DNA from: Falsiroseomonas algicola
GTDB lineage: Bacteria > Pseudomonadota > Alphaproteobacteria > Acetobacterales > Acetobacteraceae
NCBI RefSeq assembly: GCF_011040385.1
Contig: NZ_JAAIKB010000009.1
Span: 62,001 to 126,000, forward strand
Direction of reading: 5' to 3'
Length of the DNA stretch: 64,000 nucleotides
Position 1 is the stretch's first letter, and every line of letters starts with the position of its first letter. The translations under genes and the position numbers were made by a program. Below, piece by piece: positions 1 through 64,000 of this stretch. The notes beneath the pieces are model-generated. The model saw only the letters and a program-made list of their open reading frames with translations, had not been told where the DNA came from and did not search any database.

Positions 1-2
1 CC

Positions 3-254
3 GCCTATGACCGCTACCTCCGCTACCAGATGGTCGCCGTCGTGTTCCGCGGCGCCGTCGCCGCCGACCAGCATGCGGCGCTGCTCGGCTGCGCCCTGGC
101 GCGCGACGCCGCCCGTGCCGGAGAGGTGCTGGAAGCGCATATCGCGGGCTGCGTGGACCAGGTGCTGCGCAGCCGCGCCCTCGCGCCGATCGCCTTCGAA
201 GCGCGCAGCGTCCCGGCCACGCCGCCGGCCAGGCGCCAGGGCGGCGCCCGGTGA
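3..254 (+). CDS. GntR-family regulator, FCD domain, C-terminal fragment
   Basis: Only the last 83 codons are inside the window; the gene begins before base 1. The visible part is the end of an FCD ligand-binding domain: AYDRYLRYQ, an EEH-like DQHAAL stretch and a final EAHIAGCVDQ helix, each with a counterpart in the next gene (FDRYQRYQ, EEHAAL, NLHILAGVDH). It is therefore probably a paralogue of that gene. Its stop overlaps the next start as GTGA, so the two are likely co-translated. Ligand and targets are unknown. Confidence 0.8.
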   Translation, partial: AYDRYLRYQMVAVVFRGAVAADQHAALLGCALARDAARAGEVLEAHIAGCVDQVLRSRALAPIAFEARSVPATPPARRQGGAR

Positions 255-910
255 GGGACCCGGCGGAAACGGCGGGGGAGCGGGCCTATCGGCTGATCCG
301 GTCCGACATCCTGCGCGGCAGGCTGGAGCCCGGGCGGAAGCTGAAGCTCGACGCGCTGCGCGACGCCTATGACGCCGGCGTGGGCACGCTGCGCGAGACC
401 CTTTCCCGCCTCGTCGCGGAACGCTTCGTCATCGCCGAGGGGCAGCGCGGCTTCGAGGTCGCCCCCTTCTCGGCGACCGAATTGCGGGAGCTGGCCGGGC
501 TTCGCCTTCTGCTCGAGGGCCATGCGCTGGACCAATCCTTCCGCGCCGGCGACGTGGAGTGGGAGGCCCGCGTCGTCGCGGCGCATCACAAGCTGGGCCA
601 GATGGAGGAGAGGCTGCTGGCGGGCGACAACGAGGCGCTGGAGGCGTGGCGCCACTTCGACGCGCAGTTCCACCAGACGCTGATCTCCGCCTGCGGGTCA
701 CGCACCCTGATGGCGACGCATGCCGCGACCTTCGACCGCTACCAGCGCTACCAGAACCTGGCCCTGGGCTTCCGCGGCGTGATCGCGGCGGAGGAGCATG
801 CGGCGCTGCGCGACGCCGCGCTGCGCCGCGATCCGGCCGCGGCGCGATCGGTGCTCAACCTGCACATCCTGGCCGGGGTGGACCACGCGCTGGCCAGCGG
901 CGCGCTTTGA
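251..910 (+). CDS. GntR-family transcriptional regulator, FadR/FCD subfamily
   Basis: This 219-residue cytoplasmic protein has an N-terminal winged helix (about residues 8-72: RAYRLIRSDILRGRLEPG, then a recognition region around GVGTLRETLSRL) and a C-terminal all-helical FCD domain. FCD metal-ligand-like residues are visible in HFDAQFHQTL, AEEHAALRDA and NLHILAGVDH. Family members usually repress or activate small-acid catabolism genes after binding a carboxylate. The GTG start is chosen because it overlaps the preceding paralogue's stop by GTGA. The gene converges on metX 47 bases away, so its targets probably lie elsewhere. Confidence 0.9.
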   Translation: MRDPAETAGERAYRLIRSDILRGRLEPGRKLKLDALRDAYDAGVGTLRETLSRLVAERFVIAEGQRGFEVAPFSATELRELAGLRLLLEGHALDQSFRAGDVEWEARVVAAHHKLGQMEERLLAGDNEALEAWRHFDAQFHQTLISACGSRTLMATHAATFDRYQRYQNLALGFRGVIAAEEHAALRDAALRRDPAAARSVLNLHILAGVDHALASGAL

Positions 911-957
911 CCCGTTGAGGGATCGCGAAGGCCGCGGCGCTGCGTCGCGCGGGCCGG

Positions 958-2112
958 CTACACGCCGACGCGCTCCGCGGCGCCCTTGAGGAAGCCGCCC
1001 AGCGCGCGATGGAAGACGGGTTCGTCGAGCAGGAAGGCGTCGTGGCCCTTGTCGGTCGCGATCTCGACGAAGGAGACATTGGCCGCGGCGGCATTCAGCG
1101 CGCGGACCAGGGCGCGGCTCTCCTCGGTCGGGAACAGCCAGTCGCTGCTGAAGGATGCCACCAGGAAGCGGGTGCGCGTGCCGCGGAAGGCATTCGCGAC
1201 CTCCCCGCCATGCTCCGACGCCAGGTCGAAATAATCCATGGCGCGGGTGATGGTGAGGTAGCTGTTGGCGTCGAAGCGGCGGACGAAGGTGCTGCCCTGG
1301 TGGCGGAGGTAGCTCTCCACCTCGAACACATCCTCGAGAAAGGTCAGTGCCGAGGCACCGCGCAGCCGGCGGCCGAATTTCCGCCCCAGCGCCGCCTCCG
1401 ACAGATAGGTGATGTGGGCGACCATGCGGGCGACGGAGAGCCCCTTGGCCGGGATGCGCCCATCCTCCCAGTAGCGGCCGCCCTTCCAGTCGGGGTCGCC
1501 ATGGATGGCGGCGCGGCCGACCTCATGGAAGGCGATGTTCTGGGCGGAGTGGTAGGAGGCGGTGGCGATGGGGGCGGCGGCCACCACCATGTCCGGATAG
1601 GTCGCGGCCCATTCCAGCACCTGCATGCCGCCCATGGACCCGCCGACGACCGCCAGCAGGCGATCGATGCCGAGGTGATCGACCAGGCGCTTCTGGGCGC
1701 GGACCATGTCGCGGATGGTGATGGACGGGAAATCGATCCCCCAGGGCCGGCCCATGGGCTGGCCCTCGGCGTCGGTCATCTCCTCGGCCGGGCCGGAGGA
1801 GCCCATGCAGCCGCCCAGCACATTGGCGCAGATGACGAAGAAGCGGTTCGTGTCCACCGGCTTGCCGGGGCCGACCAGCGTGTCCCACCACCCGCCCTTG
1901 CCCGTCAGCGGCTGGGTTTCCGCCACATACTGGTCGCCCGTCAGGGCGTGGCAGATCAGCACCGCATTGGTCCGCAGCGCGTTGAGCTTGCCATAGGTCC
2001 GATAGGCCACGGAAAGCGGCTTGATGACGGCGCCGCTGTCCAGCGCGAGGCCATCGGCGAAGACGGCGCGCTGATGATCCAGCTGGGGGAGGGGGGCCAG
2101 GGCCTCGGTCAC
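958..2112 (-). CDS. metX: homoserine O-acetyltransferase (MetX)
   Basis: It transfers an acetyl group from acetyl-CoA to L-homoserine, the committed step of methionine synthesis by direct sulfhydrylation. The 384-residue alpha/beta-hydrolase fold protein has the nucleophile elbow GGSMGG with Ser159, and Asp324 (SSDW) and His357 (GHDAF) complete the triad. The open frame runs upstream to 2283, but homology starts at the GTG at 2112 ([17 protein letters not shown]), which also clears the divergent hisC. In many alphaproteobacteria metW follows metX; here the next gene is a convergent GntR regulator. No SAM riboswitch is visible in the 145-base divergent region. In some lineages this family acts on succinyl-CoA, which was not resolved here. 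Confidence 0.95.
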
Positions 2113-2257
2113 ATCGGTCTCGGGGCGTTTCCGCCGCAGGAATAGGCGGGGCGGCCGCTTCCGGCAACCGTCGCGTGCAAGCGGCGGTCCTTGGCGGGGC
2201 GGGCCGGCGCGTCTATGGATCACGCCCCTTTCCCGCCTTCGTCCAGGGACCCCTGCC

Positions 2258-3343
2258 ATGACCGTCATGCCGCGCCCGTCCATCCTCTCGGTCGAGCCCT
2301 ATGTCGGCGGCGAGTCCAAGGTCCCGGGTGTCAACCGCATCATCAAGCTCTCCTCCAACGAAGGCGCCTTCGGCCCCCCGCCCTCCGCCATCGAGGCGAT
2401 CGCCGCCAATGCGCGGGAGGCGCATCGCTACCCCGATGGCGGCGCCACCGCGCTGCGGGAGGCGATCGGCGCGCGCTTCGGGCTCGACCCCGCCCGGATC
2501 GTCTGCGGCAACGGGTCGGACGAGCTGCTGGCCATGCTCATCCTGGCGTATGGGGGCGAGGGCACCGAACTCGTCATGTCCGCCCATGGCTTCATGATGT
2601 ACGAGATCACCGGCCGCTGGGCGGGCTGCCAGGTCATCAAGGTGCCGGAGAAGAACCTCACGGCCGATGTGGATGGGCTGCTCGCCGCGGTCGGGCCGCG
2701 CACGCGCCTCATGTTCCTCGCCAACCCCAACAACCCGACCGGCAGCATCCTGCCGCAGAGCGAGGTGGAGCGGCTGCGCCGTGAACTCCGCCAGGACGTG
2801 CTGCTGGTGCTGGACAGTGCCTACGCCGAATACGTCACGCGGCCGGATTACGACCCCGGCCAGAAGCTGGTGGACGCCACGCCGAACACGGTGATGACGC
2901 GGACCTTCAGCAAGATCTTCGGCCTCGGCGGCATGCGGCTCGGCTGGGCCTATGCGCCCGCGCCGATCGTGGACATCCTCGGCCGCGTGCGCGGGCCCTT
3001 CAACGTGAACGCCGCCGCCATGGCGGCCGGCATCGCGGCGCTGGCGGAGCCCGGCTGGATCGAGAAGTCCATCGCCCACAACACGGAATGGCGTGGCAAG
3101 GTGGCGGCCGCGATGGAAGCCGCCGGCTTCAAGGTCTGGCCGAGCGAGGGCAACTTTCTTCTCGTCGATTTCGGCGACGGCACGCGGGCCAAGGCGGCGG
3201 ATGCGCATCTGCGCGCCCGCGGGCTGATCGTGCGCGCCATGGGCGGCTACGGGCTGCCCCAGTGCCTGCGTGTCACCATCGGCGCGGCCGAGGAATGCCA
3301 GATGGTCATCGACGCCCTCACCGATTTCTCCCGGAATGGCTGA
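2258..3343 (+). CDS. hisC: histidinol-phosphate / aromatic amino acid aminotransferase
   Basis: This is a fold-type I PLP aminotransferase of 361 residues. The PLP lysine is Lys219 in [18 protein letters not shown] lies at 155-162, and LDSAYAEY supplies the pyridine-contacting Asp186 and Tyr189. HisC-family enzymes make histidinol phosphate; many alphaproteobacterial copies next to tyrA instead, or also, transaminate prephenate, phenylpyruvate or hydroxyphenylpyruvate. It overlaps tyrA by 8 bases, which favours an aromatic role, although dual function is common. It shares a 145-base divergent region with metX. Confidence 0.9.
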
Positions 3344-4223
3344 GCCTCTCTTCGATCGCCTCTGCCTGCTGGGCATCGGGCTGATCGGCTCCTCCATCGC
3401 GCGGGTCGCGCGGGTGCGGGGCGACCTGGCGCGGACCGTCGTGGCGCATGCCAAGACGCCGGCGACCCTGGCGCGAGTGCGCGAACTCAGCATCGCCGAC
3501 GTGGTGGAGCCAGACGCGGCCAAGGCCGTGCAGGGCGCCGACTGCGTCATCTTCTGCGTGCCCGTCGGCGCCTATGCCGAGGTGATGGCGCAGGTGGCCC
3601 CCCACCTGAAGCCCGGCGCGATCGTCACCGATGTCGGCAGCACCAAGATGAGCGTGTTGCGCGACCTCGGCCCGCTGATGCCGGCGGGCTGCCACCTGGT
3701 GCCGGCGCATCCGATGGCGGGCACCGAGTATTCCGGCCCCGATGCGGGTTTCCCCGAGCTGTTCCAGGGCCGCTACACCATCATCACCCCCGTCGCCGGC
3801 ACGGATCCCGAGGCCGTCGAGAAGGTGCGGGAGCTGTGGCGGCGCTGCGGTTCCATGATCGAGACGCTGGACCCCGCCACCCATGACAAGGTGGTCGCCA
3901 TCGTCAGCCACCTGCCGCATCTGCTGGCCTTCACCATCGTCTCCACCGCCGACGACCTGGCGGAGGAGACGAAGGAGGCGGTGCTGAAATTCGCTGCCTC
4001 CGGCTTCCGGGACTTCACCCGCATCGCCGCCAGCGATCCGACCATGTGGCGCGACGTCTTCCTCAACAACCGGGAGGCGCTGCTGGAGATGCTGGCGCGC
4101 TTCACGGAGGATTCGCACGCGCTGGGCCGGGCGGTGCGTTGGGGCCAGGCGGAGTTCATCGAGGACCGGATCCGGCGCGGCCGGAAGATCCGGCAGGGCT
4201 TGATCGAGCGGAAGCAGGCGTGA
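3336..4223 (+). CDS. tyrA: prephenate/arogenate dehydrogenase (TyrA/TyrC family)
   Basis: This 295-residue NAD(P)-dependent dehydrogenase oxidatively decarboxylates prephenate or arogenate in tyrosine synthesis. The dinucleotide motif GIGLIGSS lies near residues 13-20 and the family signature [10 protein letters not shown] follows in the middle of the protein. A helical dimerisation domain with [10 protein letters not shown] and [16 protein letters not shown] forms the C-terminal half. There is no fused chorismate mutase or ACT domain. The ATG at 3336 overlaps the hisC stop by 8 bases, so a two-gene aromatic amino acid operon is likely. Prephenate and arogenate specificity cannot be separated by eye. 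Confidence 0.93.
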
Positions 4224-4229
4224 GGGTGT

Positions 4230-4296
4230 GTGGCTTTTTAGCCACTAACCCCTTTAGCCCGATTATGCGGTTTAGGTGCGTTTAGCACCGTTTTTC
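4230..4296 (+). terminator. two hairpins after tyrA, possible terminator
   Basis: Seven bases past the tyrA stop is a perfect 6-bp stem (GTGGCT at 4230-4235, TTTT loop, AGCCAC at 4240-4245). A second 5-bp stem follows (GGTGC at 4275-4279, GCACC at 4285-4289) and then GTTTTT. The stretch is visibly less GC-rich than its neighbours. The stems are short, so termination is plausible but not certain. The remaining bases to 4488 show no gene. Confidence 0.45.
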
Positions 4297-4488
4297 GGGG
4301 TGCCGATGTCGCGGGTGCCGTCCGGTCGCGGATGGGCTGGTGGTGCCGCGAACATAGCCGGAACGCGGGCGAGGCGCCAGGATAATCGCGCGTCGTGAAG
4401 CCTGGCCGGGCGTGCATGCCGACCATCCCGGCTGGCGGTGGCGTGGTGGCGGCGCCATCTGACGGGCCTGAACCGAGGGAGCAGGGCC

Positions 4489-4887
4489 ATGGACATCACG
4501 CGCGCGGGTTCGGTGCCCTCGACCACGGGGCCGGCCGAGTATTTCACCGGCACGGTCCGCATCGACCCCTTGTTCAGCCCGCCGGAGCCTGCCCGGGCGG
4601 CGGGTGCGCTGGTGACCTTCGAGCCTGGCGCTCGCACGGCCTGGCACACCCATCCCTACGGCCAGACCGTCATCGTGACGTCGGGGTGCGGCTGGGCGCA
4701 GCGGGAGGGTGGCAAGGTGGAGGTGATCCGCCCGGGTGACGTGGTCTGGTTCCCGCCGGGGGAGAAGCACTGGCATGGCGCCACCGCGACCACGGCGATG
4801 AGCCACATCGCCGTGCAGGAGAAGCGCGACGGTTCCCCGGTGACCTGGCTGGAACACGTCTCCGACGCCGATTACCGAGGGCCCTGA
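4489..4887 (+). CDS. cupin protein, manganese hydroxynitrile-lyase-like
   Basis: This 132-residue single-domain cupin carries metal ligands His53, His55 and Gln59 (WHTHPYGQT) and His94 (GEKHWHGA), with His96 beside them. Ligand spacing and surrounding sequence ([37 protein letters not shown]) match, from memory, the Mn-dependent cupin (R)-hydroxynitrile lyases such as the Granulicella enzyme, which cleave or form mandelonitrile. Many genomic relatives have no known physiological cyanohydrin substrate, so the true reaction is open. The ATG at 4489 follows a GAGGGAGCAGGG stretch that serves as ribosome binding site. It is convergent with the MFS gene. Confidence 0.85.
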
Positions 4888-4896
4888 ACCCCGCGG

Positions 4897-6132
4897 TCAG
4901 CCCGGTCTCCGCAGGACCATGACCCCCGCCGCCGCCTGCAGGATCAGTGCGAGGCTGATGGCGGCCGTGGTGGAGGCCGCGTCCCGCATCAGCCCGAAGC
5001 CCAGCGGGGCGAGCGCGTAGAGCGCCTGGTTGATCGCCTGCATCAGCGCGACCACGCGCCCGACCTCCGCCGGGGCGAATTCCGCCTGGACGATGAGGGG
5101 CGGCAGCGAGAGCAGGTTGCCGACGCCGATGCCGAAGAGGGCGCAGCCCAGCAGCAGCAGCCAGGGCTCGCCGCCCGCCAGCATCAGCGCAAGCGAGCCC
5201 GCGACCTGGGTGGCGAAGGTGGCGGCGGCGGCCAGGCGGCGCTTCTCGCCGGCGGGCAGCAGCCAGCCCGTGACGGTGCGGCCCAGCAGGGCGAAGACGG
5301 TCACGAGCGAGACGGCGAGGCCCGCCCCCTGCACGCCCAGCACCGGGGCGAGCAGGGAGACGAGGTGCGTCACCAGCCCCATCTGGGCGAAGAGGCCGAT
5401 GGCGAAGGCGGCGGAGAGGCCGATGAAGCGGGGATCCCGCAGCAGCGCGGCGCGGTCCCGCGCCGGGGCCGGGGGCTTTGCAGGGGCGGGGCGGGCGGTG
5501 GCTTCCCCATCCGGGTGCTGGCCGAATTCGGCGGGGCGGCGGCCCAGCACCAGCCCGGCCAGTGGCCAGACCACGGCAAGCAGCAGGGCGCCCACCACCA
5601 GGGTCGCGGTGCCGAATCCCCAGCCGGCGATCAGCCAGGCCCAGAAGGGCGCCATGGCGATGCCGCCGACGCTGGCGCCGTTATAGGCCATAGCCAGCGC
5701 GGCCGGGCGGCGGCGGTCGAACCAGGGGATCAGCATGGCATTGATGGCGGCGCCACTGCAGAGCGCCCAGCCCATGCCGGTCAGCGCCGCGGCCGGCGCC
5801 AGCAGCCAGGGATGCGGCGCCCATCCCCAGCCCGCCAGGCCGAGGGCGAAGGCGGCCGCGCCGGCGCGGGTGGTGGCGGCGATGCCGAAGCGGCGGTGCC
5901 AGTCCGGCAGCAGGGCGACCAGGGCGGCCGAGACCAGGAAGTGAAAGGTTACCGCGGCGGAAAGCCCGCCGATGGGCCAGCCCCGGCTTTGCGACAGCGT
6001 CGCGATGAAGATCCCGACGCCGTAGAAGCCGATGCCCCAGGCGAAAATCGCCAGGATGAAGGCCGCGGCCACGACCCTCCAGCCATGGAAGGGTTGGGGC
6101 GGAAAGGGAGTACTGGCGGGCATTTGCGGCAT
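4897..6132 (-). CDS. MFS transporter
   Basis: This 411-residue inner-membrane protein has about 12 hydrophobic segments in two bundles. They are separated by a polar, Pro/Ala-rich central loop around residues 195-215 (GRRPAEFGQHPDGEATARP). The N-terminus (FHGWRVVAAAFILAIFAWGIGFYG) is typical of the oxalate/formate-antiporter-like and monocarboxylate-like MFS branch, which suggests organic-anion exchange, but the substrate is unknown. An alternative start three codons in (MPAST) is equally possible. It stands alone, convergent with the cupin gene. Confidence 0.88.
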   Translation of the reverse strand: MPQMPASTPFPPQPFHGWRVVAAAFILAIFAWGIGFYGVGIFIATLSQSRGWPIGGLSAAVTFHFLVSAALVALLPDWHRRFGIAATTRAGAAAFALGLAGWGWAPHPWLLAPAAALTGMGWALCSGAAINAMLIPWFDRRRPAALAMAYNGASVGGIAMAPFWAWLIAGWGFGTATLVVGALLLAVVWPLAGLVLGRRPAEFGQHPDGEATARPAPAKPPAPARDRAALLRDPRFIGLSAAFAIGLFAQMGLVTHLVSLLAPVLGVQGAGLAVSLVTVFALLGRTVTGWLLPAGEKRRLAAAATFATQVAGSLALMLAGGEPWLLLLGCALFGIGVGNLLSLPPLIVQAEFAPAEVGRVVALMQAINQALYALAPLGFGLMRDAASTTAAISLALILQAAAGVMVLRRPG

Positions 6133-6305
6133 GCTGGACGGGGTCGTGCCGGCTGTGAACCGCCATCTTCTGTGAACGGGATGTGTTGCCGCACCGCAAT
6201 ACGCATGCTAAGGCGCGCCCGCCGCGGGACGGGGGTTAGCAAACGCTTACTCCCCTTGATGCGCGATCCGCAGAAGCTCTGCCCAGAGACAGGACCGGGA
6301 CCACC

Positions 6306-6911
6306 TTGGCCTCCGCAGCGATCAACGCAGACTCGGCCTCCACCAAGGCCCCGAACCCTACCGGGCTGTCGGAGCGCTATGCGCTCGCGCTGCTCGGCAT
6401 CGTGGACGATCTTCGCCAGGCCGAGCCTGGTGCGGCCGACCGCATCGCCAAGGATCTGGAGACGCTCTTCGCGCTGTGGCGCGAGGATGCCGGCTTCCGG
6501 TCCTTCGTGGCCGATCCGCGCTACGATGCGGCGGAGCAGAAGCGCGCCGCCTTCGCGGTGCTGGAACGCGCCGGGGTGGGCACGGAAGTGCGCAACCTCG
6601 TCGGCGTGCTGATCATCAACCGGCGGCTGTCCAAGCTGCCGGAAGTCGCGGCCGCCTTCGGCGCGCAGCTTGCGGCGCGCCGCGGGCAGCAGATCGCCGA
6701 GGTCGCGACCGCCCATCCGCTGTCGGACACGCAGCGCGCGCAGATCACCGCGCGGCTGACGGAAGCCGGCTATTCCGGCGTGCAGCTGCGCGAGAGCGTC
6801 GATGCCACCCTGCTCGGTGGCCTCGTCATCCGCATCGGCTCTCGCCTCTACGACAACTCACTGAAGTCCAAGCTGCAGCGCCTGCAGTACGCCATGAAGG
6901 GGGCCGCCTGA
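6306..6911 (+). CDS. atpH: ATP synthase F1 subunit delta
   Basis: This 201-residue subunit links the F1 head to the peripheral stalk of ATP synthase. The family pattern is clear: an N-terminal helical domain starting at [14 protein letters not shown] and a C-terminal domain with the [20 protein letters not shown] signature. Translation is taken from a TTG at 6306, giving a 25-residue Ser/Ala-rich leader; no better ATG is available in frame. It is the first gene of atpHAGDC, followed by atpA after one base. The F0 genes are not in this window, the usual split arrangement in this group. Confidence 0.95.
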
Positions 6912-6912
6912 T

Positions 6913-8451
<1,539 letters not shown>

Positions 8452-8477
8452 GGCTGGGCGAAAAGGGATAGCGGCGG

Positions 8478-10803
<2,326 letters not shown>

Positions 10804-10811
10804 GGCTGACT

Positions 10812-10867
10812 GCCCGGCTTCGGCATCTGCCGAGGCCGGGCGCCATGCCCGCCCCGTCCGGGCGGGC
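10812..10867 (+). promoter_or_regulatory. tandem hairpins between atpD and atpC
   Basis: The first stem pairs 10812-10825 with 10828-10841, 14 bp with a single G-T pair and an almost closed loop. The second pairs GCCCGCCC at 10847-10854 with GGGCGGGC at 10860-10867. Neither is followed by a T run, so these look like RNA stability, processing or attenuation elements rather than a terminator. They could set the lower epsilon stoichiometry relative to beta. Confidence 0.6.
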
Positions 10868-10893
10868 TTCATGACTGAGAACGGGATCACCCG

Positions 10894-11304
10894 ATGGCCA
10901 CCTTCCAGCTCGAACTCGTCTCCCCGGAGAAGCTGCTGCTCAGCCGGGCGGTGGAGATGGCCGTGCTGCCCGCCGCCGAGGGCGAGATGGGCGTGCTGCC
11001 GGGCCATGCGCCGATGATCGTGACGCTGCGCGGCGGCGTGATCGCGGTGACTGAGGGCGGGCAGATCACCGAACGCCTCTTCGTCGCGGGCGGCTTCGCC
11101 GAAGTCACGCCGGATCGCTGCACGGTCCTGGCGGATGAGGCGACGCCGGTCGGCCAGCTCTCCAAGGCCGCCGCCGAGGCCCGGGTGCGGGAGGCCGAGG
11201 CCGCCTACGCCGCCGCCGCCAACGACACGCCGGAGAAGCGCGACGCCGTGATGGCGAAGCTGCTGGCCGCGCGCGTGGCCGTCACGGTCGCCGAAGCGGC
11301 CTGA
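10894..11304 (+). CDS. atpC: ATP synthase F1 subunit epsilon
   Basis: This 136-residue central-stalk subunit can inhibit ATP hydrolysis. The N-terminal beta-sandwich is recognisable (FQLELVSPEKLLLSRAVE, AAEGEMGVLPGHAPM), followed by the two-helix C-terminal hairpin (AAAEARVREAEAAYAAA). It is the last gene of the atp operon, ending 20 bases before a strong terminator. Confidence 0.96.
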   Translation: MATFQLELVSPEKLLLSRAVEMAVLPAAEGEMGVLPGHAPMIVTLRGGVIAVTEGGQITERLFVAGGFAEVTPDRCTVLADEATPVGQLSKAAAEARVREAEAAYAAAANDTPEKRDAVMAKLLAARVAVTVAEAA

Positions 11305-11324
11305 GCCTGGCCTGATGCACCGAC

Positions 11325-11362
11325 AGGGCCGCGCCGCGATGAGCGGCGCGGCCCTTCGTGTT
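11325..11362 (+). terminator. Rho-independent terminator of the atp operon
   Basis: A perfect 13-bp stem (11325-11337 with 11343-11355) with a five-base GATGA loop is followed by TCGTGTTT. It lies 20 bases after the atpC stop. The T tract is imperfect, but the stem is very stable and well placed. Confidence 0.82.
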
Positions 11363-11442
11363 TCAAGGACGCTTGAATCCGCGGCCCCGGCGCCGAACAT
11401 CCGGGGCCGCAGGGGGCGCGCAACAGGGGTGGCGATCCGTCG

Positions 11443-12306
11443 ATGAAGCACTGGCATATCGATCAGGTGGCCTGGGACCGCTTCGACCGCACGAAGCTCG
11501 ATCCCGGCGTGGTGCCGCTGATCAAGGCGGCCGCGATGGTGGAGCGCAACGCGGCGGACTACGTCACCTACCTCACCCGCGTCTTCGCCGAGGACCCCGC
11601 CTTCCAGGCCGCCGCCGAGCATTGGGGCGTGGAGGAGACGCAGCACGGCGATACGCTGGGCCGCTGGGGCATGCTCGCCGATCCGGGCTGGGATTTCGAA
11701 GCCGCCTTCGCCCGCTACCGCGCGGGCTACCAGATCGACCTCAAGGCCGATGCCTCCATCCGCGGCTCCCGCACCGGGGAGCTGATTGCGCGCTGCATGG
11801 TGGAGACGGGGACCAGCAGCTACTACACCGCGCTCGGCGAGGCGACCGAGGAGCCGGTGCTGAAGGAAATCTGCCGCCTGATCGCGGCGGATGAATACCG
11901 GCACTTCAAGCTCTTCTACGACCACATGAAGCGATACCTGGCGCGGGAGAACCTGTCCTTCCTCCAGCGCCTTAAGGTCGCGGCGGGGCGGATCGGGGAG
12001 AGCGAGGATGACGAACTCGCCTTCGCCTTCCATTGCGGCAATGAGAGCGAGGACACACCCTACAGCCATGACCGCTGCATCGCGGGCTATATGAGCCGGG
12101 CGATGGGCTATTATCGCTTCCGCCATATCGAGCGGGGCATGGGCATGGTCTTCAAGTCGATCGGGCTGGAGCCACGCGGGCGCCTCTCGGCCATCGCCGC
12201 GCGGGCCGCCTGGAAGCTGCTGGAATGGCGGCGCGACCGCTTCCGGCAGGAGATGGCGAAGGCGGCCGCGGCGAATGACGCGCGCTCCCCCGCGATGGCG
12301 GCCTGA
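11443..12306 (+). CDS. ferritin-like diiron protein
   Basis: This 287-residue soluble helical protein carries a complete carboxylate-bridged diiron ligand set: Glu34, Glu65-x-x-His68 (EETQH), Glu121 and Glu151-x-x-His154 (DEYRHF). The order and spacing match ferritin-like diiron oxygenases and acyl-ACP desaturase relatives, which activate O2. The protein is shorter than true stearoyl-ACP desaturases and its substrate is unknown. No membrane segment or signal is seen. The GH10 gene follows after two bases, suggesting co-transcription, though no functional link is obvious. Confidence 0.78.
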   Translation: MKHWHIDQVAWDRFDRTKLDPGVVPLIKAAAMVERNAADYVTYLTRVFAEDPAFQAAAEHWGVEETQHGDTLGRWGMLADPGWDFEAAFARYRAGYQIDLKADASIRGSRTGELIARCMVETGTSSYYTALGEATEEPVLKEICRLIAADEYRHFKLFYDHMKRYLARENLSFLQRLKVAAGRIGESEDDELAFAFHCGNESEDTPYSHDRCIAGYMSRAMGYYRFRHIERGMGMVFKSIGLEPRGRLSAIAARAAWKLLEWRRDRFRQEMAKAAAANDARSPAMAA

Positions 12307-12308
12307 CC

Positions 12309-13448
12309 TTGGACCTGACGCGGCGCGCGGCGGCGCCCCTGCTGCTCAGCCCCTTCCTGGCGCAGGCGGCGCTCGGCCAGCCCTTCTCGCCGTCCAGCGC
12401 GCCGGACCGGCCGCTGGGGGAGATCGCGACCGGGCGGGGCATGACCTATGGCTGCGCCGTCACCGCCAAGCTGATCGCGGAGGAGCCGGAATTCGCGGCG
12501 CTGGTCGCGCAGGAAGCCAGCGTGCTGGTGCCGGAATACGAAGGGAAATTCGCCGCGCTGCAGCCGGAGGAAGGGCGGTTCGAGACCGGGCCGCTGGATG
12601 CGCTGCTGGCCTGGGCGGGGCATTTCCGCAAGACCGTGCGCGGCCATGCGCTGGTCTGGCACCAGGATCTGCCGCCCTGGGCCGTCGCCGCGATCGGGGA
12701 AAGCCCCCGCCGGGCGCGCGGGGTGATGGAGGCGCATTTCGACCGCGTGCTCGCCCATACCCGCCCCCGCATCCGCGACTGGGACGTGGTGAACGAGCCG
12801 ATCGCCAACCCGCCCGGCTCCGACGTCCCGGAACCCGCGGGCAACACCACGGATCTGCGGGACACGCCCTGGCTGCGGGCGCTCGGCCCCGACTACATCG
12901 CCATCGCCCTGCGCGCGGCGCGGGATCGCGACCCGCTGCTGCGCATCACGCTGAACGACTACGGGGTGGAGGACGACACGCCCTCCTCCGAGGAGAAGCG
13001 CCAGCGCCTGCTGCGGCTGCTGCGCGGGCTGCGCGCCCGCAACGTGCCGATCGACGCCGTCGGCATCCAGGCGCATCTGCAATTGAGGAATCCCTTCCGG
13101 CCCGACCAGTTCCGGGACTTCGTGCGGCAGATCCGCGCGCTCGACCTGCAGGTGCTGATCACGGAGCTGGATGTGCGGGAATTGCGGCCGCCGGTCGGCG
13201 ACTTCCCGGCGCGGGATTTCGCCGTGGCGCAGCGGGTCCATGCCTTCGCCTCTGCCGCCTTCGAGGGTGGGGCGCGCACGCTGCTGACCTGGGGCATCAG
13301 CGACCGCTGGTCCTGGCTGCACCGCGAACAGGCGGTGGCGCTGGCGGCCGGCGATGTGCATCGCGGCCTGCCCTATGACTGGGAGCTGAACCGCAAGCAG
13401 ATGTGGCGGGCGCTGGCCCGGGCCTATCTGGGGCAGCCGGCGGGGTAA
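12309..13448 (+). CDS. GH10 endo-1,4-beta-xylanase-like glycosidase (copy 1)
   Basis: This 379-residue secreted glycoside hydrolase family 10 protein has acid/base Glu163 in WDVVNEP and nucleophile Glu286 in ITELDV. The GHALVWH and TLNDYG signatures are also present. GH10 enzymes cleave internal beta-1,4-xylosidic bonds with retention. The N-terminus (LTRRAAAPLLLSPFLAQAALG) is an Arg-Arg signal peptide, possibly Tat type. Start is a TTG two bases after the preceding stop; no upstream ATG is better. No carbohydrate-binding module is attached. The next gene is a diverged paralogue. Confidence 0.88.
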   Translation: MDLTRRAAAPLLLSPFLAQAALGQPFSPSSAPDRPLGEIATGRGMTYGCAVTAKLIAEEPEFAALVAQEASVLVPEYEGKFAALQPEEGRFETGPLDALLAWAGHFRKTVRGHALVWHQDLPPWAVAAIGESPRRARGVMEAHFDRVLAHTRPRIRDWDVVNEPIANPPGSDVPEPAGNTTDLRDTPWLRALGPDYIAIALRAARDRDPLLRITLNDYGVEDDTPSSEEKRQRLLRLLRGLRARNVPIDAVGIQAHLQLRNPFRPDQFRDFVRQIRALDLQVLITELDVRELRPPVGDFPARDFAVAQRVHAFASAAFEGGARTLLTWGISDRWSWLHREQAVALAAGDVHRGLPYDWELNRKQMWRALARAYLGQPAG

Positions 13449-13505
13449 CGTCCGGGAACTCCCCCATCGCCATGGCCTTCCCTCTCGAACCGGGAGAGCA
13501 AAGCC

Positions 13506-14612
13506 GTGACGATCATGGGACGACGCCGGCTCATCGCCGGCCTCGCGCTGCCCGCGCTGGTGCCGCCTGCCTTCGGCCAGCCGCTGGAGGAGGGGCTGCG
13601 GGCCATCGCCGCACGCCGCGGCATCACCTATGGCGCCGCCGCCAGCACGCGCTGGCTGGGCCGCGATCCCGCCTATGACGCCGCGCTGGCGCGGGAGGCC
13701 GCGATCCTGGTCCCGGAGGGCGAGGGGAAGTGGGACAGCCTGCAGCCCCGCCAGGGCCAGTTCACGCTGCGGGAGATGGAGCCGATCCTCGCTTTCGCCG
13801 ACCGCCACGGCCAGGCGGTGCGGGGGCACACGCTGGGATGGCACACCGCCATGCCGCGCTGGGTCTGGGCCGCGCTGGATGGGGCGCCCGCCGCCCGCGC
13901 GGCCGCGCTGCTGGAGGCGCATATCCTCGGCGTGCTGGGGATGACGCGGGGCCGCATCCGGGACTGGGACGTGGTGAACGAGGCCATCGCCGACCCGGAC
14001 CTGCTGCCGGACCAGGACCTGCGCGATGGCGCCTGGTGGCGGGCTATCGGCCCGGGCTGGATCGACCTGGCCTTCCAGACCGCCCGCGCCGCCGATCCCG
14101 AGGCACGGCTGGTGATCAACGATTACGGTCTGGAGGCCGATTGGCCCCGCGCGGCGGAGAAGCGCGCCCGGATGCTGCGGCTGCTGCGCGGGATGCGGGA
14201 GCGTGGCGTGCCGGTGCAGGCGCTGGGCATCCAGGCCCATATGCCGCTCGACCAGCCCTTCAGCCCCGCCCCCTTCGCGGCCTTCCTGCGCGAGGTCCGG
14301 GGCATGGGCCTGGAGGTGCTGCTGACTGAACTGGACGTGATCGAGCCCGCGGGCCAGCCCCTGCGCGACGCCGACATCCCGGCGCGGGACGAGGCGGTGG
14401 CGGCGCGGGCGCATGCCGTCGTCTCCACCGCGCTGGCCGAGGGGTGCCGGATGGTGCTGACCTGGGGCCTGGCGGACCCGCATTCCTGGCTGAATGCCTG
14501 GGCGCCGGCGCGGCGTGCGGATGGGGCGGTGGTGCGGGCGCTGCCCCTGGATGCGCAGTACCGGCGCAAGCCGTTCTGGCATGCGCTGGCACGGGCCTTC
14601 GAAGGACGATGA
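13506..14612 (+). CDS. GH10 endo-1,4-beta-xylanase-like glycosidase (copy 2)
   Basis: This 368-residue paralogue of the previous gene has acid/base Glu159 in WDVVNEA, nucleophile Glu275 in LTELDV, GHTLGWH and INDYGLE. The proline that normally follows the acid/base glutamate (NEP) is alanine here, so its pH profile or activity may differ. The GTG-started N-terminus has a twin-arginine-like signal (GRRRLIAGLALPALVPPAFG). It lies 57 bases after copy 1 and before a Bug receptor, suggesting a hemicellulose- or glycan-utilisation cluster. Confidence 0.87.
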   Translation: MTIMGRRRLIAGLALPALVPPAFGQPLEEGLRAIAARRGITYGAAASTRWLGRDPAYDAALAREAAILVPEGEGKWDSLQPRQGQFTLREMEPILAFADRHGQAVRGHTLGWHTAMPRWVWAALDGAPAARAAALLEAHILGVLGMTRGRIRDWDVVNEAIADPDLLPDQDLRDGAWWRAIGPGWIDLAFQTARAADPEARLVINDYGLEADWPRAAEKRARMLRLLRGMRERGVPVQALGIQAHMPLDQPFSPAPFAAFLREVRGMGLEVLLTELDVIEPAGQPLRDADIPARDEAVAARAHAVVSTALAEGCRMVLTWGLADPHSWLNAWAPARRADGAVVRALPLDAQYRRKPFWHALARAFEGR

Positions 14613-14664
14613 CGAAACGACCGCGGCGCGGCATGGTGCGCGCAACAACGGGAGACCCACGACG

Positions 14665-15657
14665 ATGCTGAGCCGCCGCGCCACCCTGATGACGCCCCTC
14701 GTCCTGCTGGCGACCCCCGCCCTTGGGCAGGCCCAGGCCAATTGGCCGAACCGTCCGACGCGCATCGTGGTGCCGATCGCCGCCGGCGGCGCGCTCGACA
14801 TCACCGCGCGCATGCTGGCGGAGCGCCTGCAGGCGCTGCTCGGTCAGCCCTTCGTGGTGGAGAACCGCGCCGGCGCCGGCGGCAACATCGGCAGCCAGCA
14901 TGTCGCGCAGTCGCCGCCGGATGGCCACACGCTGATGCTGGCGGCGGCCAATACCCTGGCCGCCAACAAGTTCCTCTACGGCAACCGCATGCCGATCGAC
15001 CCGCTGAGGGACCTGGGCCCGGTCACCCGCGTCTCCACCGGCACCATCCTGATGGCGGTGAACGCGCAGCGGCCCTGGCGGAGCTTCGCGGAGCTGATCG
15101 CCTTCGCCCGCGCCAATCCGGGGCGCGTCTCCATGGGGTCGTCGGGCACCGGCACCACCAGCCACCTGTTCATCGAGCGGGTGAAGCGGGCGGCGAATGT
15201 GGACATCACCCATGTCCCCTATCGCGGCGGCGGGCCGGCCATCCAGGACCTGGTGGCGGGCAACATCGACATGATGTTCGACGTCATGCCCGCGCTGATG
15301 CCGCATGTGCGGGAAGGCCGGGTGCGCGCCATCGCGGTCGGCTCCGCCCGTCGCGTGACCTTCGTGCCGGGGCTGGAGAATGTGCCGGGCATGGATGAGG
15401 TGCTGCCGGGCCAGGGGATCGATGCCCAGGCCTGGTATGCCGTCACCTCCCCGGCCGGGCTGCCCGCGCCGGTGCTGGAGAAGGTGCATGCCTCCATCGT
15501 GCAGGTGGTGCGCGCGCCCGATTTCGGGGAGCGCCTGGCGCCGCTCGGCTTCCAGACGGTGGTGGATGAAAGCCCGGCCGCCTTCCTGGCCTTCTGGCGG
15601 GAGGAGGAGAATCGCTGGAAGCAGCTGGTGGAGATCAGCGGGGCGACGGCGGAGTAG
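14665..15657 (+). CDS. Bug-family (TctC-like) periplasmic solute receptor
   Basis: This 330-residue TTT-type periplasmic binding protein has signal peptide MLSRRATLMTPLVLLATPALG with mature start near AQANWP. Family motifs are IVVPIAAGGALDITARM, VENRAGAGGNIGS, the VPYRGGGPAIQDLVAG loop that contacts the ligand carboxylate, and a C-terminal helix. Such receptors bind carboxylates or other small organics for TctAB permeases. None is nearby, so this is an orphan. A GGGAGA ribosome site precedes the ATG. Confidence 0.92.
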   Translation: MLSRRATLMTPLVLLATPALGQAQANWPNRPTRIVVPIAAGGALDITARMLAERLQALLGQPFVVENRAGAGGNIGSQHVAQSPPDGHTLMLAAANTLAANKFLYGNRMPIDPLRDLGPVTRVSTGTILMAVNAQRPWRSFAELIAFARANPGRVSMGSSGTGTTSHLFIERVKRAANVDITHVPYRGGGPAIQDLVAGNIDMMFDVMPALMPHVREGRVRAIAVGSARRVTFVPGLENVPGMDEVLPGQGIDAQAWYAVTSPAGLPAPVLEKVHASIVQVVRAPDFGERLAPLGFQTVVDESPAAFLAFWREEENRWKQLVEISGATAE

Positions 15658-15668
15658 CGTTATCCATC

Positions 15669-15720
15669 GGGGCTTGGCCCCCCTCACCCAACCCTCTCCC
15701 CCGGTGGGGGGGAGAGGGCT
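15669..15720. repeat. G/C-run palindromes between convergent genes
   Basis: A small hairpin (GGGGC/GCCCC, 15669-15681) is followed by an 11-bp perfect stem (15692-15702 with 15708-15718). It sits between the convergent Bug and rppH genes and would terminate both directions. The CCCTCACCCAACCCTCTCCC-type sequence resembles a widely dispersed extragenic repeat in proteobacteria. Related G-run palindromes occur near 23720, 42149 and 62808. Confidence 0.6.
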
Positions 15721-15732
15721 TTGCGCCGCGGG

Positions 15733-16218
15733 CTACCGCGCGGCGAAGCGCCCGAATTCCCGCACCAGCTCCTCATAGATCGCGCGCTTGAAGTTGACGG
15801 CGAGCTCGGGGAGTTCCTCGATCCGTGCCCAGCGCCAGGCGTCGAATTCGGGGTGGGGGTCGGCGTCCAGGCGGATGTCGCTGTCCTGCCCGGTGAAGCG
15901 CAGCGCGAACCAGCGCTGGCGCTGGCCGCGATACTTCTGTGCCATGCGCATTCGCTGCAATTCGGGCGGGAAGTCGTAGGTCAGCCACTCCGGGTGTTCG
16001 GCGATGATCTCGGCCTGGCCGGTGCCGATCTCCTCCGCCAATTCGCGCAGGACGGCGACGCGAAGGTCCTCGCCCTCATCCACCCCGCCCTGCGGCAGCT
16101 GCCAGCCACCGGCGCGGCCCTCGGCATTGGGCATGTCGGCGCGGCGCGCGACGAGGACGAGGCCCGCCGGGTTGAACAGCACGGCGCCGACATTCGGGCG
16201 GTAGGGGAGGAGCTTCAT
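15733..16218 (-). CDS. rppH: RNA pyrophosphohydrolase (Nudix)
   Basis: This 161-residue Nudix hydrolase is of the RppH/YgdP type, which removes pyrophosphate from 5'-triphosphate mRNA ends to start decay (or acts on dinucleoside polyphosphates). The Nudix box spans Gly44 to Thr66 with Glu50, Arg58-Glu59 and Glu62-Glu63 in place. YRPNVGAVLFN and GWQLPQGGVDEGE are diagnostic. The ATG at 16218 gives the family-typical start (MKLLPYRPNVG). It is the last gene of the minus-strand envC-ctpA-DUF610-rppH cluster. Confidence 0.93.
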   Translation of the reverse strand: MKLLPYRPNVGAVLFNPAGLVLVARRADMPNAEGRAGGWQLPQGGVDEGEDLRVAVLRELAEEIGTGQAEIIAEHPEWLTYDFPPELQRMRMAQKYRGQRQRWFALRFTGQDSDIRLDADPHPEFDAWRWARIEELPELAVNFKRAIYEELVREFGRFAAR

Positions 16219-16250
16219 GCCCCCTTTTGTAGCGCCGGCCTCGCGGATCG

Positions 16251-17453
16251 TCACCGAGCGGGCGCGGCAACCGGCGTGGCGGGCGGCGCCTGCTGCGCGG
16301 CCTGTTCGGAGGGCCGGCGGAGCATGGTGGTGACGGGGGCGAGGACGGCGCCGCGCTCCTCCAGCCCCGATGCCCAGGACAGGATCGCGGCGACGGCGGC
16401 GGGGGTGGGGTTGCCGACCAGGCCGAGGGCGGAGGTCGGCGTGCTGGCCCGGGCGAGGGCTTCGAGCTCCGCCAGGCGTCGCTCGATCTCGCCGCGGGTC
16501 TCGGAGGGTTCGTCGAGCAGCACGTCCACGACGCGGCCGATGGCGCGGGCGGGCTGCGGGGCGCCCGGACGAGGGTCGATGTAGAGCAGGCCGCGCGCGG
16601 TCAGCACCTGCTGCATCTGGCCCAGCAGCTCCGCATTCTGGGCGAAGCGTTCGCCCCGCATGCGGGACAGCGCGCCGATGGCGCCGACCTGCGCGGGGGT
16701 GCGGGACAGGGCCCATTCCAGGCGCTCGATATTCTCCCCGATCGGCAGCGTGGTCAGCAGCGCGCGGTCGCCGGGGTCGGCATCCCGGCCATAGCCCGCG
16801 GGTTCCAGGGGCAGGGCCGTCAGCACCTCCATCCCGCGCGCGCGGGCGCGTTCCAGCAGGGGTTCGGGGCGGGTGGCGTAGGGGCTGAAGGCCAGGGTGA
16901 CGGCGCCGGGCAGGCGGCGGATGGCTTCTTCCGAATGCTGGGCGAAGGCGCCCATGTTGCCGACGATCAGGCCGATCCGCGGGCGGCGATCCTCCCGGTC
17001 GAAGGGCCGGGCGTAGGTGCGGATGGCGGTGCGGCCCTCCGGCCCCAGCTTCGGAATCGGCGCGCCGTGGCGGGAAGGTTCCTGCAGCAGCGGGTCGGGC
17101 GGGGGGATGACGGGGTCGGCCGCGGCGCGGCGTGGCGCGGCGGCGGCGAGCGGCGGCGGTTCCGGTGCGGTGACGGGCGTGGGGGCGGGGGCGGCGACCG
17201 GTGTCGCGGCCGGCCGCGCGGCGGGTGCCTCCGCCACGGCGGGGCTGGCCATGGCCGGGGTCGTGGCGGCGGCAGGCGTCGTCGGGGCCGGTGGTGGATC
17301 AGCCGGCGCGTCGGGGGATGCCGGCGCCGCCTGTTCGGCCGCCACCGGGGCGGCCGGCGGGCCAAGCCATTGCAGCGTGATGGCCCCGGCGCCGAGGGTG
17401 ACGACGAGGCCGGCCCAGAATGCGGCCAGCGCCTGGCGGCTTGTCACCCTCAT
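16251..17453 (-). CDS. divergent polysaccharide deacetylase (DUF610/YibQ family)
   Basis: This 400-residue protein is anchored by one N-terminal transmembrane segment (LAAFWAGLVVTLGAGAITLQ). A Pro/Ala-rich periplasmic linker of about 110 residues follows, then a DUF610 domain starting near RPRIGLIVGNMG. That domain is a divergent NodB-like barrel, with LPGAVTLAFSPYATRP and LLYIDPRPG recognisable. Family function is not settled; it travels with envC and ctpA, pointing to peptidoglycan or septal remodelling. It starts 21 bases after ctpA and ends 32 before rppH. Confidence 0.88.
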   Translation of the reverse strand: MRVTSRQALAAFWAGLVVTLGAGAITLQWLGPPAAPVAAEQAAPASPDAPADPPPAPTTPAAATTPAMASPAVAEAPAARPAATPVAAPAPTPVTAPEPPPLAAAAPRRAAADPVIPPPDPLLQEPSRHGAPIPKLGPEGRTAIRTYARPFDREDRRPRIGLIVGNMGAFAQHSEEAIRRLPGAVTLAFSPYATRPEPLLERARARGMEVLTALPLEPAGYGRDADPGDRALLTTLPIGENIERLEWALSRTPAQVGAIGALSRMRGERFAQNAELLGQMQQVLTARGLLYIDPRPGAPQPARAIGRVVDVLLDEPSETRGEIERRLAELEALARASTPTSALGLVGNPTPAAVAAILSWASGLEERGAVLAPVTTMLRRPSEQAAQQAPPATPVAAPAR

Positions 17454-17474
17454 CGGCCGCCAGGCATCGGTCGG

Positions 17475-18974
17475 TCAGCGCTGGGCGCGGCGCTGCGGCT
17501 GGGCGGGCGCGGCGGCGATGGCGCGCAGCAGCTGGGCCGCCTGTTGCAGCTGGTGGTCGGTCTCGGGCTTGGTCGGGTCGAAGGCGGCGGCGCCTTCGGC
17601 CGGCGCCCGCACCACCCGGTCCAGCACGCCGGCCGGCAGGTTGAGCGGCGGCAGCGGCGGCGGCGGGGGCTGCGGCGTGGCGGCGCGTTCGCCGTCATTG
17701 CGCAGCGCGCGGCGCAGATCGGCCTCCCGGTCCCGCCCCGGGGCATTGGCCTCGGCGCGGGCGGCCAGCACCTCGATGTCGGGCTCGATGCCCGTCGCCT
17801 GGATGGAGCGGCCGGATGGCGTGTAGTAGCGCGCCGTGGTCAGGCGGATGGCGCCCTGGCCGGGGATGGGCATCACGGTCTGGACGCTGCCCTTCCCGAA
17901 GGACTTCACGCCCATCACGATCGCGCGACGATGGTCCTGCAACGCGCCGGCGACGATCTCGGAGGCGCTGGCGGAGCCGGCATTGACCAGCACGACCATG
18001 GGCAGGCCCTGGGCGATGTCGCCCGGACGGGCGTTCCAGCGCTGCGCATCCTCCGCCCGGCGGGCGCGCGTCGAGACGATCTCGCCCTGGTCCAGGAAGT
18101 CGTCCGCCACCTGCACGGCCTGGTCGAGCAGGCCGCCGGGGTTGTTGCGCAGGTCGAGGATCAGGCCCTTGAGGTTGGTGCCCGCCTGGTTGCGCATGGA
18201 GGTGATGGCGCGGCGCAGCGCACCTTCCGTCTGCTCATTGAAGGAGGAGAGGCGGACATAGGCGATGTCGTTGCCCTCCAGCCGGAAGCGGGCGACCTGC
18301 GGGCGGATGACGTCGCGCGTCAGGGAGAGTTCGACCGGGCGGCTTTCGCCTTCCCGCCGGATGGTCAGGCGGATGGCGGTGCCGCGTTCGCCGCGCATCT
18401 GCTCCACCGCTTCCTGGAGCGTCAGGCCCTGGGTGGACTGGCCGTTGAGGTGAGTGATGAGGTCGCCGGGCTTCACGCCGGCGCGGGCGGCGGGGGTGTC
18501 GTCGATCGGGGAGATGACCTTGACGTACCCCCCCTCCTGCGTGACTTCGATGCCGAGGCCGCCGAACTCGCCGCGCGTCTGCACCTGCATGTCGCGGAAG
18601 CTGCGCGGGTTCATGTAGCTGCTGTGGGGGTCGAGGCCCTGCAGCATGCCGTTGATCGCATTCTCGATCACGTCGCGGTCGGTGACGGGCTCCACATATT
18701 CGGCGCGGATGCGTTCGAAGACGTCGCCGAAGAGGTTGAGCAGCCGGTAGGTCTCCGCCCGCCCGCCATCCTGCGCCCAGGCCTGGATGGTGGGGAGCGC
18801 GATCACCGGGCCGACGACGGCGCCGGCGATGAAGGCCGCGGTGACGGCACCGAAGGTGCCGAGGCGCCTGCGCCTGGGGGGCGGGGGCGGCGCCATCACC
18901 GGGCCGAGACTCGGCACCCGCGCATTGCCCGGGGCGCTGCGCTGATCATCCTGACGTCCAGACACGTCGCCCAT
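17475..18974 (-). CDS. ctpA: S41 C-terminal processing protease
   Basis: This 499-residue periplasmic or membrane-anchored tail-specific protease has an N-terminal TM segment (AVTAAFIAGAVVGPVIALP), a PDZ domain near 130-215 (GIEVTQEGGYVKVISPIDDT) and an S41 core. The Ser-Lys dyad is Ser336 (GSASASE) and Lys361 (SFGKGS), with the expected 25-residue spacing. CtpA/Prc enzymes degrade or mature envelope proteins, often peptidoglycan hydrolases. A later start at 18896 (MAPPPPPRRRR) is possible. It is downstream of the envC-like gene. Confidence 0.94.
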   Translation of the reverse strand: MGDVSGRQDDQRSAPGNARVPSLGPVMAPPPPPRRRRLGTFGAVTAAFIAGAVVGPVIALPTIQAWAQDGGRAETYRLLNLFGDVFERIRAEYVEPVTDRDVIENAINGMLQGLDPHSSYMNPRSFRDMQVQTRGEFGGLGIEVTQEGGYVKVISPIDDTPAARAGVKPGDLITHLNGQSTQGLTLQEAVEQMRGERGTAIRLTIRREGESRPVELSLTRDVIRPQVARFRLEGNDIAYVRLSSFNEQTEGALRRAITSMRNQAGTNLKGLILDLRNNPGGLLDQAVQVADDFLDQGEIVSTRARRAEDAQRWNARPGDIAQGLPMVVLVNAGSASASEIVAGALQDHRRAIVMGVKSFGKGSVQTVMPIPGQGAIRLTTARYYTPSGRSIQATGIEPDIEVLAARAEANAPGRDREADLRRALRNDGERAATPQPPPPPLPPLNLPAGVLDRVVRAPAEGAAAFDPTKPETDHQLQQAAQLLRAIAAAPAQPQRRAQR

Positions 18975-18998
18975 GCGACCACCCGCATCCTTGGGTCC

Positions 18999-19051
18999 CG
19001 GGCCGGAAGGCCCGCGACCTGACCAATATGACCCGGGGTTATGACCCCGGG
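18999..19051 (-). promoter_or_regulatory. hairpins in the envC-ctpA gap
   Basis: A 7-bp stem (19032-19038 with 19045-19051) lies directly after the envC stop. A 6-bp stem closed by a four-base loop (18999-19004 with 19009-19014) follows before ctpA. No T run is present, so partial attenuation or mRNA end protection is more likely than full termination. Confidence 0.4.
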
Positions 19052-19052
19052 G

Positions 19053-20375
19053 TTACCCCCGCGCCGCGAACCACGGCCGCGGATCGACCGGCTGGCCGTT
19101 CCGCCGAAGCTCCACATAGAGGGAACCTCCGGAGGCGCCAGCCCCACCCAGCACGCCGATCGGCTCCCCCGCCAGCAGCCGCTGCCCGGCCGAGGCGTCG
19201 AGCCGATCCAGGCCCGCCAGAACAAAATGGTATCCTCGCCCGCAATCCACAATCAACAGAAGCCCGAAGGATCGGAAGGGGGCGGCGAAAACGGCGCGGC
19301 CATTGCAGGGGGAGACGACGCGCGCGCCCCCCGAGGCCGCATAGGTCAGGCCGCGATGGGGACCGCCGGCCGCGGCCTCCCCCCATTGGGTCGCGATGCG
19401 GCCGGCGACCGGGACGGCCCGGCCGCCGGAGGGGGCGACGGGGGCGGCGGCCTGGCGCTGGGGGGCTGGGTCCTCCCGCGCGGGGGCGCGGCTCGCGCTG
19501 CGGCTGCGGGCTTCCTCCCGCGCGCGGGCTTCCTCGGCGGCGGCGCGGGCGCGGGCGGCTTCGGCCAGGCGCCGTTCGCGGGCTTCCTCCGCCGCGCGGC
19601 GGGCGGCTTCCGCGGCGCGGGCGGCGGCATTGGCGCGCTCCTCCGCCTCCCGCCGCTGGCGTTCGCGTTCCAGCCTGGCCAGCACATCGGCGAGGTCGGT
19701 GGCGCGGGCGGCGGCCTCCGCGGCGCGGGTGGCGGCGCGTTCCTCCTGCTCCTCCGCCGCGGTGCGGCGGCGGCGGGCCTCGGCCAGCTCGGCCTCCAGC
19801 GCCGACTCGGCCTCCCGCGCCGCGGCCTCCGCCGAGGCGAGGGCGGCGGCTTCACGGGCGGCCAGGGCTTCCGCGTCCCGGGCTGCCTGTTCGGCGCGGC
19901 GGAGCGCGGCGGATTCCTCCTCCAGCCGCCGGACCAGGCCGCGCAGGACCAGGGCACCGCGGAGCGTGTCCTCCGGTTCCCCGGGCACGGCCAGCACGGT
20001 CTCGGCGGGCCAGAGGGAGAGGCGCAGCATCACGGGCAGCAGGGGGCGCAGCGCCGCGGCGCGGGCTGACATCTCCGTGGTCGCGGCCTGCACCTGGCGG
20101 CGGGCGGCGATCAATTGCTGGCGGGCATCCTCCACGGCCGCTTCGGCGGCCTGGGCGCGGCTGGCGGCTTCGACCCGGCGCTCGGCCAGGGCGATCTCTT
20201 CCTCCGCCAGGGCGCGGGCGCGGTCGGTGGCGGCCTCCGCCGCGCGGCGGCGCTCGGTGGCGGTGCGTTCGGCGTCCCGCAGGTCGCGCGCGGAAGGCTG
20301 CGCCGGCGCGGGGGGCGCGGCGAGGCAGAACAGGGCCGAAAGGGCGGCCGGGATCATCCAGCGGCGGCGTGACAC
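19053..20375 (-). CDS. envC: EnvC-like murein hydrolase activator (degenerate LytM)
   Basis: This 440-residue exported protein has signal peptide SRRRWMIPAALSALFCLAAP and about 300 residues of charged Ala/Glu/Arg coiled coil. A C-terminal LytM/M23-like domain starts near GRIATQWGEAAAGGPHRG. The zinc site is broken: HxxxD reads HRGLT, and the HxH motif reads LYVE (GGSLYVELR). That is the EnvC pattern, in which the domain activates periplasmic amidases at the septum rather than cutting peptidoglycan. The GTG at 20375 gives the best signal peptide; the frame stays open far upstream only because of base composition. ctpA follows. Confidence 0.88.
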   Translation of the reverse strand: MSRRRWMIPAALSALFCLAAPPAPAQPSARDLRDAERTATERRRAAEAATDRARALAEEEIALAERRVEAASRAQAAEAAVEDARQQLIAARRQVQAATTEMSARAAALRPLLPVMLRLSLWPAETVLAVPGEPEDTLRGALVLRGLVRRLEEESAALRRAEQAARDAEALAAREAAALASAEAAAREAESALEAELAEARRRRTAAEEQEERAATRAAEAAARATDLADVLARLERERQRREAEERANAAARAAEAARRAAEEARERRLAEAARARAAAEEARAREEARSRSASRAPAREDPAPQRQAAAPVAPSGGRAVPVAGRIATQWGEAAAGGPHRGLTYAASGGARVVSPCNGRAVFAAPFRSFGLLLIVDCGRGYHFVLAGLDRLDASAGQRLLAGEPIGVLGGAGASGGSLYVELRRNGQPVDPRPWFAARG

Positions 20376-20492
20376 GCGGCCTGCGTAGCATCCGCGGCGG
20401 GGATGCGGCCAGTTCGGCGCCGCGGGCGTTACCCTTCCTTGCAACGGTTCGCGTCGGCATACTCCGGCGCAACGATAGTGGGAGACTTCCAG

Positions 20493-22019
20493 ATGGCCGC
20501 CACCCGCACGATTGCGGAACTGCTGAAACAGGGGCAGGCGGAGGCCGCCGCCATCCGCGCGCCGGAAGGCCGCGCCCCCCTGACCTATGCGGGGCTGCGG
20601 GGCCTGGCGGAGGCGACCGTCGCCGCGCTGAACGCGCGCGGGATCGGGCGGGGCGACCGGGTGGCGATGGTGCTGCCGAACGGGCCGGAGATGGCGGCCG
20701 CCTTCGTGGCCGTCGCGGCCGGGGCCACGACGGCGCCGCTCAACCCCGCCTATCGCGGCGAGGAATTCGAATTCTACATCGAGGATCTGAAGGCCAAGGC
20801 GCTGATCGTCCAGCAGGGCAACGAGACGCCGGCCCGCGCCGCCGCGGCCAAGCTCGGCGTGCCGATCATAGAACTGGTGCCGGATGCGGCCGCGGGCGCC
20901 GGCGCCTTCACGCTGGAGGGCGGGCCTTCCGGCACCGCATCCTCGCCAGGGATGGCCGAGGCGGAGGATGTCGCGCTGGTGCTGCACACCTCCGGCACCA
21001 CGGCGCGGCCGAAGATCGTGCCGCTGACGCAGACCAACATCACGGCCTCCGCCCGCAACATCGCGGAGACGCTGGCGCTGACGCCATCCGATGCCTGCCT
21101 GAACGTGATGCCGCTGTTCCACATCCACGGGCTGATCGCGGCGACGCTGTCGTCCCTGTCCGCCGGCAGCGCCGTGATCTGCACGCCGGGCTTCAACGCG
21201 CTGAAGTTCTTCGGCTGGCTCGATGCCGAACGGCCGAGCTGGTACACGGCCGTGCCGACCATGCACCAGACCATCCTGGCGCGGGCGGAGCGCAACAAGG
21301 AGATCATCGCCCGCGCACCGCTGCGCTTCCTGCGATCCTCCTCCGCCTCCCTGCCCGCGCAGGCGATGAAGGACCTGGCCAGCGTCTTCAACGCGCCGGT
21401 GATCGAGGCCTATGGCATGACCGAGGCGTCGCACCAGATGTGCAGCAATCCGCTGCCGCCGCGCGCGCAGAAGCCGGGCCTTGTCGGCCTGCCCGCCGGG
21501 CCGGAGGTCGCCATCATGGCCGATGACGGCAGCATCCTGGCGAAGGGCGAGATCGGCGAGGTCGTGATCCGCGGCCCCAACGTCACCAAGGGCTATGAGG
21601 CCAATCCGGAGGCGAACGCGAAAGCCTTCACCAATGGCTGGTTCCGCACCGGCGACCAGGGGATGTTCGACGAGGATGGCTACCTGCTGCTGACCGGCCG
21701 CCTCAAGGAACTCATCAAGCGCGGCGGCGAGCAGGTCAGCCCGCTCGAGGTCGATGGCGTGCTGTCCGAACACCCGGCCGTCGCGCAGGCGCTCACCTTC
21801 TCCATCCCGCATGCGATGCTGGGCGAGGAGGTCGGCGCCGCGGTGGTGCTGCGGGAGGGGATGGAGCTGACGGAGCGGGAGCTGCGCGACTTCGCGGCGA
21901 AGCATTTGGCGGACTTCAAGGTGCCGCGGAAGGTCGTGTTCCTGGCGGAGATCCCGAAGGGGGCGACGGGCAAGCTGATGCGCATCGGGCTGGCGGAAAA
22001 GCTGGGGCTCACGGCATGA
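20493..22019 (+). CDS. acyl-CoA synthetase, oxalate-CoA-ligase-like
   Basis: This 508-residue ANL-superfamily adenylate-forming enzyme has AMP motif HTSGTTARPK, YGMTEASHQM, GWFRTGDQG and the C-terminal lysine motif PKGATGKLMR. Several stretches (LPLFHIHGL-like NVMPLFHIHGL, WYTAVPTMHQTIL, CSNPLPPRAQKPG, RGPNVTKGYEANPEAN) recall plant AAE3/yeast Pcs60 oxalyl-CoA synthetases, so oxalate is a reasonable substrate guess. No oxalyl-CoA decarboxylase is adjacent. Start ATG 20493 follows GTGGGAGAC. Its stop overlaps the next start by ATGA, so the two form an operon. Confidence 0.85.
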   Translation: MAATRTIAELLKQGQAEAAAIRAPEGRAPLTYAGLRGLAEATVAALNARGIGRGDRVAMVLPNGPEMAAAFVAVAAGATTAPLNPAYRGEEFEFYIEDLKAKALIVQQGNETPARAAAAKLGVPIIELVPDAAAGAGAFTLEGGPSGTASSPGMAEAEDVALVLHTSGTTARPKIVPLTQTNITASARNIAETLALTPSDACLNVMPLFHIHGLIAATLSSLSAGSAVICTPGFNALKFFGWLDAERPSWYTAVPTMHQTILARAERNKEIIARAPLRFLRSSSASLPAQAMKDLASVFNAPVIEAYGMTEASHQMCSNPLPPRAQKPGLVGLPAGPEVAIMADDGSILAKGEIGEVVIRGPNVTKGYEANPEANAKAFTNGWFRTGDQGMFDEDGYLLLTGRLKELIKRGGEQVSPLEVDGVLSEHPAVAQALTFSIPHAMLGEEVGAAVVLREGMELTERELRDFAAKHLADFKVPRKVVFLAEIPKGATGKLMRIGLAEKLGLTA

Positions 22020-22993
22020 AGATCTGCGTCTTCGGCGCCGGCGCGATCGGCGGGCTCATGGCGGCGAAGCTCGCTGCCAAGGGGGATCACGAGGTCACGG
22101 TCATCGCCCGTGGCCCCCATCTCGCGGCCATGCAGTCCAAGGGGCTGGTGCTGCGGAGCGAAGGGACGGAGACCACCGTGCCCGTCCGCGCCGTCGCGAC
22201 CGCGGAGGAAGCGGGCGTCCAGGACTATGTCGTCGTGACCCTGAAGGCGCATTCGCTGCCGGGCGCGGCAAAGCAGATGCAGCCCCTGCTAGGGCCGGAG
22301 ACGGCCATCGTCTCCGCCGTCAACGGCATCCCCTGGTGGTACTTCCACAAGCTCGCGGGCCCGCATGAAGGGCGCCGCGTGGAGAGCGTCGATCCCGGCG
22401 GCGTGGTCAGCGAGTTGCTCGCGCCGTCGCGGGCCATCGGTGCCATCGTCTATCCCGCCGCCGAGGTGCCGGAGCCCGGCGTGATCGAGCACACCTATGG
22501 CGACCGCTTCACGCTGGGCGAGCCCGATGGCAGCCGCAGCCCGCGCGTCTCGGCGCTCAGCGAGGCGCTGATCGCGGCGGGGCTGAAGGCGCCGGTGCGG
22601 CCCAAGATCCGCGACGAGCTCTGGGTCAAGCTCTGGGGCAACATGGCCTTCAACCCGATCAGCGCGCTGACCGGCGTGACGCTCGACGTGCTGATCGGCG
22701 ATCCCGGCCAGCGTGGCGTGGCCCGCGCCATGATGCTGGAAGGCCAGGCGGTGGCGGAGAAGCTCGGCGTCCGCTTCGCCATCGATGTGGACAAGCGCAT
22801 CGCCGGGGGCGCGGAGGTCGGCGCACACAAGACCTCCATGCTGCAGGATCTGGAACGCGGGCGGCCCATGGAGATCGACGCGCTGCTCGGCGCCGTCGTG
22901 GAACTGGCGGCGCTGGTGGAGGTGCCGGTGCCGACCTGCGACACGGTGCTGGCCCTCGTCCGGGCCCGGGCGCGGGTGGCCGGCTGCTATTGA
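22016..22993 (+). CDS. 2-dehydropantoate 2-reductase family (ApbA/PanE)
   Basis: This 325-residue NADPH-dependent 2-oxoacid reductase has the N-terminal motif GAGAIGG (residues 7-13). The family helical domain contains ELWVKLWGNMAFNPISALT, whose first lysine region is catalytic, and KTSMLQDLERGRPMEIDALL. PanE makes pantoate for CoA synthesis, but genomes often hold several family members acting on other 2-oxoacids. Overlap with an acyl-CoA synthetase argues for a catabolic paralogue. The ATG is fixed by the four-base overlap. Confidence 0.87.
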   Translation: MKICVFGAGAIGGLMAAKLAAKGDHEVTVIARGPHLAAMQSKGLVLRSEGTETTVPVRAVATAEEAGVQDYVVVTLKAHSLPGAAKQMQPLLGPETAIVSAVNGIPWWYFHKLAGPHEGRRVESVDPGGVVSELLAPSRAIGAIVYPAAEVPEPGVIEHTYGDRFTLGEPDGSRSPRVSALSEALIAAGLKAPVRPKIRDELWVKLWGNMAFNPISALTGVTLDVLIGDPGQRGVARAMMLEGQAVAEKLGVRFAIDVDKRIAGGAEVGAHKTSMLQDLERGRPMEIDALLGAVVELAALVEVPVPTCDTVLALVRARARVAGCY

Positions 22994-23097
22994 GGGGTCA
23001 TCCGCCGCGCTTCTGATCATCATCACGGCAGGCTGATGGCCGATCCTGGCCGCGGGTCGTTAGAGGCTGCTCTCCGCAATCCGATGGGAGCTGCCCG

Positions 23098-23715
23098 ATG
23101 ACCCGCGTGCTCGTGCTCTACTACTCCGCCTATGGCCATATCGAGACCATGGCGCAGGCCGTGGCCGAGGGCGCCCGCGCCGCCGGCGCCGAGGTGGACA
23201 TCAAGCGCGTGCCGGAACTGGTGCCGGAAGAAGTTGCGCGGAAGTCGTACTACAAGATGGATCAGGCCGCCCCGGTCGCGACCGTGGACGAACTGCCGAA
23301 CTACGACGCCATCATCTTCGGTAGCGGCACGCGCTACGGCAGCGTGACGTCCCAGATGCGGAACTTCATCGACCAGACCGGCGGGCTCTGGGCCAAGGGC
23401 GCACTGAACGGCAAGGTGGGGTCCGTCTTTACCTCCTCCGCCACGCAGCATGGCGGGCAGGAGAGCACGATCCTGACCTTCCTGCCGACGCTGATGCATC
23501 TCGGCCTGATCATCGTGGGCCTGCCCTACGCCTTCCAGGGCCAGATGGGCGTGGCCGAGGTGAAGGGCGGCAGCCCCTACGGCGCCTCCACCATCACCGA
23601 CGGCGACGGCAGCCGCCAGCCCTCCGCGGTGGAACTGGAAGGCGCGCGCTTCCAGGGCCAGTACGTCGCCAAGGTAGCGGCGGCGGTGAAGGCGGGCGGG
23701 AACCTGTTCGGGTGA
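23098..23715 (+). CDS. wrbA: NAD(P)H:quinone oxidoreductase (WrbA)
   Basis: This 205-residue flavodoxin-fold FMN enzyme performs two-electron quinone reduction, protecting against redox cycling. The FMN phosphate loop is near [12 protein letters not shown], and [20 protein letters not shown] plus [16 protein letters not shown] are standard WrbA signatures. A GGGAG ribosome site precedes the ATG. It is probably a single gene, ending at a strong hairpin. Confidence 0.95.
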
Positions 23716-23719
23716 TCGG

Positions 23720-23742
23720 CGGGGGGAGCGCTGCTCCCCCCG
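23720..23742. terminator. G-run hairpin after wrbA, bidirectional terminator
   Basis: A perfect 10-bp stem (23720-23729 with 23733-23742) with a three-base loop begins five bases after the wrbA stop. It is followed by GGACCCCCC and a second imperfect hairpin (CCAGGG at about 23755 with CCCTGG). It separates convergent genes. Confidence 0.65.
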
Positions 23743-23788
23743 GACCCCCCTCGCCAGGGTCCACCGGGGCCCTGGACCGCGAGGCTTT

Positions 23789-24559
23789 TCAGCCGGCGAA
23801 GGTGTTCCGCAGAACGCCGATGCCGTCGATGGTGACCTCGACGGTCATGCCGGGGCGCATCGGCAAGGCGCCGACGCTGGTGCCGCAGGCGATCAGGTCG
23901 CCCGGCTCCAGCGTCATCTCCCGCGACAGCAGCGACACGATGCGCGCGGGCGGGATGATCATGTCCAACGTCGGGAAGTCCTGGCGGACGCGGCCGTTAA
24001 GGGAAACCTTCACGCGCAGCGTGGACCAGTCGAGCCCCGTGGCGATGGCGGGACCGACCGGGCCGAAGCTGTCCGCGCCCTTGGCCCGCGCCCATTGCGG
24101 GAAGGAGGCATCGGCCGTCAGCGTCTCCAGCGCGGTCACGTCATTCACGCAGGTCAGGCCGAAGATCGCGGCGGCGGCTTCCTCCTCGCTCGCATTCGAC
24201 ACGCGCTTGCCGATGACGAGGCCCAGCTCGCCCTCATAGATCACGCGGCCGGTGTAGCCCGGTGGCGGCGTGATGGTGGCCTCGGGCCCCACGATGCTGC
24301 GCGGCGACTTCAGGAAGAACAGCGGCGATTCCGGATGCGTCAGGCCCTGCTTCGCGGCGGCCTCGGCGAAATTGTTCCAGAGCCCGATGAAGACCGCGGG
24401 GCGAACGGGGGCGAGGAGCGTGGCCTCCGCCAGCGGGAAGGAGGCACCTTCGGGCGTGGCGCCGGCGAAGAGGTCGCCCGCATGCGGCTGGATGGCATCG
24501 CCCTCCAGCGTGCCGAAGCCTTCCTGCCCGTTGCGCGCGTAGCGGACCCAGAGCGTCAT
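23789..24559 (-). CDS. fumarylacetoacetate hydrolase (FAH) family protein
   Basis: This 256-residue protein has an FAH C-terminal-type fold. The metal-binding E-x-E is in IYEGELGLVIG, with a downstream Asp in LTCVNDVTA, and the PLFFLKSP and GDLIACGTS motifs are present. Relatives act as 2-hydroxymuconate/2-oxopent-4-enoate decarboxylases or hydratases, acylpyruvases or oxaloacetate decarboxylases in aromatic and sugar-acid catabolism. The exact reaction is unresolved. It lies downstream of an MFS transporter on the same strand, which may import its substrate, with a 29-base gap. Confidence 0.87.
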   Translation of the reverse strand: MTLWVRYARNGQEGFGTLEGDAIQPHAGDLFAGATPEGASFPLAEATLLAPVRPAVFIGLWNNFAEAAAKQGLTHPESPLFFLKSPRSIVGPEATITPPPGYTGRVIYEGELGLVIGKRVSNASEEEAAAAIFGLTCVNDVTALETLTADASFPQWARAKGADSFGPVGPAIATGLDWSTLRVKVSLNGRVRQDFPTLDMIIPPARIVSLLSREMTLEPGDLIACGTSVGALPMRPGMTVEVTIDGIGVLRNTFAG

Positions 24560-24588
24560 CGCGTTTCCCCTGTTGATAGCCGCAAGCT

Positions 24589-25806
24589 CTACCCGCGGCG
24601 GATGGCGCGCCGCAACAGCACCGCGGCGCCGAGCCCCACTACCCCGAGCTGCCCCGCCGCCAGCAGGAAGGCCAATGTCCAGCTGCCCGTCAGCGACACC
24701 ATCAGCGCGAAGAAGATCGGCGCGGCGAGATAGCCGAGGAAGGTGAAGAGCGTGGAGCCGGAGGTCGCGGCCGCGACCTGCGCGGGCTGCACGAGCCGCG
24801 CGACCTCCGACATGTAGATGCCGTTCCAGCTGGCGGCGACGAAGCCCGCCAGGCCGGACAGCAGGTAGATCAGCCAGGTCGGGCTGCTGCCCGGCATCAG
24901 CGCGAAGGCGATGCCCGCCGCGCAGGCGACGCCCGCCTGCACCAGCAGGTTCAGCGAGGGCTGGCCCGTGCGGTCCGCGAGCCAGCCGAGCACGATGCGC
25001 GCCACCACGCCCGCGCCCTGCATGCAGGCGAAGGCGGTGCCGGCCTGCACCAGACCGATGCCGTGATCCACCGTCAGCCAGGTGACCGTGAAGGTGAAGA
25101 GGCAGCCCTGCAACGTCGCGAAGCTCATCGCCAGCACGGTCAGCGGCGGCAGCGCGCCATGCAGGCCGAGCGCCGCGAGGGGCGCCATCCAGGTGGAGCG
25201 GCGGAACAGCGTCAGGATGGTGAGGCGCTGCGTCGGATCACGCTCGACGTCCAGCGTGCGCTCCAGCGGCTGGATGATGGCGGCTGCGAGCAGCGCGACG
25301 GCGATGGTGGCCAGCAGCGCCGCCACCCAGCCGAACTGCGCGGCGATGGGCGCGGTGGCAAGGCCCGCCAGCGCACCGCCCAGCGGCGCTCCCGCCTGCT
25401 TGACGGAGAAGATCAGCGTGCGGTGGCCGGGCGGTGCCGTGGCCGCCAGGATGCGGCTGCCCGCGGGGGGCGAGGGCCCGTAGCCTATGCCGAGCAGCAG
25501 GGAGGCCAGCACCAGCGCGGCCGCCGAGCCCTGCGCCGCGACCAGCATCGCGATGGCGGAGATCGCAGCGCCGGCCTGCAAGGTGCGCACCGGGCCGAAG
25601 CGCGCGAGGAACGGCCCGCCCAGCAGCAGGAACAGCACGGTGCCCAGCGCCACAAGCGCGGCGAGGTTGCCGATCGCCTCCGGCGGCAGGCCGGCGCTGG
25701 CGGTGATCAGCGGTGCGACGACGGGCAGTGACTGCGTGAGGAAGGAGGCGACGGTCTGCATCAGCAGCGTCGCCGACAGCGCCGCGATCCAGGCGGGGAT
25801 GCCCAT
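24589..25806 (-). CDS. MFS transporter
   Basis: This 405-residue inner-membrane protein has about 12 transmembrane segments. The MFS motif-A-like GGPFLARFGPVR follows TM2 and KQAGAPLGGALAG is in TM5. ATG 25806 (MGIPAWIAALSATLLMQ) is used because the longer frame adds a polar, unlikely leader and runs through the divergent promoter region. It is probably co-transcribed with the downstream FAH gene. The substrate is unknown. Confidence 0.87.
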   Translation of the reverse strand: MGIPAWIAALSATLLMQTVASFLTQSLPVVAPLITASAGLPPEAIGNLAALVALGTVLFLLLGGPFLARFGPVRTLQAGAAISAIAMLVAAQGSAAALVLASLLLGIGYGPSPPAGSRILAATAPPGHRTLIFSVKQAGAPLGGALAGLATAPIAAQFGWVAALLATIAVALLAAAIIQPLERTLDVERDPTQRLTILTLFRRSTWMAPLAALGLHGALPPLTVLAMSFATLQGCLFTFTVTWLTVDHGIGLVQAGTAFACMQGAGVVARIVLGWLADRTGQPSLNLLVQAGVACAAGIAFALMPGSSPTWLIYLLSGLAGFVAASWNGIYMSEVARLVQPAQVAAATSGSTLFTFLGYLAAPIFFALMVSLTGSWTLAFLLAAGQLGVVGLGAAVLLRRAIRRG

Positions 25807-25930
25807 CACGCAAGCCGAGTGTGCAGCGGGGGCAACGCCTTGCGGCGTGCTGGGGTGGCGTTCATGCTCGGGCACGATAGTCACGTCAGTCGCGCGGTGC
25901 GAAGTCCCCCGCCGCGCGCGGGAGTCGCCC

Positions 25931-26773
25931 ATGCCGCGCCACATCGCCTGCCTCTCCTTCGATTTCGATACCTGGTCGGGCTTCGCCTCCCGCGGCATGA
26001 CCACGCCGACGCCGGTATCGCGTGGCGAGTTCGGCGTCGTGGGCGCGGGACGCATCCTCGACCTGCTCGGCAGCCGCGGCATCAAGGCGAGCTGGTATGT
26101 GCCGGGCGTCGTCATCAAGACCTATCCGCAGGCCTGCGAGCGCATCCTGAAGGAGGGGCACGAGATCGGCCACCATGGCTGGAGCCATGTGCCGCCCGCG
26201 GCGTTGGAGGCGCAGAAGGAGGCGGATGAATTCGCGCTCGCCGTCGAGGCCATCAAGGATCTGCAGGGCAAGGGGCCGGTCGGCTATCGCTCGCCCTCCT
26301 GGGACCTCAGTGACCGAACCATCGACCTGATCCGTCAGCACGGGTGCCAGTACGACAGCAGCATGATGGGGCATGACTGCCAGCCCTATTTCGCGCGGCG
26401 GGGCGATGTCTGCGTGGCGGACCAGCCGCTGCAGTTCGGGGAGGTCACGGACCTCGTGGAAATCCCGATCTCCTGGTCGCTGGACGACCATCCGCATTTC
26501 GAATTCTTCCGCGTCGGTGGCGCGGTGATGCCGGGCCTGGCGAATGCGAATGCGGTGCTGGAGAACTGGCTGGCGGATTTCGAGTACATGACCCGCACCA
26601 ATGAATGGGGGATGCTGGTCTTCACCTTCCACCCCTACGTCATCGGCCGCGGTCACCGCATGATGATGCTGGAGAAGCTGATCGACGGCGTCACGAAGAT
26701 GGGCGCGGAGTTCCGCACGCTGGAACAGGTGCAGCAGGAATACCGCGACCGCGTGAAGGCGGGGCAGGCGTGA
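25931..26773 (+). CDS. polysaccharide deacetylase / PuuE-like amidohydrolase
   Basis: This 280-residue cytoplasmic NodB-fold protein has metal and catalytic residues in SFDFD (Asp11/Asp13) and HEIGHHGWSH (His77 to His86), a YRSPSWD motif and a late HPYVIGRGHR. It has no signal peptide. This subgroup resembles PuuE allantoinases and related small-molecule amidohydrolases more than cell-wall deacetylases. It heads a plus-strand group: the SDR start overlaps its stop by one base (TGATG) and an alpha/beta hydrolase follows. Confidence 0.85.
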   Translation: MPRHIACLSFDFDTWSGFASRGMTTPTPVSRGEFGVVGAGRILDLLGSRGIKASWYVPGVVIKTYPQACERILKEGHEIGHHGWSHVPPAALEAQKEADEFALAVEAIKDLQGKGPVGYRSPSWDLSDRTIDLIRQHGCQYDSSMMGHDCQPYFARRGDVCVADQPLQFGEVTDLVEIPISWSLDDHPHFEFFRVGGAVMPGLANANAVLENWLADFEYMTRTNEWGMLVFTFHPYVIGRGHRMMMLEKLIDGVTKMGAEFRTLEQVQQEYRDRVKAGQA

Positions 26774-27552
26774 TGCTGGCGGGCAAAGTCGCCTTCATCT
26801 CGGGCGGCGGTGGCGGCATCGGCAGCGCGGCGGCGCGCGCCTTCGCGCAGGCGGGGGCGGCGGTGGTGGTGGCGGATCTGCTGGCGGACCGCGCGGAGGC
26901 GGCGGCGCGATCCGTGACAGAGGCGGGCGGCCAAGCGCTGGCCGTGACGATGGATGTGACGCGCGACGAGAGCGTTGCGGCTGGCGTCGCGGCAGCGGTG
27001 GCGCGCTTCGGGCGCATCGACGTGCTCTACAACACCGCGGGCGGCACGGACCCGATGGATGGGCCGGTGACGGAGGTGCCGCTTGAGGCCTTCGATCGCA
27101 CCATCAACCTCGACCTGCGCGGCACCTTCCTGTGCTGCCGCCATGCCATCCCGCATATCATCGCGGCGGGTGGCGGCGCGGTGATCAACATGTCCTCCGG
27201 CGCCGCGCTGCGGGGCGCCAACCCCGCGCATTGCTACAGCGCGGCCAAGGGCGCGATCCTGTCGCTGACCCGTGCGCTGGCGGGGCATTACGCGAAGCAG
27301 GGCGTGCGGGTGAACTGCATCGCCTCCGGCCGCGTGATGACGGAACGCGTCATCCGCACCTTCGGCACGCTGGAGGAAGCGGCGGTGCCGGGCCGCGATC
27401 CGCAGGACCCCGTGAACCGTGCGAAGGAGTATCCCTTCTGGATCGGCGATCCCGAGCATATCGCGGCGACGGCGGTGTTCCTGGCGACCGACGCCGCGCG
27501 GATGATCACCGGCGCCACCATTCCCGCCGATGGCGGGCGATCGGCCTATTGA
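26773..27552 (+). CDS. short-chain dehydrogenase/reductase
   Basis: This 259-residue classical SDR has nucleotide motif GGGGGIGSA at 11-19, NTAG at 87-90, catalytic Ser141 or Ser142, and Tyr155-x-x-x-Lys159 (CYSAAKG). The C-terminal ATIPADGGRS is normal. It oxidises or reduces an alcohol/ketone of unknown identity. It is translationally coupled to the deacetylase-like gene upstream, and the alpha/beta hydrolase starts one base after its stop. Confidence 0.9.
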   Translation: MLAGKVAFISGGGGGIGSAAARAFAQAGAAVVVADLLADRAEAAARSVTEAGGQALAVTMDVTRDESVAAGVAAAVARFGRIDVLYNTAGGTDPMDGPVTEVPLEAFDRTINLDLRGTFLCCRHAIPHIIAAGGGAVINMSSGAALRGANPAHCYSAAKGAILSLTRALAGHYAKQGVRVNCIASGRVMTERVIRTFGTLEEAAVPGRDPQDPVNRAKEYPFWIGDPEHIAATAVFLATDAARMITGATIPADGGRSAY

Positions 27553-27553
27553 G

Positions 27554-28375
27554 ATGACGGAACGCGCGACCTTCACCACCAGCGATGGCGAACGCATCGC
27601 CTACTACATCGACGATTTCACCGATCCCTGGCGCCAGCCGCCGGTGATGCTGCTGCTGCATTCCGCCATGGGCAATTCGCAGCGCTTCTATTCCTGGGTG
27701 CCGGGGCTCGCGCGGCATTTCCGGCTGGTGCGGATGGACCTCCGCGGCCATGGCGCGTCATCCGTGCCGCCCGCAGACAAGCAATTCGACATGGACCGGC
27801 TGGTGGCCGACGTGACGGAGTTGATGACGCTGCTGGGGTTGGAGGCCGCGCATGTCACGGGCAATTCCGCCGGTGGCTATGTCGCGCAGAACCTGGCCTT
27901 GAAGCACCCGACGAAGGTGCAGAGCCTGGCGCTGGTGGGATCGACGCCCGGGCTCAGCCCCAGCGCGCGGGGCTGGCTGACGCGCATCGCGAAGGAAGGG
28001 CTCACGCCCTTCCTGACGGACACCATTGCCATGCGCTTCGACCTCGCCACCAGCGATCCCGGCCTGGTCGACTGGTTCCTGAAGCAGACGGCTGAGAATG
28101 ACCCGGCCTTCCTCGCCCGCTTCATCGGCTACAACACGACGCAGGATTGGAGCGGCGAGCTGCACCGCATCGCCTGCCCCACGCTGGTGATCTTCCCGGG
28201 TGGGGAGACGGTGGGGGAGGCCAATGTCTATGACCTCATGCGCGAACGCATCCCGGATGTCCGCATGGCGGAGTATGAGCACATGCCGCACAACATCGCG
28301 GACATGATGCCGGACCGCTGCGTGTCCGACATCCTGGCCTTCCACCGCGACAGATTCGGCTATCCCGCGCGATAG
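27554..28375 (+). CDS. alpha/beta hydrolase (paralogue A)
   Basis: This 273-residue soluble hydrolase has nucleophile Ser105 in GNSAGG, oxyanion region LLLHSAMG and likely catalytic His246 in HMPHNIAD. It resembles 3-oxoadipate enol-lactonase and meta-cleavage-product hydrolase types. It is clearly paralogous to the next gene on the opposite strand: both share FT-SDG, DDFTDPWR and MPHNI. Its last 16 bases overlap that gene tail to tail. Substrate unknown. Confidence 0.88.
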   Translation: MTERATFTTSDGERIAYYIDDFTDPWRQPPVMLLLHSAMGNSQRFYSWVPGLARHFRLVRMDLRGHGASSVPPADKQFDMDRLVADVTELMTLLGLEAAHVTGNSAGGYVAQNLALKHPTKVQSLALVGSTPGLSPSARGWLTRIAKEGLTPFLTDTIAMRFDLATSDPGLVDWFLKQTAENDPAFLARFIGYNTTQDWSGELHRIACPTLVIFPGGETVGEANVYDLMRERIPDVRMAEYEHMPHNIADMMPDRCVSDILAFHRDRFGYPAR

Positions 28376-29181
28376 CCCTGCAGGAAGCGCAGCACTTCCC
28401 GCGCACAACGCTCCGGCGCGGCATCGCCGATGTTGTGCGGCATGCCGTCATATTCGATGAGCGTCGCGTTCGGGATCGCCTTCGCCATCACCTCATAGGT
28501 GTTGTTCTCGCCGATCGGCTCATGGCCGGGGGCGACGATGAGGGTCGGGCAGGTGATGCGCGGCAGATCCTCGGTCCAATCGCGCGACGACATATGGGTG
28601 ACGAAGCGGCCGATCCAGGCGGGATCATTGGCGCCGACTTGGCGGCAGAACCAGTCCACCAAAGCGGGATCGGCATCGGGGCCGAAGCGGTCGCTGGCGG
28701 TGGCGCGGACGAAGGCCTCGATGCCGACCTTGCCGATGCGCTCCGGCCAGGTCGCGGCCTGCGTGCCCTTGAGGCCGGGGGTGGAGGCGAAGAGGCTCAG
28801 CGTCGCGACCCTCTCCGGGCTCTCGATCGCCAGCCGCTGGCCGACATAGCCGCCGGCGGAGAGGCCGACGACATGCACGCGCGGCACGGCCAGCAGATCC
28901 AGCAATTCCCGCGCATCCTGCACCAGGCGTTCCAGGCTGAACGGCACATCGGCGCCGGGGATCTGCGACGACCCATGGCCACGCAACTCCATGCTGATCG
29001 TCGCATGCTGGCGCGCGATGATCGGCGTCCAGGCATACCAGCGGCGATAGCGGCCCATGGCGGCGTGCAGCATCAGCACGGGAATGCCCTGGTCGCGCCA
29101 GGGATCGGTGAAGTCGTCGACACGATACGCCAGGCTGATGCCGTCGCTGCTGGTGAAGCGCGACAGGGTCGGCTCGATCAT
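28360..29181 (-). CDS. alpha/beta hydrolase (paralogue B)
   Basis: This 273-residue hydrolase has Ser108 in GLSAGG and His249 in GMPHNIGD. It has the same length and architecture as paralogue A, which faces it. The ATG at 29181 follows the Bug receptor gene by 17 bases, so the receptor and hydrolase form a minus-strand pair; this suggests the receptor's ligand is an ester or lactone, or is turned into one. The pair probably arose by inverted duplication. Confidence 0.88.
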   Translation of the reverse strand: MIEPTLSRFTSSDGISLAYRVDDFTDPWRDQGIPVLMLHAAMGRYRRWYAWTPIIARQHATISMELRGHGSSQIPGADVPFSLERLVQDARELLDLLAVPRVHVVGLSAGGYVGQRLAIESPERVATLSLFASTPGLKGTQAATWPERIGKVGIEAFVRATASDRFGPDADPALVDWFCRQVGANDPAWIGRFVTHMSSRDWTEDLPRITCPTLIVAPGHEPIGENNTYEVMAKAIPNATLIEYDGMPHNIGDAAPERCAREVLRFLQGYRAG

Positions 29182-29198
29182 GGGTGGAACTTTCCTGG

Positions 29199-30173
29199 TC
29201 AGTCGGGCCGGATATTGGCGGCGCGGATCACGGCGGTGAAGCGCGCGGTCTCCCGCGCAATGGTCTCGGCATAGCGCGCCGCGCCCGCACCGGCGGGCAC
29301 GAAGCCGAGGTCGTTCAGCCGCTGCTTGAGGTCGGGCCGCAGCACGGCCTCGTTGAAGGCGGTGGCGAGGCGATCGATCACGGCGGGCGGCGTGCCGGCG
29401 CGGGTCAGCACGCCCCAATGGGTGTAGAGGTCGACGCCGGGCAGGCCGAGTTCCTTGAAGGTGGGCACATCGGGGAAAGCCTCCGCGCGCGCATCGCCAG
29501 TGACGGCCAGCGCGCGCACACGGCCGCTGGTGATGTGGACGGCGGAAGCGCTGAGGCCGTTGACGCCGAGCGGTACGTGACCCGCGATGATGTCGTTCAT
29601 CGCGGGGCCGGTGCCGCGATAGGGCAGATGCGTCAGGTCGATCCCGGCCTCGGCCTTCAGCATCTCTCCGACAAGGTGCGTCGGCGCACCATTGCCGCCG
29701 GAGGCATAGGCGAAGGCACCGGGTCGCGCCTTGGCCAGCGCGATCAGCTGCGGCAGCGTCGTGGCGGGCAGCGAGGGATGCGCCAGCAGCACCACCGGCG
29801 CATGCGCCAGGATGGTGACCGGCGCGAAATCCCGCGCGGGGTCGTAGGGGAGGGAGGGCAGCAGGCCCGGGTTGATGACGAAGCTGCTGTCGAGTGCGAC
29901 CAGCGTGTAGCCATCGGGCTCGGCGCGCGCCACCATCTCCGTGCCGACGACGCTGGCCGCACCCGGCCGGTTCTCGATGATCAGGGGCTGGCCGAGCGCC
30001 CGGCTGACATGCGGCTCCAGCATGCGGATCAGGTTGTCCGTTCCCCCGCCGGGGCCGAAGGGGATGACGACGCGGATGGGGCGCGTCGGGAAGGCCGGTT
30101 GCGCGGCGGCGGTGCCGGCCAGCGCGGCGGCACCAAGCAGGCCGAGGAGGGGGCGGCGGGCGAGCGTCGTCAT
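29199..30173 (-). CDS. Bug-family periplasmic solute receptor
   Basis: This 324-residue TTT receptor has an N-terminal signal (TTLARRPLLGLLGAAALAGT, cleaved near AAAQP). Motifs are IRVVIPFGPGGGTDNLIRM, ENRPGAASVVGTE and the LPYRGTGPAMNDIIAG ligand loop. No TctAB permease is adjacent. It is followed on the same strand by an alpha/beta hydrolase. A 179-base divergent region separates it from the CBS-domain gene. Confidence 0.92.
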   Translation of the reverse strand: MTTLARRPLLGLLGAAALAGTAAAQPAFPTRPIRVVIPFGPGGGTDNLIRMLEPHVSRALGQPLIIENRPGAASVVGTEMVARAEPDGYTLVALDSSFVINPGLLPSLPYDPARDFAPVTILAHAPVVLLAHPSLPATTLPQLIALAKARPGAFAYASGGNGAPTHLVGEMLKAEAGIDLTHLPYRGTGPAMNDIIAGHVPLGVNGLSASAVHITSGRVRALAVTGDARAEAFPDVPTFKELGLPGVDLYTHWGVLTRAGTPPAVIDRLATAFNEAVLRPDLKQRLNDLGFVPAGAGAARYAETIARETARFTAVIRAANIRPD

Positions 30174-30283
30174 GGCACCGATGTCCCTGCTGTATCCCAG
30201 TGAGCGTGCCGGCAGCCATGCGGCGGCGCAAGGCTTTCGCCTTTCCGGAAGCGGGCGATGCCGCCTCGTGCGCGCATCGCGCG

Positions 30284-30299
30284 TTGCGGTGGATCAAGG
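30284..30299 (+). promoter_or_regulatory. FNR/FixK-like box upstream of the CBS-domain gene
   Basis: TTGCG-GTGG-ATCAAGG matches the FNR/FixK consensus TTGAT-N4-ATCAA at 8 of 10 positions, with a perfect right half-site extended by GG as in rhizobial anaeroboxes. It ends 53 bases before the CBS gene start, compatible with activation under low oxygen. Confidence 0.5.
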
Positions 30300-30352
30300 A
30301 AGGCAGCGGCGCCAGGGCGCAGTCTGGCCTTCCAACCAGGGAGGGGCTTGCC

Positions 30353-30775
30353 ATGCGTGACCGCTCGATGGGCGACCTGGTGAAGGACCAGCGCCCGCTG
30401 GCCATGCCGCCGGGGACGTCGGTGGCGGAAGCCTGCGCCGCCATGCATGGCCGCCGCGTCGGCGCGGTGCTGGTAGTGGAGGAGGGCGACCGCCTGGTCG
30501 GCATCTTCACCGGCCGCGATGCGCTGCGCTGCCTGGCGGAGGCGCGGGACGCGAAGGCGACGACGCTGGCCGAGGTGATGACGCCGAGCCCGACCACGCT
30601 GCATCCCCGCGACGGCGCGATGGAGGCGCTGCGGCTGCTGGACGATGCGGGGTTCCGCCACCTGCCGATCTGCGAGGATGGTCGCGTCTGTGGCATCGTC
30701 TCCCGCTACGATTTCCGGGCCCGGGAGCATGCGCGCCTCGATGAGGAAAGCGGCTTCTTCGAGCGGATGCGCTGA
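30353..30775 (+). CDS. CBS-domain protein
   Basis: This 140-residue protein consists of two CBS repeats (about 8-65 and 72-130), each ending in a VVGIF/CGIVS-type strand followed by GRDALR or RYDFRA. Such stand-alone pairs bind adenine nucleotides and sense energy or redox state. The first long-frame codons upstream are rejected because ATG 30353 follows a good GGGAGGGG site. An FNR/FixK-like box upstream suggests microaerobic induction, as for similar proteins in other alphaproteobacteria. Confidence 0.88.
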   Translation: MRDRSMGDLVKDQRPLAMPPGTSVAEACAAMHGRRVGAVLVVEEGDRLVGIFTGRDALRCLAEARDAKATTLAEVMTPSPTTLHPRDGAMEALRLLDDAGFRHLPICEDGRVCGIVSRYDFRAREHARLDEESGFFERMR

Positions 30776-30813
30776 GGCTATCCTGGCCGCGAGTGAATCG
30801 CGGGAACGCCACC

Positions 30814-31785
30814 ATGGAGACGCCGGAGCCGATCTGGGACATCGCCCACCTCGGCCATGTGGAGCTGCTGACGCCGAAGCCGGAGGAGAGCCTGCGCTTC
30901 TTCCTGGACGTCATGGGCATGACGGAGGCGGGGCGCCGCAGCGACAGCGTCTATCTGCGCGGCTGGGACGATTACGAACGCTATTCGCTGCAGTTGACGG
31001 CGAGCCATACTTCGGGCCTCGGCCACGCCGCCTTCCGCACGCGCAGCCCGCAGGCGCTGGCGCGGCGCGTAGCGGCGCTGCGGGCGGCGGGGCATGAGGT
31101 GTGGGCGCAGGAGGGCGAATTCGGCCACGGCACGGGCTGGCGCTTCCGCGATCCGGACGGGCACCTCTTCGAGATCTACTACGAGACCGAATGGTACGAG
31201 GCGCCGGAAGCGCTCCGCCCCGCGCTGAAGAACCAGGCGCAGCGCTTTCCGGCGCGCGGCGTGAATGTGCGGAGGCTCGATCACTTCAACTGCCTGGCCG
31301 TGGATGTGCGCGCCTGCCGCGAATTCTTCGAGAGCACGCTCGGCTTCCGCTGCACGGAGCGGATCGAGCTGGACAGCGGCGAGGAAGCGGGGATGTGGCT
31401 GACGGCCACGAACAAATCCTACGACTTCGCCTTCACCAAGGAAGCGCATGGCGTGCCCGGCCGCTTCCACCACGTGACCTTCGCGCTGGACAGCCGGGAA
31501 GCGATCCTGCAGGCCGCCGATGTCTTCCTGGAGAATGGCGTCTTCATCGAGACGGGGCCGCACAAGCACGCGGTGCAGCAGACCTTCTTCCTCTATGTGT
31601 GGGAGCCCGGCGGCAACCGGGTTGAGGTGGCGAATGCTGGCGCGCGGCTGGTGCTGGCGCCGGACTGGAAGACCATCACCTGGACCGAGGCGGAACGCCG
31701 GAAGGGCCAAGCCTGGGGGTTGCAGACGATCAAGTCATTCCACACCCATGGCACGCCGCCGCTGCCGGATGGCGTTCAGGACTGA
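30814..31785 (+). CDS. VOC-family extradiol dioxygenase-like protein
   Basis: This 323-residue two-module vicinal oxygen chelate protein is built like type I catechol 2,3-dioxygenase. Iron ligands are expected at His157 (RLDHFNCLAVD), His219/220 (RFHHVTF) and Glu271 (NRVEVAN). It would open a catecholic ring using Fe(II) and O2. A GTG at 30793 could add seven residues. Nearby hydrolases, SDRs and a FAH-family enzyme fit a meta-cleavage route. It overlaps the opposite-strand hydrolase by 10 bases at the 3' end. Confidence 0.85.
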   Translation: METPEPIWDIAHLGHVELLTPKPEESLRFFLDVMGMTEAGRRSDSVYLRGWDDYERYSLQLTASHTSGLGHAAFRTRSPQALARRVAALRAAGHEVWAQEGEFGHGTGWRFRDPDGHLFEIYYETEWYEAPEALRPALKNQAQRFPARGVNVRRLDHFNCLAVDVRACREFFESTLGFRCTERIELDSGEEAGMWLTATNKSYDFAFTKEAHGVPGRFHHVTFALDSREAILQAADVFLENGVFIETGPHKHAVQQTFFLYVWEPGGNRVEVANAGARLVLAPDWKTITWTEAERRKGQAWGLQTIKSFHTHGTPPLPDGVQD

Positions 31786-32873
31786 AGGAAGCCGATCAGC
31801 AATTCCGCCGTGCGCTGCGGCTGTTCCTGCTGCACCCAATGCCCGGCGCCCGGCACCAGATGGGCGCCGCGGAAATCCGCGCAGGCCACATCCTGCATGC
31901 GCGTGAAGGCGCCGGGGAACTGGAAGGTGCCCCAATCCGCGGCGCCGCTGATGAACAGGGCCGGCACCTCGATCCGCCTGCCGCTGAACAACGTCAGCTC
32001 CGCCGCATTCGCGCCGCCGGTGTTGCAGCGATAGGATTGCAGCCCGCCCTGGAAGCCGGTGCGCGTGTATTCCGCGACATAGACGGCAAGGTCGCGTTCC
32101 GGCAGCCAGGTATTCGCGGCGATCTCGGCCTGGGATGGCATGAAGGGATCCACCGCCTCCGGCATCGTCGCGCGTAGCGGCATGATGTAGTAGTCCGGCA
32201 TCTTCGCCAGTTCGGTCGCCGTCCAGCCCTTCAGCGGATGCGGTGTGTTGCCCGCCCAATCCGCGGATTTGTGGTGGTAGTAGGCGCGCAGGAAGGCGTG
32301 CAGCCCCTGCGGCGGGTTGTTCATGTCGGCAGCCGCGGGGCGGGTCGCGTAGTACCATTGGTAGTGCTTGCGCGGCGGCGTCAGCGCGGCCATGGCGGCA
32401 TGCACATCCTCCTGCGGCGCGGGCATGCGCGAAGGCGGCCCCGCGAAGGGGGACGACATCAGTGCCACGCGTGGAAAGATGTCGGGCCGGACCAGGGCGC
32501 ACCAGGCGGCGACGGGCGATCCGTAATCGTGCCCGATCACGGCATGCACGCGCGCCAGGCCCAGCGCCTCCACGAGCGCCAGCGCGTCTCGCACGAAGTT
32601 CAGCATGGTGAAGGGCGCGAGGGGCGCATCGTATTCCGCCGTCCAGCCGGTGGTGCGGCCATAGCCGCGCTGGTCCGGCGCCACGACGTGGTAGCCCGCG
32701 GCGGCGAGCCTCGGCATGACGTGGCGCCAGGAGAAGGCGAGTTCCGGGAAGCCGTGCAGCAGCAGCAGGCAGGGGCGCCCCGCTTCGCCGGCTTCCAGCA
32801 CATGCATCGAAAGCCCGTTCACGCGCGGGATGATGCGGCTGCGGATGCCGGGCGGCAGGGGCAGGGGAGTCAT
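31776..32873 (-). CDS. epoxide-hydrolase-like alpha/beta hydrolase
   Basis: This 365-residue hydrolase has HGFP (40-43), nucleophile Asp116 in IGHDYGSP rather than serine, and His345 in GAGHWVQQE. The aspartate nucleophile and HGxP motif point to epoxide hydrolase or haloacid-type chemistry. The cap domain is Tyr-rich (KHYQWYYATRP). ATG 32873 is chosen over a poorer upstream start. It converges on the dioxygenase-like gene with a 10-base overlap. Confidence 0.87.
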   Translation of the reverse strand: MTPLPLPPGIRSRIIPRVNGLSMHVLEAGEAGRPCLLLLHGFPELAFSWRHVMPRLAAAGYHVVAPDQRGYGRTTGWTAEYDAPLAPFTMLNFVRDALALVEALGLARVHAVIGHDYGSPVAAWCALVRPDIFPRVALMSSPFAGPPSRMPAPQEDVHAAMAALTPPRKHYQWYYATRPAAADMNNPPQGLHAFLRAYYHHKSADWAGNTPHPLKGWTATELAKMPDYYIMPLRATMPEAVDPFMPSQAEIAANTWLPERDLAVYVAEYTRTGFQGGLQSYRCNTGGANAAELTLFSGRRIEVPALFISGAADWGTFQFPGAFTRMQDVACADFRGAHLVPGAGHWVQQEQPQRTAELLIGFLQS

Positions 32874-32953
32874 GCGGCGCGTTTCCCTCGATGGCTTGCG
32901 GGCAGTGTAGCAGCCGACCACACTCGCGGCGACCAGCAGCGAAAGGCGACGCG

Positions 32954-33865
32954 ATGTGGCAGGCCCACACCATCATCCACAACGGCGTGGCGATGCCATT
33001 CAACGATGCGCGCATCCATCCGCTCGCCCTTGGCGTCGCCTTCGGCGTTGCGGTGTTCGAGGGGCTGCGCGCCTATCGCCACCCCGTCACCGGCGGCTTC
33101 AGCGTCTTCCGCCTGGATGAGCACCTGGCGCGGTTGCAGCAGGGCATGAAGGTGATGCGCTTCGACAACCCGCCCTCGACGGAGACGCTGCGCGCGGCGG
33201 TGCTGGAGGTGATCCGCCTGAATGCGCCGGACGAGGATGCCTATCTGCGCGTGCAGGTGCAGATCGAATCCATGGGCATGATGGCGACGACGGGGCCGGT
33301 CGGCTGGATCGCGGCGGCGCTGCCGCGGGAGCGCAGCAAGAAATTCGCGAGTGGCCTCGCGGCCTGCGTCTCCTCCTGGACCCGGATCGCGGACAATGCG
33401 ATGCCGCCGCGCATCAAGGCCTCCGCCAATTATCATGCGAGCCGGCTGGCGACCTTGCAGGCCAAGGCGGATGGCTATGACAGCGCGCTGCTGCTGACGG
33501 CGCGCGGCAAGCTTTCGGAGGCCGCGGCGGCCTGCCTGTTCCTGGTGCGTGACGGCGTGCTGGTGACGCCGGGGCGGACCAGCGACATTCTCGAAAGTGT
33601 GACGCGCGCGACGGTGCTCACGCTCGCCAACGAACTTGGCATTCCCGTGGAGGAGCGGGAGGTGGACCGCACCGAATTGTATGTGGCCGACGAGGTCTTC
33701 CTCTGCGGCACGGGGCAGGAGCTGGTGGCGGTGACCTCGGTGGACCGGCTGCCGGTCGGTGACGGCAAGCCGGGCCCGATGACGCAGCGCCTGCAGGCGG
33801 CCTATGAGGCGGTGGTGCGCGGCACCACCGACGCCCATCCGGAGTGGCGCGCCATCGTCACCTGA
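32954..33865 (+). CDS. class IV aminotransferase (branched-chain type)
   Basis: This 303-residue fold-type IV PLP enzyme has Lys155 (RIKASANYHAS) as Schiff-base residue. FEGLRAYR and YVADEVFLCGTGQELVAV are typical of IlvE. It interconverts branched-chain amino acids and 2-oxoacids, but (R)-selective amine transaminases and D-amino acid aminotransferases share the fold. Start ATG 32954 follows GAAAGG. It overlaps hyuA tail to tail by 8 bases. The catabolic surroundings suggest it may not be the biosynthetic copy. Confidence 0.85.
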   Translation: MWQAHTIIHNGVAMPFNDARIHPLALGVAFGVAVFEGLRAYRHPVTGGFSVFRLDEHLARLQQGMKVMRFDNPPSTETLRAAVLEVIRLNAPDEDAYLRVQVQIESMGMMATTGPVGWIAAALPRERSKKFASGLAACVSSWTRIADNAMPPRIKASANYHASRLATLQAKADGYDSALLLTARGKLSEAAAACLFLVRDGVLVTPGRTSDILESVTRATVLTLANELGIPVEEREVDRTELYVADEVFLCGTGQELVAVTSVDRLPVGDGKPGPMTQRLQAAYEAVVRGTTDAHPEWRAIVT

Positions 33866-35927
33866 AGCGCACCACCAGGTTCAGGCCTGCATCGCAGGTG
33901 GCGGTGGCGCCGGGGGGGAGGACCAGCGTGCTCTCCCGCTCCTCCACCAAGGCGGGGCCGGAGACGGTGTCGCCGGGGCGAAGCGCGGTGCGGTCGATGA
34001 CTGCGGCCTCGACGAAGCCATCGCCGAACCAGGCGCGGCGCGTGCCCTTCCGGGCGGCGCCGCTGTGCTGGCCGGCGGGGGCGAGGCGCAGCGACGGCGT
34101 GGGGCCGCTGACGATGACGCGCCAGCCGACGGTCTCCGCGGGCAGGCCCGCTTCGATGCGGCCATAGAGGCGGCGGTATTCCGCTTCGAAGGCGTTGCGG
34201 ATGGCATCGCGGTCGCCCCGCGCGATGGCATCCGCGCTGACGGCGGCCTCCACCTGGTAGCCCTGGCCGGCATAGCGCAGCGCGGCGAGGATGCGGATGG
34301 AGACATCGCTGTCGGCGACGCCGGCTTCCGCGACCATGGCGCGGCCCTCCGCTTCCATCGCGCCGATCATCGCGCGCAGCGCCTCCATGTCGAGCGTGGC
34401 CAGCGGCGCCACCAGGGCGCGGAGATGGGCGAAGGAAATGGGCGCGGCGAGGAAGCCGAAGGCCGAGGCGACGCCGGCGCCGGGTGGCGAGACGAGTGTC
34501 GGCAGGCCGAGCTTCATCGCGATGGCGCAGGCATGGACGGGGCCGGCGCCGCCGATCGGGACCATGGCGTAGTCCTCGATCCGGCGCGCCTTCTCCAGCG
34601 CATGGATCGCAGCGGCCTGGGCCATGGCGCCGTTCACGGTCTCATGCACCGCCCAGGCGGCCTCCACCGCGGAAAGGCCGAGCGGCTTGCCGATATGCTC
34701 CAGCAGGGCGCGTTCGGCGGCCGCGACGTCGAGTGCCATGTCGCCGCCGAGGAAGCTGTCCGGCGCCAGGTAGCCCAGCAGCAGATCGGCATCGGTCACC
34801 GTCGGCAGCGTGCCGCCGAGCCCGTAGCAGGCGGGACCGGGATCGCTGCTGGCGCTGTCCGGCCCGACCTTGATGAGGCCGAGGCGATCGACGCGCGCGA
34901 TGGAACCGCCGCCCGCGCCGATCTCGATCATCTCGATGACCGGCACCTTCAAGGGAAAGCCGCTGCCTTTCCGGAAGCGGTCAACTCGAGAAACTTCGAA
35001 ATCGAGGCTGCGCTGCGGCTCGCCCTGGTCGATCAGCGCGGCCTTGGCGGTGGTGCCGCCCATGTCGAAGCAGAGCACGTCCCGCGCGCCGGCCGCGGCG
35101 CCCACGATGCGCGTCGCCTGCACACCGCCGGCGGGGCCGGATTGCACCAGGCGGATCGGGTGTTTCGCGGCCACGTCGTCCCGCACCGTGCCGCCATCCG
35201 ACAGCATGAGGAAGAGCGGGCCGGTGAGGCCGGCGTCGCAAAGGCCGCCGCGCAGGCGTGCGAGGTAGCGTTCGAAGACGGGCTGGACATAGGCGTTGCA
35301 GATGGTGGTGGTGCCGCGCTCGTATTCACCGATCTCCGGCACCAGGTCGGAGGACAGGCACAGCGTCAGCCCCGGCGCTTCTTCCCGCGCCAGCTCCGCT
35401 AGGCGGCGTTCATGCACGGGGTTGAGGAAGGCGTGCAGCAGGCAGATGGCGAGCGCCTGGGCGCCGCCATCCCGCAGCGCGCGGATGGCCGCGCGGGCAG
35501 CATCCTCCTCCAGCGGCTTGACGACCGCGCCATCGGCGCGGAGCCGCTCCGGCACGCCGAGGCGCAGGCGGCGCGGCACCAGCGGTTCCGGCCGGCGCAT
35601 GAAGAGGTCATAGGTATCGTGGCGGAGTTCGGTGCCGATCTCCGGGATGTCGCGGAAGCCTTCGGTCGTCAGGAAGCCCGTCGGCACGCCGCGGCGTTCG
35701 ATCAGCGCATTGGCGACGAGGGTGGTGCCGTGGATGACGTGGCTGACCTCGGTGGGTGCGACACCATGCGTGGCCAGGAGCTGGCGGATGCCTTCCAGCA
35801 CCGCCTGTTCGGGCGCATGCGGCGTGGTGAGGAGCTTGCCGTTAAAGAGCCGCCCGTCGCGGCTGTCCAGCAGCACGAAATCGGTGAAGGTGCCGCCGAT
35901 ATCGACGCCGATCTGCCAGGGCGTCAT
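33858..35927 (-). CDS. hyuA: hydantoinase/oxoprolinase family subunit A
   Basis: This 689-residue ATP-dependent subunit has the actin-like phosphate loop GVDIGGTFTDFVLLD at the N-terminus, HGTTLVANALIERRG, LCFDMGGTTAKAAL and GAGGGSIARVD. Family complexes phosphorylate and open cyclic amides (hydantoins, 5-oxoproline) or carboxylate ketones such as acetone and acetophenone. Its ATG overlaps the hyuB stop by four bases. The TPP enzyme precedes hyuB, so the three form one minus-strand operon. Substrate is not predictable from sequence alone. Confidence 0.9.
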   Translation of the reverse strand: MTPWQIGVDIGGTFTDFVLLDSRDGRLFNGKLLTTPHAPEQAVLEGIRQLLATHGVAPTEVSHVIHGTTLVANALIERRGVPTGFLTTEGFRDIPEIGTELRHDTYDLFMRRPEPLVPRRLRLGVPERLRADGAVVKPLEEDAARAAIRALRDGGAQALAICLLHAFLNPVHERRLAELAREEAPGLTLCLSSDLVPEIGEYERGTTTICNAYVQPVFERYLARLRGGLCDAGLTGPLFLMLSDGGTVRDDVAAKHPIRLVQSGPAGGVQATRIVGAAAGARDVLCFDMGGTTAKAALIDQGEPQRSLDFEVSRVDRFRKGSGFPLKVPVIEMIEIGAGGGSIARVDRLGLIKVGPDSASSDPGPACYGLGGTLPTVTDADLLLGYLAPDSFLGGDMALDVAAAERALLEHIGKPLGLSAVEAAWAVHETVNGAMAQAAAIHALEKARRIEDYAMVPIGGAGPVHACAIAMKLGLPTLVSPPGAGVASAFGFLAAPISFAHLRALVAPLATLDMEALRAMIGAMEAEGRAMVAEAGVADSDVSIRILAALRYAGQGYQVEAAVSADAIARGDRDAIRNAFEAEYRRLYGRIEAGLPAETVGWRVIVSGPTPSLRLAPAGQHSGAARKGTRRAWFGDGFVEAAVIDRTALRPGDTVSGPALVEERESTLVLPPGATATCDAGLNLVVRFR

Positions 35928-37516
35928 GCCACATAGCCTTCCGCACTGTCCTGCGCACGCGCTTCTGCGCTGCGTTCGCCGGGCGGGCCGAAGCCGCCGC
36001 CGCCGGGGGTCTCGAAGGTCAGCGTATCGCCGGGTTGCAGCACGATGCGCGCCTTGGCGGCGACCTGCTGGCCGTTGAGAAGATCGCGCCCCGCGCGCCC
36101 GGCCTCCCCGCCCAGCAACCCGCGTGGCGGGTGCTGCACGCGTTCATGGCGGTAGGTGGCGGTGACAGGCTTCTCGCCGATGACGCGGAAGCCGAGGCGC
36201 TGGCCGAGACCGCCCCGCATCCGGCCATCGCCGCCGCTGCCCGGGATGAGCGACTTCTCCGTCACCAGCATCGGCACCGCATTCTCGAACTGCTCCACCG
36301 GCTGCGTCGCGACGTTGGAGGGGAAGGAGAGGCAGGAGGCGCCGTCATGGGCGGCCGCGGCGCCATGGCCGCCATTCATGAAGAACATGCGGACATAGCG
36401 CCGGCCATCGGGCTGCTCGCCGGTGAAATAGACGTTCCAGAGCGGGCTGCCGCATTCCGCCACCACGCGATCCGGGATCATCTTCCCCAGCGCCGCCAGA
36501 ACCAGCATGGGCAGGTAGTGGCCCGTCAAATGCCGGCCCCAGACGGGGGCGGGGTGGCGGGGGTTCACGATGGAACCTTCGGGCGCGATCAGATGGATCG
36601 GCCGGAAGCTGCCATCGTTGTTCGGCGTCAGCGGATCGAAGGCGCATTTCACGGCGTAGTTGGAATAGGCGCGGGTGAAGTTCAGCGGCGAATTCACGGG
36701 GCGCAGGATCTGCGCGCCGGTGCCGGTGAAGTCGAGCGTCAGCCCGTCGCCCTTGATGGCGAGGCGCAGCCTGATCGTCACGGGATGCTCGAAGCCATCC
36801 GCGGTGACTTCGTCCGTCACCTCCCCATCCGGCACGGCGGCGATGGCGTCGCGCATCGCGCGTTCGGAGCGGCCGAAGATCTCGGCGGCGAGCTGGTCGG
36901 CCGACGAAATGCCTTCCTCCGCCAGGATGCGCAGCAGGCGGGGCTCGGCCTGGTCATACATCGCGAATTGCGCGCGGATGTCGCCCAGCACCTCGCCGGG
37001 CATGCGGCAATTGGCTTCGAGGAAGGCGATGACGTCCTCGTTCTCGACACCGCCCTTCAGGATGCGCGCCACGGGGATGGTGAGGCCTTCCTCCCAGGCG
37101 TCGCGCGCCTCGACGGAGGGGGCACCGCCGATATCCGTGGCGTGGAAGATGCTGCCGATCCAGGCGGTGATGCAGCCGCCCGCGAAGACCGGCTTCACCA
37201 TGGTGATGTCGTTCAGGTGCCCGGTGCCAAGATAGCCGTCGTTGCTGATCAGCACGTCGCCGGGCTGCAGACGCGCGCGCGGGATGCGGGCGAGCATGGC
37301 GGAGAGCGTCCGCGGCATGGTGCCGACGAAGCTGGGGACGGAGCGCGAGGATTGCGCGAATTGCCGTCCCTCGCTGTCCATCAGCCCGACGGCCATGTCC
37401 CAGTTGTCGCGCACGACGGAGGAGAAGGAGGTGCGCACGAAGGTTTCCGCGGCCTCATCCATCAGCCCCGCGATGCGGGCCCAGGCATTGCCGAGGCGAA
37501 GGGCGGAGAGTGCCAT
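35924..37516 (-). CDS. hyuB: hydantoinase family subunit B
   Basis: This 530-residue HyuB-family subunit has early segments GLMDEAAETFVRTSFSSVVR and DVLISNDGYLGTGHLNDIT and the later PEGSIVNPRHPAPVWGRHLT, all diagnostic. It pairs with HyuA for ATP-driven ring opening or carboxylation. It starts one base after the TPP-enzyme stop and overlaps hyuA by four bases, so expression of the three is coupled. No cysteine-rich third subunit is present. Confidence 0.9.
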   Translation of the reverse strand: MALSALRLGNAWARIAGLMDEAAETFVRTSFSSVVRDNWDMAVGLMDSEGRQFAQSSRSVPSFVGTMPRTLSAMLARIPRARLQPGDVLISNDGYLGTGHLNDITMVKPVFAGGCITAWIGSIFHATDIGGAPSVEARDAWEEGLTIPVARILKGGVENEDVIAFLEANCRMPGEVLGDIRAQFAMYDQAEPRLLRILAEEGISSADQLAAEIFGRSERAMRDAIAAVPDGEVTDEVTADGFEHPVTIRLRLAIKGDGLTLDFTGTGAQILRPVNSPLNFTRAYSNYAVKCAFDPLTPNNDGSFRPIHLIAPEGSIVNPRHPAPVWGRHLTGHYLPMLVLAALGKMIPDRVVAECGSPLWNVYFTGEQPDGRRYVRMFFMNGGHGAAAAHDGASCLSFPSNVATQPVEQFENAVPMLVTEKSLIPGSGGDGRMRGGLGQRLGFRVIGEKPVTATYRHERVQHPPRGLLGGEAGRAGRDLLNGQQVAAKARIVLQPGDTLTFETPGGGGFGPPGERSAEARAQDSAEGYVA

Positions 37517-37517
37517 C

Positions 37518-39107
37518 TCAGCCCCGCATCGCCTGGAGCTGCGCGGGATAGCCGGCGGGGTTCACGGTGACGTCGATCAGTGACGGCCCGTCATGTGCGA
37601 AGGCCTGGCGCAGCGCGGTTTCGTATTGCGCGGGATCGTCGGCGCGGAGCCCCTTCACGCCGAAGCCCTCCGCCACGGCCGCGAAATCCGTGCGGGTGAA
37701 GCGGACGCCGGCCTGGGGCAGCTGGCGCTGCTGCTGCTTGATGTCGATCAGCGACAGGGCGCTGTCGTTGAAGACGATGGTGACGAGCTTCGCGCCGAGC
37801 TGCGCGGCGGTGGCGAGTTCGCCCAGGCACATCATCAGCCCGCCATCGCCGGTGAAGGCGATGGCGCCGCGCGCGGGGTCATGCAGCGCGGCGGCGAGGC
37901 CGGCGGGCAGGGCGAAGCCCATGGAGGCCAGGCCGTTCGAGATCAGCAGATCCCGCGCCTGCTCGCATTGCCAGAAGGCGGTGGCGGAGAACATGTGCGC
38001 GCCGGCATCGACGGCGACGCGCGGCGTGGCGCCGGCGGCCCGCGCTTCCTTCTGCGCAATGCGCACGATGTCGGGCGGCGAGACACCGCCGCTGCCCTGC
38101 CACTCCAGCGCGGCCAGCGCGGTGTCCCGCAACACGGCAATCCCCTGAGCCGTCCAGGTGGAGGCGCGCGGTTCCAGAAGCGCGATGCTGTCGGCGAGCG
38201 GGCCGTGCGCCGCGGCGGTCGGCTCCGCATAGCGAACGGGATGCGGGCGCAGCGCGATGTCGAGGATCGGCGCCGTGTAGCGCCAGGGCTGCAGGATCAG
38301 CTCCACCGGGTCCAGCCCGACCTGGATGATGAGGTCCGCCTGGCCGACGCAGGGCGCTTCCAGCGTGCCACCCGTGAAAATGCCGGCGAAGAGCGGATGC
38401 GCGTCCGGCAGCACGCCCTTGGCCTTGTAGGTGACGAGGACGGGGCAGCCCAGCGCCTCCGCGAAGCGGCGCAGCGCGGCGGCGTTCGTGGCGTTGGCGG
38501 CTTCCACCCCCACCAGCAGCACGGGGCGCCTAGCGGCGGTCAGCAGGGCTGCGGCATCGCCGACCGGGGGGTGGTGCGGCGCCATGGCCTGGAAGCCTTC
38601 CACGGGCTGCGCGGGGCGGCGCACGGCCTCTCCGGTCAGGTCCAGGTGCACGGCGCCTCGGGGGGCGGCCTCCGCCTGGTCCAGCAGGGCCATGATGCCG
38701 GCCATGGGGGCTTCGGCATCGGCGCGGGCATAGGCCTTCACCACGCCGGCGGTCATGGCGCGCTGGTCGAAATACTGGTGCGTGACCCAGCTGGTCTGCT
38801 TCGGCGTGAAGCCATCGGCCAGCAGCAGCAGGGGCGCGCGTTCCAGCGTGGCGCAGGCCAGGCCGTTCACCGCATTGCCGACACCGGGGCCCTTGGTCGT
38901 CAGCACCACGCCGGGCGCACCGGTGAGTTCGGCATCGGCCATCGCGGCGATGGCGGCGTTGGATTCCTGGCGGGCGAGGATGAAGTCGATGCCGAAGCGG
39001 GGCGCGGCCTCGATGACATCGAGCGAGGAGCCGCCGCCGGGCACGCCCCAGATGCGCCGCGTGCCGCGCCGTGCAAGTTCGGCAAGCAAGGCTTCCGTCA
39101 AGGTCAT
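37518..39107 (-). CDS. thiamine diphosphate-dependent enzyme, acetolactate synthase-like
   Basis: This 529-residue three-domain ThDP enzyme has catalytic Glu48 (RQESN), a central binding domain with no obvious FAD signature, and the ThDP/Mg motif Gly420-Asp-Gly to Asn448 (TGDGG ... FNDS). Relatives include benzoylformate decarboxylase, oxalyl-CoA decarboxylase, sulfoacetaldehyde acetyltransferase and acetolactate synthase. No regulatory subunit is adjacent, arguing against biosynthetic IlvB. Operon linkage to hyuBA suggests a 2-oxoacid is made or used in the same route. The GTG/ATG choices upstream are poorer than ATG 39107. Confidence 0.85.
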   Translation of the reverse strand: MTLTEALLAELARRGTRRIWGVPGGGSSLDVIEAAPRFGIDFILARQESNAAIAAMADAELTGAPGVVLTTKGPGVGNAVNGLACATLERAPLLLLADGFTPKQTSWVTHQYFDQRAMTAGVVKAYARADAEAPMAGIMALLDQAEAAPRGAVHLDLTGEAVRRPAQPVEGFQAMAPHHPPVGDAAALLTAARRPVLLVGVEAANATNAAALRRFAEALGCPVLVTYKAKGVLPDAHPLFAGIFTGGTLEAPCVGQADLIIQVGLDPVELILQPWRYTAPILDIALRPHPVRYAEPTAAAHGPLADSIALLEPRASTWTAQGIAVLRDTALAALEWQGSGGVSPPDIVRIAQKEARAAGATPRVAVDAGAHMFSATAFWQCEQARDLLISNGLASMGFALPAGLAAALHDPARGAIAFTGDGGLMMCLGELATAAQLGAKLVTIVFNDSALSLIDIKQQQRQLPQAGVRFTRTDFAAVAEGFGVKGLRADDPAQYETALRQAFAHDGPSLIDVTVNPAGYPAQLQAMRG

Positions 39108-39157
39108 CGCCACGTTCCTTCCCCCGATCCTCCATTCCTCTGCCCCCGCGCGCGCGG

Positions 39158-39184
39158 CTTGCCAAGACGGGTGTCTTGCCAAAG
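39158..39184. promoter_or_regulatory. CTTGCCAA repeat, candidate operator
   Basis: CTTGCCAA occurs at 39158-39165 and again at 39175-39182. Between them AAGAC/GTCTT forms an inverted repeat around GGGT. It lies in the 124-base divergent region between the TPP-hyuBA operon and an SDR gene, a natural place for a shared operator. No local regulator gene is present. Confidence 0.35.
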
Positions 39185-39231
39185 GGGGGCGGCCACCCTC
39201 TGCTGCGCGGGATCGGCATGGGAGAGGCGTG

Positions 39232-39978
39232 ATGGCGGGTTTCGCGGGCAAGCGGGTGCTGGTGGCGGGCGGCAGCCGGGGCATCGGTCGGTCGATCGCG
39301 CTCGGCTTCGCGCAGGCGGGCGCGGCGGTGTCCATCTGCGCGCGGGGCGCGGGCCCGCTGGAGGCGACGCGGGCGGAGATCGCGGCCTGCGGCGTGACGG
39401 CGCATGCGGCCTCCGCCGACCTCGGCGTGTTGACGGATGTCACGGGCTGGGTGGAGGCCGCCGCGGCGGCGCTGGGCGGGATCGACGTGCTGGTGAACAA
39501 CGCCAGCGGCTTCGGGTCCCGCGACACGGAGGAGGATTGGGCGCGCGGGCTGAACGTGGACGTGATGGCGACTGTGCGCGCCAGCCGCGCCGCGACGCCG
39601 TGGCTGAAGCAGTCGCGCGGCAGCATCGTGAACGTGACCTCGATCTCGGGCTTCCGTCCCTCGCTGCGCACGCCGGCCTATGCGGCGGTGAAGGCGCTGC
39701 TGGTGAACTACACGCAGAGCCAGGCGGCCGCCTTCGCGCCGGATGGCGTGCGGGTGAATGCGGTGGCGCCGGGCTCCATCGAATTCCCGGGCGGGTCCTG
39801 GGAACAGCGGCGCAGCAGCGATCCCGCGCTCTACAACCGCATCCTCGGCTCCATCCCCTTCGGCCGGCTCGGCACGCCGGAGGAAGTGGCGGAGGTCGCG
39901 CTGTTCCTGGCCAGCGATTCGGCGCGCTGGGTGACGGGGCAGACGATCATCGTCGATGGCGGGCAGATGCTGGGATGA
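39232..39978 (+). CDS. short-chain dehydrogenase/reductase
   Basis: This 248-residue classical SDR has GGSRGIGRS at 13-21, NNASG, catalytic Ser137, and Tyr150-x-x-x-Lys154 (AYAAVKA). The IIVDGGQMLG end is typical. It reduces or oxidises an unknown hydroxy/keto substrate. GGAGAGG lies just upstream of ATG 39232. It is divergent from the TPP-hyuBA operon across a repeat-containing region, so co-regulation is possible. Confidence 0.9.
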   Translation: MAGFAGKRVLVAGGSRGIGRSIALGFAQAGAAVSICARGAGPLEATRAEIAACGVTAHAASADLGVLTDVTGWVEAAAAALGGIDVLVNNASGFGSRDTEEDWARGLNVDVMATVRASRAATPWLKQSRGSIVNVTSISGFRPSLRTPAYAAVKALLVNYTQSQAAAFAPDGVRVNAVAPGSIEFPGGSWEQRRSSDPALYNRILGSIPFGRLGTPEEVAEVALFLASDSARWVTGQTIIVDGGQMLG

Positions 39979-40094
39979 CAAGAGGGTGCGCGAAACAGTC
40001 GCGATACGAATGAAACAACCGCGGGGCGCGGTGACATGAAGCGGCGGCGGCGCGGGACTAGAAGGCGCGCCGCCATTCAAGGAACACCAATCCC

Positions 40095-40505
40095 ATGCCC
40101 CGGCTTCCGCTGTTCTTCATCATCGCCGCCGCCACCTGCCTGCTGGTCGGCGTCTGCCTCGGCATCATGATGGGCATCCAGCATGATTTCCACCTGGCCC
40201 CCGTGCATGCGCATCTCAACCTGCTGGGCTGGACGTCGCTCGCGCTGATGGGCCTGACCTACCGCGCCTATCCGCAGCTGCACGCGAACCCGGTGCCGGC
40301 GGTGGCGCAGTTCGCGCTCTCCACCAGCAGCGCCTTCCTCTTTCCCTTCGGGATCTACCTCTCCATCGAGCAGCAGGCGCCGGCGCTGGCCATTGCGGCG
40401 TCGCTGGTCTGGCTGGCTGGGGTCGTGATGTTCCTGCTGCGGCTGGTGCTGCTGGCCGCCGCGCGGTCCCCGCGGCGCCACCCCGTGATGGTGCCGGCGG
40501 AATGA
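40095..40505 (+). CDS. small four-helix membrane protein, haem-copper-oxidase-like
   Basis: This 136-residue protein has four hydrophobic segments (about 5-27, 42-58, 70-88 and 97-118). The stretch HLAPVHAHLNLLGWTSLALMG carries HxHxN-LLGW, which resembles haem-ligating helices of NorB/CcoN-type subunit I, and similar small proteins are often labelled cytochrome oxidase-like. It is far too short to be a full oxidase subunit. Haem or metal binding through its histidines is a hypothesis. It stands alone between an SDR and a dehydratase gene. Confidence 0.75.
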   Translation: MPRLPLFFIIAAATCLLVGVCLGIMMGIQHDFHLAPVHAHLNLLGWTSLALMGLTYRAYPQLHANPVPAVAQFALSTSSAFLFPFGIYLSIEQQAPALAIAASLVWLAGVVMFLLRLVLLAAARSPRRHPVMVPAE

Positions 40506-40591
40506 CGCGCCTTCGCCCGGGGCGCTGACAGGCGGCGCCTGATGTGGCGATATGGGGGGATCGGCAGCACGGCCGCACCCCCGAGGAAACC

Positions 40592-42139
40592 ATGATCGAT
40601 CTTCACGCCAAGCGCCTGAACGGCCCCGTCATCCGCCTGCATCCCGATGACAACGTCGTCGTCGCCCGCACGGAATGCGAACCCGGCACCTCCATCCCCG
40701 GCGAGAATTTGGTGACGCGGGACAAGGTGCCGGCGGGCTACAAGATCGCCACCCAGCATCTGCGCAAGGGCGACCCGGTGCTGAAGTACCAGGTCACCAT
40801 CGGCTTCGCGGCGGACGACATCCCCGCCGGCACCATGCTGCACAACCACAACATCGAGTTCCGGGAATTCGACCGCGACTACGCCATCGGCCGGGACTAC
40901 CGCCCGGTGGCGATGGTGCCGCCCGACCAGCGCAAGACTTTCGCGGGCATCGTGAGGCCGAACGGGCGCGTGGGCACGCGGAACTTCATTGCGATCGTGT
41001 CGTCGGTCAATTGTTCCGCGACGGTCAGCCATGCGGTGGCGGACTGGTTCACGCCGGAACGCTTGGCCGACTACCCGAATGTCGATGGCGTCGCCGCCTT
41101 CACGCACTCCACGGGCTGCGGCATGGAGTTGTCGGGGGAGCCGATGCAGCTGCTGCGCCGGACGCTGGGCGGCTACATGCGCCACGCCAATGTCGCGGGG
41201 GTCGTCGTCATCGGCCTGGGCTGCGAGCGCAACCAGATCGCGGGGCTGCTGGCGGAGCAGGGTCTCACGCCCGGGCCGCTGCTGAAGACGCTGGTGATGC
41301 AGGAGATCGGCGGCACGCGGAAGAGCATCGATGCGGGCATCGAGGCGGTGAAGGCGATGCTGCCGGAGGCGAACAAGGCGACGCGGACCACCGTCTCGGC
41401 CGAACACCTGACGGTCGGGCTGCAATGCGGCGGCTCCGACGGCTTCTCCTCCATCACCGCCAACCCGGCGCTCGGCAATGCGATGGACCTGCTGGTGCGG
41501 CATGGCGGCACCGCGATCCTGTCGGAGACGCCGGAGATCTATGGCGTCGAGCACACGCTGACGCGGCGCGCCGCGAGCCGGGAGGTCGGCGAGAAGCTGA
41601 TCGAGCGCATCCGCTGGTGGAAGGATGTCTATACGCCCGGCCGCGACACGCAGATCAACGGCACGGTCAGCCCGGGCAACCAGACCGGGGGCCTCGCCAA
41701 CATCTTCGAGAAGTCGCTGGGTGCCTCCATGAAGGGCGGCACAGGGCCGCTGATGGATGTGCTGCGCTATGCGGAGCCGGTGACGACGAAGGGCTTCGTC
41801 TTCATGGATACGCCGGGCTTCGATCCCGTCTCCGCCACCGGCCAGGTGGCGGGCGGCGCCAACATGATCGCCTTCACCACGGGGCGCGGGTCCATGTATG
41901 GCGCGAAGCCCGTGCCCTCCATCAAGCTCGCCACCAACACGCCCATGTTCCGCCGGCTGGAGGAGGACATGGACATCAATTGCGGCGAGATCCTGGATGG
42001 CACCGCCAGCATGGAGGAGATGGGCGAGCGCATCCTCGATTTGATGCTGCGCATCGCCTCCGGCGAGAAGACGAAGAGCGAGGAGCTCGGCGTCGGCAAG
42101 CACGAATTTGCCCCGTGGCAAATTGGAATCACGGGTTAG
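40592..42139 (+). CDS. UxaA-family dehydratase (altronate/galactarate type)
   Basis: This 515-residue protein fuses an N-terminal SAF-like domain (about 1-95, VIRLHPDDNVVVA) to the UxaA catalytic region, with FAGIVRPNGRVGTRNF, HSTGCGM, GLGCERNQI, QCGGSDGFSSITANPA and GAKPVPSIKLATNT. These enzymes dehydrate sugar acids such as altronate, galactarate or related hydroxy acids using Fe. ATG 40592 follows GAGGAAACC. It is monocistronic and ends at a strong terminator. Substrate not assignable by eye. Confidence 0.9.
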   Translation: MIDLHAKRLNGPVIRLHPDDNVVVARTECEPGTSIPGENLVTRDKVPAGYKIATQHLRKGDPVLKYQVTIGFAADDIPAGTMLHNHNIEFREFDRDYAIGRDYRPVAMVPPDQRKTFAGIVRPNGRVGTRNFIAIVSSVNCSATVSHAVADWFTPERLADYPNVDGVAAFTHSTGCGMELSGEPMQLLRRTLGGYMRHANVAGVVVIGLGCERNQIAGLLAEQGLTPGPLLKTLVMQEIGGTRKSIDAGIEAVKAMLPEANKATRTTVSAEHLTVGLQCGGSDGFSSITANPALGNAMDLLVRHGGTAILSETPEIYGVEHTLTRRAASREVGEKLIERIRWWKDVYTPGRDTQINGTVSPGNQTGGLANIFEKSLGASMKGGTGPLMDVLRYAEPVTTKGFVFMDTPGFDPVSATGQVAGGANMIAFTTGRGSMYGAKPVPSIKLATNTPMFRRLEEDMDINCGEILDGTASMEEMGERILDLMLRIASGEKTKSEELGVGKHEFAPWQIGITG

Positions 42140-42148
42140 AGGCGGGGT

Positions 42149-42200
42149 CCGGGGGGCGCCACGCCCCCCGGCGGAGCGCGAGGCGGAGCCTCGCTTTTTT
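42149..42200 (+). terminator. double-hairpin Rho-independent terminator
   Basis: A perfect 10-bp stem (42149-42158 with 42162-42171, loop CCA) is followed by a perfect 7-bp stem (42178-42184 with 42188-42194, loop GGA) and six Ts at 42195-42200. It starts ten bases past the dehydratase stop. This is the clearest intrinsic terminator in the window. Confidence 0.9.
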
Positions 42201-42220
42201 CATGCCCTCAAACGCCGGGC

Positions 42221-42299
42221 GCGCGCTCCGCGCGCTTGGCTTCGCCGGACTACCGGCGGCGCCCGTTCGGGCGCTCGGACCGGTCAAGCGACCGGTCCG
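42221..42299. repeat. run of four further hairpins before the amidase stop
   Basis: Consecutive stems lie at 42221-42235 (6 bp), 42243-42258 (6 bp), 42259-42274 (7 bp) and 42276-42299 (10 bp: 42276-42285 with 42290-42299). With the preceding terminator this makes six stems in 151 bases. The last ends seven bases from the convergent amidase stop and may terminate that transcript. The composition resembles dispersed extragenic repeats of this bacterial group. Confidence 0.6.
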
Positions 42300-42305
42300 C
42301 CGATG

Positions 42306-43682
42306 TCACAGCGGCGGCCAGCGATCCGCCCAGGGATGCGCGGCCTCGTATTGCCGCGCCAGCGCCACCAGCAGCCAGTCCGCGCCGTAGGGGCCGATCA
42401 GCTGGAAGCCGATCGGCAGTCCGTCGGCGGAGGGGGCGCAGGGCACGTTCATCCCCGGCAGCCCGCCGGCATTCACGATGCCGGTGAAGGCGCGGTTGTG
42501 CGGCGGGCCGAACTGGTCGGCGGGCCAGGGCAGGGCGCCGGCGGTCGGCGTCATCAGCACGTCCCAGTCCTGGAAGGCAATGGCGAATTGTGCCTGCACC
42601 TCGCGGAAGGCGGCGAGGCCGTCGATGTAGTCGGCGGCGGTGAGGGTGGCGCCGCGATCGGCCATCTCCTCATAGATCGCGCCGATCTTCCCGCGCCATT
42701 CCTTGCCCCGCAGCAGCCAGGCCAGGCCGCCTTGCGTGAAGGTCGGCCAGTGCTTCTCGAACAGCGCGAGGTCCACGGGCAGCTTGCCCGTCGTCACGCG
42801 GTGGCCGAGCGCGGCCATGTTGCGCGCCGCTTCCGCGCAGCTTTCCGCGACGGGGGCGTCCACCTTCCAGTCGCCGAATTGCGGGATGTAGAGCACGCGG
42901 AGGTTCTTCGGCGGCGGCGGTTCCTCATGCGGGCCGGGCACGCCGATGGAGAGGCGATCCTCCGCCAGCGGGCCCTGGATGAGAGACAGCGTCGCGGCGA
43001 GGTCATCGACCGTGCGCGCGATGGGCCCGATGACCTCTGCATCGTCGAGGATGATGGGAAGCCCGTGGCGCCGCGCGACGCGGCCGGTGGAGGGCTTCAG
43101 GCCGACGAGCCCATTGTGGCAGGCCGGACGCCGGATGGAGCCGCCGCCATCGGTGCCGAGGGTCACGGGCCCGAAGCCGGTCGCGACCGCCGCCGCACCG
43201 CCGCCGGTGGAGGCGCCGGAGGTCAAGGCGGGGTTGTAGGGGTTGCGGGTGACGCCGAAGGCCTTGGTGTCGATGTTGCCGCGGCCCAGCGTGAACTCCG
43301 AGACATTGGTCTTGCCGATCAGCACGGCGCCCGCGGCGCGCAGGCGGGCGACCGGCGTCTCGTCGTGTTCGGAGACGTAGTCGAGGTAGAGCTCACTGCC
43401 CCAGGCGCAGCGCAGTCCGGCCTGGGTGATGTTGTCCTTGATGGAGACGGGCACGCCATCCAGCGCGCTCAGCGGCTTGCCCGCGGAGAAGCGCGCATCC
43501 GCGGCGGCGGCGGCTTCCTTGGCGCCCGCCTCGTCCAGCGTCGCGATGGCGTTGATGGCGGGGTTCGCCTGCGCGATCCGCGCCAGGACGGAGGCCAGCG
43601 CCTCGCTCGGCCGCAGCGTGCCGGCACGGTAGCGCGCGGCGAGTTCGGTGGCGGAAAGGCGCCAGGCCTCGGTCATCATCAT
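42306..43682 (-). CDS. amidase, amidase-signature family
   Basis: This 458-residue AS-family hydrolase has its Ser-cisSer-Lys triad intact: Lys82 (VSIKDN), Ser158 (SGASTGG) and Ser182 (GGGSIRRP). The usual GGSSGG is GASTGG, with the catalytic serine kept. Three adjacent ATGs (43682, 43679, 43676) are possible, and the GAAAG site best fits one of the inner two. It follows the peptide-type binding protein gene by eight bases on the same strand, so uptake of an amide substrate followed by hydrolysis is likely. No GatB/C partners are present, so it is not tRNA amidotransferase. Confidence 0.9.
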   Translation of the reverse strand: MMMTEAWRLSATELAARYRAGTLRPSEALASVLARIAQANPAINAIATLDEAGAKEAAAAADARFSAGKPLSALDGVPVSIKDNITQAGLRCAWGSELYLDYVSEHDETPVARLRAAGAVLIGKTNVSEFTLGRGNIDTKAFGVTRNPYNPALTSGASTGGGAAAVATGFGPVTLGTDGGGSIRRPACHNGLVGLKPSTGRVARRHGLPIILDDAEVIGPIARTVDDLAATLSLIQGPLAEDRLSIGVPGPHEEPPPPKNLRVLYIPQFGDWKVDAPVAESCAEAARNMAALGHRVTTGKLPVDLALFEKHWPTFTQGGLAWLLRGKEWRGKIGAIYEEMADRGATLTAADYIDGLAAFREVQAQFAIAFQDWDVLMTPTAGALPWPADQFGPPHNRAFTGIVNAGGLPGMNVPCAPSADGLPIGFQLIGPYGADWLLVALARQYEAAHPWADRWPPL

Positions 43683-43690
43683 GTCTTTCG

Positions 43691-45274
43691 TCAGTTCGCG
43701 GGCGTGAAGAAGCGCGCCAGGGTCCACTCATCCGCGCGCGGCGTATAGGCCAGGCCGCCGCGCGTCGCCCAGATATTCACCTGGTAGAGGATCGGCACCA
43801 GCGCGTGATCCTCCATGGCCATCTCGCTGGCCTGTTGCAGCAGCGCGCTGCGGGCATTGTCGTCCACCGTCGCCAGCGCCTGCTGGATCACGGCGTCGAG
43901 TGCCGGGTTCGAATAGCGGCCGCGATTGCCGACCCCCATGCCGCGGTCGCGATCCACCGTGGCCAGCAGCGCGCGGAGCGGCGAGGAGGCCTCCCCGGTA
44001 TTGCTGCCCCAGCCCAGCAGCATGGTGGAATAGGCGTGGTTGGGTGGCCCGCCCTGGGAGAGGATGGTGTTGAAGGGCAGCGCCTCCGCCCGCGTCTCGA
44101 TGCCGGCGCGTTGCAGCATCTGCGCCACGGCCTGCAGGATCTTCTCGTCATTGGGGAAGCGGTCGTTCGGGCCATGGATGGTCAGCGCGAAGCCGTTCGG
44201 CAGCCCGGCCTCCCGCAGCAGGCGGCGGGCGCCGTCGAGGTCGAAGCGTTCGGGCAGGAGGCGCGGGCTGGCGCCGAAGAAGCCATCGGCCAGCAGGCCG
44301 CCGGCGGCGATGGCCTCACCCTCCATCAGGCGGTCCACGATGGCGGGCCGGTTGATGGCGCGGGAGATGGCGGCGCGGACGCGGGGATCGCGCAGCGGGT
44401 TCGGCATGGCAGCGCCGCCACGCTGGGTGGCGTGGGGAGTTTGTTCGCGGAAGGTGTCGAAGGAGAGGAACATCACGCGGTTGGAGGTGGCGCGGAACAG
44501 GCGGAGATCCGACCGGCGCTTCAGCGCCTCCAGCTGCGTGATCGGCACCGCGTCCACGCCGTCCACATCGCCGGAGAGCAGCGCGGCGGCGCGGGCGCTG
44601 TCATTCGGCACGATGCGCAGCGTGACGCGCTGCCAGGGCGCGGCCCCGCCCCAATAGCCGTCGTGGCGCGTCAGCACCACGCGGTCGCCCGGGGTGAAAC
44701 TCTCGAAGCGGAAGGGGCCGGTGCCGACCATGGCGGTGCCGGCGCGGAAATCGGCGGTGGTGGCGGCTTCCAGCCGGTGCGGGATGATGTTGATGACGGA
44801 GAGGTCCGTCGGCAGCAGCGGCTGCGGGCCGCGCGTGGTGATGCGGAGCGTGCGGGCGTCCACGACCTCGACGGAGGCTATGCCGCGGGTGAACTGCGTG
44901 AAGGGGCCGGGGCTGTTCGGCACGGCGGGCACGCGGCGCAGGCTGGCGGCGACGTCCTCCGCGGTCAGCGCGGCGCCGTCGTGGAAGGTCACGCCCTCCC
45001 GCAGCCGGAACTCCCAGGCGGTGTCGGAGAGCGGGCGCCAGGACTCCGCCAGGCCCGGGACCAGGCGCTGGCGTTCATCCTGGTGGACCAGCTTGTCGAA
45101 GACATGCGCGGCGATGGCGTTGTTCGGCACCAGATTGTGGAAGTGGGGATCGATCGCGGTCGGGGTGGAGGCCAGCGCCAGCGTCAGCCCCTGCGCCCGC
45201 GGCGCCCCTGCAGGGATCCCGGCGGGCAGCGTGGCGGCGAGCAGCGCGAGGGCGAAGAGCCGGGGCCTGGTCAT
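43691..45274 (-). CDS. ABC transporter substrate-binding protein, SBP family 5
   Basis: This 527-residue periplasmic binding protein of the peptide/nickel/opine class has signal peptide TRPRLFALALLAATLPAGIP. Typical motifs are FRLREGVTFHDGAALTAEDV, GTGPFRFESFTPGDRVVL and DPRVRAAISRAINRPAIV. No cognate permease or ATPase genes are nearby. It is followed directly by an amidase, suggesting an amide or short peptide ligand. ATG 45274 is used since the longer frame adds a non-signal leader. Confidence 0.9.
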   Translation of the reverse strand: MTRPRLFALALLAATLPAGIPAGAPRAQGLTLALASTPTAIDPHFHNLVPNNAIAAHVFDKLVHQDERQRLVPGLAESWRPLSDTAWEFRLREGVTFHDGAALTAEDVAASLRRVPAVPNSPGPFTQFTRGIASVEVVDARTLRITTRGPQPLLPTDLSVINIIPHRLEAATTADFRAGTAMVGTGPFRFESFTPGDRVVLTRHDGYWGGAAPWQRVTLRIVPNDSARAAALLSGDVDGVDAVPITQLEALKRRSDLRLFRATSNRVMFLSFDTFREQTPHATQRGGAAMPNPLRDPRVRAAISRAINRPAIVDRLMEGEAIAAGGLLADGFFGASPRLLPERFDLDGARRLLREAGLPNGFALTIHGPNDRFPNDEKILQAVAQMLQRAGIETRAEALPFNTILSQGGPPNHAYSTMLLGWGSNTGEASSPLRALLATVDRDRGMGVGNRGRYSNPALDAVIQQALATVDDNARSALLQQASEMAMEDHALVPILYQVNIWATRGGLAYTPRADEWTLARFFTPAN

Positions 45275-45474
45275 GCGTCGATGGGCCTTCACAAGGGAGG
45301 CGGAGCTTCCTGCCGGAACCGGTTGCGCGCAAGGCGGGCGGACTGCTTGAAAACCATGCTGTTTTTCGCAGGCGGCGATGCTTTGCCGGCAAGTTGGGCA
45401 AAAACCGGTCGCCTGCATTGCCGCGGTGCAGCAGGCGGAGGATGCTCGCGCCTTTCCTGCGCGGAGACGTCGCC

Positions 45475-46452
45475 ATGACCCTGATCGCCCGTCGCCTGCT
45501 GCTGGCCGGAATGGCCGGTGGCCTCGCCACGCCGGCCCTGGCGCAGGCCGGCTTCCCGAATCGCGCCATCCGCGTGGTGGTGCCCTTCGCGCCCGGCGGC
45601 ATTACGGACATCCTCGCCCGTGCGGCGGCGGAGGCCATGGCGCGGTCGCTGGGCCAGCCCGTGGTGGTGGAGAACCGCGCCGGGGCGGGCGGCAATGTGG
45701 GGTCGGAGGCGGTGGCGAAGGCAGCGCCCGATGGCTACACGCTGCTGGCCGTCGGGCCCGCGGTGATGGGCATCGCCAAGCCGCTCTACAGCCGGCTCAA
45801 CTACGATCCCGACAGCGACTTCACCTGCCTCGGCCTGCTGGGGGCGCAGGCGAATGTCATGCTGGTCAGCCCCCGCGCCCTGCCGCAGCCGACGCTCGCC
45901 GCCTTCCTCGAGGCCGCGAAGGCGAAGCCCGGGGAGATCCCCTTCGCCTCCTCCGGCAGCGGGTCGCTGACCCATCTGACCGCGGAACTCTTCGCGGCGG
46001 AGGCCGGGCTGCGGCTGGTGCATGTGCCCTATCGCGGCAGCCCGCCGGCGCTGGCGGACCTCGCGGGCGGCCAGGTGGCGATGATGTTCGATGCGCTGAC
46101 CACCGCGCTGCCGCTGCACCAGGGCGGCCAGGCCCGCATCGTCGGGATCGCGACGCGCGGCCGCGCGGCGGACCTGCCGGAGGTGCCAAGCCTGGTGGAG
46201 GCGGGCTTCCCCAGCCTGGATGCGCCGAACTGGTTCGGCCTTTTCGCGCCGGTGGGGACACCCGCGCCGGTCGCCGCGCGGCTCTCCGCCACGCTGGCGG
46301 AGGTCACGGCGTCCGACGGCTACAAGGCGCTGATGCGGGCGAGGAGTGCCGAGCCGGTGGCGCTGGGCGACCGCAGCCTGGACGCCTTCCTGGTGGCGGA
46401 GCGCGCGCGATGGGCGGATGCTGTGCGCCGAAGCGGCGCGAGGGTGGATTGA
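45475..46452 (+). CDS. Bug-family periplasmic solute receptor
   Basis: This 325-residue TTT receptor has signal IARRLLLAGMAGGLATPALA and mature start near QAGFPN. IRVVVPFAPGGITDILARA, VENRAGAGGNVGSE and VPYRGSPPALADLAGG are characteristic. GCGGAGACG precedes ATG 45475. The 200-base divergent region to the SBP-amidase pair contains the palindrome TTGCCGGCAA at 45383-45392. No TctAB permease is nearby. Confidence 0.92.
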   Translation: MTLIARRLLLAGMAGGLATPALAQAGFPNRAIRVVVPFAPGGITDILARAAAEAMARSLGQPVVVENRAGAGGNVGSEAVAKAAPDGYTLLAVGPAVMGIAKPLYSRLNYDPDSDFTCLGLLGAQANVMLVSPRALPQPTLAAFLEAAKAKPGEIPFASSGSGSLTHLTAELFAAEAGLRLVHVPYRGSPPALADLAGGQVAMMFDALTTALPLHQGGQARIVGIATRGRAADLPEVPSLVEAGFPSLDAPNWFGLFAPVGTPAPVAARLSATLAEVTASDGYKALMRARSAEPVALGDRSLDAFLVAERARWADAVRRSGARVD

Positions 46453-46530
46453 TGGCATGACGAAATTGGATCGCCATGCCACCAAAGAGGCTGGTCGTCC
46501 GCCTGCCTAAGGAGTAACCTCTTTGGATCG
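46453..46530 (+). promoter_or_regulatory. AT-richer inverted repeats after the Bug gene
   Basis: TGGCATG (46453-46459) pairs with CATGCCA (46475-46481). CCAAAGAGG (46482-46490) pairs perfectly with CCTCTTTGG (46518-46526) across a 27-base loop. TTGGATCG is repeated at 46466 and 46523. The element sits immediately after the Bug gene and 54 bases before the secreted-protein gene; it could be a structured leader, an operator or the relic of a small insertion. Confidence 0.4.
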
Positions 46531-46583
46531 TCGTGCATACAAGACGTGATGCCGGCGACCGCAGGCTTCGAGGCGACCCAGGG

Positions 46584-47306
46584 ATGTTCACTTCGGAAGG
46601 AGCCGGCCTTGCCCGGCTCTCCGCGTTGCTGTGCCTGATCACGGCGTTGTGGCTGCCCGTGCCGGCCTCGGCGCAATCCGGCCAGGCGAACAAGCCGGTC
46701 GACAGCATGTCCTGCCGGCGCCAATGCGATGCGCGGATGCCGGAGCGGGCCATGAACCCTCAGCCCGTGCAGGCCTGCCTGGTGCGCTGCGCGGCGGGTG
46801 AACGGCACCTGTCCCGCCAGAACCAGCGCGGCACGCCGGAAGCCACCGGCCGCGGCAGTTCCGCGCCCTCGACATCGGGCGCGATGGCCAGCGCCCGACC
46901 GGGCGTGGCTGCCGGTGTGCCGAATGCCATGCCACAGCGCAGCGCCGCCGCGGGCCGCAGCATCGTCGCCTATGCAGCGCCGCTGCCGGGGCGCGGCCTG
47001 TCCATCTCCATGCCGCAGGAGCGGATGGCGGCGCATCGCGGGGCGGAGACGGAGTGCTTCCGCCGCAACAACAACAATCCCTGCCGCCTGCTGGCGGAAA
47101 CCGCGGATCGCTGCCTCGCCATCGCCTATGGCATCCGGGCGACAGGGCTGGTGATCACGTCAGACCCCCGGACCTTCACCATCCACCATTACGGGACGGG
47201 ATCGGGGGCGGATGAGACCTCCGCCGAATTCGCCGCGCTGCGTGACTGCTCCGGCCGCCTGGCGGCCGGCGTCTCCTGCCGCATCGCCACCTCGCGCTGC
47301 GGCTGA
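46584..47306 (+). CDS. secreted cysteine-rich protein, DUF4189-like C-terminus
   Basis: This 240-residue exported protein has signal LARLSALLCLITALWLPVPASA. After it come ten cysteines. The first four form a twin CX3C pattern (SCRRQC and ACLVRC). A low-complexity Ser/Ala/Pro middle follows, and a C-terminal region (ETECFRRNNNNPCRLLAETA, DRCLAIAYG, RDCSGRLAAGVSCR) resembles DUF4189-type periplasmic domains. Disulfides are likely. Function is unknown. ATG 46584 gives the best signal peptide. Confidence 0.7.
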   Translation: MFTSEGAGLARLSALLCLITALWLPVPASAQSGQANKPVDSMSCRRQCDARMPERAMNPQPVQACLVRCAAGERHLSRQNQRGTPEATGRGSSAPSTSGAMASARPGVAAGVPNAMPQRSAAAGRSIVAYAAPLPGRGLSISMPQERMAAHRGAETECFRRNNNNPCRLLAETADRCLAIAYGIRATGLVITSDPRTFTIHHYGTGSGADETSAEFAALRDCSGRLAAGVSCRIATSRCG

Positions 47307-47314
47307 CATCCGCT

Positions 47315-47671
47315 TCAGGGAATCGTCGCGGGAAAGTCGTGCGTGCCATCCGCGCGCAGCGGCAGGCGCGTGACGGAGAGCACGGCAGAGAGCGGCAGGC
47401 TGGCATAGAGGTGCGGGAACAGGCCGGGTCGGCTGCTGCCGGAAGCCGGCTCCCATTTCAGCGCATCGCCGAGCCGCGCCGCATCGGCCTCCACCAGCCA
47501 GAGATCGGCGACGCCGGCGCGGTGCTTGGCCGCGCTGGCGCGCAGCTGGGCGGCGGTGGAGAAATGCAGGAAGCCGTCGCGCTGGTCATGCGCGCTGCCG
47601 GCATAGGCGCCCGCGTCCTCCGCGGCGCGCCAATCGGCTTCCCTCACCATGGTGTAGATGCGGTCTTCCAT
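47315..47671 (-). CDS. DUF952 family protein
   Basis: This 118-residue soluble protein matches the DUF952 pattern along its full length: IYTMVREADWRAAEDAGAY, GSAHDQRDGFLHFSTAAQL, KHRAGVADLWLVEAD, LKWEPASG and FPHLYASLPL. The family has no established biochemical role. It sits just past the left edge of the phage-like cassette, 29 bases beyond the endolysin stop on the same strand, and looks like a normal chromosomal gene marking that boundary. Confidence 0.88.
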   Translation of the reverse strand: MEDRIYTMVREADWRAAEDAGAYAGSAHDQRDGFLHFSTAAQLRASAAKHRAGVADLWLVEADAARLGDALKWEPASGSSRPGLFPHLYASLPLSAVLSVTRLPLRADGTHDFPATIP

Positions 47672-47700
47672 CGCGCGGCCCCCGGCTTGCGGGGGCGTTT

Positions 47701-48147
47701 TCAGCCGAGCAGGCGGTAGAAGACAAGCCCGCCCGCTTCCGCCACCGGCACCTGGCCCACGGCCCAGCGGGGCAGCGTGTCGGCGGCATGGTAGTGGGTG
47801 GCGCCCCCGGTCGGGTCGGGCAGGGAACCTGACAGCGCCCGCGCGGCGATGCGCTGGCAGATGGCGAAGGCCGGGTCCGCCCGCGTCGCCGGGTTCGCCA
47901 TGGCGTCGCGCCGGGGATGCCTTGGATGCCAGCAGGCGAACTGGAAGGGCGCGCGGCAGATGGCGCTGACCCCGGTGCCGAGGTGCCGCGGCCCCTCCGG
48001 CGCGCTGGCGAGGCGCAGGCGGTTCATGACCACGGCGGCGATGCCCTCGATCCCCCGCACCGGGCGGCCGGCGGCCTCCCCCCAGAGCGTCAGCGCCAGC
48101 ACCAGGAGCCCCGGGGGCGTGGCCGGGCTGCCGATCGCCGCGCTCAC
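47701..48147 (-). CDS. SleB-type cell wall hydrolase, putative endolysin
   Basis: This 148-residue Hydrolase_2 (SleB-like) domain has the expected catalytic Glu24 in LALTLWGEAAG, then GIAAVVMNRL, ICRAPFQFACW and the GATHYHA end motif. The family acts as lytic transglycosylase or amidase on peptidoglycan. There is no signal peptide, so release through the adjacent membrane protein, or another holin, would be needed. The GTG start overlaps the preceding stop by GTGA. It is the last gene of the cassette and most likely its lysis enzyme. Confidence 0.85.
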   Translation of the reverse strand: MSAAIGSPATPPGLLVLALTLWGEAAGRPVRGIEGIAAVVMNRLRLASAPEGPRHLGTGVSAICRAPFQFACWHPRHPRRDAMANPATRADPAFAICQRIAARALSGSLPDPTGGATHYHAADTLPRWAVGQVPVAEAGGLVFYRLLG

Positions 48148-48518
48148 GACCGCGGCTCCGCTTCCGCGCGGGCGGAGAAGCCGACCTTGCGGGGCGTGAC
48201 GACCTGGCCGGAGATGGCGGCGGCCGCGGTCGCGGCGCGGCTCACCTCGTCCAGCTTCTCCTCGATGCGGACCAGGTGCAGCGACAGCCGCGAATCGAGG
48301 TCGCGGATCAGGGACAGCGGCACATAGGTGCGCGCCACCTCCAGCTTGAACTCGGCCAGGTCGTCGCGGGCGGAGGAGGGCGGCGGCGCGGGGGCGGGCG
48401 GCGGTTCCGGCCGCGCCATCAGGTCCCGGCGCAGCAGATGGACCATCCAGAGCATCAGCAACGCCAGCGGCGCATCCGCGGCCGCGGCCAGCAGCTGGGG
48501 CGGGATCTCGGGGATCAT
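48144..48518 (-). CDS. one-TM coiled-coil protein of the phage cassette
   Basis: This 124-residue protein has one N-terminal hydrophobic helix (LLAAAADAPLALLMLWMVHL), a Pro-rich hinge and a C-terminal helical region (LAEFKLEVARTYVPLSLIRD, LDSRLSLHLVRIEEKLDEV) likely to form a coiled coil. Position between terminase and endolysin, with GTGA overlap to the latter, suggests a holin- or spanin-like lysis role. There is no recognised family. AGGAG precedes the ATG. Confidence 0.72.
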   Translation of the reverse strand: MIPEIPPQLLAAAADAPLALLMLWMVHLLRRDLMARPEPPPAPAPPPSSARDDLAEFKLEVARTYVPLSLIRDLDSRLSLHLVRIEEKLDEVSRAATAAAAISGQVVTPRKVGFSARAEAEPRS

Positions 48519-48611
48519 GGGGGCACTCCTTGAAGGGAAGCGGCGGCGGAACCACCCTGGGGGGGCCGCGCGGAAGGGCCGCGCGGGACTGGGGGATGCG
48601 CCGCGCGGCCG

Positions 48612-48830
48612 ATGTGGAACGAGCCTTACCTGGAGACCTGCTGCCGATCGGCGCTGCACCGGCTGACGCTGGTCAGGCCGCATGGGCGCCCGGATGGGCT
48701 GAAGGACGGCCCCTGCCTGCAGAGGCTGGCCGGCATGGGGCTCGCCCGCTGCCGGCCCGATGGGCGGTTCGAGGCGACAGCCGCCGGGCTGGAGCGGCAT
48801 GCCTCGGAGATCGCCCGCAAGCGGGCGTAA
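48612..48830 (+). CDS. small winged-helix-like protein in the cassette
   Basis: This 72-residue protein is the only plus-strand gene inside the cassette. The pattern LQRLAGMGLARCRPDGRFEATAAGLERHASEI resembles the last helix and wing of small winged-helix proteins (poorly conserved L-x-x-L, GL, dGr-x-x-T-x-x-G). It could be a regulator or a phage accessory protein. It lacks a strong ribosome site, and the protein pattern is the main support. Confidence 0.55.
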   Translation: MWNEPYLETCCRSALHRLTLVRPHGRPDGLKDGPCLQRLAGMGLARCRPDGRFEATAAGLERHASEIARKRA

Positions 48831-48833
48831 CCG

Positions 48834-50270
48834 CTACAGGCCGCGCCAGGGCAGGGCGGTGCGCGGCGCCGGCGGCGCGAAGGGCAGCCGCACCGGCTCC
48901 GCCAGCAGGCAGCCGGCCACGGCATCCAGCGCATCGTCGCGCAGCCCCGGCGCATCGGGGCGCCATTCCGCCATCTCCCGCACGAAGCGGCCACGGAAGA
49001 CGCTCTCATGCGCGGAGAGGCGACGGGCGGCGAGCACCGGGTCCAGCGCCGCCAGGATGCGCTCCGACTTCGCGCGGCGGCTCGTCGCCTCCACCACCGT
49101 GCAGGCGCAGCCGGCGCGCGACATCTCCCGCCGCAGCAGGCTGGGCAGGAAGCGGCCGAGGCCGTTCGTCTCCACGCGCACCACGGGCAGCATCAGGTCC
49201 CGCGCCAGCGCCGCGACCGCGCGGCATTGCTGGGTCGCGGCATCCTCCTCCGCATCCGGGTCATGCAGCAGGTAGGCGATGCGGTGGAGGTAGTGCCGCC
49301 CCTCCGCATCCGCGAACATCGCGGCCAGCACGCTGGAATCGCCGGTGCCGGGACGGCCATAGGCCGGGTCCCACCAGCCGCCGCCGGAGACGAGGCGCGT
49401 GCCCATCAGGGACAGCACGCCGCGGCCATTGGCCTCCCGGTAGTCGATCTCCGCGGCGTAGCGCGACATCGCCGCGGGATCGAGCCGCGCGGCGCCGATC
49501 GCCACCGGCTCCAGCATCATCTGCCGGCGGAAGGCGATGGGGCCGACCCGGTCGCGCAGCGCCGCTACGGCCGCATCCGGGAAGCGTTCGGGCCAGGCGC
49601 TGTGCCCGTTCGCATCCAGCAGCGGCAGCATGAGGCGACGGTAGCCCGAGAGGAAGCCGGCCTCGCCTTCGGCATAGAGGCTCTCCTCCGTATGCGGCGT
49701 GCCGACGAAGAGCATGGTGCCGCCGGGGACGAGTACGAACTCGGCCTCGGTAAGCCGCTCCCGCAGCTCCTCCCGCTTCCCCGGCGTGTCGCAATTGCCG
49801 GCGACCTCCACGTCATCGGCGATGATGAGGTCGGCGCGCGCGCCGGTGATGTTGCCGCCGATGCCCGCCGCGATCATGGAGGCATCGCGCAGCACGCCCT
49901 CGCGCGCCACGGTGAAGCGGTCCGACGCCCAGGATCCCTCGCCATGGCCCGGCAGCAGCGCGGCGCAAAGGGGATGGCGGCCGAGGATGCGGCGCACATT
50001 CGCCACCATCTTCGTCGCCAGCGCATGATCCGCCGCCACCACCAGGATCCGCGTCTCCGGTGCGCGGTAGAGCCGCCAGGCGCAGTAGAGGCCGATGAGG
50101 GTGGATTTGCCGAAGCCCCGGAAGGCCATCAGCAGCAGCCGCCGGTCCCCGGCCTTCTCCCGCGCCTGCAGCCAGCGCAGCACGCGCCGGTGCAGGGCAG
50201 GCGTGCCGAGGCCACTCGCCTGGTTCCAGATCCAGGCGAATTCGACCAGGTCGGCGGGGCGTGGGCTCAA
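48834..50270 (-). CDS. phage terminase large subunit
   Basis: This 478-residue DNA-packaging motor has an ATPase with Walker A FRGFGKST (50-57) and Walker B LIIADDVE (148-155), plus a C-terminal RNase-H-like nuclease with Asp301 (WWDPAYG), Glu367 (VETNG) and Asp445/446/449 (LRDDALDA). All key residues are intact. It is of the T7 gp19 type but about 100 residues shorter. Its ATG overlaps the small-terminase stop by four bases. Intact packaging motifs argue against simple decay of the element. Confidence 0.92.
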   Translation of the reverse strand: MSPRPADLVEFAWIWNQASGLGTPALHRRVLRWLQAREKAGDRRLLLMAFRGFGKSTLIGLYCAWRLYRAPETRILVVAADHALATKMVANVRRILGRHPLCAALLPGHGEGSWASDRFTVAREGVLRDASMIAAGIGGNITGARADLIIADDVEVAGNCDTPGKREELRERLTEAEFVLVPGGTMLFVGTPHTEESLYAEGEAGFLSGYRRLMLPLLDANGHSAWPERFPDAAVAALRDRVGPIAFRRQMMLEPVAIGAARLDPAAMSRYAAEIDYREANGRGVLSLMGTRLVSGGGWWDPAYGRPGTGDSSVLAAMFADAEGRHYLHRIAYLLHDPDAEEDAATQQCRAVAALARDLMLPVVRVETNGLGRFLPSLLRREMSRAGCACTVVEATSRRAKSERILAALDPVLAARRLSAHESVFRGRFVREMAEWRPDAPGLRDDALDAVAGCLLAEPVRLPFAPPAPRTALPWRGL

Positions 50271-50593
50271 GCGTTCTCCTCCGTGGGTGGATCCTCGCCC
50301 TCGCCCTCGCGCGCGATCATGGCGCGCGCATGGGCCAGGACATCCTGCACCGCCTCCTCGGCCTCCTCGGCATCTCCCGTGGCCAGGGCAGCGAGCTCGC
50401 TGATATGCGCCAGCGCGGCGCGGGCGGCGGATTGCCGCGCCGCGAAGGTCTTCGCATCCGGCGGCACCTCCTCCAGCGGCGGGTCGTTGATGAAATGCGC
50501 GTATTCATCGGCGACGCGGTCCAGCACGGCGGCGAGCTTGGCCCGCGGCACGCGCTGGGCCTTGCCGCGGGTCGTCCCGGCAGGCTTCCTCAT
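50267..50593 (-). CDS. putative terminase small subunit
   Basis: This 108-residue, mostly helical, Lys/Arg-rich then acidic protein contains KLAAVLDRVADEYAHFINDP and SAARAALAHISELAALA. Size, composition and position directly before the large terminase, with ATGA overlaps on both sides, support a gp18-like small terminase that recognises DNA for packaging. Sequence evidence for the family itself is weak. Confidence 0.65.
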   Translation of the reverse strand: MRKPAGTTRGKAQRVPRAKLAAVLDRVADEYAHFINDPPLEEVPPDAKTFAARQSAARAALAHISELAALATGDAEEAEEAVQDVLAHARAMIAREGEGEDPPTEENA

Positions 50594-52872
50594 GCCTTCA
50601 CCACCCGCACGCGCACCGTGCCCGCATTGAGGTCCACCGCCGCGCCGGAGCGGTTCCAGGCCGTGACCGTCACCGTATCCTGCGCCCCGATCTGCGCCAG
50701 GAAGACGCAGCCGGAGGTGGAGAGCGAATAGGCCGCCTGCACGAAATCCCCGGGCCGCGCGCCGGCCACGGTGACGTTGATCTGCGCGCTGGCGCCGGCG
50801 GCGATGGAGGGCGGGTCCCAGGCCTGTTCGGCTATCAGGTCCCGCACGCCGATGCGAAGGTCGGGCAGCCCATACAGCAGGGGCGGCGCCTGGCGCGGAT
50901 CGCAATGCAGGCGCATCGCCCGCACCTCGTAATCCGTCGTGATGCGCGCGACACCGATGATGGCGGTGGCCACCTGCGGCGCCAGGCGGATCGCCTGCAG
51001 CCGCGTCAGCCCGGCATCATCCATGTCCGCCGACCCCTGCCACCACCGCGCCGTCGCGTTCCAGGCCAGCGACTGGCCGGACGCCATGACCATCGTGCCC
51101 GCCGCATCGGTCAGCAGGTTCCAGCTGGCATCGAAGGCCATCACGACGAGGCGCGGCGAATCCGCATCCACGGTCAGCGCGAAGTCCTTGCAGCGCGCCG
51201 TATCCACGACGAAGCCGAGGCCACGCCCGCCGGTCAGGATCACGCCGCGGCTGGTGAGCACGTAGGAATCGAGGGCCGGGAAGGCGAATTGCGGCAGCGA
51301 TGTCGGGCTGCCGGAGACGTTGGTGGAGAGGCAGGCCAGCTTCTCGAACCCCGTCTCCGTCCCATTCCACCGGATGGCGGCGGCGCGGAGCGAGGGGACC
51401 GAGGCCACTTCCCGCGTCGCCTCCCGGTTCGGCAGCGCCTGGTGATAGGCCTTCACCACGCCGCCGAGACGCGTCGCCGTCTCCGTATGCTCGATCTCGA
51501 TCGCATAGCCCTGGCTCGCCCAGGCGATCTCATACAGATGGTCCTGCGCGCCGGCGGTGTGGCGGGCCACGATGGGGTCGCAGCCTTCCATCCGGATGGC
51601 GCGCGCCACCACGGCGCGGCTGTTCACCTCCATCAGGAAGGGGATTCCGGTCGCCGGGATGTCGCGGGCATTCAGCTCGAAATTCGGGCCGTCGAACAGA
51701 TGGCGGTTATGCGCGACATAGGCGCCGGGCTCGGCGGAGAAGCGGATGCCGAAGCGGTCCTTGTCCGTATGGACCGTGCTGCCCACGGCGAAGTGGCCGC
51801 CATAGTAGCGGATGGAAGTGTTCCACGCCGCCGCCGTCAGGGTATGCACGTCGAGCCCGATCTTGTTGTTCACGAAGCGGCCGAGGATGAGCGTCGTATC
51901 CTCAAACCCCCGCTCATCGCCCAGCGTGCGCAGCCCGATGGTGAAGCCCGTGATCTCCCGGATCTCGATCAGCGAGGCGTCGTGGTTGCGCAGCACCACG
52001 CCGATGTCGCCCTCGCTCAGCCAGTCGCTGGTGGTGGCGCGCGTCACCGCGATGCCGCTGTGCAGCTTGTTGGCGTTGCGCGTCGTGCCGCCATCGCCGA
52101 TGGTGAGCGCGGGCTGGTTGCCCGGGCCCGCATAGACGATGCGGCCACGCATGGTGAGCCCCGCCGCCGCGCCCGGCAGCGTGAGCGGCTGCTGCGTGCG
52201 GAAGGAGCCTTCCCCGATCGTCAGCATCTTGCCGGAGGCGGCGGCCGCGTTCATCGCGGCTTGCAGCGCGGGCCCGTCATCCGTCACGCCATCGCCGGTC
52301 GCGCCGAAATCGCGCGCGGTCAGCGTCTCCGCCAGCTTGTCCTCCACCGTGTGCGGCACGGCGCCGGGAAAGGGCGCGGTCAGCAGGCCGGAATCGCGCG
52401 GCACGACGACGATGTCGCCCACGCTGTCGAAGCCGAGCAGCCGGTTGGCGCGCGCGCTGCGCATCGGCAGCGTCATCTCGCCGCCGATGTCGGCGGGATC
52501 CCGCCTGAGGGCGGAGGAAAGCTCCTCCCGCTGCTCCTGCAGCGCCGCCACCATGCGGTCGAGCTCGTCGTTCAGCGTGCGGGCGCGCAGCACGCCATTG
52601 TCCTGGAAGTCGGTGGTGCGTTCGACCTTGATGCGCCGCCGCAGCGTCACCGTGCTGCCGATGGCCGGCGCGGCGGGAAGCGTGACGGTGCCGCCATCGG
52701 AGAGGCCGGCGCCGGAGACGGTGTAGCCGCTGCCGAGGACGATGCCGTCGATGCGGACCTCCATCTCCTCCGCCATGAAGATGGGGAAGGGGTAGGTGAA
52801 GTCGGTGCGCGCGCCATCGCCCACGTATTGCACGCGCGGCGCGACGTCGCCGATGCGGATGTGCTCGGCCAT
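50590..52872 (-). CDS. phage tail fibre/spike with beta-helix domain
   Basis: This 760-residue structural protein begins with a T7 gp17-like attachment domain (about 1-150: VQYVGDGARTDFTYPFPIFM, LNDELDRMVAALQEQRE). A right-handed beta-helix follows, opened by a pectate-lyase-3-type motif (TARDFGATGDGVTDDGPALQ, about 186-205). The final 150 residues are beta-rich and probably bind receptor. Such spikes recognise or degrade surface polysaccharide. It overlaps the small terminase by four bases. Confidence 0.88.
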   Translation of the reverse strand: MAEHIRIGDVAPRVQYVGDGARTDFTYPFPIFMAEEMEVRIDGIVLGSGYTVSGAGLSDGGTVTLPAAPAIGSTVTLRRRIKVERTTDFQDNGVLRARTLNDELDRMVAALQEQREELSSALRRDPADIGGEMTLPMRSARANRLLGFDSVGDIVVVPRDSGLLTAPFPGAVPHTVEDKLAETLTARDFGATGDGVTDDGPALQAAMNAAAASGKMLTIGEGSFRTQQPLTLPGAAAGLTMRGRIVYAGPGNQPALTIGDGGTTRNANKLHSGIAVTRATTSDWLSEGDIGVVLRNHDASLIEIREITGFTIGLRTLGDERGFEDTTLILGRFVNNKIGLDVHTLTAAAWNTSIRYYGGHFAVGSTVHTDKDRFGIRFSAEPGAYVAHNRHLFDGPNFELNARDIPATGIPFLMEVNSRAVVARAIRMEGCDPIVARHTAGAQDHLYEIAWASQGYAIEIEHTETATRLGGVVKAYHQALPNREATREVASVPSLRAAAIRWNGTETGFEKLACLSTNVSGSPTSLPQFAFPALDSYVLTSRGVILTGGRGLGFVVDTARCKDFALTVDADSPRLVVMAFDASWNLLTDAAGTMVMASGQSLAWNATARWWQGSADMDDAGLTRLQAIRLAPQVATAIIGVARITTDYEVRAMRLHCDPRQAPPLLYGLPDLRIGVRDLIAEQAWDPPSIAAGASAQINVTVAGARPGDFVQAAYSLSTSGCVFLAQIGAQDTVTVTAWNRSGAAVDLNAGTVRVRVVKA

Positions 52873-52903
52873 CGTGGGCTCCAGGAAAGGGGGGCAGGGA
52901 AGG

Positions 52904-52924
52904 CGCCACGCCTTCGGCGTGGCG
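52904..52924 (-). promoter_or_regulatory. hairpin between gp14-like and tail fibre genes
   Basis: A perfect 9-bp stem (52904-52912 with 52916-52924) with a three-base loop occupies most of a 60-base gap. No T run follows on the minus strand, so processing or partial attenuation is more likely than full termination. Confidence 0.5.
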
Positions 52925-52932
52925 ACGGGACA

Positions 52933-53373
52933 TCAATCCAGCAGGTTGCGCAGCGAATTGCCGAAGCTGCTGCCGGCGCGCAGCCAGGTCGTCAGCGATC
53001 CGTCATTGTTGAGCAGGCTGCGCCGCCCGGCGGAAAGCCGGGCGGCGAAGACCTGGTCGCTATCCGCCTGCGCAGCCGCGGCATCGCGTTCGAAGCCCGC
53101 CGTCAGGGCGGCGGCGGAGCCTTCGTCCGGGGAGACGCCGCTGGCGGCCAGCCGCGCGCGGGCTGCGGCGGTGGTGCCCGCCAGCCGCGCCTCCCGCGCC
53201 CGGGCTTCCGCCGCCTGCTGCGCGGCCAGCTGCTGCTGGCGTGCGGCTTCCTGCTGCCGGGCCGCCTCGGCCTGGGCGCGGGCGTTGCTCGACTGCGTCT
53301 GGGCCTGTCGCACGGTCGAATAGATCGATGCGCCCGCGCCGAGCGCGGTCGCGATGGGGGCGAGCTGCGCCAT
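52933..53373 (-). CDS. internal virion protein, gp14-like
   Basis: This 146-residue Ala/Gln-rich protein has an N-terminal hydrophobic stretch (LAPIATALGAGASIYSTV), a long helix (about 20-75) and AAARARLAASGVSPDEGSA. Both pattern and place after tail tubular B match T7 gp14-type core or ejection proteins. Its ATG overlaps the preceding stop by one base. The larger gp15 and gp16 partners are not present. Confidence 0.68.
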   Translation of the reverse strand: MAQLAPIATALGAGASIYSTVRQAQTQSSNARAQAEAARQQEAARQQQLAAQQAAEARAREARLAGTTAAARARLAASGVSPDEGSAAALTAGFERDAAAAQADSDQVFAARLSAGRRSLLNNDGSLTTWLRAGSSFGNSLRNLLD

Positions 53374-55253
53374 CAGTCGGTCATCCTCATGTCGGTGGTG
53401 ACGGAAAGCAGGGTCAGCGGCAGCGGCGTCTCACCCTCCACCCGCCACAGCGGTGCCATCGCATCCCGCCGCCAGCCCAGCGCGCGCAGCGTGACATCGC
53501 CGGTGAAGGGCGCGGGCGCCGCATCCAGCAGCGCGGTATCGAGCCGCCGGAACGGCACCGGCTGCACCCCGCGGCCGAGATCGACCTCCAGCGCCGGCGT
53601 CTCCATCACCCGGAAGGTGGCGGAAACCAGGCGCAGCGGCGCCGAGGCCGCGCCGCTCGCGCCCGACAATGCGGTGGGCAGCGGTTCCACCACATGGCGG
53701 AAGGGCAGCCCGGCCTGCACCGACCGTGCCGGCGGATCGAGCGTGACGGCGCCCGCCGCGACGGTCGCGGTGCCTCGCGGCGCGCCATCGGCCAGCACGC
53801 CCACTTCCGCCCCTTCGAGATGCGAGAGCCCGGACCAGACATCCTGTTCCGCCGCGCTGCTGCCGGACAGCGCGGCATCCAGGCCGAGCGTGGCGTCGAA
53901 GCGTTCCAGGCGGTAGGATCCGCGGCGTTGCACCACGGCGAAGACGCGGCCCTCGGTTTCCGCCACCGCCTTGAACAGGCCATCGGTGTCGAGCCGCGTC
54001 CAGGCCGTCACCTGCTCCGCGCGATACAGCGTCAGCGTCGCGATCGAGCCATCCGCCATCACCACATGCAGCAGCCGCATGGTCTGGTCATAGGCCATGG
54101 AGACCGGCGACTGGATCAGGTGATGCGCGACGAGCGCAAGGTCATTGGCCTGGTAGACATCGGCGACGTCGGTATAGGCGAATTCATGCACCGCGCGGCC
54201 GGACCGCGCGACGAAGAGCGTCGCGCCATCCACGTCGACCGGCGGCACCTGCCGGTCCACCAGGCTGCCGACGCGGGTCTGACGATGCAGCTGGATGGAG
54301 GAAGGCGTCAGCGGATCGCCCGTCACCATCCATTCGGCGCCGGAGGTGAAGACCTGCAGGTGCCGGCCGGAGAAGACCGCGCGGATCGCATTCACCTGGT
54401 CCGAGACCAGCGCGAATTCGATCGCCTGGTCATCGAGGCCGGTGCCGTTGTCGAAATTGCCGATGTCGCCGGTCCTCGACAGCCAGAGCCGGTTCGGCAG
54501 GTCCCGCGATCCGCCCAGCACCAGGCGGTCCTGGTGGAAGCAGGCGGAGACGGGATAGCCGCGGATGCCGCTGAAGGCGGGCTCCGCCCAGTCCGTGGTC
54601 GCGGTGGTGCCCGGCAGCGTGCCGGCCACCACCGCCGTCGCATTCCGGGCATCCGTCACCGCGGTGATCGTCGCGGTCAGCCCGGCGATGCGGAAGGACG
54701 CCGTGACATAGCCGGCGGAGAAGACATCGGCGGAGGCCGTCAGCGTGATGGTGCCGCTGGTCGCGGATGGCGTCAGCGTCACGCCCGGGCGGAAATTGTA
54801 GACGGGCACGGCATCGAAGACGAAGGGCGCGAGCGTCCAGCTGGTATGGCTGGTCCGCGTCAGGCGCTGCGGCGCCACCTCCGGGTGGAACAGCAGCAGC
54901 GTATCCGCACTCTGCGTGAAGGCGACCTGCGCCTGCATGCTGGTCGACCAGGGCGCGGGCAGGGTCGCCACCGCCGCATCGCCCAGGAAGACCTGCAGCT
55001 GGCCCTCGGTCAGCGCCAGCAGGTAGGTCTGCTCCGTGTTGAATTCGAAGGGGATCAGCCGCGCCGGGCCCGGCAGCGTCGCCACATGCAGCAGACCCGG
55101 GCGGCGCGCGACGCCGCCGGTCGGCTGGATGACGACGTTGCGCAGCCGCCGCGCGCCATTCTCGAAGGCGCGGAGGTCGCCGCGGCCATAGAGGTTGGGA
55201 GCGAGTTCGCCGGCGGTGAAGGATGACTTGGTGCGTCGTGTCGCGATGGTCAT
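53373..55253 (-). CDS. tail tubular protein B-like (gp12 type)
   Basis: This 626-residue beta-rich protein begins with a typical podovirus nozzle motif (KSSFTAGELAPNLYGRGDLR, then AFENGARRLRNVVIQPTGGV and ARRPGL). DRLVLGGSRDLPNRLWLSRT and SGAEWMVTG are further family features. It would form the distal tail tube that carries the fibres. It is shorter than T7 gp12. It starts four bases after tail tubular A ends. Confidence 0.86.
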   Translation of the reverse strand: MTIATRRTKSSFTAGELAPNLYGRGDLRAFENGARRLRNVVIQPTGGVARRPGLLHVATLPGPARLIPFEFNTEQTYLLALTEGQLQVFLGDAAVATLPAPWSTSMQAQVAFTQSADTLLLFHPEVAPQRLTRTSHTSWTLAPFVFDAVPVYNFRPGVTLTPSATSGTITLTASADVFSAGYVTASFRIAGLTATITAVTDARNATAVVAGTLPGTTATTDWAEPAFSGIRGYPVSACFHQDRLVLGGSRDLPNRLWLSRTGDIGNFDNGTGLDDQAIEFALVSDQVNAIRAVFSGRHLQVFTSGAEWMVTGDPLTPSSIQLHRQTRVGSLVDRQVPPVDVDGATLFVARSGRAVHEFAYTDVADVYQANDLALVAHHLIQSPVSMAYDQTMRLLHVVMADGSIATLTLYRAEQVTAWTRLDTDGLFKAVAETEGRVFAVVQRRGSYRLERFDATLGLDAALSGSSAAEQDVWSGLSHLEGAEVGVLADGAPRGTATVAAGAVTLDPPARSVQAGLPFRHVVEPLPTALSGASGAASAPLRLVSATFRVMETPALEVDLGRGVQPVPFRRLDTALLDAAPAPFTGDVTLRALGWRRDAMAPLWRVEGETPLPLTLLSVTTDMRMTD

Positions 55254-55257
55254 GCGA

Positions 55258-55836
55258 TCACCCCCTGACCGAGACCAGCGGGAAATCCTCGATCGCGCGC
55301 GGCGTATCCTGCTGGCTGTCGATCTGCCGCGCGCCGCGCAGCTCCGTCTCCGCCAGGCGGAACAGCATCTCCGCCCGCGAGGCGGATTCCGTCAGCGGCA
55401 GGCAGAATTCCGCCGCCAGCCGTGCCACCAGCGCCTGCGCGAAGAAGGGCGGGAAGGCGCTTTCATCGGCGCGGAAGATGTAGGTCAGCACGACCTGCTC
55501 GGCATCGGCGTGCAGCCGGTCCTCATGGATGCGATAGGGCGTGCCCCGCCCGCGCCCGCCGCTGCCGGCGGACAGCGCCCGCAGGAAGCCCGGCGGCAGC
55601 TGGAAGGCATGCGCCATGTCCGCCTGCGGCACGGCGGCGAGGCGGGGGAGGGAGGCCTGGCCCGTGGCGAAGGACCAGGGATGGGCGGAGAGCAGCGCAT
55701 CGCGCACCGGCGCGTAGAGGTTCGCCGCCACCTCCGCCTCCGCCGTCCCCTCATCCAGTGAGGCGACGGGCTGCGCGCCAAGGCGCAGCAGGGCGCGCGA
55801 GCACAGCGCGAGCGCGGTGAGTGCCATGGTTGTCAT
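55258..55836 (-). CDS. tail tubular protein A-like (gp11 type)
   Basis: This 192-residue protein is close in length to T7 gp11 and forms the adaptor between portal and tail nozzle. Family-like segments are LCSRALLRLGAQPVASLDEG, NLYAPVRDALLSAHPWSFAT and ALVARLAAEFCLPLTES. It lies between the capsid and gp12-like genes as in T7. Confidence 0.86.
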   Translation of the reverse strand: MTTMALTALALCSRALLRLGAQPVASLDEGTAEAEVAANLYAPVRDALLSAHPWSFATGQASLPRLAAVPQADMAHAFQLPPGFLRALSAGSGGRGRGTPYRIHEDRLHADAEQVVLTYIFRADESAFPPFFAQALVARLAAEFCLPLTESASRAEMLFRLAETELRGARQIDSQQDTPRAIEDFPLVSVRG

Positions 55837-55914
55837 GTCCGTTCGCGGGAGGATGGGCGGCCCCCGTCATCGGAGGACCGCCCCTGGTGGTGGCGACAGG
55901 CTGACCCTTGCGCC

Positions 55915-56754
55915 TTACTCCGCCGCGCGCATGCGCACGACGCCCATGTCATCGACCAGCACGGCGCCCTGGCTCATCATGTTGGCGACGAAATGCGCGG
56001 CGCGGTCGCCGTGCCAGGTCACGTCCGTCTGCACTTCCGCCGCCGCGGCATGGCCGATGGCGGTGCGGTGGAAGAAGTAGCAGTAGCGCAGCGCGCCGGA
56101 CTTGGTCAGGCCGGAATGCGGCATCCACAGCGCGCCGAGCCAGCGCTTCGCCTGGCTGCCCTTCCAGGGCAGCGCCTCCTCGCCGACATACTGGGAGGAG
56201 GCGAACTCCTCGATGTCCAGCAGCTGGCTCCACTGCTTCCAGCCGACGACGGCGACGCGGCCGCCATCATCCGGCACTTCCGCCGCGCCCATCATCTCGA
56301 AGGCCAGCAGCACCTTGGCCTTGGTCAGCCCGTCCGTATCCGTGGTGCCGGGCGCGGTGCCGATCGCTTCCCGCGTGCCGGCATCCAGCGCCGCGATGAT
56401 CAGCTCATCCGTCTTGCGGCCCAGCGCATAGGCGCCGGCATTGGCGACGACCGTGCGCTCATCGATGTTGGTCTTCAGCTCATCGAGGCGATCGATCCAG
56501 TCGCCGGCATAGTAGTCCTGCAGCACGCATTCGACCTGCGCGTGCTCCAGGTTCATCACGGGCACGGCGCCGTTGCGCGTCTTCGCCGCGGCGGTGCCCT
56601 TGCCGACCTTCGGGAAGAAGGTGCTGGAGCCGGTGACGCCGGACTTGGACCGCACGAGCGGGCGCAGCTTGCTGCCATGGCGCTGATAGGCCTCCTTCAC
56701 CTCGGCCTCGAACTGGCGGGTGAAGACGGCGTCGATCTGGGTGCTGGTGGGCAT
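55915..56754 (-). CDS. major capsid protein
   Basis: This 279-residue protein has an N-terminal helix (TQIDAVFTRQFEAEVKEAYQ), a middle with VECVLQDYYAGDWIDRLDEL and RKTDELIIAALDAGT, and a C-terminal FVANMMSQGAVLVDDMGVVR, consistent with an HK97-fold podovirus coat protein. ATG 56754 follows an excellent GAAGGAGG site, as expected for the most abundant product. The 272 bases upstream hold two strong hairpins and no gene. Confidence 0.82.
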   Translation of the reverse strand: MPTSTQIDAVFTRQFEAEVKEAYQRHGSKLRPLVRSKSGVTGSSTFFPKVGKGTAAAKTRNGAVPVMNLEHAQVECVLQDYYAGDWIDRLDELKTNIDERTVVANAGAYALGRKTDELIIAALDAGTREAIGTAPGTTDTDGLTKAKVLLAFEMMGAAEVPDDGGRVAVVGWKQWSQLLDIEEFASSQYVGEEALPWKGSQAKRWLGALWMPHSGLTKSGALRYCYFFHRTAIGHAAAAEVQTDVTWHGDRAAHFVANMMSQGAVLVDDMGVVRMRAAE

Positions 56755-56890
56755 CGCGGCCCTCCTTCGTCTTGTGGGTGCGGGGAAGGGGCCGCGCCGC
56801 CGGTTGCCCCCTGGGGTGGTGCACCCCTGGGGCCGGCGCCACGGCATGGCTCCGCAGGCCCGCTCGCGCGGGTTGCTTGCGGGAAGGGGG

Positions 56891-56966
56891 GCGGGGCGGA
56901 TGGGGACCGTGTCGGCCCGCGCCATCCGCCCCGCGATCGCCGCGCCCGGGGATGGGGCGCGGCGAT
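56891..56966 (-). promoter_or_regulatory. two long hairpins between scaffold and capsid genes
   Basis: A perfect 13-bp stem (56891-56903 with 56922-56934) is followed immediately by a perfect 12-bp stem (56936-56947 with 56955-56966). They lie in the only wide gap of the structural operon, upstream of the capsid gene. No T tract follows. Such stems often stabilise or process mRNA so that capsid is made in excess over scaffold. The remainder of 56755-57026 holds nothing else recognisable. Confidence 0.6.
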
Positions 56967-57026
56967 GCCGGCCGGCGCCACGCGCTGCGAGGGGCAGCGG
57001 GCGCCTGGCCGGATCTCAGCCGTCGG

Positions 57027-57776
57027 CTATTCGCCGACGAGCCGCTTGAACCCGTCCGTGACACGCTTCACGAAATCGGGCTCCCGCGTCCGCCAGTAGC
57101 GGGGGTCGCGCATCATCCGGCGCAGCTCGCCCTCATCCGGCCCGGCTTCCGCCTGCGCGTCGCGCGCCAGCGGCGGTTCCTTGCCCTCCATCATCCGCTG
57201 CAGGGCGATGACGCCTTCGGCGGTGCTGGACAGCGCGGTGAAGACCGCTTCCGGCAGGTTGGCGCGGCCCCAGCTGGACAGCTGCGCCGCGATCCGGCGG
57301 AAGCGTTCCTCGCCGCCGAAATGCGCCTGCAGCTTCTCCACCTGGCGCGCCGCCTCGAAATCCGCGGCGGCCTCGGCGATCAGCGGCATCAGCCGTTCCG
57401 CGGCGAGGTCATAGACCAGCTGCACCTGGCGCGGCGTGAAGCCCGCCTCGTGCAGCCTGGCATTCACCGCCGCGTCGGGCGTCACCACCTCATTGGGCGG
57501 CGTGATCTCATAGCCATCCGGGCTGTCGGGAATGCCGAGCAGCCGGCGCCAGCGCTGGCGCTCCTCCTCCGGCGCGTCATCCGTGGGCGGCGCCTGGCGC
57601 TGGGACATGCGGCGTTCCAGTTCCAGGTAGGATTTCAGCAGCGCATCGACGCGCAGCGCGCCGGCGGCCTCGTCCCAGAACTTCTCCGGGATCTCGGCCG
57701 GGCGGGGGGTGCGGCCCTGCGGCGCTTCCGGCTTCAGGGCGGTCTCGAGAAGATCCTCGGGCATGCCGGGGCTCAC
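57027..57776 (-). CDS. capsid assembly scaffold protein
   Basis: This 249-residue acidic, helical protein opens with PRPAEIPEKFWDEAAGALRV and DALLKSYLELERRM, a common start for phage scaffold proteins (the frame-deforming FWD...G..R.d.LlKsY.eLE pattern). It ends with DPRYWRTREPDFVKRVTDGF. Gene order portal-scaffold-capsid matches T7. It would guide capsid assembly and then be expelled. The start overlaps the portal stop by four bases. Confidence 0.85.
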   Translation of the reverse strand: MSPGMPEDLLETALKPEAPQGRTPRPAEIPEKFWDEAAGALRVDALLKSYLELERRMSQRQAPPTDDAPEEERQRWRRLLGIPDSPDGYEITPPNEVVTPDAAVNARLHEAGFTPRQVQLVYDLAAERLMPLIAEAAADFEAARQVEKLQAHFGGEERFRRIAAQLSSWGRANLPEAVFTALSSTAEGVIALQRMMEGKEPPLARDAQAEAGPDEGELRRMMRDPRYWRTREPDFVKRVTDGFKRLVGE

Positions 57777-59221
57777 TCCTGGGTCTGGGGTTGGGCGGGG
57801 GTCGCATCGGCGGGCCGCAGGATTTCGGGCGGCGCGCCCAGCGTTCGGGCCAGCCAGCGCGCGGCCGCCGGCGCATCCAGCGTGGCGCGCGCCTCCGGAC
57901 CCAGCGTCGCCGCCGCCTGCAGGAACAGCAGCGTGTCCGCCGCATCCGCGCGGGCCTGCACGCGTGCCAGCGGCGAGGCATAGGTCAGCCGCGCCTCCCG
58001 CCCATCGGGCAGCAGGGCGGGAATCTCGCCACGGCGGCGCAGCACCGCGAGGCAGCGCGCGACGAGCGGCGTCAGCAGCTCCGCCTGCAGCCGGCCATAG
58101 GTGGCGCCGAGCAGCCGCGCGGATTGCGCGCTGCGCTCCAGCACCTCCGTCGCCGTCATGCCGGCCTTCTCGGATTGCGCGATGCGGTCGGCCAGCAGCG
58201 CGCCCCGGATGCGGGTGCGCAGGTCGGTCAGCACGAGCTGGGAGACGTCGAAATTCCCCGGCGCGGCGAGCGGCGTGAGGCCGGAGGAACCCGGCGCCTT
58301 CGGGATGATGGCGCCCGGCACCAGGCGGACCGTGGCGGGGTTCAGCACGCCGTCATCCTCCGCCTGCCAGATGCCCGTGGCCGCGATGGAGGCGTTCTTC
58401 AACACCAGCTCCACCACCTTGTTGGCGGTGCGGATGTCCGGCAACGCCTTGGCGACGGGGCCGCGGCCATAGGTCTCGCCCGGCACCTTCAGCCAGCGGA
58501 AGGCGATGAAGGGGCTCTCCGCGAAACGGCCCTCGGCCAGCAGCCGGGGCGTCCCATCCTCCTCCTCCACCACCACGGCCAGGCGGTGGCCATGGCGCGG
58601 ATCGGGCCAGGCGGCTTCCACCACGCGCAGCTTCGGCGGGGTCTCGTCCTCGCCCCGGCGGCGCTCCTCGATCATCGCCGCGGGCCAGCGCGCCTTGATC
58701 TCCGCCGCCGTCAGCCGCATCGAGCGGAACACGGTGTCGAGCCGGCCGGAAACGCCTTCCTCCAGCACCGCATCGCGCATCGGCACGGCGGAGAAGCGCA
58801 GCGCGGAAGCCTCCCCCACCGGCGCCTCCTCCACCAGCAGCAGGCCGGTGCCGGTGACGACCAGGTCGAGGAAGGCCTGGTGCACCTCCAGCCCGAAATT
58901 GGACCGGTCGAGATGCCCCTGCAGCGTCTCCGCCGCCTCCTCCAGCGCCTTCGCCACATCCTGGGCTGCCGCGCTGTCCGCCACCTTGCGGGCCGGCGCC
59001 AGGCCGAACCAGCGGGACCAGGGCGGCACGAGTTCGGCGAGCAGGGACGCCGCGAGCTGTTCCGCCGCATCGGCGGCGGTCGCATCGAACAGCGGCGCCG
59101 CATTCGGCGCGGGCAGGGCGACGTCGTAGCAATCCTGCCACTGGCCCTCCAGCGGGCGGCGGCGGGCGCTGGCACGGGCGTGCTGGGCCAGGATCTCGTC
59201 CGGGGTCATCATCGCCCTCAT
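57773..59221 (-). CDS. portal (head-tail connector) protein
   Basis: This 482-residue T7 gp8-like connector includes LAASLLAELVPPWSRWFGLA, HQAFLDLVVTGTGLLLVEEA, GRGPVAKALPDIRTANKVVE and KAGMTATEVLERSAQSARLL, all typical of podovirus portals. It would form the dodecameric ring through which DNA is packaged. It overlaps the preceding small gene by four bases and the scaffold gene by four. Confidence 0.9.
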   Translation of the reverse strand: MRAMMTPDEILAQHARASARRRPLEGQWQDCYDVALPAPNAAPLFDATAADAAEQLAASLLAELVPPWSRWFGLAPARKVADSAAAQDVAKALEEAAETLQGHLDRSNFGLEVHQAFLDLVVTGTGLLLVEEAPVGEASALRFSAVPMRDAVLEEGVSGRLDTVFRSMRLTAAEIKARWPAAMIEERRRGEDETPPKLRVVEAAWPDPRHGHRLAVVVEEEDGTPRLLAEGRFAESPFIAFRWLKVPGETYGRGPVAKALPDIRTANKVVELVLKNASIAATGIWQAEDDGVLNPATVRLVPGAIIPKAPGSSGLTPLAAPGNFDVSQLVLTDLRTRIRGALLADRIAQSEKAGMTATEVLERSAQSARLLGATYGRLQAELLTPLVARCLAVLRRRGEIPALLPDGREARLTYASPLARVQARADAADTLLFLQAAATLGPEARATLDAPAAARWLARTLGAPPEILRPADATPAQPQTQE

Positions 59222-59466
59222 TCCCCAAGCAGGTTCTTGCGCTGGGCGAAGCCCGGCACGGGATCCAGCACGCCGCGCGCGGAGGTCGCGATGGTGCCGG
59301 CCAGGCCGCGCCGCGCGCGGTCCAGCGCCTTCCGGCGGGCGGTTTCCGCCGCGGCATCCGCGCTGGCCTGCGCCGCCGCGGCGGCATCGGCCTGCGCCTG
59401 CACCGTGGCGGCGGTGGAATCGGCGGCAGGCGCCGCCGGCTTCGGCGCCCTGATCAGGCCACCCAT
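59218..59466 (-). CDS. small podovirus head-region protein
   Basis: This 82-residue protein has an MGGLIRAPK start, an Ala/Gln-rich helix and a conserved-looking end (RRGLAGTIATSARGVLDPVP, then GFAQRKNLLGE). Similar short proteins sit beside portal genes in many podoviruses, with no known role. The ATG at 59466 follows GAAGGAAG. It is the first gene after the minus-strand terminator, so it heads the late group. Confidence 0.72.
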   Translation of the reverse strand: MGGLIRAPKPAAPAADSTAATVQAQADAAAAAQASADAAAETARRKALDRARRGLAGTIATSARGVLDPVPGFAQRKNLLGE

Positions 59467-59509
59467 GCGCGCTTCCTTCGGCTTGATCGGTGAACGGGCC
59501 GGCCCGCCG

Positions 59510-59547
59510 CCAAAAGAAAGGGCCCGTCCGGCGAACCGGACGGGCCC
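59510..59547 (-). terminator. terminator at the head of the late phage genes
   Basis: Read on the minus strand, a perfect 12-bp stem (59547-59536 with 59531-59520) closed by a TTCG loop is followed by TTTCTTTTGG. It lies 80 bases past the stop of the two upstream genes and 54 bases before the first head gene. No convincing promoter is seen between it and that gene, so late expression may need read-through or antitermination. Confidence 0.78.
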
Positions 59548-59627
59548 GAGGCAGGGACCGGAGGGAGGTGCCATCGGGCGCAACTCGCCCCGTGGCCTGG
59601 CCTGTGTAGCGGCCTGTCAGCGCCGCG

Positions 59628-60092
59628 TCAAGAATTAATTCCTATTTCGCCGAAGATTCTCGAGGCGGTCGCGCCTTCCACCCGGCCACCCAGCGCGCGG
59701 AACAGCCCGAAGGGCGTGACGGCGAAGGGCGCGCCGGGCCCGAGCAGCGCGCGGCAGAGCGAGACGCAGGTGAACGGCATCAGGCTCGGCCCGAGGCTGG
59801 CCGCCGGCTCCCCCGGCAGGAAAGGGCCGAGCACGCGCAGCCCCGCGCGGCGATAGAAGCCCGGCAGGTCGAAGCCCGCCGCCACCGGGAGGCGCGCCAC
59901 CATCAGCCGGCCCGACAGCGGTTCCAGCACCGTCCAGCCGGCCTCGTCCGACAGCGCGGCGAAGCAGTGGCGGAAGCCGGGCCGCAACAGCCGCAGCCAG
60001 GGCTGGTCCGCCACGCCGCCGAAGGCGATCCAGACGCCCTGGCTGGGCCCGTCCGCGGCCAGCAGGCGTCGATGCGCGAGCCGCGCTCTCAT
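59628..60092 (-). CDS. phage-associated protein, possible permuted papain fold
   Basis: This 154-residue protein is of unknown family. It contains His42 (FRHCFAAL), Glu57 (VLEPL) and Cys109 (PFTCVSLCRALLG), an order (His, acid, Cys) like circularly permuted NlpC/papain-type hydrolases, plus TPFGLFRAL. That assignment is tentative. Its ATG overlaps the previous stop by four bases. It ends just before the terminator, so it belongs to the early two-gene unit. Confidence 0.6.
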   Translation of the reverse strand: MRARLAHRRLLAADGPSQGVWIAFGGVADQPWLRLLRPGFRHCFAALSDEAGWTVLEPLSGRLMVARLPVAAGFDLPGFYRRAGLRVLGPFLPGEPAASLGPSLMPFTCVSLCRALLGPGAPFAVTPFGLFRALGGRVEGATASRIFGEIGINS

Positions 60093-60541
60093 CGACGCGG
60101 CCCCGGGAAGGGCAGGATCTCCGCCCCGCCACGCTTCGGCGTCTCCACCGGCAGCGTCATCCCGCGCGCCGGCCCGGCGACGATCCCCTTCTGCCGCAGC
60201 GGATAGTCCAGCCGGTCCATCGCCTCCCGCCACAGGCGCAGGTCACCGGCTTCCTGCGGGATGCGCGGGCTCGGCTGTTCGCCGCGCTCGCCCCAGATGC
60301 GCAGGATGCGCGCATGGGCCAGGTCGATCCGCCGCTGGCGGTACAGCCGGTCCAGCACCTTCACCACGTCATCGGGCTCGCAGGGCCGCACGACGGACCC
60401 ACGCGCCGCGCCCAGCCGCGCGCCGTCGCGCCGGGCGGTCAGCGCCGCCATGGTCCAGAACCAGGCATCCTCGGCACAGCTGAAGGGTTCCGCGCGGCTC
60501 ATGCTGGCCAGGACAGGGGCGCGGCTGGTGACGAAAGCCAT
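60089..60541 (-). CDS. conserved helical protein, first gene of the cassette
   Basis: This 150-residue protein is of unknown function. Most of it is helical, with CAEDAWFWTMAALTARRDGA, RPCEPDDVVKVLDRLYRQRR and DLRLWREAMDRLDYPLRQKG. The style is that of conserved alphaproteobacterial phage or host proteins, but no family is recognised. ATG 60541 follows AGGAAGG; an inner ATG at 60502 is possible. It faces the repressor gene across a candidate operator region and is probably directly controlled by it. Confidence 0.65.
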   Translation of the reverse strand: MAFVTSRAPVLASMSRAEPFSCAEDAWFWTMAALTARRDGARLGAARGSVVRPCEPDDVVKVLDRLYRQRRIDLAHARILRIWGERGEQPSPRIPQEAGDLRLWREAMDRLDYPLRQKGIVAGPARGMTLPVETPKRGGAEILPFPGPRR

Positions 60542-60569
60542 CTCAAGGGGTCCTTCCTCGTCCGTTCCC

Positions 60570-60635
60570 GAACAAAACAGGAACAAGCCCCTTCTAGACC
60601 GTTCCACTCAGGGTTGCAAGGATGTTGTTCCTATT
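60570..60635. promoter_or_regulatory. candidate operators and promoter facing the cassette
   Basis: GAACAA occurs at 60570-60575 and 60581-60586, 11 bases apart. The second lies in AACAGGAACAA (60576-60586), which is inverted with one mismatch as TTGTTCCTATT at 60625-60635. A minus-strand promoter TTGCAA-N17-TAGAAG (60619 down to 60591) lies between these arms, so a bound repressor could block it. The region is AT-richer than its surroundings. Confidence 0.5.
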
Positions 60636-60675
60636 GATTCGCGACTCGAAACCTAGGATGTGATGCCCAGCGCGA

Positions 60676-60691
60676 ACCCCCATATGGGGGT
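60676..60691 (+). promoter_or_regulatory. 16-bp perfect palindrome in the repressor leader
   Basis: A five-C/five-G palindrome centred on ATAT lies 28 bases before the S24 repressor start. It could be an autoregulatory operator or a leader hairpin. Confidence 0.4.
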
Positions 60692-60718
60692 CTCGATTCG
60701 CATGAGGGGCCGGCTGCG

Positions 60719-61363
60719 ATGCGGCACGAGGATATCTGGCGGGCGATCGACGCGCTCGCCGCCGAACACGGGCTGTCGGCCTCCGGCCTGGCGCGCCGGG
60801 CGGGGCTGGACGCCACCGCCTTCAACCCGTCCAAGCGCACCGGCGCGGATGGGCGGGCGCGCTGGCCCTCCACCGAAAGCGTCGCCAAGGTTCTGCACGC
60901 CACCGGCACGGGGATGGAGGCCTTCGCCTCCCTGGTCACCGGCGCCCCCGTCCTGCCGCGCAACCGCGCCATCTCCGCACGCCGCATCCCGCTGATCGGC
61001 CTCGCCCAGGCGGGTGGGGAGGGTTATTTCGACGATGGCGGCTACCCCGTCGGCGGCGGCTGGGACGAGATCTCGGTGCCCGACGTGCCTGACCCCAACG
61101 CCTATGCGCTGGAGATCAGCGGGGAGAGCATGGAGCCGGTGTTCCGCGACGGCGACGTCGTCATCGTCTCCCCCGGCGCGCCGGTGCGGCGCGGGGACCG
61201 CGTGGTGGTGCGGACCCGGGCGGGGGAGGTGATGGCCAAGCAGCTGCTGCGCCAATCCGCCCGGCGCGTGGAACTCGCCAGCCTCAACCCGGCGCATCCC
61301 AACTACAGCTTCGACCTCGCGGAACTGGCCTGGATGCACCGCATCGTCTGGGCCAGCCAATAG
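60719..61363 (+). CDS. S24 (CI/LexA-like) helix-turn-helix repressor
   Basis: This 214-residue regulator has an N-terminal HTH (about 5-72: DALAAEHGLSASGLARRAGL) and a C-terminal S24 self-cleaving domain with Ser137 (GESMEP) and Lys174 (MAKQL). A candidate Ala98-Gly99 cleavage site lies in LAQAGGEG. Proteins of this type repress phage genes until RecA-stimulated cleavage. It is divergent from the particle cassette across 177 bases with repeated motifs, so it is the likely master switch. Related regulators are also chromosomal in alphaproteobacteria, so a host role is possible. Confidence 0.85.
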   Translation: MRHEDIWRAIDALAAEHGLSASGLARRAGLDATAFNPSKRTGADGRARWPSTESVAKVLHATGTGMEAFASLVTGAPVLPRNRAISARRIPLIGLAQAGGEGYFDDGGYPVGGGWDEISVPDVPDPNAYALEISGESMEPVFRDGDVVIVSPGAPVRRGDRVVVRTRAGEVMAKQLLRQSARRVELASLNPAHPNYSFDLAELAWMHRIVWASQ

Positions 61364-61366
61364 GCG

Positions 61367-61765
61367 TCACGCCGCCGCCGCGTCGAAGCCGCGCCGCGCG
61401 CCGCGGATGGCGGCGTGGTTCGCATCCGCCCAGCGGATCATCGGCAGCAGCGTGAGGACCAGCGACCGGCCCAGCCCGGTCAGCCCGTATTCGACGCTGG
61501 GCGGCACGGTCGGGTGGACGGTGCGCGTGATCAGCCCGTCCCGCTGCAGGTCCCGGAGCGTCAGCGTCAGCATGCGCTGGGAGATGTCGCTGACCGCGCG
61601 GCGCAATTCGCCGAAGCGGTGCGGCCGCTCGTCCAGCGCCAGCAGGATCAGCACCGACCATTTGCCCGACAGCCCCGCGAGCACGTCGCGGATCGGGCAA
61701 TCCTCGATCGTCATGCCGCTGGCCTTCACCTCGGCCAGCGTCTTGCGGGGCGGCGCTTCATCCAA
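61367..61765 (-). CDS. HxlR-family regulator (QorR/YtfH-like)
   Basis: This 132-residue winged-helix regulator has the family's conserved cysteine at Cys23 (DCPIRDVL), followed by [40 protein letters not shown] and VEYGLTGLG. It is divergent from a QorB-like oxidoreductase, the same pairing as E. coli ytfH/ytfG, where quinone or redox stress is sensed through cysteine. Local regulation of that gene is likely. Confidence 0.9.
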
Positions 61766-61913
61766 GGGGCGGTATCCTTCCTGTCACCAGGCACCAGAAC
61801 GGTGCCTTCTTTACGCGGCCGGCGGCCTGATCCAAGTCCAGCAGGCTCATTTCTAGCCCTGCTTCCCTTTCGGAACCAGGGCTCGAAATCGCCTGCATCA
61901 AGGACCCCGGACC

Positions 61914-62801
61914 ATGCCCGAAACCCTCCTCGTCACCGGCGCCTCCGGCCAGCTCGGCCGCCTCGCCCTCGACCATCTCGCCACCCTGCACCGCGGCCCG
62001 ATCGTGGCCGGCACGCGGGACCCCGCGAAGCTCGCGGACCTCGCCGCGCGGGGGATCGAGGCGCGGCGCCTCGACTTCGACGATGCGGCCTCCCTGGCCG
62101 AGGGATTCCGCGGCATCGACCGCGCGCTGATCGTCTCCACCGATGCGCTGGACCGCCCGGGCCGCCGCCTGGCGCAGCACCGCGCGGCGGTGGAGGCGGC
62201 GGCCAGGGCCGGCGTGCGGCACCTCCTCTACACCTCCATGCCGAACCCGGAGCCCGGCTCCCCGGTCGTCTTCGCGGCCGACCATCACGGGACGGAGGAG
62301 GCGATCCGCGCCACCGGCCTGCCCCACACGATCCTTCGCGTCAGCTGGTACCAGGAGAACCTGCTGGCCTCGCTGCCCGGCATCCTGGCCTCCGGCGTCT
62401 GGGCCAGCGCGGCGGGCGAGGGCCGCGTCGCCTATGTGGCGCGCCAGGATGCGGCCCGCGCGGCGGCGGCGGCGCTGGCGGCGGGGGGAGAGGGGCGGCA
62501 GACGCTGGACGTGACCGGACCGGCGGGATGGTCGGTGGCGGAACTCGCCGCGCTGGTCACGCGGATCTTCGGCCGGCCCGTCCAAGTCGCGGCGGTGGAG
62601 GATGCAGCCCTGGCGACGGGCCTCGCGAGCCATGGCGTGCCGCCCTTCCTGGTCCCGGTCCTCGTCTCCTTCGACCGCAACACGCGTGAGGGAAGGATGC
62701 CCGCGCCGACCGGGGTGGTGGCGCGCCTGACCGGCGCCGCGCCGCGGACGCTGGAGGCATTTCTCGAGAGCCGGAAGGGCGCCTTAGCGGCGGCAGCCTG
62801 A
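61914..62801 (+). CDS. NAD(P)H-binding quinone oxidoreductase, QorB-like
   Basis: This 295-residue atypical SDR/NmrA-type protein has nucleotide motif TGASGQLG at 8-15, the substrate-pocket region HLLYTSMPNPEPGSPVVFAA and LRVSWYQENLLASLPG. It probably reduces quinones with NADPH. A divergent HxlR regulator faces it across 148 bases. It ends at a G-run hairpin. Confidence 0.88.
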   Translation: MPETLLVTGASGQLGRLALDHLATLHRGPIVAGTRDPAKLADLAARGIEARRLDFDDAASLAEGFRGIDRALIVSTDALDRPGRRLAQHRAAVEAAARAGVRHLLYTSMPNPEPGSPVVFAADHHGTEEAIRATGLPHTILRVSWYQENLLASLPGILASGVWASAAGEGRVAYVARQDAARAAAAALAAGGEGRQTLDVTGPAGWSVAELAALVTRIFGRPVQVAAVEDAALATGLASHGVPPFLVPVLVSFDRNTREGRMPAPTGVVARLTGAAPRTLEAFLESRKGALAAAA

Positions 62802-62807
62802 GGGGGC

Positions 62808-62830
62808 GCGGGGGGAGCAGTTCCCCCCGC
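62808..62830. terminator. G-run hairpin between convergent genes
   Basis: A perfect 9-bp stem (62808-62816 with 62822-62830) with a five-base loop lies between the QorB-like gene and the MprF-like gene, ending two bases before the latter's stop. It belongs to the same class as the hairpins near 23720 and 42149. Confidence 0.55.
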
Positions 62831-62831
62831 C

Positions 62832-64000
62832 CTATCGCGAAAAGCCCTTCGTCGGCTCCACCACCGGCATCAGGGGGAGCAGCGCCTCCAGGTCCCGCTC
62901 CGCCCGGCAGGCGAGGTAGCGGTCGCCCTCCTCGCCCTCGATCGGGAAAACGGTCAGGCCGATATCGCCATAGACACGCAGCAACCCGGGGCCGACGCGC
63001 CAGAAGGCCGCATCCACGCCGGCGCGGTCGCACATGTCCCGGAAGCGCCAGATGGCGGAGACGCGGTCCCGCTCCTCCCCCATCGGGTCACCCAGCGCCA
63101 GCCAGATGCCGTCCCGCTTCACGAAGCCGAAGCCCGCGCGCCCGGCCTCCCCGAACACCGCGCCGTCGGCGGTCTCCGGCGCCACGGCACCCAGCGCCTT
63201 CAGGCGGCCGCGCACCTCCTGATCCCATGGCTCCGGCGCCAGCCGCGCGGGGCGGAGCAGCCGGGCCGCGGCCACCAGCAGCAGCACGGCGGCCAGGCCC
63301 ACGGAGAAGCGCAGGCTGTCCGGCGCCAGCGGGCTCATCACGACTTCCCACCAGCTCTCGCCGCCGACCCTGCCGCCATAGCTCACCATGGCGAGCATGA
63401 TGGCGCAGGCGCCGACGACGGCCAGTGGCAGCACCGTCTCCACCCCCAGCGGCTCCCGCATCAGCCTTGCGTCCCGGTAGAAGGCGCTGCGCATGGCGGC
63501 CAGCAGCGCGGCCACCAGCAGGAAGGCGCCCCAGAGCCACCAGGCATCGCCCCGCAGCCAGCAGATCAGCGCGCCATTCAGCAGCAGCACGATCCCGGCG
63601 CCCCAGGCCAGCGTCAGCCGCCGCAGCAGCCCATAGCCCATCACCAGCAGCAGCGACCCCACGACGGAAGCCGCGAAGTGGGAGGCGACGGCCGCCTCAT
63701 ACCCCGCCCAGAGCGCGACGGCGCTGTCCCGCGTCGGCAGCGCGCCCAGGAACAGCAGCAGCGTGCCACCCAGCCCCACCAGCCCCGCGATGGCCGGCAC
63801 TTCCAGCGCATCCGTCACGCGCTGGTCGGCCACGAAGCGCGCCAGCACGGCGCGGCGCTGCGCGATCTCGAACCCCGCGAAGAGGATGCCCGCCAGGAAC
63901 AGCGGCACGATGTAGTAGTAGAGGCGGAACAGCAGCAGCGCGCCCACCACCTGCGCCGGCGTCAGCCAGGGCTGCAGGCCGATCAGGATGGCGCCGTCGA
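62832..64000 (-). CDS. MprF-like membrane protein, partial, truncated C-terminus
   Basis: The gene enters from beyond base 64000; 389 codons are visible. At least seven transmembrane segments are seen (for example LLFRLYYYIVPLFLAGILFA and VLPLAVVGACAIMLAMVSYG), then the start of a DUF2156 domain (GFGFVKRDGIWLALGDPMGE, IWRFRDMCDRAG). MprF transfers lysine or alanine to phosphatidylglycerol. Only about 89 residues follow ALGDP, where the full domain needs well over 200, so the aminoacyl-transfer core seems missing. The adjacent gene leaves no room for it. The tail GDRYLACRAERDLEALLPL suggests an internal deletion. Confidence 0.75.
   Translation of the reverse strand, partial: DGAILIGLQPWLTPAQVVGALLLFRLYYYIVPLFLAGILFAGFEIAQRRAVLARFVADQRVTDALEVPAIAGLVGLGGTLLLFLGALPTRDSAVALWAGYEAAVASHFAASVVGSLLLVMGYGLLRRLTLAWGAGIVLLLNGALICWLRGDAWWLWGAFLLVAALLAAMRSAFYRDARLMREPLGVETVLPLAVVGACAIMLAMVSYGGRVGGESWWEVVMSPLAPDSLRFSVGLAAVLLLVAAARLLRPARLAPEPWDQEVRGRLKALGAVAPETADGAVFGEAGRAGFGFVKRDGIWLALGDPMGEERDRVSAIWRFRDMCDRAGVDAAFWRVGPGLLRVYGDIGLTVFPIEGEEGDRYLACRAERDLEALLPLMPVVEPTKGFSR

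Follow-up and report, generated by a model that had tools for sequence, protein, structure and literature searches.

What is a 13-kb set of phage particle genes, without the genes that a virus needs to multiply, doing in the chromosome of a Roseomonas-like bacterium? The set lies in a 64,000-nucleotide stretch of Falsiroseomonas algicola DNA (hereafter, the window; contig NZ_JAAIKB010000009.1, positions 62,001 to 126,000). The original prediction described it as an intact T7-type particle cassette that lacks integrase, polymerases and large ejection proteins, and suggested that it resembles a domesticated particle or a podovirus-derived gene transfer agent (GTA). We addressed this question by analyzing the gene content of the locus, its distribution and mode of inheritance, and its relationship to prophages and known GTAs. 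The observation is confirmed, and the interpretation is largely right but too narrow, given that the cassette, in whole or split form, extends to many other alphaproteobacteria.

Gene content of the T7-type cassette

The reverse strand at 47701-60541 encodes a compact virion gene set in open frames. Profile searches against PHROG and Pfam identified a portal (head-tail connector; 57773-59212; PF12236, E 7.5e-121), a T7-type scaffold (57027-57764; PF05396, 3.5e-15), a major capsid protein (55915-56754, with the start assigned by codon scoring; PF19821, 7.3e-77), tail tubular protein A (gp11-like; 55258-55827; phrog_394, 1.2e-46) and tail tubular protein B/nozzle (gp12-like; 53373-55253; phrog_376, 5.7e-148). 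These are followed by a small gp14-like internal virion protein (52933-53373; phrog_418, 9.7e-8) and a tail fibre/spike (50590-52872) that combines a T7 gp17 N-terminal domain (PF03906, 2.6e-8) with a pectate-lyase-like domain (PF12708, 1.3e-6). Since the gp14-like protein is present, only the large ejection proteins are missing. The large terminase (TerL; 48834-50183; phrog_38, 2.9e-81) contains ATPase and nuclease residues; the Walker A/B residues are found in 38 of 39 orthologues, with the remaining one gapped there, and the nuclease acidic residues in 39 of 39. The original prediction counted both terminase subunits, but the small terminase call is weak because it rests on a 108-aa ORF (50267-50593) that matches a PHROG of unknown function (phrog_31793, 5.5e-7) and evolves fast (dN/dS 0.35-0.52). 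The lysis end consists of a small membrane/coiled-coil protein (48144-48518; phrog_29007 of unknown function, 1.8e-13), a probable holin or spanin by position only, and a cell-wall hydrolase (endolysin; 47701-48147; PF07486, 1.4e-11 and 2.4e-12 in two searches). Next to the lysis end, a DUF952 protein of unknown role (47315-47671, reverse strand; PF06108, 7.5e-27) is a recurrent neighbour in 17 of 26 family loci and in several distant loci.

Upstream of the portal, the same strand encodes three less understood proteins. A small pre-portal protein (59218-59466), with a weak phrog_831 match, occurs in most but not all family loci. h201 (59628-60092) is a conserved protein with an invariant His-Cys and Cys, for which a peptidase-like role is only inferred. 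h172 (60089-60541) is a conserved helical protein of unknown fold and a probable regulator, as inferred from its position; it was aligned over 55 sequences and is also found in a related prophage and in some cassette-less S24 loci. AlphaFold models of h172 and h201 both have a pLDDT of 85, but neither matched a PDB structure at E<=0.001, and profile searches also gave no usable match.

The unit begins at a divergent S24/CI-like repressor on the forward strand (60719-61363; PF00717, 1.2e-21; phrog_4, 1.8e-23), beyond the region initially delimited. Its AG cleavage site, Ser and Lys are conserved in most orthologues (A 34, G 33, Ser 32 and Lys 32 of 39). The repressor gene was observed in 24 of 26 family loci (one of them partial, whereas the other two loci end before it), in 76 of 80 named loci and in 20 of 20 class loci, 3.3 kb off in one. 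Noticeably, the divergent promoter carries the SOS-box motif GTTCCTGTTTTGTTC at 60570-60584 on the reverse strand, about 29 bp upstream of the h172 start. The motif GTTCN7GTTC is given for Caulobacter (PMC9578287). The exact motif is present in 50 of 71 family intergenics and 10 of 27 class loci, and the family promoters hold nearly all such motifs of 1.34 Mb. However, 21 of 71 family and 17 of 27 class promoters have no exact SOS box. S24, h172 and SOS boxes also occur where the cassette is missing, so the switch may have another use.

Neighbouring frames overlap by 4 bases at 48144-48147, 50590-50593 and 60089-60092, and GC3 is 0.902 for 14 cassette genes against 0.910 for 47 other window genes. 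The ten flanking genes scanned are host metabolism, LysS and GroEL, and no tRNA was found in the window. The longest direct repeat between the flanks (14 bp) lies within the controls (12-15 bp). No integrase, phage RNA polymerase or replication gene was found in the cassette or in the flanking genes scanned.

Distribution, inheritance and loss

Is the cassette confined to one strain? The gene order recurs in 26 of 26 family loci as far as their sequence reaches, and 60 of 61 named-genome loci that are long enough hold all eight core genes. The cassette portal is present in 25 of 29 Acetobacteraceae with rpoB identity >=87% but in only 2 of 88 below that. Beyond the family, portal orthologues at >=50% identity occur in 44 of 385 genomes, in 27 other alphaproteobacterial families. 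The 20 class loci first fetched all have S24 upstream, and 11 of them run on past the scaffold into the tail genes. TerL was detected in 55 of 57 genomes and gp12 in 28 of 32. Plasmids hold no match covering 80% of the portal.

Sequence divergence shows mainly vertical inheritance under purifying selection. Cassette distances correlate with those of rpoB (portal r=0.91 over 40 genomes; all ten genes p<=0.045 within family and within class). The dN/dS values in three species pairs are 0.03-0.20 for portal, scaffold, capsid, tail genes and TerL, and 0.09-0.20 for capsid, portal and TerL. A portal tree built with a quick method puts long phage branches inside the cassette group with weak support; when five long rows were dropped, one clade of all 46 cassette rows was not rejected (p-AU 0.495), although this does not prove a single origin.

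Interestingly, in ten genomes of five families the set is split over the chromosome, 10 kb to 1.2 Mb apart or on different contigs. In seven of them (G489, G584, G561, G420, G691, G614 and G355 in our genome numbering), the core frames tested are open. In the other three, one gene is broken: the capsid is divided between the two places in G331, the portal is interrupted by about 17 kb in G366 and the scaffold is in two frames in G532.

Could the cassette instead be a defective prophage that was inserted once in an ancestor and is now decaying, kept by chance or because single genes such as the repressor or lysis genes are useful? Some copies are indeed deleted or broken. Losses at the same site, however, also speak for the host-owned system proposed below: one cassette-less relative (locus L185) keeps DUF952-lysis-TerL-h172-S24-DUF2156 without the structural genes, L194 has a portal with an internal deletion, and L192 keeps S24 and lysis genes. 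L105 ends in gp12, and gp12, fibre or TerL frames are short in L112, L145, L117, L121 and L106. In a class group at 43-48% identity, the order is partly scrambled, no S24 was seen near the portal in six loci fetched, and TerL is split or carries stops in four genomes. However, virion genes stay open across many families, dN/dS is well below 1 and nearly every long named locus keeps the eight core genes. Decay is thus unlikely, given the purifying selection on the whole virion set.

Phage, killer particle or gene transfer agent

A working temperate phage whose replication and integration genes lie elsewhere or come from a helper, as in a satellite, is also conceivable because packaging and lysis genes are complete and related prophages live in some of the same genomes, one with integrase and primase. 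We consider this very unlikely. The neighbours of the cassette are conserved and no att repeats were found, the open split sets argue against it, and two co-resident prophages use a different TerL family, phrog_2 instead of phrog_38. Moreover, the 80 IMG/VR loci kept of 456 matches hold only cassette-size sequence (at most 13.6 kb; median 12.2 kb).

The gap between gp12 and fibre is 437-697 bp in 64 of 64 named loci, and short gaps are also found in class loci, against about 8.4 kb with 1,022- and 1,564-aa ejection-type proteins in a related prophage (in genome G047). To examine whether such proteins are encoded elsewhere, 45 genomes were searched with the 1,022-aa gp15/16-like protein alone. 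Some match was obtained in 44, but outside G047 (itself) and G044 (residues 256-830), the other genome with such a prophage, the matches covered at most about a third of the protein and centred on the lytic-transglycosylase domain, as in host enzymes. The missing ejection proteins leave room for a particle with another host function, namely a bacteriocin-like killer or a carrier that does not deliver DNA, and PBSX is a precedent for DNA-filled particles that kill instead of injecting (PMC12946183). This alternative is unlikely, given the conserved TerL residues and the conservation of the fibre within the family (48-74% identity in 24 of 25 loci, 35% in L050), where a killer would usually be expected to show fast-changing specificity.

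Domestication is therefore well supported. With reasonable confidence, we propose that the cassette is a virus-derived particle system owned by the host, most likely an ancient, vertically inherited and probably SOS-controlled podovirus-type GTA in lineages without RcGTA, although SOS induction, packaging of random host DNA and transfer are inferred in the absence of expression and particle data. In our model, LexA and the S24 repressor silence the divergent promoter in normal growth. DNA damage would activate RecA, LexA and S24 would be cleaved, and h172 and the downstream operon would be expressed. T7-type procapsids would then be filled with host DNA by TerL, a short tail and fibre would be added, and the holin/spanin-like protein and hydrolase would lyse the cell. 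The fibre may recognise kin. Without the gp15/gp16-type conduit, the DNA is perhaps left in the recipient's periplasm and taken up by the cell's own machinery, although DNA delivery without large ejection proteins is unproven. More tentatively, such an agent may already have been present in an early ancestor of much of the Alphaproteobacteria, persisting in lineages that lack RcGTA (RcGTA replaced it or arose where it was lost) and becoming spread over two chromosomal modules in several families.

Comparison with known systems

The formally classified alphaproteobacterial GTAs are the RcGTA and BaGTA types (PMC9662315), and our literature searches, which did not extend to most subscription papers, found no podovirus-type or T7-like GTA in Acetobacteraceae. 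A further, short-tailed system in lineages without RcGTA would mean that particle-borne gene exchange was domesticated repeatedly in one class. It would also mean that a good many 12-13 kb IMG/VR records are host gene sets, not viruses.

RcGTA and its relatives (Rhodogtaviriformidae; CcGTA) share with the cassette host-integrated virion genes, vertical inheritance, purifying selection (PMC9662315, PMC6821227) and probably a repressor-led switch, which is RogA/GafYZ in Caulobacter (PMC11150451). The cassette differs in its T7-type short-tail gene set and in the SOS-box motif at the switch. DUF2460, a probable marker of RcGTA-type tail genes that was detected only in Caulobacter among 14 control genomes, is absent from 39 of 39 cassette genomes tested. 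A published screen lists 0 RcGTA-like clusters in 34 Acetobacterales, 12 Azospirillales and 15 Rhodospirillales OTUs (PMC6821227). BaGTA of Bartonella (Bartogtaviriformidae) is likewise a compact alphaproteobacterial cluster that co-evolved with its hosts; an HK97-type capsid gene and a nearby origin of replication are described for it (PMC9662315), and the capsid here is PF19821 with T7-type scaffold and tail. FpGTA of Faecalibacterium, from Gram-positive gut bacteria and supported by particle proteomics and DNA data, has short-tail-type genes and two operons about 125 kb apart in one strain (PMC12946183).

The 10-kb GTA-like particles of Azospirillum lipoferum and strain B510 also come from Alphaproteobacteria outside the RcGTA orders and, obtained with a mitomycin C procedure, contain random ~10-kb host DNA (PMC3899980). 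Their genes are unsettled, with an HK97-like four-gene stretch proposed in that study, and it is a tentative possibility that the present cassette type could be the unidentified agent. Finally, among temperate T7-type podoviruses, the G047 prophage has the same portal-scaffold-capsid-gp11-gp12-gp14 order with a related fibre, and Yersinia phage YeP5 has a similar layout by ORF sizes. They differ from the cassette in that YeP5 carries integrase, DNA polymerase I and primase, the G047 prophage has large ejection-type proteins and the G044 prophage has primase and integrase.

Composition and extent of the particle cassette

The cassette is encoded on the minus strand of the window, from 60541 down to 47701, in a 6.56-Mb genome. 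Profile searches identify the portal, a T7-type scaffold, the capsid, both tail-tube proteins, a fibre with the T7 gp17 N-terminal domain, TerL and a cell-wall hydrolase, as well as a small gp14-like internal virion protein. All of the frames are open, and three neighbouring pairs overlap by four bases. The original prediction counted both terminase subunits among the encoded proteins; however, the small terminase is the weak point of this assignment because the 108-aa ORF between the fibre and TerL matches a PHROG of unknown function. The ten flanking genes scanned encode host metabolism, LysS and GroEL, no tRNA was found in the window, and direct repeats between the flanks are no longer than those in control pairs of window segments. 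In addition, the GC3 of the cassette equals that of the other window genes. A DUF952 gene (47315-47671) lies near the lysis end in 17 of 26 family loci and in several distant loci, and its product may be a functional partner of the cassette.

The unit is larger than the 47701-60541 interval of the original prediction. A divergent S24/CI-like repressor gene (60719-61363) lies immediately upstream, and its cleavage site and catalytic Ser and Lys are kept in 32-34 of 39 orthologues. Between this gene and the first cassette gene (h172), GTTCCTGTTTTGTTC at 60570-60584 matches the SOS box GTTCN7GTTC listed for Caulobacter (PMC9578287 Table 1; PMC12700426). A second exact SOS-box motif, GTTCCGGCTATGTTC, lies at 4350-4364. 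In the window alone, two such motifs are not significant, given that 14 of 100 shuffles reach two. Across the family, however, they are significant. Exact boxes occur in 50 of 71 intergenics, with 51 boxes in 16 kb of intergenic sequence (including the one of the window), while the whole loci, which comprise 1.34 Mb without the window, hold 57. Class loci have an exact box in 10 of 27 cases, and 11 of 20 S24 loci from genomes without an intact portal also have one. Thus, the rule is not universal, and the switch also exists without the cassette.

Inheritance within and beyond the Acetobacteraceae

Of 150 family genomes, 34 have a portal match, two of which are prophage-like at 26%, leaving 32. 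The rpoB identity to the window genome splits the sample. With full-length rpoB at >=87%, 25 of 29 genomes have the cassette portal (in one genome on two contigs and in another with an internal deletion), and four do not. Below 87%, 2 of 88 genomes have it, and the other five holders have a partial or no rpoB match. The gene order is the same in the 26 loci fetched, as far as their sequence reaches; S24 is seen in 24 of these loci, one of them partial, and the other two end before it. All eight core genes are found in 60 of the 61 loci that are long enough, and the exception, a Roseomonas harenae locus, is broken in gp12. Short frames also occur in gp12 and the fibre (two loci each) and in TerL (one locus). 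Noticeably, losses occur in place: one locus (L185) keeps both ends but lacks the structural genes, a second (L192) keeps S24 and lysis genes, and a third (L194) has a portal with an internal deletion. Of the 17 other S24 loci fetched from genomes without the cassette, 10 keep S24 with h172 and 7 show S24 alone. In cassette-less S24 loci such as L187 (5939-13658; genome G067), S24 and h172 persist beside a conserved 77-aa ORF (phrog_18004, unknown function), with dihydroorotate dehydrogenase-like and HAD-like genes nearby, as judged by eye. Sphagnum contigs mapped to Acetobacteraceae (PMC12142844) include an S24 gene, DHOD and P2/Mu-like baseplates, and a second domesticated element may therefore use a similar switch.

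Beyond the family, 102 of 385 class genomes match the portal. Besides the window genome, 44 genomes in 27 other families do so at 50% identity or more. Of the remaining 57, three have split matches at 52-66%, and the rest lie at 24-48% and include prophage-like loci. The 20 class loci first fetched all have S24 upstream, although it is 3.3 kb off in one of them. Eleven loci run on from the scaffold to the capsid and tail genes, in some as far as the lysis genes and DUF952, while eight break after the scaffold or capsid and one ends with its contig. For those that break, the rest of the set was sought elsewhere. In ten genomes of five families, the part from S24 to the scaffold and the part from the capsid to the lysis genes lie 10 kb to 1.2 Mb apart or on different contigs. 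The core frames tested are open in seven of these genomes, whereas one gene is broken in each of the other three: the capsid gene is divided between the two places in genome G331, the portal is interrupted by about 17 kb in G366, and the scaffold match lies in two frames in G532. The split sets thus offer a natural series for how such a set is broken up. A mobile phage is not expected to be organized in this way, and FpGTA is a published two-operon precedent (PMC12946183). TerL was found in 55 of 57 genomes searched and gp12 in 28 of 32. In three 0.9-Mb genomes of one genus, the TerL match is split into an N-terminal and a C-terminal part about 3.4 kb apart, and a further genome (G595) has stops inside its TerL match. 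In six loci at 43-48% portal identity from reduced genomes, no S24 was seen near the portal, and the order is partly scrambled.

Pairwise protein distances of ten genes correlate with those of rpoB. For the portal, r is 0.91 over 40 genomes, 0.70 within the family and 0.60 within the class set. The weakest within-set p value is 0.045 (S24, class set), and the within-set r is as low as 0.27-0.35 for some genes, so some transfer is not excluded. Against the three closest species, dN/dS (Nei-Gojobori) is 0.09-0.16 for the portal, 0.11-0.20 for the capsid, 0.03-0.13 for gp11, 0.14-0.19 for gp12, 0.18-0.19 for TerL and about 0.14 for the fibre. The values are 0.31-0.37 for the small pre-portal protein, 0.35-0.52 for the small-terminase candidate, 0.28-0.31 for the lysin and 0.03 for S24, and the flanking DUF2156 gene gives 0.15 in the one pair with it. 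The dS of the cassette is like that of its neighbours, which argues against recent transfer. Interestingly, the capsid (55915-56754) and gp11 (55258-55827) have low dS (0.12-0.26) compared with most cassette genes, as if synonymous sites are also constrained. In a portal tree, the 21 Acetobacteraceae rows form one clade (98, starred), and one clade for all 46 cassette rows is not rejected when five long rows are dropped. A 5-kb 'Bacteriophage sp.' contig from a human faecal sample (MT838907.1) groups in this tree with the cassette of a 1.6-Mb genome (100, starred), so gut bacteria may carry this set too.

Contrast with related prophages

Three cassette-bearing genomes (G047, G044 and G059) also hold diverged podoviral prophage relatives (about 26-52% identity) that serve as natural comparators for domestication. 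The G047 copy has 1,022- and 1,564-aa ORFs between gp14 and the fibre, with about 8.4 kb from gp12 to the fibre. The first of these ORFs carries a transglycosylase domain and matches phrog_342, internal virion protein with endolysin domain. The G044 copy has primase and integrase genes nearby, and the G059 copy has a helicase. Moreover, G047 and G044 use a different TerL family (phrog_2 against phrog_38). In the cassettes, the gp12-to-fibre distance is 437-697 bp in 64 of 64 named loci. A search with the 1,022-aa protein found matches beyond about a third of its length only in G047 and G044 among 45 genomes. IMG/VR contains 456 matches, and the 80 best-matching loci are at most 13.6 kb, from contigs of at most 16.2 kb. 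Named phage records come no closer than 51% (an unannotated 5-kb faecal contig).

Proposed identity and comparison with known gene transfer agents

What is the biological identity of this cassette? The best explanation is a host-owned, short-tailed gene transfer agent that is probably under SOS and S24 control, although its induction, random packaging of host DNA and transfer are inferred from sequence. TerL keeps its Walker residues in 38 of 39 orthologues, one being gapped there, and its nuclease residues in 39 of 39, so packaging is probably active.

Podovirus-type GTAs have one precedent that we found in print, FpGTA of Faecalibacterium (PMC12946183). DUF2460, a probable RcGTA marker, was absent in 39 of 39 cassette genomes, without a matching search in cassette-less genomes, while only Caulobacter was positive among the control genomes. 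This absence agrees with the published 0 of 34 Acetobacterales, 0 of 12 Azospirillales and 0 of 15 Rhodospirillales OTUs (PMC6821227 Table 3). We regard the cassette as a GTA variant that lacks this marker and do not assign it to a named family. Interestingly, Azospirillum lipoferum and strain B510 are reported to yield particles with about 10 kb of random host DNA whose genes are unsettled (PMC3899980), and the cassette described here is a candidate for them.
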